DNA of 20,699 nt from a virus. The position numbers and the translations under genes were made by a program. Shown here piece after piece: positions 1-20,699 of this stretch (positions are counted from its first letter, which is position 1; each line of letters opens with the position of its first letter). The notes under the pieces are model-generated. The model was not told the origin of the DNA. It saw only the letters and a program-made list of their open reading frames with translations, and searched no databases. The stretch covers positions 1-20,699 of the IMG/VR virus record IMGVR_UViG_3300006637_000053; one strand, given 5' to 3'.

Positions 1-285
1 GATGATGGCACTATATCAAGTGGCACTTATACACCTTCTCCTGTAGGTGGAAATCTAAAACATATTGTTAATAACGGTGCCTTTACGCTTAATGCTCCTA
101 CAGAATCCGGTGACTATACCATGATTATTCAGGTTACTAATGGCGCTTCGGCTGGCGTTATAACTGTAACAGGTTTCAATAGAGAAACAGGAGATGGCAC
201 AACCACGACAAGCGGCGATGACTTCTTCTTCTACATCACTAAGATTAACGGATATAAGAGTCTTAACATACAGGCGCTTCAATAA
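1..285 (+). CDS. Tail fibre-like protein, C-terminal fragment (5' end outside window)
   Basis: The first reading frame is open from the first base to a TAA at 283-285 and gives 94 residues of a C-terminus. It is rich in Thr, Gly, Asn and Ser, with alternating hydrophobic and polar residues as in a beta-sandwich. The stretch with NGASAG followed by VTGF, a GDG-TTT turn and a final INGYKSLNIQALQ resembles C-terminal modules that recur at the ends of tail or fibre proteins of marine phages; this is recognised by eye. Its TAA shares one base with the ATG of the next gene, so the two are translationally coupled and probably belong to the same adsorption apparatus. The start and the domain that anchors it to the virion cannot be seen. 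Plain hypothetical structural protein is the fallback. Confidence 0.6.
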   Translation, partial: DDGTISSGTYTPSPVGGNLKHIVNNGAFTLNAPTESGDYTMIIQVTNGASAGVITVTGFNRETGDGTTTTSGDDFFFYITKINGYKSLNIQALQ

Positions 286-1016
286 TGTTTGCATCTCCAG
301 CAATAATTACTAATAACGCCATCACTTCGGCGTCAATCGTTGGTCACACAATATCCAACGAAAGCACCTCGCTGACGCTTCCGAGCGGCCTCAAGACCGG
401 CGACCTTCTCGTGACCACGAGGTCGTGCAATAACGCCAGCCCGACAGCCGTGCCGAGCGGATGGACGCTCGCCCACTCATATGGGAACACCAACGGCATC
501 TTCACTGACAACGGGGCGCAGATTGCATATCGCATCGTCCAGAGTTCAACCGAGAGCGGGACAACGGTCAGCGGTTTTGCTGGCAGCTCTGGGCTTTCCG
601 GCACGGTGTGCTTCCACATCAGGGGCAACACGGTGATCCGCAGTGTGACTGTTCAGGACACCTACGGCTCGGCAGACACCGGCACCGGAAACCCCACCAT
701 CAATGCATCCGACAGCAGCCTATGCACAGTGTCTGTGGCGTCTATGGGTATTCTGGGCCAAATCGGCAGCGCCACAAGCCTACTAGAGACCAGCACAAAC
801 TTTGGCACGTTCAGAAATGCAGCGGGTGGCACTGACCCAATTTCCGGCTCGCAGAACTATCTCGCCGGAGATTATAACACTGGCGACGAAGACCACAGCG
901 GCAACGTGGGCTACGCCTTCTGCCAAAGCCCTGCAACTGCCGTGGACATCTATGTAGACAATCCAGCAACTAATGTGTCGTCACTTGTGACCTGCTATCT
1001 AGAAGTTAAAAACTAA
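285..1016 (+). CDS. Putative receptor-binding/tail fibre protein, GC-rich
   Basis: This 243-residue protein has no signal peptide or membrane helix and is dominated by Ser, Thr, Gly, Asn and Ala. The N-terminal part holds GDLLVTT (about residues 39-45), PSGWTLA (57-63) and a YRIVQSSTESGTT stretch. That pattern is typical of beta-sandwich modules in phage tail and adhesin proteins. Cysteines at the middle and end may pair but no motif is clear. The start overlaps the stop of the preceding tail-fibre-like gene (TAATG). From about base 330 the DNA is much richer in G+C than its neighbours: 38 of 60 bases in 361-420, against 24 of 60 in 1-60 and 28 of 60 in 1381-1440. This suggests that the module was acquired from another source, as is usual for host-range proteins. 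Receptor binding is inferred from context and composition. Confidence 0.55.
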   Translation: MFASPAIITNNAITSASIVGHTISNESTSLTLPSGLKTGDLLVTTRSCNNASPTAVPSGWTLAHSYGNTNGIFTDNGAQIAYRIVQSSTESGTTVSGFAGSSGLSGTVCFHIRGNTVIRSVTVQDTYGSADTGTGNPTINASDSSLCTVSVASMGILGQIGSATSLLETSTNFGTFRNAAGGTDPISGSQNYLAGDYNTGDEDHSGNVGYAFCQSPATAVDIYVDNPATNVSSLVTCYLEVKN

Positions 1017-1031
1017 ACAGGAAAGCCTTAA

Positions 1032-1289
1032 ATGTCTGACTTTTCATTGACACCTGAGCAACTTGAAGCTATGCTTGATCGTGCTGCACGGCGTGGTGCT
1101 AGGGAAGCTTTGTCGGCTATTGGCTTACATGATGAAACTGCAGGTAAAGACATTAGTGACATGCGTAGTCTGTTAGCTGCTTGGAGAGACACCAAGAAAA
1201 GCGTTTGGTCTACCTTTATTAAGATTACAACAATAGCTATACTCAGCTTTATTGCTACGGCTGTGTATATGCAATTAGGGAACAAATAA
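1032..1289 (+). CDS. Small membrane protein, DUF6127-like
   Basis: This is an 85-residue protein. Residues 1-55 are charged and helical, with the run RAARRGAREAL followed by GLHDETAGKDI and LLAAWRDTKK. A single hydrophobic segment follows at about residues 60-80, ending in a short polar tail. The combination RAARRGAREAL, GLHD, AGKDI, LL-AWR and a C-terminal membrane helix is the pattern I associate with DUF6127, a family found in phages and prophages of Proteobacteria; its function is unknown. AGGAAAG lies upstream of the ATG. The next gene begins one base after its stop. A role in lysis or virion assembly is possible, since a muralytic enzyme lies nearby, but nothing in the sequence shows it. 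Confidence 0.6.
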   Translation: MSDFSLTPEQLEAMLDRAARRGAREALSAIGLHDETAGKDISDMRSLLAAWRDTKKSVWSTFIKITTIAILSFIATAVYMQLGNK

Positions 1290-1290
1290 T

Positions 1291-3342
1291 ATGGCTAAGA
1301 AGTTTGCAGGATTTACACCACAGCAGATGGCTGTACTGCTACCCAAAGTAGGGTACACAGGAAGCTCTATGCAAACAGACGAGGTTAACGCTTTCTTAGC
1401 TGCTAACCCTGCTGCTGCTGCTAAGATGGGAAAATACACTCTAGCTGCACGTAGGGCTATTGAGGGTGAGCCTGTCAAGATGGCTGAAGGCGGAGACGTA
1501 GCCTCTTATCAAGCTGAAGTAGATAAAGCTCAAGCTAACGTAGCTGCTAAGCGTAGTGCATTTAATGATGCAAACCAAGCACTTGCTGCTAATCCTTCTG
1601 ATACATCCCTTAAATCAAAAGTAGATAGTGCACAAGCTGCTCTGACTTCTGCTGAAGCTGCTCTTAGTACAGCTATGAAAAACTTAAGCACTGCGGGTGT
1701 TCCTACTGGTACTGAAGCTACAGGTGAAGCGTTTAATGATCCGGCATCAATGACTACCACTGCAGACGTAGCTACTGTGTCTGAGGAAGACAAGGCTGCT
1801 GGTACTATCTCAGAGGATAAAGGTCAACTTGATGATGCTCCTACTGTTGATGTTACTGAAGTGACTCCTGCTGCTGATGTAGCTGCTCCTGAATCCATTG
1901 AAGCTGCTACTATTACGGCTGAACAAACTGCCACTGATGCACAAGATACACTTGATACACTTACTGCAGCCACTGGTAAGCCTAGCGATGAAGCCTTATC
2001 CGATGCTGTTACTATGTCGCCTGACGAATTATCCTCTCTTGACTTGACTGTAGATCAGATTGACGAAGCTCAGAAGGTTCAGGCTCCAGAAGACCGTACT
2101 GTTCAAGAGGGCGAGCTTATTAGTGGCCCGACAGTAGATATGGATAGGGTCAAGAAAGAAGTAAACTTTTCTGCAGCTACTGGTGCTCCCTCTACAGACG
2201 CTACAGTACAGGGTCAGCTTACTGGCTTGATGGAGCAGTTTGAAGGCGGCGAAACTCCTGCTTGGGCTGCTGGAGCTATGAGAGCCGCTGCGGGAGCTAT
2301 GGCTTCCCGTGGTTTAGGCGCTTCGAGTATGGCTGGTCAGGCTATTATTCAAGCTGCTATGGAAAGTGCTCTGCCCATTGCCATGCAGGATGCTAAGACT
2401 TCTGCAACATTTGAGTTACAGAACCTGTCTAACCGTCAACAGAGTGCCATGTTTGCTGCTGAGCAAAGAGCAAACTTCCTTGGCATGGAGTTTACACAGG
2501 AATTTCAAACTCGTGTAGCTAACGCTGCTAAGATCAGCGACATTGCTAACATGAACTTTAATGCTCAACAGCAAGTGGCCCTTGAGAATGCTCGTCTGGC
2601 CCAGACTGTTGACTTAGCTAACCTTGACGCACGTAACGCTAAGATCATGGCAGACGCTGCAGCTATGACGCAGGTTGACTTGGCTAATCTGGATAACCGT
2701 CAGCAAGCTGCAGTACAAAATGCTCAAGCCTTCCTGCAGATGGACATGAAGAACCTTGACAATCAGCAACAGACTGCTGTGTTCAAGACACAAGAGATGC
2801 TGAATGTCTTACTCAATGATACTGCTGCTCGTAATGCTGCTGCACAATTCAATGCTACATCTGAGAACCAGACCAATCAGTTCTTTGCTTCGCTGTCAAG
2901 CAACATTGCTCAGTTTAACACTGAACAGACTAACGCAATGAATAGGTTTAACGCTGGTGAAACTAACGCTATGGAGCAGTTTAACGCCAGCCTTTCTAAT
3001 CAGCGTGACCAGTTTAACGCTACCAATGCTCTTGTAATTGCACAAGCTAACACACAGTGGTTCCAGAACATCACCACTACGGAAAATGCAGCGCAGAACC
3101 AAGTCAATAGAGACTCAGCTATTGCTGCAAATAGTCTTACCATGTCAGCATATAATAACATTGTTCAGCGTGAAAGAGATTTACTTTCTTGGGCTTGGCA
3201 GTCTTCAGAGAATGCGAGGCAGAGGGATGTTGACTTACTTGTTTCCAAAGTTAGTAAAGACTCTAGTGATTCTCTTTGGAGTTCTGCTGCTGGTACTTTC
3301 TTGTCGGCCCTTGTCACCAATGTCGCTGATATCATTTTCTAA
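1291..3342 (+). CDS. Large coiled-coil virion protein with 22/11-residue repeats
   Basis: The 683-residue product is made mostly of Ala, Asn, Gln, Thr, Ser and acidic residues. Residues 70-135 are a probable helical hairpin. Residues 150-290 are acidic and low in complexity. About 325-370 contains the glycine/alanine run [14 protein letters not shown]. From residue 374 the sequence repeats every 22 residues (units starting at 374, 396, 418, 440, 462 and 484, with cores such as VDLANLD and MDMKNLD). From about 519 to 584 it repeats every 11 residues (QFNA-type units). Both fit a long hendecad coiled coil. The C-terminal 20 residues are hydrophobic. The protein sits between tail-fibre-type genes and a muralytic enzyme in the late module, so a fibrous tail part or an ejected internal protein is likely. 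No enzyme motif is visible. Confidence 0.6.
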
Positions 3343-3361
3343 GAGTAAAGGTAATACTGAA

Positions 3362-4627
3362 ATGGCTATTGCTCCCGTAACATCCATTAGACCTGTAGCT
3401 AGAACAGATAGCCCCGCTAAGAAAGGCGTAGGCGATGGCATTGGTGCAAGACAAGAACAGAAGGCAGAAGAGTTAGGCTTCTTTGATAAGGTGTCTAATC
3501 TCTTTACAACCCTTGGAGGTAAGGCTTTACAACAAGGCAAGCCCGAAAAGCAAGACAATAGAACGCTTCACATGGAAGTCTATAAAGAGATGGACATGCA
3601 AGACGAGGCTCGTAGAAGTGCAGAGCTACTCCGTCAAGATAGACAAGGGGCTGGCATAACACGTTCCTTGACCTCAGAAGAATGGGCACATAGATATTCT
3701 AATGAAAAAGCTATTACGCCTAATACTACAGCACCTTTCTGGCATCAAGGGAAAGAGCATAATGAGTCACTAGATGTTGCTCCTGTGGATATAACAGCAG
3801 TTTCTAGTATTACAGATCAAGGCTTGATGGCTCGTGATAGAAATGAACCCCCTGAGCCTACTCTTCCTGTGTCGATGCCCTATGCTCCTTATATGTTCTC
3901 TAAAAAAGAAAACAAAGTTACGCCTATCATGTCTTTTGTAGAACGGTTTGCAAAAGATACATTTACTAATCCAGTTGCAGCGGCAGCATTTGTAGCGACA
4001 GTTGAACACGAGTCTGCAACAGACCTTTTAGAAGGGGGTAGGCTATATAGCGGAAAGCTTAACAGAAATAGAACACCAGCAGAAATAGCAGAACATCTCG
4101 GCGGAAATGCGGATCGAAAACAAGCTTTTATAGATTTGGCGAACAACCCAACGTATATAAATGGCGATGACGCCACAAAGAATAATATGATTTTTGATAT
4201 CTACTATGATGACCAATACAGAAGTGAACGCTATAAACTTGGTAATACACAAGTAGGTGACGGTAGTAGATTTAGAGGAAGAGGACTTATTCAACTCACA
4301 GGCAGGAATAACTACAAAAAAATAGGTGATGCAATAGGCGTTGATCTTGTGGCAAATCCAGATTTACTAATAACAGACATGGATGTTATGTTGAAAGCTA
4401 CTCTTGCATACTTGGAAGATAAAGGTTTTAATACAAAGAACATTACATCTGATAGTCTAAAAGATATTGTTGGTCATGCTGGAGGTGCCACAGAAGCATC
4501 AACTAGATGGACAGATGCTAAGGCCGCATACACAAGAATGTACGGAGGTACAATGCCCGTAGACTCACGTTCCGTACCACCTATGAGTACATCTCCAAGA
4601 CCTCAAGCTAAACCAACACAAGAGTAA
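3362..4627 (+). CDS. GH19 muralytic enzyme with N-terminal extension, probably virion-associated
   Basis: The start is placed at the ATG at 3362, giving 421 residues. It is preceded by AAAGGT and lies 20 bases after the previous stop. The open frame reaches further upstream but overlaps the preceding gene there. Residues about 190-395 match the glycoside hydrolase 19 (chitinase/lysozyme) fold: VEHES at 214-218, with Glu217 as the expected catalytic acid; a YY-YR stretch near 281-287; LGNTQVGDG at 293-301; and [13 protein letters not shown] at 303-315, the family signature. Phage GH19 enzymes usually cleave peptidoglycan. Residues 1-185 are polar and disordered-looking with no recognisable domain, which is unusual for a plain endolysin. 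With virion-type genes on both sides, a tail or internal lysin that opens the wall during DNA entry is the best inference. An endolysin released with a holin is the alternative. Confidence 0.75.
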
Positions 4628-4632
4628 CCACA

Positions 4633-5079
4633 ATGTTCGGCTTACCCCTTGAATTAATCACCATGCTTGGCTCCACTGTTTTAGGTGGGGTCATGTCTAT
4701 CATGGGTCAACGCATGAAGGCACAACAAGAGCAACAGAAGATGCTCATGGAACGTGCCAACTTCAGTGCTAAACAAGTTAATGCTGCCCGTGATGCAGGC
4801 AAGACAGATAAGCACTTTGCTTGGACAAGACGCCTCATTGCCCTTTCTTCTGTGTTTGCTATTATCGTATTGCCAAAGCTCGTAGCTGTATGGTATCCTG
4901 ATGTATCTGTCATTGTTGGCTACTCTGAAATGCAGACTACTCTCTGGGGTATGATCTTTGGTGGTGACACAGAAGTAGTTAAGTGGCAGGCTGCTAGAGG
5001 CTTTGTAATTACTCCCCTTGATACACATATAGTTTCAGCCATTGTAGGATTATACTTTGGCGCAGGCTTCACAAAATAA
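4633..5079 (+). CDS. Putative membrane protein, holin candidate
   Basis: This 148-residue protein has three hydrophobic segments, at about residues 5-26, 66-88 and 128-146. A charged helix rich in Gln, Lys and Arg (27-62) lies between the first two. The size, three-helix layout and position five bases after a GH19 muralytic gene suit a holin or another inner-membrane lysis or entry protein. No family signature is recognised, and the third segment is weakly hydrophobic. The ATG has only a weak ribosome binding site, so coupling to the upstream gene is likely. A membrane-embedded virion protein that helps DNA ejection is a reasonable alternative. Confidence 0.5.
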   Translation: MFGLPLELITMLGSTVLGGVMSIMGQRMKAQQEQQKMLMERANFSAKQVNAARDAGKTDKHFAWTRRLIALSSVFAIIVLPKLVAVWYPDVSVIVGYSEMQTTLWGMIFGGDTEVVKWQAARGFVITPLDTHIVSAIVGLYFGAGFTK

Positions 5080-5092
5080 ATAGGACAAAGAT

Positions 5093-5674
5093 ATGACAAG
5101 AGTATTTGAAGCACCGATTCCGGGCCAGTCTCTTACAATGGAGCCTAAGAGTGCCCCTTGGGAAAACCCTCCTGAGATTAACACTGTTGAGGAAGTGGCC
5201 AAGTATTACATTGAGAAGCTTGCAGACCAAGACATCATTGATGATCTTGCTGTCATGTGTGAGATGGGTGTTCCCCTTAAGCCTGTCGCAGAGAGCATTT
5301 ACATGATGGGTGTCATGCGTGGCGTCCACACTATTGATGTTGGTATGCTCGTTGCTCCAGTCATTACATCTTTCTTAAAGCAAGCTATTGAGTCCTACGG
5401 CATCACTGTAAAAGAAGAGCCGGGTGATCCTGCCAAGAAAGCTAAAGATGCTGAGATTAACAGGTTCAAACTCCTTGCTATGAAGTACCTAAAAGAAGAA
5501 GGTACAGATATGCAAGACCCCGGTAAGAGCCTTCTGTCTGAGCTTGTCGGTGAAGACGCTGAAGAAGTGGGGCCGGAAGAAGAAATGGAAACACCAGAGT
5601 TTGAAGAAGCTGAAACTCCTGAGTACGAAGCTAAGGAAGAAGCGGCTCCTAAAGGTCTTATGGCGAGAGGATAA
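5093..5674 (+). CDS. Conserved acidic late protein, function unknown
   Basis: The 193-residue product has a mixed helical body (residues 1-130), with a moderately hydrophobic region rich in Met, Val and Ile around 56-100 that is not convincing as a membrane helix. A strongly acidic tail follows at about 150-185, with repeated E, EE, TPEFEEAE and TPEYEAKEE. The body carries EINTVEEVAKYYIEKLADQDIIDD near its start. A start at 5093 is supported by AGGACA upstream and the short gap to the membrane protein gene. It lies in the run of late genes and probably contributes to the virion or acts as an assembly chaperone or scaffold; acidic tails are common in such proteins. No enzyme signature is visible. 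Confidence 0.55.
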   Translation: MTRVFEAPIPGQSLTMEPKSAPWENPPEINTVEEVAKYYIEKLADQDIIDDLAVMCEMGVPLKPVAESIYMMGVMRGVHTIDVGMLVAPVITSFLKQAIESYGITVKEEPGDPAKKAKDAEINRFKLLAMKYLKEEGTDMQDPGKSLLSELVGEDAEEVGPEEEMETPEFEEAETPEYEAKEEAAPKGLMARG

Positions 5675-5679
5675 GAAGA

Positions 5680-7239
5680 ATGGCATTTGATTGGAAAGCT
5701 TTTGGTGCAGCGTTTCTTGAGGGCCAAACTCAGGCTATGCAAGAACGCAAAAGCGAAGCTAAAGATTATGAAGAACGTCAGCGCCAACTAGCTGAGCAGA
5801 ACAATATCTTACGTGCTCAGAGAGAAGCCCGTGCTAGACAGGCTGCTCAGTTGGGCAGAAATGCTATGGCCCTTATGGACCCCAGTATTCCTCTAGCACA
5901 GAGAGAGGCTATGGTATCTAACGCTATGGCTACTGGTCCTGCGGGCATTCAAGACTTTTATAACCAACTGCAGGCTGCATCTAGCCAGCGTGGCATGGGC
6001 AGTACTCTTTCTATGGACGACATTCAAGCTGTCGTACAGATGCCTGCTAACCTTCCTCCGGTTAACATGAGCCTTGTTGACTATGCTATGCAGACTTATG
6101 GAGCTAGACTGCCAGAGGGTGCTGCTGCTACTCCGACAACAACGGATCGTTCTGTTATCTCTCAACTGTTTGGGTTTGGTGCTAGAGAAGCTGCTGAGAA
6201 GCGTCTTGCAGAAGATTTATCGTATGGTGGTATGTCTATCAGAGAGATTAACCAGCTTGCTTCGCTTAGTGATTATAGCTCTATGTATGACAATGCGTGG
6301 ATGACTTTCTCTGAGCGCCCCTTTATTACGCCTGAGGTGTCCTTAGACTTTGCTACTACATTTAATGAGACCCTCTCTGACTATAAGACTTCGGATGAAG
6401 CTGAGCAGTATGCAAGAGACTTAAGGATGAAGTTCTTAGAGGACAACCCAGATGCCTCTATTAATGAACAGAATACCTATGTAAGCACTAGACTAGATGC
6501 TTGGGCCTTGTACAAAGCTCAGCCTATTGTTCTGTCCATGCTAGACACGTATGGACCTGCTGTCTTTGATAACCGTATCATGGCTGATGTTATTAGAAAT
6601 AGCTATGGTCTTGAAGAGTTTAACAGCCTTAGAGAAAGCGTTGGGCTTGATCCTATTGGCTTAAAACCGGAGGAAGATCAGAAGATGTCCTCTGGAGAAG
6701 GTGAGCCTTTAGGTGAGGACATTACACCAGAGAAAATACCCACTACTATCCTAGACGAAAATGCTGTTGTACCTGAGGATGACGAGTTCAAGCCTGCAAC
6801 ACCCTTAAGTGAAGAAGGTAAGGCTATCGTAGAGGATGCCCTTAAAGGCTTTGCTATCTTTAGCGATGTAGAGGGTAAATACACTGACCTGTACACCAGA
6901 GAGCAGTGGGATAGTATGACACGTAAACAGCGGAGAGAAAGAGGTCTTCCTGAGACAGCCATTGGTGGTTTGAACTTCTACTTCCGTGATGATATTGAAC
7001 AGTACATTGAAAAGCCTATGGCTAATCTCAACATTGTAAACAACCCTGTAGATGCTGAGTATAGAGTTACTATCAAAGGCAGGGTAGGTGCGTACAACAT
7101 AACTAAGGATCAGCTTGCTCTTATCCCAGAACAATATTTGACAGGAGTCAGTCCGACTGTTACAATTAGACCTTATGAGGAAGGCGAAGACAGAGGCCGT
7201 AGCATTAGCGACAGCAGACTTACTAGCATCTTAAGGTAA
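5680..7239 (+). CDS. Putative internal virion protein, 519 aa
   Basis: This 519-residue protein starts with AFDWKAFGAAFLEG, then a long charged coiled-coil-like helix (about residues 18-65, rich in Gln, Arg and Glu). It continues as a largely helical Met- and Ala-rich protein. Residues 335-380 are an acidic, proline-containing linker, and the last 120 residues have more beta-type sequence. AGAGGATAAGAAG precedes the ATG, five bases after the previous stop. Its size, coiled coil and place directly before a giant helical protein recall the medium and large internal core proteins of T7-like podoviruses, but no sequence signature confirms this. A possible sigma70 promoter for the next gene lies near its 3' end. 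Confidence 0.5.
   Translation: MAFDWKAFGAAFLEGQTQAMQERKSEAKDYEERQRQLAEQNNILRAQREARARQAAQLGRNAMALMDPSIPLAQREAMVSNAMATGPAGIQDFYNQLQAASSQRGMGSTLSMDDIQAVVQMPANLPPVNMSLVDYAMQTYGARLPEGAAATPTTTDRSVISQLFGFGAREAAEKRLAEDLSYGGMSIREINQLASLSDYSSMYDNAWMTFSERPFITPEVSLDFATTFNETLSDYKTSDEAEQYARDLRMKFLEDNPDASINEQNTYVSTRLDAWALYKAQPIVLSMLDTYGPAVFDNRIMADVIRNSYGLEEFNSLRESVGLDPIGLKPEEDQKMSSGEGEPLGEDITPEKIPTTILDENAVVPEDDEFKPATPLSEEGKAIVEDALKGFAIFSDVEGKYTDLYTREQWDSMTRKQRRERGLPETAIGGLNFYFRDDIEQYIEKPMANLNIVNNPVDAEYRVTIKGRVGAYNITKDQLALIPEQYLTGVSPTVTIRPYEEGEDRGRSISDSRLTSILR
7138..7166 (+). promoter_or_regulatory. Putative sigma70 promoter ahead of the giant virion gene
   Basis: A perfect TTGACA at 7138-7143 and TACAAT at 7161-7166 (one mismatch to TATAAT) are separated by 17 bases. 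Transcription would start near 7173, about 75 bases before the ATG at 7248. The site lies within the coding region of the 519-aa gene. It is the best + strand match I found among the few TTGACA hexamers in the window. Confidence 0.4.
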
Positions 7240-7247
7240 TAGCACAC

Positions 7248-10200
7248 ATGGAAAACTACAGCCAGTTAAAGCAAGAGCTTATGCGCTTTGAGCAAAACAG
7301 GAATACCTTTGGTGGTAGGTCTGTGCTGCCTACACAAGAGTTTGACGATAGCCTCTTAAAGTCTGACGCTACATTGAAGCAGGCTGACTTGTTAAAGCCT
7401 GAGTATAACAATGTCCTTCGTGACTACATGGTTGAACGTAAGGGTACTGACTACCAGTCCGCCTCTCCTGATAAAGTAGTAGACGACTTTGTAGAACAGA
7501 TGCGTTACTTCAATGCTAACGTTGTTTCTACAGCGGGTGAGGTACGCTTTATCTCTAAGGCAGATGAACGCCAGAAAGAGATTGCCTCTCGTGCCTATCA
7601 AATCTATGACAGGCTAGGCAATGTCTTTGTTAACGATGGCTTTGCTGGTGCCGTAGAGGGCGTAGCAGAGTACATTGGCGCTGCTGCTAGTGACCCTACT
7701 AACTACATTGGTCTTCTTACGGGCGGTGTTGCAAGGGGTGCTGCAGTAGGCACGACTATTGGTGGCAAGGCTGCTATCCGCAAGGCTCTTACAGAAGCAG
7801 GGCGTTCTACTTTTAGAGCAACAGCTAATCAGGCTGCAGCTAAAGAGGCTGCTGAACGTGCTGGCATTGAAGCTGCACGTAGGCTTGTCAGAGAAGGATA
7901 CAACACCAGAGTTGCAGGTGGGGTATACAAGACTGTAGCTGAAAGAGTTGAGCGTGAAGGCTTAGCGGCTCTAGGCAGACAGGCTCGTACTAAAGCTTTG
8001 CAAGCTGCAGGAGACAAGGCTGCTAAACGGTCCTTGCTTTATACTACTGCACTTGACTCCAGCTTTGCTATGTTGCAAGACGTACAAATCCAAAACGTTA
8101 TGCTGGATGTAGGCGCACAAGAAGAGTATAGCAAGCTGCAGACAGGCTTCAGTGCTTTGGCTGGTGGTATTGCTGGCTTAGCTCAGCTTGGCTTTGGTAA
8201 GTTCCGTGGTGCTTCTGGCCTAGCAGACACTGGTGATCCTCTTGAGAAAGTGTCTAACGCTGTCATTGAAGCTTCTATGCCTAAGCTTAATAAAGAAGCC
8301 ACCGAGAAAGCTACTGGTAACATTGTTGCTGCTATCAAAACTTGGTCTGCTAAAGTACAAGACGGTAAGCAGTATGACGCTGTTCCTGTTGAAGTTATCA
8401 GAGAGATCATCTTAGGTAAAGAGACACGTACTGCAGGTAAGGTAATCTATGAGGGCGGTGTCCTTGAAGCTTTCAAAAATGCTAACGTAAAGTTCTCTCG
8501 TAATGAGACGATCTCTGACGTTATGACTAACTTTGTAAGATACTTAGATGACAGTCAACTTAAAGAGATTAACGATGCGCTTCAGCCTACTGGCATTAAG
8601 CTAGGGGAATTATCTGAGACACGTGTTAAACTTGGAGACTTGCTTGCTAAGGATATTAGTCAAGCAGGTAAAGTGCTTAACACTATGTCTATCTTCCGTA
8701 GACAAGTAGACGCTCAGCTTGTAGCCGCTACAGATGCTATGGATGCAAAGCTTGCTGCTGTTAATGCTAAGGAAACTATTGATGAAGCTTTAGACAGCCC
8801 TAATAGACTGAAGTATATGCAGTCTGTTTGGAAGCGTCTGCTTGTGTCGTCGCCTGCAACAACTATGGCTAACGTTGCTGGCTTTACTCAATACTATGCA
8901 GGTCAAACACTAGCAGACCTATTCAATGCTACTACTCTTGTAGGCTCTGCTATGCTTAAAGCGCCCTTTAATAAGCAAGGCGCTTCGGAAGCACTTCGTC
9001 AAGCAAGAGCATTGAGTACACTACAAGCACAGAAGCTGCGTAACTTGATGGACCCCTACACTACGCATGACGCATATCTCAACTTCCTTAAAGTAAACCC
9101 TGATGTTGAGAAGCTTCTGTTTGAGACTGTGACAAGCGGTATTGAACGTACATCTCGTAGGTTTGGTGTTAATCCTGAGGCAAAATGGTTTAAGCGTACT
9201 GAAGCTTTTGCTAATGGCGCTAACATCATTACAGGCGTCCGTGTTCAAGACAGCTTCACTAAGTCTCAGATGTTCATGGGAGAACTTGATAAGTATCTCC
9301 GCTTGAAGAAGGGCACTACTCTGCGTGAAGCTATGCAGAATGGTACTGTAGATGCTATAGACGATGACGTTTTGAATGCCGCTACAGATACTACGTTGCG
9401 TTCTGTTTTTGCTAAGGATTATACAACACAAGATCAGCCTGAGCTTCTTCGTAGTGCTGCCTCTTTAGTAGAGAAGTTCTCTGCTACTCCAGTGTTGGGT
9501 ACAATCCTTCCTTTCGGGCGCTTCTTTAATAACGTTCTTGCAACAGCGTATCAGTGGACGCCTCTTGCTGCACCAGAGTTACTTATTAAGTTTGGATACA
9601 GGACAATTAAAGGCGGTGAAAAGAGCTTAACAGAAGCAGACGCTCTCTCTAGAATGCTTGTAGGCACTACTGCTCTTGGTCTTGCAGCACAGTATGACAA
9701 GGGACGCAGAGAAAAAGGTCTTGATACCTTTGAAGTAGAGACTGCTGGTGGTACTATTATTGACGCTAAGAATACATATCCCTTCTCTCTGTTCCTTGCA
9801 CTAGGCAGAGCTATTAATCTTAAAGCAAGCGGTGAGTCCATCCCAAAAGAGCTTCAAGAGGATGCTCTTATCCAACTAGGTGTTGGACAGCTTGCAAGGG
9901 ATGCTCAGTTTGGCAATGACTTGTATAATCTGTTTGACCTTGTGTTTAACGGCGACGAAGGTAGTGCTCGTGGTGGTCAAACCGCTGCTGCTTTCGCTAA
10001 AACATTTGGTAACTTTGCGGCTGGCTTTACTCGTCCTCTTGATGCAGTCAATAAGATTGCTGGTTTTGCAATGGAAACAGATACGGTAAAGGATATCAGA
10101 CAAGCAGGAACAGCAGGCGAGACTTTTAGCCTTAGTGCTACCAAGTACATTGACAATATCCTTGAAGCTTTCATCGACAAGACAGACAGCATCACAGGAG

Positions 10201-10739
10201 AAGAGCTACGTGTAGGTACACGTGAAGGGGAACTCTATGATCCTAACCCCTTTGCTCGTATCTTTGGTGTTACTGTTGTACCGGGACGTACTGCTACTGA
10301 GAAAGCATACTCTATGTCGCAGATGCACAAGTGGACTGCTAATGAACGTAGCAACCTACCTGCGTATGACCGTATATTCAACACCATGCTTGCCCCTCTG
10401 CTTGAGCAGGAGACGCAACAGCTTATGAGAAGCAAGCAGTTCCAGCAAGCTGACCTTAATGGCAGACGCACCATGCTAAAGAACAGGCTTACACAAGTAA
10501 GAGCAGAAGTGCGTAGTCGTATGGAGCAAGGCTATGCAGGTGGTGACGGGCTACGGCTAAGACTTGTCAGTAAGGTCAGCCGTAAAGGCACAAAGGAACA
10601 ACGTAACATGGCTATGAACATCCTTAGAGAAGACTACAATGTTCAAGCAGACATTAACGATCTAAACATAGCTGAGATTGACTTGCTAGATGACATCCTA
10701 AATGGAGTCATAGAGACACACAAGCACATCCAGTACTAA
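7248..10739 (+). CDS. Giant internal virion protein, probable DNA-ejection component
   Basis: At 1163 residues this is the largest gene here and the last of the late operon. The product is helical and rich in Ala, Arg, Lys and Glu. An N-terminal region (1-120) is followed by an Ala/Gly-rich segment at about 125-190 that could associate with membranes. Next comes a basic amphipathic region (190-265, many AA-R/K-E repeats), then long helical domains with further hydrophobic patches. No lytic transglycosylase, peptidase or polymerase motif stands out. Size, composition and terminal position match the large ejected core proteins of podoviruses (T7 gp16 and the giant proteins of marine podoviruses), which form a conduit for DNA entry. 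This rests on analogy. AAGG precedes the ATG by about 12 bases, and a bidirectional terminator follows the stop. Confidence 0.6.
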   Translation: MENYSQLKQELMRFEQNRNTFGGRSVLPTQEFDDSLLKSDATLKQADLLKPEYNNVLRDYMVERKGTDYQSASPDKVVDDFVEQMRYFNANVVSTAGEVRFISKADERQKEIASRAYQIYDRLGNVFVNDGFAGAVEGVAEYIGAAASDPTNYIGLLTGGVARGAAVGTTIGGKAAIRKALTEAGRSTFRATANQAAAKEAAERAGIEAARRLVREGYNTRVAGGVYKTVAERVEREGLAALGRQARTKALQAAGDKAAKRSLLYTTALDSSFAMLQDVQIQNVMLDVGAQEEYSKLQTGFSALAGGIAGLAQLGFGKFRGASGLADTGDPLEKVSNAVIEASMPKLNKEATEKATGNIVAAIKTWSAKVQDGKQYDAVPVEVIREIILGKETRTAGKVIYEGGVLEAFKNANVKFSRNETISDVMTNFVRYLDDSQLKEINDALQPTGIKLGELSETRVKLGDLLAKDISQAGKVLNTMSIFRRQVDAQLVAATDAMDAKLAAVNAKETIDEALDSPNRLKYMQSVWKRLLVSSPATTMANVAGFTQYYAGQTLADLFNATTLVGSAMLKAPFNKQGASEALRQARALSTLQAQKLRNLMDPYTTHDAYLNFLKVNPDVEKLLFETVTSGIERTSRRFGVNPEAKWFKRTEAFANGANIITGVRVQDSFTKSQMFMGELDKYLRLKKGTTLREAMQNGTVDAIDDDVLNAATDTTLRSVFAKDYTTQDQPELLRSAASLVEKFSATPVLGTILPFGRFFNNVLATAYQWTPLAAPELLIKFGYRTIKGGEKSLTEADALSRMLVGTTALGLAAQYDKGRREKGLDTFEVETAGGTIIDAKNTYPFSLFLALGRAINLKASGESIPKELQEDALIQLGVGQLARDAQFGNDLYNLFDLVFNGDEGSARGGQTAAAFAKTFGNFAAGFTRPLDAVNKIAGFAMETDTVKDIRQAGTAGETFSLSATKYIDNILEAFIDKTDSITGEELRVGTREGELYDPNPFARIFGVTVVPGRTATEKAYSMSQMHKWTANERSNLPAYDRIFNTMLAPLLEQETQQLMRSKQFQQADLNGRRTMLKNRLTQVRAEVRSRMEQGYAGGDGLRLRLVSKVSRKGTKEQRNMAMNILREDYNVQADINDLNIAEIDLLDDILNGVIETHKHIQY

Positions 10740-10749
10740 CAAAAAGAAG

Positions 10750-10767
10750 AGGGGCCATTCGGCCCCT
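10750..10767. terminator. Bidirectional rho-independent terminator between convergent operons
   Basis: AGGGGCC (10750-10756), a four-base ATTC loop and GGCCCCT (10761-10767) form a perfect 7-bp stem. On the + strand it is followed by TTTACTTTATT; on the - strand the sequence after the stem is TCTTCTTTTT. The stem lies 10 bases after the stop of the giant late gene and touches the stop of the convergent 67-aa gene, so it can end both transcripts. Confidence 0.85.
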
Positions 10768-10971
10768 TTACTTTATTCCGTGTAGCTCTGCTGCTTCTTC
10801 TGCCCATAGAACGCTAGAGTGTAGCTGTCTTAATGCGTTGTCTTTTTCGTGACTATCATATAGATTAGCATTTATATACTTAATCATAGTCAGTTGAAGA
10901 TCACGTAACTCTTCATTGAACAGCTTCTTCTTACTCAGGGCATACGCTTTTGCCTCGTCTTCCAACCCCAT
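10768..10971 (-). CDS. 67-aa helical protein, Acb2/Tad1-hairpin-like (candidate anti-defence)
   Basis: The product is two long helices: about residues 5-36 (charged, amphipathic) and 42-63. The second helix reads S-H-E-K-D-N-A-L-R-Q-L-H-S-S-V-L-W-A-E-E-A. Its spacing of S/E/K, AL, L, V-L/M-W-A and A resembles the SREKALALTKLEEAVMWA pattern I recall from small phage proteins annotated with an Acb2/Tad1 hairpin domain. Members of those families bind cyclic nucleotide signals and block CBASS or Thoeris defence. The resemblance was judged by eye on a short helix, and ligand-binding residues cannot be assigned, so this is a hypothesis. The start is supported by GAAGGG, which overlaps the end of phoH three bases upstream. 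It is the last gene of the replication operon, a common place for accessory genes. Confidence 0.4.
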   Translation of the reverse strand: MGLEDEAKAYALSKKKLFNEELRDLQLTMIKYINANLYDSHEKDNALRQLHSSVLWAEEAAELHGIK

Positions 10972-10974
10972 TAC

Positions 10975-11679
10975 TCATAGCCCTTCCTTCATAAATATCT
11001 TAACCCATTCAGCGCAGATGTCAGACCTTACAATGTCTTCTACGCCAAACTCAATAATGGGGATAGGCAACATATACTTCTTAGCTAGATGGATAATCTT
11101 AGATAGTCCGTCTACTTCTTTAAGGTCTGACTGTTGCACATCGCCATTCAGTACAATAGTACTACCTTCACCTACACGTGTCAACAGCATCTTTAACTCG
11201 TGTGTGGTGATGTTCTGTGTTTCATCTACAATAATGAAAGCATTCTCAAAGCTACGACCCCGCATCAAAGCTAAGGGTGCCATCTCTACGTTGCCATTCT
11301 TGATAGCAGTTTCTAGAGTACCCTTGCCCCAATGCTTCTGCAGAACATCAAGCACAGGCAAAGCCCACGGGTATGTCTTTTCTTCTAGTGTACCGGGAAG
11401 AAAGCCAAGCTCTTTACCTACTGCTACGTGAGGGCGAGTAATAACGATCTTGTCAATCTCTTTGAGAGTATACAGATCAGCAGCATAGGTGGCTGTTACG
11501 TATGTCTTACCTGTACCTGCAGGACCAAGGACAAGCACTTGTGTATTCTGCTTTACGGCGTCTAGTAAAGCCTTTTGCTTTGCTGTCTTAGGGACTAGAC
11601 CAGAGACAGGCTTAGCCTCTGCATTCTTATAGTTAGTCTTGCGACGAGTACGAGTAGGCTTGACTGGAAAGTCGTCCAT
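10975..11679 (-). CDS. phoH: PhoH-like ATPase
   Basis: This 234-residue protein matches the PhoH family of P-loop ATPases. The Walker A motif GPAGTGKT is at residues 52-59 and Walker B FIIVDETQN at 148-156, with family blocks ITRPHVAVGKELGFLPG (80-96) and IVLNGDVQQSD (175-185). A short basic N-terminal tail (about 1-25) precedes the ATPase core. PhoH-like genes are frequent in marine phages. The cellular protein is related to RNA helicase/RNase-linked ATPases, but the role in phage infection is not settled; a phosphate-stress role is doubtful. The ATG lies one base after the stop of the 51-aa basic protein, whose end supplies AAGG as ribosome binding site. Confidence 0.93.
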   Translation of the reverse strand: MDDFPVKPTRTRRKTNYKNAEAKPVSGLVPKTAKQKALLDAVKQNTQVLVLGPAGTGKTYVTATYAADLYTLKEIDKIVITRPHVAVGKELGFLPGTLEEKTYPWALPVLDVLQKHWGKGTLETAIKNGNVEMAPLALMRGRSFENAFIIVDETQNITTHELKMLLTRVGEGSTIVLNGDVQQSDLKEVDGLSKIIHLAKKYMLPIPIIEFGVEDIVRSDICAEWVKIFMKEGL

Positions 11680-11680
11680 A

Positions 11681-11836
11681 TTAACCTTGGCCTTTGTAAA
11701 CTTTGTAGCTACGCTTCTTTGCCTTATTCATAGAAGATAGCTTAATAGAGCTACGTGTCTTCCCCTGTGCTGTTTTCTTTTTGTGAGGCTCTGGTTTCCA
11801 CTTACTTGCGCCGATACCCGCCTTAACTTTAGCCAT
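11681..11836 (-). CDS. 51-aa lysine-rich basic protein
   Basis: A short open frame begins MAKVKAGIGASKWKPEPHKK and ends with KAKKRSYKVYKGQG. Of 51 residues about 16 are Lys or Arg and only one is acidic, so it probably binds nucleic acid. AAGGAG stands 8 bases before the ATG, a strong ribosome binding site. The stop is followed after one base by the phoH start, which argues for real, coupled translation. It lies just downstream of tRNA-Leu. No family is recognised; a small DNA- or RNA-binding or ribosome-associated protein is possible. Confidence 0.7.
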   Translation of the reverse strand: MAKVKAGIGASKWKPEPHKKKTAQGKTRSSIKLSSMNKAKKRSYKVYKGQG

Positions 11837-11852
11837 TTACTTCTCCTTTGTT

Positions 11853-11939
11853 TGGTGCCAACTGTCGGATTCGAACCGACACGCCCATATGAGCAAGAGA
11901 TTTTAAGTCTCTGGTGTCTACCTATTCCACCAAGTTGGC
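11853..11939 (-). tRNA. tRNA-Leu (anticodon TAA)
   Basis: The acceptor stem GCCAACT pairs with AGTTGGC, the T arm GTCGG-TTCGAAT-CCGAC is complete, and the anticodon stem AGAGA/TCTCT encloses CTTAAAA, giving anticodon TAA for codon UUA. A long variable arm of class II type and the 87-base length fit tRNA-Leu. The 3' CCA is encoded (11853-11855). It is placed between the nuclease-like gene and the small basic gene of the same operon, so it is probably cut out of their transcript. Confidence 0.95.
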
Positions 11940-11946
11940 TAATAGG

Positions 11947-12384
11947 TTATAGATTAATAGTCTCAACTTCAGCATAGGGAATGTGATAGAACAACTCTCC
12001 CTTTAGAATGTTACGACCACTAGCTTCTTTCAATCGTTCAGGCTTAAGTGCGCTGTCCTTGATGCGGAAACACTGCTTAAAGTCTTTACGGAAGATGTAG
12101 AAGTTTAGAAACCCAGAGCCATACTTATCCAGCAAACGAGTCTTACGTTCAGGGATACGTACCTCGGCCCAGTGCGTAGGCCACGGGCCATCCCATGCTA
12201 CCTTAACCTCTGCTTCGTTGTAGTATGTATTACCGTTTTTAGTAGAAACAATATCTACGTAGAAGTCTTCGTCTGTCTTGGTGATGGTGTGACCACGGTT
12301 AATGAGCAAACTGTTAAGTGCTGCTTTTGCCGAAGTATCGTATGCTTGATATAAGGCACGGTTAAAAGGTTTGCGTACAGCCAT
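11947..12384 (-). CDS. Putative PD-(D/E)XK-type nuclease between tRNA genes
   Basis: The start is set at the ATG at 12384 (AAAGGAAAGACA upstream). The frame runs 45 bases further, but there it is tRNA-Thr sequence. The 145-residue product has FYVDIV (Asp44) followed by NEAEVKVAW (Glu59-x-Lys61), a D...ExK arrangement as in PD-(D/E)XK nucleases. RIPERKTRLL then comes at 77-86 and a hydrophobic strand FLNFYIFRKD at 92-101. The order of strand D, strand ExK, helix with RK and strand suits this fold, but similarity is low, so the call is tentative. Its place directly between tRNA-Thr and tRNA-Leu is notable. Possible roles are host or phage DNA processing, or a selfish or protective endonuclease. 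Confidence 0.45.
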   Translation of the reverse strand: MAVRKPFNRALYQAYDTSAKAALNSLLINRGHTITKTDEDFYVDIVSTKNGNTYYNEAEVKVAWDGPWPTHWAEVRIPERKTRLLDKYGSGFLNFYIFRKDFKQCFRIKDSALKPERLKEASGRNILKGELFYHIPYAEVETINL

Positions 12385-12399
12385 TGTCTTTCCTTTTGG

Positions 12400-12475
12400 T
12401 GGTGCTGGCAGTAGGACTTGAACCCACAACCCCCTGATTACAAATCAGATGCTCTGCCAGTTGAGCTATGCCAGC
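12400..12475 (-). tRNA. tRNA-Thr (anticodon TGT)
   Basis: The acceptor stem GCTGGCA/TGCCAGC is perfect. The D arm includes TAGCTCAACTGGCAGAGCA. The anticodon arm TCTGA-TTTGTAA-TCAGG carries anticodon TGT (codon ACA), and the T arm GTGGG-TTCAAGT-CCTAC contains the usual TTCAA loop. The 3' CCA is encoded at 12400-12402. The gene ends five bases before tRNA-Arg begins. Confidence 0.95.
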
Positions 12476-12480
12476 GAATG

Positions 12481-12554
12481 CCTCCCCCGTAGGATTCGAA
12501 CCTACAACCTACAGATTAGAAGTCTGTTACTCTGTCCAGTTGAGCTAGGGGGAG
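12481..12554 (-). tRNA. tRNA-Arg (anticodon TCT)
   Basis: The acceptor stem CTCCCCC/GGGGGAG, D arm GCTCAACTGGACAGAGT, anticodon arm ACAGA-CTTCTAA-TCTGT and T arm GTAGG-TTCGAAT-CCTAC make a full cloverleaf of 74 bases with anticodon TCT (codon AGA). Unlike the two neighbouring tRNAs it has no encoded CCA: the discriminator G is followed by CAT. Host nucleotidyltransferase would have to add the CCA. Confidence 0.93.
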
Positions 12555-12562
12555 TATCTCAG

Positions 12563-12718
12563 TTATTCACCGTCGATGTAGTCAACGGCTTCTTCATAGT
12601 AATGTTTAGCAGTATTACCCGCTTTCTTCGTCATGTCAATGCCAAAGGTAATGGCATTTGCAGCAAAGGTTACAGTAACAATCCCTATGACAAGGGCAGA
12701 AATCATAGATGCGAACAT
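12563..12718 (-). CDS. 51-aa single-span membrane peptide
   Basis: This short frame starts MFASMISALVIGIVTVTFAA, a hydrophobic N-terminal helix (about residues 4-25). A polar, weakly charged tail follows with KHYYEEAVDYIDGE at its end. GAGGA lies 8 bases before the ATG, and the start is 11 bases after the RNR stop, so the gene is well placed for translation. The tRNA-Arg gene follows after eight bases. The helix could be a membrane anchor or a signal peptide, but no clear cleavage site is seen. No family is recognised; small membrane peptides of phages may serve lysis timing or superinfection exclusion, but nothing here shows which. Confidence 0.65.
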   Translation of the reverse strand: MFASMISALVIGIVTVTFAANAITFGIDMTKKAGNTAKHYYEEAVDYIDGE

Positions 12719-12728
12719 CTTTTAGTCC

Positions 12729-14627
12729 TCATGTTAAGTCAACTATTTCACAGACTTCACCAGTGCAAGCAAATGTTTGACTGCCCTTGGTGTTATCCTG
12801 CTTCTCATACTCTGAAAGCTTCGACCAGTCAATAGCCTTTGGCATAACCGAAAGCAACATTTCGTAGTCTGACTTTCCTACTTCTTGATAAGGTGCCTGT
12901 TGATATGTGTGCTCGTTGTAAGGCAGGAACGATACACCAGACATCTCGTCAAAATGTTTGTAGACAAAAGCACCAACCTCAAACCATTCGTCTTTACGTA
13001 CATTGATAGTGACAGACGGTTTGTGTTCGCACCAGTGTCTCTGATAGATAAGCCACATTTCTAGCTGGTCAATAGCTGACAAGTCAGAGGTAACTACTGC
13101 ATTGTCAGGTGCCTTAACAGGGAACGAGAACACTGTAGTAGTCTGTGGCTTCATTACACAAGGCTCTGATGGGATACCTTGATCCTGCATGAACTGCGTC
13201 AGCGGGTCTTTATTGTCTCCTCTGACGGTTCTAATATAGTAGTGACTATGCCTTGCGTGGATGCCGGATGCACTGTCAACGAGTTGCGAGACAGTTCCAG
13301 ATGGCTTGACACAAGTAATAGCAGTAGAAGCATTAATACCCAGTTTAGCAGCCCACTCAGCGTTTGTTTCAATGGCAACATTACGTAGGTGTTCAAGGGT
13401 TTTGTCCAAGCCTGCATTTTTTCTAGTCATCAATGGGTTATCCATGATGCCAGTAAGGCTGACACCAAGGAGACGTTCTTCTTCTGTGTTCTTCTGCCAA
13501 ATCTTACGCAGGTAGGGGAACTTAGTGTATGTACTCTGGATCGTGCCAAGGATAGTAGCTAGACGGACCTTGCGTGTCAAGCTGTCAATGTCATCCGTTG
13601 CACGAACAACTACCTCAGTGAGATTGCAGAACTGATACGGACGCAGGATAATCTCAGAGCATGGGTTAGTACCAAACTCAAAGTTAGGATCACGACGACC
13701 ATTCTTATTGGCTTGCTTGACAGAAGCCTGACGATTGAAGATGCCACGTTCACCGGAGCCACTCTCAACAAGAGCCATCCACTCACGCATGAAGCTGACA
13801 GCATCCGGCTTCTCAGTGTACGACACAGAGTTGTTAGCCAAGGCTCGCTGCGGTTCATTCTCCCACCAGTTACCGGACTTAGCATGGCGCATACGGTCAT
13901 CACTCAAGTTGGACAGAGAGATCATAGCACTGCGACGAACACCACCAACAACTACAACCTCGCCAATCTTGCACATGATGTCATGGCATTCAATGGAAGA
14001 CAGCTTGCGGTTCTGTGCTTCCTTGAACTTAGCAATGACAAAGTTGAACAGGTCAACCAGAGGGGCAGGGCCAGAGGCACGGCCACCAAAAGTCTTTAGT
14101 CGTGCACCAGCAGGACGCACACGTGACACATCCCACTTAGGAATCTCACCACTATAGAGGAGTGCAATCACTTGACGCAGAGCCTTTGCCCAACCCTCCT
14201 TGCTATCCTTAACGACGACAACTGTGTCGCTGTTGAAAAGCTGTGGCACCTCAGGCAGCTTCGACACGAATTGACGTTCAACGGAGAAGCCAACACCAGT
14301 ACCGCAGAGCAGAATGAACATCGCTTCATCGAAGGACTTAGGGTCATCTACGGGTAGGTAGCTGCAGTTGTAGCCAGCAGTGTTGTCACGTTCAAGGGCA
14401 GGGCCAGCAGTCATCATAGCCCGCATGGAGGGCATGATCGACAGGTCAAGGACAGCCTCTCGAATAAACCATGCAATGTCTCCGTCTACATTCGGATTTA
14501 CAAGGTTAGTTATATAGCGGTCAACAGTCTCTGGCCAGCTTTCACGGCGGTTCTCCTCCTCAAGCCAACGAGCATAGCGGCTAGTGTGGATAAAGGCTTG
14601 GTAGTCAGTGGGTAGTTGGTTGTTCAT
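12729..14627 (-). CDS. nrdJ: Adenosylcobalamin-dependent (class II) ribonucleoside-triphosphate reductase, monomeric type
   Basis: The 632-residue protein reduces ribonucleotides to deoxyribonucleotides with coenzyme B12 as radical source. The redox pair is Cys88 (YNCSYL) and Cys334 (QFCNLTE). The thiyl-radical loop NPCSE gives Cys323 and Glu325. The C-terminal shuttle pair is Cys621 and Cys626 (CTGEVC). PSGTVSQLVDSASGIHARHSHYYIRT follows the pattern of the monomeric enzymes like that of Lactobacillus leichmannii. No ATP-cone is evident at the N-terminus, which makes it shorter than the roughly 740-residue Lactobacillus enzyme. GAGGA precedes the ATG and overlaps the end of the MazG-like gene. 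The gene supplies precursors for phage DNA and ties replication to host cobalamin. Confidence 0.95.
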   Translation of the reverse strand: MNNQLPTDYQAFIHTSRYARWLEEENRRESWPETVDRYITNLVNPNVDGDIAWFIREAVLDLSIMPSMRAMMTAGPALERDNTAGYNCSYLPVDDPKSFDEAMFILLCGTGVGFSVERQFVSKLPEVPQLFNSDTVVVVKDSKEGWAKALRQVIALLYSGEIPKWDVSRVRPAGARLKTFGGRASGPAPLVDLFNFVIAKFKEAQNRKLSSIECHDIMCKIGEVVVVGGVRRSAMISLSNLSDDRMRHAKSGNWWENEPQRALANNSVSYTEKPDAVSFMREWMALVESGSGERGIFNRQASVKQANKNGRRDPNFEFGTNPCSEIILRPYQFCNLTEVVVRATDDIDSLTRKVRLATILGTIQSTYTKFPYLRKIWQKNTEEERLLGVSLTGIMDNPLMTRKNAGLDKTLEHLRNVAIETNAEWAAKLGINASTAITCVKPSGTVSQLVDSASGIHARHSHYYIRTVRGDNKDPLTQFMQDQGIPSEPCVMKPQTTTVFSFPVKAPDNAVVTSDLSAIDQLEMWLIYQRHWCEHKPSVTINVRKDEWFEVGAFVYKHFDEMSGVSFLPYNEHTYQQAPYQEVGKSDYEMLLSVMPKAIDWSKLSEYEKQDNTKGSQTFACTGEVCEIVDLT

Positions 14628-14634
14628 ATGATCC

Positions 14635-15081
14635 TCACACTAAGTCTTTTAGGTTTACTTTTGGGTAGTCGGGGTTCTTGATAATCTTACCGTCTTCTCG
14701 ACGCTTAACTGTTCCATCTGGTTGTACACACCTGCCCATATTATTAGCATGGACTCTACGGAAGGACTCGTCTACGTCCCACCCATTAGCTAAGGCGTAT
14801 CCATAGATGACATATAGCAGGTCTGTCAACTCTTTTAGCTCATGCTCTCTGTCCATGTGCTGCCTTGCTGCAGCCCACTCGTTAAACTCTTCGTTAATCA
14901 GAGCAGCATACAGGTAGGGTTTAGGCTCTTGCCCAACAAGACTGGTAAACTCCATTACCATACTAATGTTAGTAGCGGCCTTACTCTTCTTACTCTTTTT
15001 AGCAAAGGTATCTGGTGCCCAATAAGCAAACATTTCTAGTTGATCTTCTGCCATAGCATCAATATCGTCTTGGCTAATCAT
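14635..15081 (-). CDS. MazG-like nucleotide pyrophosphohydrolase
   Basis: The 148-residue protein has the metal-binding pattern of the all-alpha NTP pyrophosphatase (MazG / phosphoribosyl-ATP pyrophosphohydrolase) superfamily. EEFNE at 64-68 and ELTD at 84-87 give the EExxE and ExxD motifs on two helices. A helix YVIYGYALANGWDVDESFRRVHANNM (90-115) comes next, then a basic tail that cites Asp and Lys residues common in phage members. Such enzymes hydrolyse (d)NTPs to monophosphates. In phages, roles proposed are recycling of nucleotides or lowering of the alarmone ppGpp. The start ATG shares one base with the stop of the 56-aa gene upstream, and its stop lies within the ribosome binding region of nrdJ, so the two are coupled. 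Confidence 0.82.
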   Translation of the reverse strand: MISQDDIDAMAEDQLEMFAYWAPDTFAKKSKKSKAATNISMVMEFTSLVGQEPKPYLYAALINEEFNEWAAARQHMDREHELKELTDLLYVIYGYALANGWDVDESFRRVHANNMGRCVQPDGTVKRREDGKIIKNPDYPKVNLKDLV

Positions 15082-15251
15082 TAAGACTTCTCCTTTACTA
15101 CAAGGTTCTCTAACTTAAAGTCATCTACGTCATACAAGATGTCTTCAATGATATCCCTTACATCCTCTTCATGTGCTTCTTCAAAAGAAGACAGGATGTT
15201 GTTCCTCTCTGGGATAATAATGATGAAGGATACATTAAACTTTTTCTTCAT
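15081..15251 (-). CDS. 56-aa acidic hypothetical protein
   Basis: This short frame begins MKKKFNVSFIIIIPERNN and continues as an acidic helix (SSFEEAHEEDVRDIIEDILYD). It looks like a small alpha/beta protein with one beta strand, a helix and a further strand. The start overlaps the end of the DUF3310 gene by 17 bases, and its TAA overlaps the MazG-like ATG by one base. This tight packing supports that it is translated. No family is recognised. Confidence 0.62.
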   Translation of the reverse strand: MKKKFNVSFIIIIPERNNILSSFEEAHEEDVRDIIEDILYDVDDFKLENLVVKEKS

Positions 15252-15480
15252 GCTGCTCTAGCTCACTGATAAGTCTATCCAGATACCACTTTGCTTTACG
15301 CAAATCCTCTAGCCCATTCTTGTAAGGCCATCGCCAGAGATACTTAAAGGAGTTTTGCCAACAGTAAGCAGCGTGAGGTTCTACATTTGTTCCCTCTGTC
15401 ATAGCCTTCATTGCATCAATACATTCAATGCCAGACTGATTGTAGTGCGAGGGTTTGTTTACAGGGTCATGCATTTCCAA
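15235..15480 (-). CDS. DUF3310 protein, T7 gp1.7-like
   Basis: The 81-residue sequence carries the full DUF3310 signature: VNKPSHY (7-13), GIECID (17-22), KYLWRWPYKNG (46-56) and EDLRKAKWYLDRLI (58-71). T7 gp1.7, which contains this domain, is a nucleotide kinase acting on dGMP and dTMP. This copy is shorter than gp1.7 and may only share the domain. Its place among nucleotide-metabolism genes (MazG-like and class II RNR) fits a role in dNTP supply. The start overlaps the upstream hypothetical gene by 14 bases. Confidence 0.85.
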   Translation of the reverse strand: MEMHDPVNKPSHYNQSGIECIDAMKAMTEGTNVEPHAAYCWQNSFKYLWRWPYKNGLEDLRKAKWYLDRLISELEQHEEKV

Positions 15481-15823
15481 ATGTCTTACTCCACTTGCTC
15501 AGCTTAATGACGTTGCCTTCTGTTTCATACTCTGTCTTCTCTCCCTCTAGTTCCAGCAATGCTTCCTCGTATGCATTAGGGAAAAGCTCTTTTAGGATAT
15601 CCTCTCTGTATTCATCAAGCTCGTCTGTAAAGTCAGGATAATCCGTAAGAAAATCAAGGAAAGCAGCAATAGTGACAGATACTTCAATGCCACCTGCAAT
15701 AGCTGGAGTAGGTTTGTCTTGGTCAAACGCAAGGCCAGTAGTAAAAGTACCATCCCACTTACCATCTTTTTCATTGGCCCGTATCAGGAAAGCAACCTCG
15801 CCTTTTTCAATCTTTAGTTTCAT
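15467..15823 (-). CDS. Hypothetical protein, 118 aa, acidic
   Basis: This is a soluble 118-residue protein. An N-terminal alpha/beta part contains GEVAFLIR and an alternating strand GGIEVSVTIAAFLDFL. An acidic helical region (DFTDELDEYREDILKELF, EEALLELEGEKTEYE) follows. AAGGGA lies 9 bases before the ATG, and the start is one base after the endonuclease I stop. The C-terminus overlaps the DUF3310 gene by 14 bases. I recognise no family; it belongs to the replication operon by position and packing. Confidence 0.68.
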   Translation of the reverse strand: MKLKIEKGEVAFLIRANEKDGKWDGTFTTGLAFDQDKPTPAIAGGIEVSVTIAAFLDFLTDYPDFTDELDEYREDILKELFPNAYEEALLELEGEKTEYETEGNVIKLSKWSKTFGNA

Positions 15824-15824
15824 A

Positions 15825-16259
15825 TCAGTCCCTTCGTTTGACTATGAGTTTCTTATTCTTAGTACGTGAACCTGCCTCTGTCAACCACTCTTCTGGTATA
15901 ACTCTGTGTGACCACTTAAAGTTGTTCTTGTCACACCAATCACAATAGCGTGTCTTAGCTCCCTTATACAGCTTAGCTTTAGCATTGCTGAACACAAAGC
16001 GTATATCTAGGTTAGGGTGCTGCCTCTGTATCTCTAAGTGCTTATGTCTATCTTCGCTGTCAAAGATGCCCTTAGTCTCAACAAGGATGCCATTGTCTAA
16101 CTCAAAGTCTGGCGTGTAAGTACGATAGCGTAGGTCTTCCCATTCAATCCTTAGCTCTTCGTAGCATACTTTCTTCTGCCGTTCTTTAAGGAAAGCAGCG
16201 GCCTCTTTTTCAAGGCCACTGCGATACCGTCTTGCGTTATGCTTCCGTGCTGTCGTCAT
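15825..16259 (-). CDS. T7 endonuclease I-like Holliday junction resolvase
   Basis: The 144-residue protein matches phage T7 gp3 in length and motifs. YRSGLEKE gives Glu17. TYTPDFEL gives Asp51. ILVETKG gives Glu61-x-Lys63. These line up with T7 Glu20, Asp55, Glu65 and Lys67 of the PD-(D/E)XK active site. A later CDWC pair and basic C-terminus follow (KNKKLIVKRRD). The enzyme cuts branched DNA and, in T7, host DNA, so it should resolve replication or recombination intermediates before packaging. The only reasonable start, 16259, overlaps the preceding nuclease gene by 23 bases and has no strong ribosome binding site, which points to translational coupling. Confidence 0.88.
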   Translation of the reverse strand: MTTARKHNARRYRSGLEKEAAAFLKERQKKVCYEELRIEWEDLRYRTYTPDFELDNGILVETKGIFDSEDRHKHLEIQRQHPNLDIRFVFSNAKAKLYKGAKTRYCDWCDKNNFKWSHRVIPEEWLTEAGSRTKNKKLIVKRRD

Positions 16260-17103
16260 TGATTAGCACGTAGTCTACTTCTGGAAGAACTTTAGCTGTT
16301 GATACTCTAGAGGGAAGTGTTTGTAGTTGTGGGAAGCACTTCCTCTTGTAGTCACAGAACTTACACCCATCAGCTAAGATTAGATTACCTGAGGGTTTCT
16401 TTCTGTATGTCTCAGGGACAGGTGTAAAGCAACGCTTGAAGGGTTCATCGTTGTCAATGTAGTTTACTACAGATTGGATTTCCTGCAGTACAGCATCCTT
16501 ATCTACATCAGATGCATCTACATACTTGAACATCCCGTTAGCTTTATTGACTACCCACCAGCCACCTACATCTTTGTTAGCTGCAGTAGCGTAGCCTACA
16601 AGCTGAGACACATAACCAAAGCTGTCGCTTTTCTGTAGAGTTTCAAGGGAGTCAAACTTATTCTGGTAAGACCAAGGCGATGCGCTCTTAACGTCATCAA
16701 TCTTACCGTCCAACTCCATGTCGTACTCACCATTAATCTCACGACCGTTGGCTAGTTTGAGGGTGACACTATCGTTGTCCTTGAAGTCTACACCTGCTGA
16801 GCGAAGCAGCCCTTTGAACACAGCCTCAATGATATCACCAAGGATCATGTTCATTAGGAAGTGCGGTGGCAGGGGTGTCTTATCTGCAGGATCATTCTTC
16901 TCAAACCATAGCTGACACTTAGGCTTACCAATGTTAGACATACGCAAGCGGAACTCGTCACGTGGACCTGAGTTAAACTGCTTGTTAAGCGCAGCCTTAA
17001 CATCGGAGGCGACCTTATCAGCCACCTCCTCAGTCATTGTAGCATCGCCAGCCATAGCCTTCTGCAAGAATGCATAGACCATTAGCTCTGCTGGATGGTT
17101 CAT
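16237..17103 (-). CDS. Cas4/RecB-like PD-(D/E)XK nuclease with Cys cluster
   Basis: This 288-residue protein has GEYDMELDG at 125-133 and DDVKSA at 136-141 (Asp128 ... Asp137-x-Lys139), then QLVGYATA (Gln167, Tyr171), the order typical of the PD-(D/E)XK exonuclease family of Cas4 and RecB/AddB. Four cysteines, Cys63 near the N-terminus and Cys247, Cys250 and Cys256 at the C-terminus (CKFCDYKRKCF), match the arrangement that holds a 4Fe-4S cluster in this group. The expected activity is single-strand exonuclease, acting in recombination or host DNA degradation. Its ATG overlaps the stop of the upstream gene by four bases (ATGA). It stands between the candidate ssDNA-binding protein and endonuclease I, as exonucleases do in T7-like replication modules. 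Confidence 0.82.
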   Translation of the reverse strand: MNHPAELMVYAFLQKAMAGDATMTEEVADKVASDVKAALNKQFNSGPRDEFRLRMSNIGKPKCQLWFEKNDPADKTPLPPHFLMNMILGDIIEAVFKGLLRSAGVDFKDNDSVTLKLANGREINGEYDMELDGKIDDVKSASPWSYQNKFDSLETLQKSDSFGYVSQLVGYATAANKDVGGWWVVNKANGMFKYVDASDVDKDAVLQEIQSVVNYIDNDEPFKRCFTPVPETYRKKPSGNLILADGCKFCDYKRKCFPQLQTLPSRVSTAKVLPEVDYVLINDDSTEA

Positions 17104-17981
17104 TCGTCTACGTCCACGAAGTCGTTGTCAATGATGCCTTTGACCATAGCTTCATCTTCTTTGGTCAAGCCACTGCCACAACGCTCAGCATGGAGGTCGA
17201 GGATTTTACCGTTGGTATACTCAATTACTTCGATGAAGTTACGCAGAGCATCGTTGTCTTCTGGGGTAATATCACAGACGTTACCAAGAGAGGCATCAAC
17301 GAAGCCAAACTTAGCACCCGTAGGGATAGAGCCTTCCTTAGAGCTAAGCACAAGCTCACACATAATAGGAAGCATGTTCTTGCCTGTGATCTTCTTTACT
17401 GCAGCGTCAATGTTCTTGATGCTGTTCTGGTTCTTCACATCAAAGACAAAGGGGATGCTTGTATACTCTGCAGTAAGATCATTTCCTTTAGCATCCTTAG
17501 GATTATCAATGCTCAGGGTGCCATAGAAAACCTTAGTGCGCTTGACTGAACGGATGACCTGCTTAGTCTTATCTGGCAGTGCGTTGAAGTCTTCGATGTA
17601 ACCAGAAGGCCGACCAAGGTTGAACCCACCAATGTTATCCTTAAGATCACCGTTCAAGTTGTTAGCAAGAACAGACTTTTCCATTTCATTAGTGTCTGCG
17701 TTCCAGCGTGTCCACTGTTGACGCATTGCGAAGATGCGGATACGAAGCTCAGTTGCATAAACAACTTCCTCGCCACGGGTGACAGTGTACGTACCAATAG
17801 GCAGAACCTCTGTCTTGATCTTCTTGCCGTTGAAGTCTACCTCACCCATGACAGGCTGATGGATCATGCCTACACGGGAAAGATTAGGGCTAGACTGAGA
17901 GGTAGAACCTCCTGTGCTGATACCCATAAGGTCTGCCATAGACAGGCCACGTTCATTTGCAATAGTAAGTTCTGTGCTCAT
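17100..17981 (-). CDS. Candidate ssDNA-binding protein, 293 aa
   Basis: This is a soluble 293-residue protein of mainly beta character. Residues 1-40 are Ser/Gly-rich and probably flexible. The central part (45-235) contains many short strands and aromatic or basic residues, for example IRIFAMRQQWTRW (81-93) and RSVKRTKVFYGTLSI (144-158). The C-terminus is acidic and ends IIDNDFVDVDE, which resembles the acidic tails by which ssDNA-binding proteins such as T7 gp2.5 recruit partners. It is encoded between DNA polymerase and exonuclease, where phages often carry this protein, and has its own promoter candidate and a strong AAGGAG site. No OB-fold motif can be proved by eye; the function is inferred from tail and place. 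Confidence 0.45.
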   Translation of the reverse strand: MSTELTIANERGLSMADLMGISTGGSTSQSSPNLSRVGMIHQPVMGEVDFNGKKIKTEVLPIGTYTVTRGEEVVYATELRIRIFAMRQQWTRWNADTNEMEKSVLANNLNGDLKDNIGGFNLGRPSGYIEDFNALPDKTKQVIRSVKRTKVFYGTLSIDNPKDAKGNDLTAEYTSIPFVFDVKNQNSIKNIDAAVKKITGKNMLPIMCELVLSSKEGSIPTGAKFGFVDASLGNVCDITPEDNDALRNFIEVIEYTNGKILDLHAERCGSGLTKEDEAMVKGIIDNDFVDVDE

Positions 17982-18013
17982 AGTATCTCCTTAGAGCTTA
18001 TCAAAGAGTCCTA

Positions 18014-18042
18014 GTTATACCGTCATATGTCCTTTGTGTCAA
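18014..18042 (-). promoter_or_regulatory. Sigma70-like promoter at the 3' end of the DNA polymerase gene
   Basis: On the - strand, a perfect TTGACA (18042-18037) and TATAAC (18019-18014, one mismatch to TATAAT) are spaced by 17 bases. The -35 box lies in the last codons of the polymerase gene and the -10 box just beyond its stop. Transcription would start near 18006, about 25 bases ahead of the ATG at 17981 and upstream of its AAGGAG. It would drive the ssDNA-binding candidate and the genes after it with host RNA polymerase. Confidence 0.6.
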
Positions 18043-20071
18043 GCCAATTCGGACCTATTTTTGCTTCCAAAAGTAGCTCAACGTTTAGCTTTATGCCGTA
18101 AGTATCCTCAACCAAAGTATTAATGTTCTGGTTGAGACTATCAATAATATGTAGCACCCTTTCTTTCTCGTCTGGGTGTACGTCTATGACCATACTGTCG
18201 TGCACTGTGTTAACCAAGACAGACTGTAACGGCTTTAGCATACGATGCAACTCATTTAATACAACAGGGACTACATCCCCTGTAGCGAAGCCTTGCACCG
18301 GGTAGTTCTTAATCATAGTGAAGTGGGTAGGGGAACCATTAGCCCTACGTGCTACGTCAGGGAAAGCATACTGCCTGCCTGACACATTAGTGATCTTCAA
18401 GAAGCGTAGAGCCTCAGAGGCTAGTTTCTGGTGCCACTTGCCTATACCTGCATACTTCTCAGTGAAGTGCGTGTAGTACGCCTGCTCTGCCTTGCTACGG
18501 CCATACCCTGTGGCACCAAACAGAGGAGCAAAGGTATGTTCTTTTGCAGCCTGTCGTGACGTAGGCTGGCCTGCATCCGTGATAACCTTAGCTGTATAAC
18601 TATGCACATCAAAGCCTGTCTCAATCTCACGCATGGCAGTGTCGTCTTGTGCAAGGAAGGCAGCAGTGCGAAACTCTAGCTGTGCAAAGTCAGCCTCGAC
18701 AATGTAGCCACCATCCCAACGAGAGGTGAACACACGTTTAACTGGGAACGTACCGCCACGTGGCATGTTCTGCATATTAGGATTACGCCCAGAGAAGCGG
18801 CCAGTAGCTGTTATGTGCTGCGTCAAGCCTACATGAAGGTAGTCATCGTGCTTAGTATAGCCATCAATGCCATCCACAAAGCTAGACAGATAGCTAGATA
18901 CAGCGGACAGCCTCTTCAAGTCAGACAAGAATGTAACTGCATCCTGCATGTTGTTATTCTTAGCTGTAGAGATAAGCGTGTCAAGGTTATCTTTACCCGT
19001 GCTGAACCCATTAGCACTGACCCATGCCTTACTTGGTGCTGTAAACTTAAGTCCAGCCACCTGCTTAGTCTCTTCTAGTTGATAGCCACGGGCATCGCAA
19101 TCCTTACATTTGTTAGGCTTGCTATACTTTGTGCCATCCTTCTTTACTTTGTAGGTTTTACCTTGTCCCTCACAGGTATGGCAAGTGAATGCCTTAGTGC
19201 GATACAGGGTCTTACTGTTTGCATTGACTGCAGCTTTAAACTCTTGTGGTGTATTAGTAAAGTTGAACAGGTCTACCCATTCTTTCTTATTGTTTACACT
19301 ACGAGAGAACACAACCTGAGACATCTGCTCTGGAGAGTTGAGGTTAATAGGCGTGTCGCCCATAAGCTCACGCACCTTGTATTGCAAGCGTGTCTCAATG
19401 TCAGCACGTTCCTTCTCAAACAAGTCACGCACTTTGTTTAGTTCCTGCCTGTCTACTTTGAACCCTGACATGTACATTCTGGTAAGGGTTTTGCAGGTTC
19501 TGAAAGTAACTCCCCTAACGGTTGAAAGGGAGTCGGATTCGGGCTTGGCATAATCCCGTTCGATTGAGTGGAACAACTCACTAGTAGTGAGAAGGTCACA
19601 CCGGAGATAATGGCTAAGCTCACGAAGAGGAATCTCGTTAGTATTATATCCTTGCTTAAAGTAAGTCTTAAGCGTGTCATCTTTCTGTACCTCTAGGTTG
19701 CGCCGCTCAGCACAAGCGGCAAGAGACAGTGGCTGCTTCTGTCCACGTAGCAACAGATACTCTGCAAGCATAGTGTCATATACGTCACCGTCATACTTGA
19801 AGCCACTCTCCCACAGCCACATCAAGTCGTGCTGTAGGTTGTGACCAATAAGCAGGGTAGTCATGTCTAGTACTTGCTGTACAAATGCACGACCTAGCCC
19901 TGACTTATCTTTGTATTCTACGTGATCCAGTGTTACAATGTGCAACTCTTCGTGATTGTCTACGTTAAGCAGGCCCACTTGAGTCAAGCTATTCAAAGGT
20001 TCAAACGGATCAATGTGATCCCTTCCGTCCCGCTTAGTGATACTATTCTCTACGTCTAGTACAAGTCGCAT
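18023..20071 (-). CDS. Family A DNA polymerase with 3'-5' exonuclease and DnaJ-type zinc finger
   Basis: This 682-residue replicative polymerase has an N-terminal proofreading domain: Exo I LVLDVE (Asp6, Glu8), Exo II GHNLQHD (Asp82) and Exo III YLRCD (Tyr155, Asp159). The polymerase domain has motif A VEADFAQLEFR (Asp461, Glu466), motif B RQAAKEHTFAPLFG (Arg506, Lys510, Phe514, Phe518) and motif C VHDS (His624, Asp625). Between them, about 295-330, is a zinc-finger-like insert with CHTCEGQG (Cys297, Cys300) and CKDCDARG (Cys322, Cys325), a DnaJ-type pattern described in the polymerase of marine phage HMO-2011. Phe514 is at the site equivalent to E. coli Pol I Phe762, and Phe518 replaces the usual Tyr766. 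The gene starts 11 bases after the helicase stop. Confidence 0.95.
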   Translation of the reverse strand: MRLVLDVENSITKRDGRDHIDPFEPLNSLTQVGLLNVDNHEELHIVTLDHVEYKDKSGLGRAFVQQVLDMTTLLIGHNLQHDLMWLWESGFKYDGDVYDTMLAEYLLLRGQKQPLSLAACAERRNLEVQKDDTLKTYFKQGYNTNEIPLRELSHYLRCDLLTTSELFHSIERDYAKPESDSLSTVRGVTFRTCKTLTRMYMSGFKVDRQELNKVRDLFEKERADIETRLQYKVRELMGDTPINLNSPEQMSQVVFSRSVNNKKEWVDLFNFTNTPQEFKAAVNANSKTLYRTKAFTCHTCEGQGKTYKVKKDGTKYSKPNKCKDCDARGYQLEETKQVAGLKFTAPSKAWVSANGFSTGKDNLDTLISTAKNNNMQDAVTFLSDLKRLSAVSSYLSSFVDGIDGYTKHDDYLHVGLTQHITATGRFSGRNPNMQNMPRGGTFPVKRVFTSRWDGGYIVEADFAQLEFRTAAFLAQDDTAMREIETGFDVHSYTAKVITDAGQPTSRQAAKEHTFAPLFGATGYGRSKAEQAYYTHFTEKYAGIGKWHQKLASEALRFLKITNVSGRQYAFPDVARRANGSPTHFTMIKNYPVQGFATGDVVPVVLNELHRMLKPLQSVLVNTVHDSMVIDVHPDEKERVLHIIDSLNQNINTLVEDTYGIKLNVELLLEAKIGPNWLDTKDI

Positions 20072-20082
20072 CTGTCTCTCCT

Positions 20083-20699
20083 CTAGGACGTATAGATAGA
20101 ACGCCCTCCGTCTAGCTCTGTATGGATAACACCGTGGTATCCACCCTTAAGCTTATTCTTGGCAATGTTCAAGTGCCTTTGAGTGTCTTGCTCTTCTGCA
20201 CCCTCAACTACAGGGTTCTTAGAGATAAGGATCATTAGGTCAGCCTCTGCTGCCTTACCTGTCTTAGAGCCTTCCATCATGGACTGGTCAACAAAGACCT
20301 TACCCTCTGCTACTGCAGACAACTGTGACATCCATACAACACAACACTTGTACTGCTTTGCAATGTTACGTGCGTGGATAGCTGCATCCTTCAAGTAAAT
20401 ATCAGACTTGTCACTGCTCTTGGTGGCAAACTTGTCACCCATATCTAGGATAACAATGTCAGGCTTCTCGTGTTTAACAACAGCCTCAACCCAACGCATA
20501 TCTTTGTTGGTACTATCCTTGATGCGAATGTTCTGACGGACAGGCTCATACCGTGAGCGAGCTAGAGAAATGTTAGCACGAACCTCGTCCATAGTCATGT
20601 TAGTTGCAGCACATAGATACCGTGCACCTACACGTTCATAGCTCTCTTCGTTACACAAGATGATACACTTGGCACCCTGCTTAGCCCAACCATCAGGGC
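20083..20699 (-). CDS. DnaB-like replicative helicase, C-terminal part (5' end outside window)
   Basis: The frame is open to the window edge and gives about 204 residues of a RecA-fold ATPase. The visible part has GAKCIILCNEE near its start, a Walker B-like strand PDIVILDMGDKF, a strand CCVVWMSQLS ending in Gln with Ser (motif H3 style), and a Lys/Gly-rich region with KNKLKGGYHG followed by a beta strand (motif H4 style). These match the C-terminal half of DnaB/T7 gp4-type hexameric helicases. The Walker A motif and any primase domain lie beyond the edge. A TTG inside the frame near 20658 is not a start, because the frame continues upstream without interruption. The stop is 11 bases before the polymerase start, so the two are in one operon. 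Confidence 0.82.
   Translation of the reverse strand, partial: PDGWAKQGAKCIILCNEESYERVGARYLCAATNMTMDEVRANISLARSRYEPVRQNIRIKDSTNKDMRWVEAVVKHEKPDIVILDMGDKFATKSSDKSDIYLKDAAIHARNIAKQYKCCVVWMSQLSAVAEGKVFVDQSMMEGSKTGKAAEADLMILISKNPVVEGAEEQDTQRHLNIAKNKLKGGYHGVIHTELDGGRSIYTS

Follow-up and report, generated by a model that had tools for sequence, protein, structure and literature searches.

We analyzed a 20,699-base (20.7 kb) fragment of a virus record, from an ocean phage and called the window here at its full length, and found that the zinc module of its family A DNA polymerase sits, according to alignments and structure models, at the tip of an approximately 100-residue insert within the thumb, after the helix that carries INLNSPEQ. 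Judged from its motifs and models, the module is most likely a single DnaJ-type zinc centre, that is, half of a DnaJ central domain with a putative zinc ion. We put at about 0.5 the probability that this zinc-stapled basic hairpin on the thumb holds the product duplex and raises processivity, a reading that predicts bound zinc, contact of the loop with DNA and a gain in processivity. The module itself is real and conserved, had been correctly recognised in an earlier note on this DNA, and has already been published as a lineage marker. It is a criterion of HMO-2011-type polymerases that the exonuclease-polymerase interval holds a partial DnaJ central domain, in which CXXCXGXG occurs twice (PMC9038755), and such a domain has been described for three RCA phages (PMC6918029) and for eight recombinant metagenomic genomes (PMC8528129), so the feature was already known. 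The sections available from these three papers use this marker of the HMO-2011-type polymerase as a search criterion and give no tested function, and the words thumb and processivity have 0 occurrences in their main texts. No title retrieved in our searches on thumb inserts, zinc and CXXCXGXG named the thumb placement. As far as the literature searched shows, the additions made here are the thumb placement, the all-or-none occurrence of the cysteines, the conserved charge and the acidic-tailed neighbour. Placement in the thumb turns an odd DnaJ domain into a testable claim on DNA grip and processivity; if the claim is true, there would be a second natural route, beside the T7 thioredoxin clamp, to a processive family A phage polymerase.

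The polymerase is encoded on the minus strand at positions 18026 to 20071 of the window, and translation of the open reading frame (20071 to 18023) gave 682 aa and a stop. The protein comprises a 3'-5' exonuclease, thumb, palm and fingers, and was matched by Pfam DNA_pol_A (E=5.5e-45; 154.4 bits, cut-off 34.3), Pfam DNA_pol_A_exo1 (E=1.2e-05; 25.6 bits, cut-off 23.6) and the DNA polymerase family PHROG 17 (E=2e-81). The Pfam matches thus show the pairing of family A polymerase and 3'-5' exonuclease that is asked of the HMO-2011 type. Its identity was 75.8% to the polymerase of CRP-207, 73.9% to that of CRP-603, 73.5% to that of CRP-2 and 56.1% to that of HMO-2011. HMO-2011 was reportedly first described by Kang et al. 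in 2013, and its own record annotates DnaJ_CXXCXGXG between exonuclease and polymerase. By sequence, the window's polymerase is of the HMO-2011 type, an assignment made from the polymerase of a 20.7-kb fragment. The order of domains and the two Cys pairs are the same as in the Puniceispirillum phage HMO-2011, the roseophages CRP-1, -2, -3, -207 and -603 and others of this type; the window polymerase differs in reading CKDCDARG, not CXXCXGXG, at the second motif and is otherwise an ordinary member.

Translation and alignment confirmed that two cysteine motifs flank a Lys-rich loop, as the earlier note had claimed. The first, CHTCEGQG (residues 297-304; 19160 to 19183, minus strand), supplies Cys297 and Cys300, and the second, CKDCDARG (residues 322-329; 19085 to 19108, minus strand), supplies Cys322 and Cys325. 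The basic stretch that joins the pairs, EGQGKTYKVKKDGTKYSKPNK (residues 301-321; 19109 to 19171, minus strand), has a net charge of +5. Residues 297-329 correspond to positions 19085-19183, and the interval 19082-19187 previously assigned to the module, which holds both motifs and the loop, was therefore right to a few bases. When the sequence of the window polymerase was shuffled 20000 times, a CxxC-(15-45)-CxxC pattern arose twice, so that its presence exceeds chance. The naming of the module as a DnaJ-type zinc finger stood only in part. The DnaJ central domain consists of four CXXCXGXG repeats and has two zinc centres. The module has just two Cys pairs, the second motif departs from CXXCXGXG in having Ala at the first Gly position, and the Pfam DnaJ central domain PF00684 matched residues 292-333 with 19.5 bits (E=0.0012), below the gathering cut-off of 32.7. 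What stands is half of a DnaJ-type zinc domain, and not membership of PF00684. The partial domain as worded in PMC9038755 was found in the window, with two motifs in the exonuclease-polymerase interval and the second of them a variant; a strict reading of CXXCXGXG would exclude the 118 of 328 insert-bearing rows of our alignment that have a non-Gly residue at position 327.

This alignment had 341 rows, made up of the window and 340 ORFs spanning the region, from 359 ORFs that matched the polymerase; the other 19 did not span residues 240-375 and were dropped. The insert was 98-128 aa long in 328 rows, which include near-copies and represent 240 distinct inserts, and the corresponding loop was 22-24 aa long in 13 rows without an insert. 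All four cysteines were present in 328 of 328 insert-bearing rows and none in the 13 insert-less rows, and no row had one to three of them. Among the other cysteines of the polymerase, Cys120 occurred in 182 of 325 rows, Cys158 in 34 of 326 and Cys193 in 108 of 327. Gly302 and Gly329 were also kept in all 328 insert-bearing rows, while position 304 was Gly in 318 and position 327 was Gly in 210 and Ala in 84, so that conservation falls on the presumed metal ligands and on a single Gly in each pair. The rows had been retrieved by short patterns, which may bias the Cys count: the pattern KIQKIKKD sits in the zinc loop, and some other single patterns match the early portion of the insert. In a scan that used two patterns outside the insert, the rows that were long enough showed either four cysteines or no insert.

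The charge of the loop was conserved as well. The stretch joining the Cys pairs had a net charge of +4 to +11 in 328 of 328 rows and of at least +5 in 316. A net charge of at least +5 was reached by 2.1% of 38,163 control 21-mers (every fifth one of 318 polymerases), a comparison in which the 70 of 328 rows whose stretch is 33-34 residues long, instead of 21, sum more residues than the control. The loop with its flanks contained the most basic 21-mer of its own polymerase in 237 of 318 cases, and in the other 81 a more basic one was found elsewhere.

The module was placed in the thumb on the basis of the match to Bacillus Pol I, the insert-less rows, and the helices and structural alignment of AlphaFold2 models. 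Using phmmer, residues 89-257 of the window polymerase were aligned with residues 86-244 of the Bacillus chain, ending at FNINSPKQLGVILFEK (window INLNSPEQMSQVVFSR), and the match restarted at query residue 393 and chain residue 285, leaving 135 query residues against 40 chain residues. Residues 242-255, INLNSPEQMSQVVF (19307 to 19348, minus strand), contain the thumb helix preceding the insert; the alignment pairs them with FNINSPKQLGVILFEK in Bacillus Pol I, and a comparison by eye pairs them with FNPSS in T7. The whole insert covers residues 257-357 (101 aa; 19001 to 19303, minus strand). AlphaFold2 modelled the full polymerase from 71 sequences, with neither zinc nor DNA, at a mean pLDDT of 93.1 and a pTM of 0.85, and the insert was flanked in this model by helices at residues 247-255 and 360-372 (the latter the thumb helix that follows the insert; 18956 to 18994, minus strand), with pLDDT values of 85-95 in ten-residue blocks. 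Within the insert, DSSP assigned two short helices before the zinc module (residues 262-284; 19220 to 19288), and then a two-stranded ribbon with a rising arm at residues 290-296 (19184 to 19204) and a returning arm at residues 330-338 (19058 to 19084), all on the minus strand; the ribbon was tipped by the Cys pairs and the loop. When the insert was modelled separately, the same elements were obtained at a mean pLDDT of 88.9. Superposition of the full model on Bacillus Pol I took in 541 residues, with a Z of 33.2 and an rmsd of 3.1. The 50 matches listed for it were mostly Bacillus, Taq and Klenow chains, and T7 polymerase was absent among these 50. The earlier location of the module between the exonuclease and palm domains was thus correct as to the exonuclease-polymerase interval but missed the thumb.

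We compared this placement with that of the thioredoxin-binding domain of T7 polymerase, which we take to span residues 258-333; FNPSS starts at residue 334. Both are thumb inserts with basic residues, the T7 domain adjoining the FNPSS helix and the window insert the INLNS helix. However, the T7 domain precedes its helix, whereas the zinc module follows the equivalent one, so that the same helix is flanked at different sites; the equivalence of the helices was judged by eye, since MAFFT aligns the T7 thumb poorly. T7 polymerase also has no paired CxxC, unlike the window polymerase.

Comparisons of the insert with known folds pointed to DnaJ. A profile of 66 inserts run against PDB sequences had the Cys-rich domain of E. 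coli DnaJ (1exk, E=0.0033) as its top match. Next came a half-match to thioredoxin 4ruv at E=0.028, then human DnaJA3 at E=0.064 and lambda Q entries with E values of 0.08-0.19. Foldseek of the insert found DnaJA2 as the best match (prob 0.99, E=0.17) and no match at E<=0.001. VIA-align listed DnaJA2 (Z 4.4), anti-TRAP (4.0), UvrA (3.6), BSD2 (3.5), DnaJ (3.0) and lambda Q (2.8), values to be read with the program's warning that a Z under 8 may mean merely a common arrangement. These low-scoring matches fell in the model range 32-82, or residues 288-338, and covered both Cys pairs. In a fold search against predicted viral proteins, many small phage proteins were found, such as K7QL67 (48 aa; TMt 0.70, E=0.041), and none matched at E<=0.001. 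The low scores agree on DnaJ-like zinc folds and lend weak support to a putative DnaJ-type zinc centre. The module shares with the DnaJ central domain (PF00684, E. coli DnaJ 1exk, human DnaJA2) the CXXC pairs with Gly and the hairpin between them; it differs in having two motifs where DnaJ has four, in having no J domain, in scoring below the Pfam cut-off and in lying inside a polymerase. The weak likeness to anti-TRAP, BSD2, the UvrA zinc region and lambda Q (Z 4.0 to 2.8) and to the small phage proteins concerns zinc folds that are free-standing or part of unrelated proteins, and only suggests a shared small fold. In PMC5313236, gp45 of phage Loki is reported to carry CXXCXGXG twice and to match lambda Q by HHsearch.

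The same matches bear on two other roles for the module. By analogy with DnaJ in lambda replication, the half domain could recruit host DnaK/Hsp70 or mimic DnaJ during replication; E. coli DnaJ was the best PDB sequence match of the insert, and a link to DnaJ in lambda replication is raised for the HMO-2011-type domain in PMC9038755. We consider this very unlikely, as Pfam found no J domain in the polymerase, the two Cys pairs allow just one of the two zinc centres of DnaJ, and anti-TRAP, UvrA and lambda Q are non-chaperones with similar zinc folds. The CxxC pairs could also form a disulfide redox or thioredoxin-like switch that controls the polymerase, which would fit the glutaredoxin gene of CRP-207 and the profile match, a weak one, between thioredoxin 4ruv and insert positions 7-45. 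In all 328 insert-bearing rows, however, the four cysteines are kept jointly with Gly302 and Gly329, a pattern that resembles a metal site, and the insert leaves the second half of the thioredoxin fold unmatched. There was no thioredoxin chain among the fold matches listed for the insert by Foldseek and VIA-align, which by itself does not exclude a thioredoxin fold. Taken together, a redox switch is hardly to be expected.

A positive loop in every row, together with precedents for DNA contact by the thumb, makes a zinc-stapled basic grip our preferred reading. In family A polymerases, a large share of the contacts to the duplex backbone comes from the thumb (PMC9224347), exposed basic residues of the T7 thumb domain bind or clamp the DNA backbone in a simulation (PMC5984650), and plant organellar polymerases carry a Lys-rich thumb insertion (PMC7699545). 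In the window polymerase, zinc would staple the two-stranded ribbon inserted in the thumb, and the thumb, in gripping the primer-template duplex, would present the conserved Lys-rich loop that joins the Cys pairs. The loop would most likely run along the backbone of the new duplex and slow dissociation. The polymerase would then have a processivity element of its own, located in the region that carries the thioredoxin-binding clamp in T7, and would need no host protein for it. Points against such a grip include the weak fold scores of the insert, the sub-threshold Pfam match and the 81 polymerases with a more basic 21-mer elsewhere; in addition, the insert-less relatives of the StenR_269 type manage without the module, and a conserved basic loop suits protein docking equally well.

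The plant enzymes suggest yet another function. Their insertion 1 is, like the window insert, a Lys-rich thumb insertion of a family A polymerase, situated in the same subdomain and equally rich in Lys, and its lysines are essential to three functions, namely bypass of lesions, end joining and the lyase activity that removes 5'-dRP (PMC7699545). By analogy, the Lys-rich insert of the window polymerase might confer translesion synthesis, strand displacement or end joining. The likeness is one of location and Lys content and does not imply homology, and no zinc site is mentioned for insertion 1 in the portion of PMC7699545 available; we regard this function as improbable.

Docking of a protein, the chief alternative, would be compatible with the zinc-stapled grip. 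The basic zinc tip could bind a phage replisome partner by an acidic tail at its C-terminus. The most plausible partner is the product, 293 residues long, of the gene directly downstream (17100 to 17981, minus strand), a candidate single-stranded DNA-binding protein (SSB), SSB-like by inference only, with a tail ending in DNDFVDVDE. Phage SSBs end in an acidic tail. Such a tail was found in 78 of 78 homologues of the downstream protein (blastp, fetched loci), where the final 15 residues have a net charge of -2 to -7, and several tails end in an aromatic residue; examples are NNDFVDVDE, INVEEAAY and DVDEAPF. A homologue of the gene follows the polymerase in CRP-207 and in HMO-2011. T7 offers a precedent, in that the tail at the C-terminus of its SSB makes contact with the thioredoxin-binding domain (PMC7699545). 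On the other hand, the downstream protein had no Pfam or PHROG match and no PDB match below E=0.4 (4-sequence profile), and these searches gave no support for an SSB identity beyond the acidic tail. In HTVC033P, which bears the insert, the homologue of the neighbour lies one gene further off and has a hardly acidic tail, INDAPEKVLAS. We view docking onto this neighbour as possible but rather doubtful. A T7-like docking of the helicase tail was weakened as an option, the C-terminus of the helicase being not clearly acidic in the 84 homologues compared, where net acidity across 15 residues ran from -1 to +3.

To return to the distribution of the insert, tblastn with the HMO-2011 insert (E<=0.1), a search that could miss a very divergent insert, found 12 of 50,697 phage records, all of them HMO-2011 (two records of one phage), CRP phages or HTVC033P, while 2290 phage records matched the polymerase at E<=1e-5. 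A broad distribution among family A or T7-like polymerases was thus rejected as far as searched. The paired CxxC pattern was absent from the 11 other phage polymerases sampled from the 2290 matching records (T7, StenR_269, MEP402, ICP2, Lullwater, Vibrio 1.209.O, BouleyBill, A511, P74-26, SheckWes and St11Ph5), and CxxC was wholly absent from the polymerases of the cobaviruses CRP-4 and ICBM2 and of CRP-13, which has a cobavirus-like replication module. In a quick tree of 72 polymerases, from which the insert columns were removed and 17 close relatives left out, the 52 insert-bearing rows were set apart together by a single branch with an SH-aLRT of 88, consistent with one change. The window grouped with HMO-2011 and CRP-1 in a starred clade of 30 rows with a value of 100, that is, with HMO-2011 and the CRP phages as expected of the HMO-2011 type. 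The order of the outgroups is unsure because of the long deep branches and the midpoint root. The rarity among phage records, the absence of CxxC from the cobavirus polymerases of CRP-4 and ICBM2 and the clustering in the tree bear out the proposal that the module, absent from T7, is a lineage marker of the HMO-2011 type, and the insert was far from general among T7-like polymerases (12 insert records versus 2290 polymerase records).

The simplest reading of the tree is one gain of the insert at the base of the HMO-2011 type, and the matches to small phage proteins hint, though they do not prove, that it came from a zinc protein that stood by itself in a phage. Longer Lys-rich stretches without CxxC were found in the same thumb loop of Lullwater (L382), ICP2 (L381) and MEP402 (L091), indicating that this loop tolerates additions. 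Putting these points together, we propose very tentatively that in HMO-2011-type phages a self-contained clamp replaced the thioredoxin-dependent one of T7-like polymerases: a mini-DnaJ zinc protein, free-standing in phages, would have been captured once in the thumb loop to form the basic grip on product DNA, and the acidic tail of an SSB family, new and encoded beside the polymerase, might regulate it; this scenario as a whole seems to us rather unlikely. A cellular origin was provisionally rejected. A scan of genome contigs gave 10 loci, nine in MAGs (at most 8 distinct organisms, with repeated contigs) and one in an uncultured alphaproteobacterium, which we took for phage contigs binned with their hosts; helicase homologues adjoin the polymerase in three of them (L371, L376 and L377). 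Two contigs with an HMO-2011-type polymerase (L372/L373 and L375/L376, each pair identical in name and length) each occurred in two different marine MAGs, Flavobacteriales TMED123 and Neomarinimicrobiota MED589, and are probably misbinned phage. The 13 insert-less rows are relatives of Stenotrophomonas phage StenR_269.

Several features of other genes were also observed. StenR_269, itself insert-less, has a gene for a thioredoxin-domain protein two genes before its polymerase (2514-2780 of locus L090). The polymerase of Lentibacter phage ICBM2 is annotated as two overlapping genes (94-2005 of locus L392) with the break in the same thumb loop, and the first product has a very basic end, RDKQRQNKRRYSRR; the polymerase of CRP-4 is unbroken. 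The break in ICBM2 may be a natural split, a frameshift or a sequencing error. Two-gene polymerases were also seen in the Zobellviridae MEP402 (L091, 2992-5103) and ICP2 (L381, 1453-3546), where the division falls shortly after TGRLSSS.PNLQN, a different point from that of ICBM2; in MEP402 a small gene separates the parts. Elsewhere in the window, the ribonucleotide reductase gene (12729 to 14627, minus strand) had 78.2% DNA identity to that of the cobavirus ICBM2, compared with 72.9% for CRP-207, to which the window otherwise had its best wider match; this hints at gene exchange. Three tRNA genes, Leu(taa), Thr(tgt) and Arg(tct), lie at 11853 to 12554 on the minus strand, and the tRNA Thr gene had 90.9% identity to one of Aeromonas phage AhP_Mru1.
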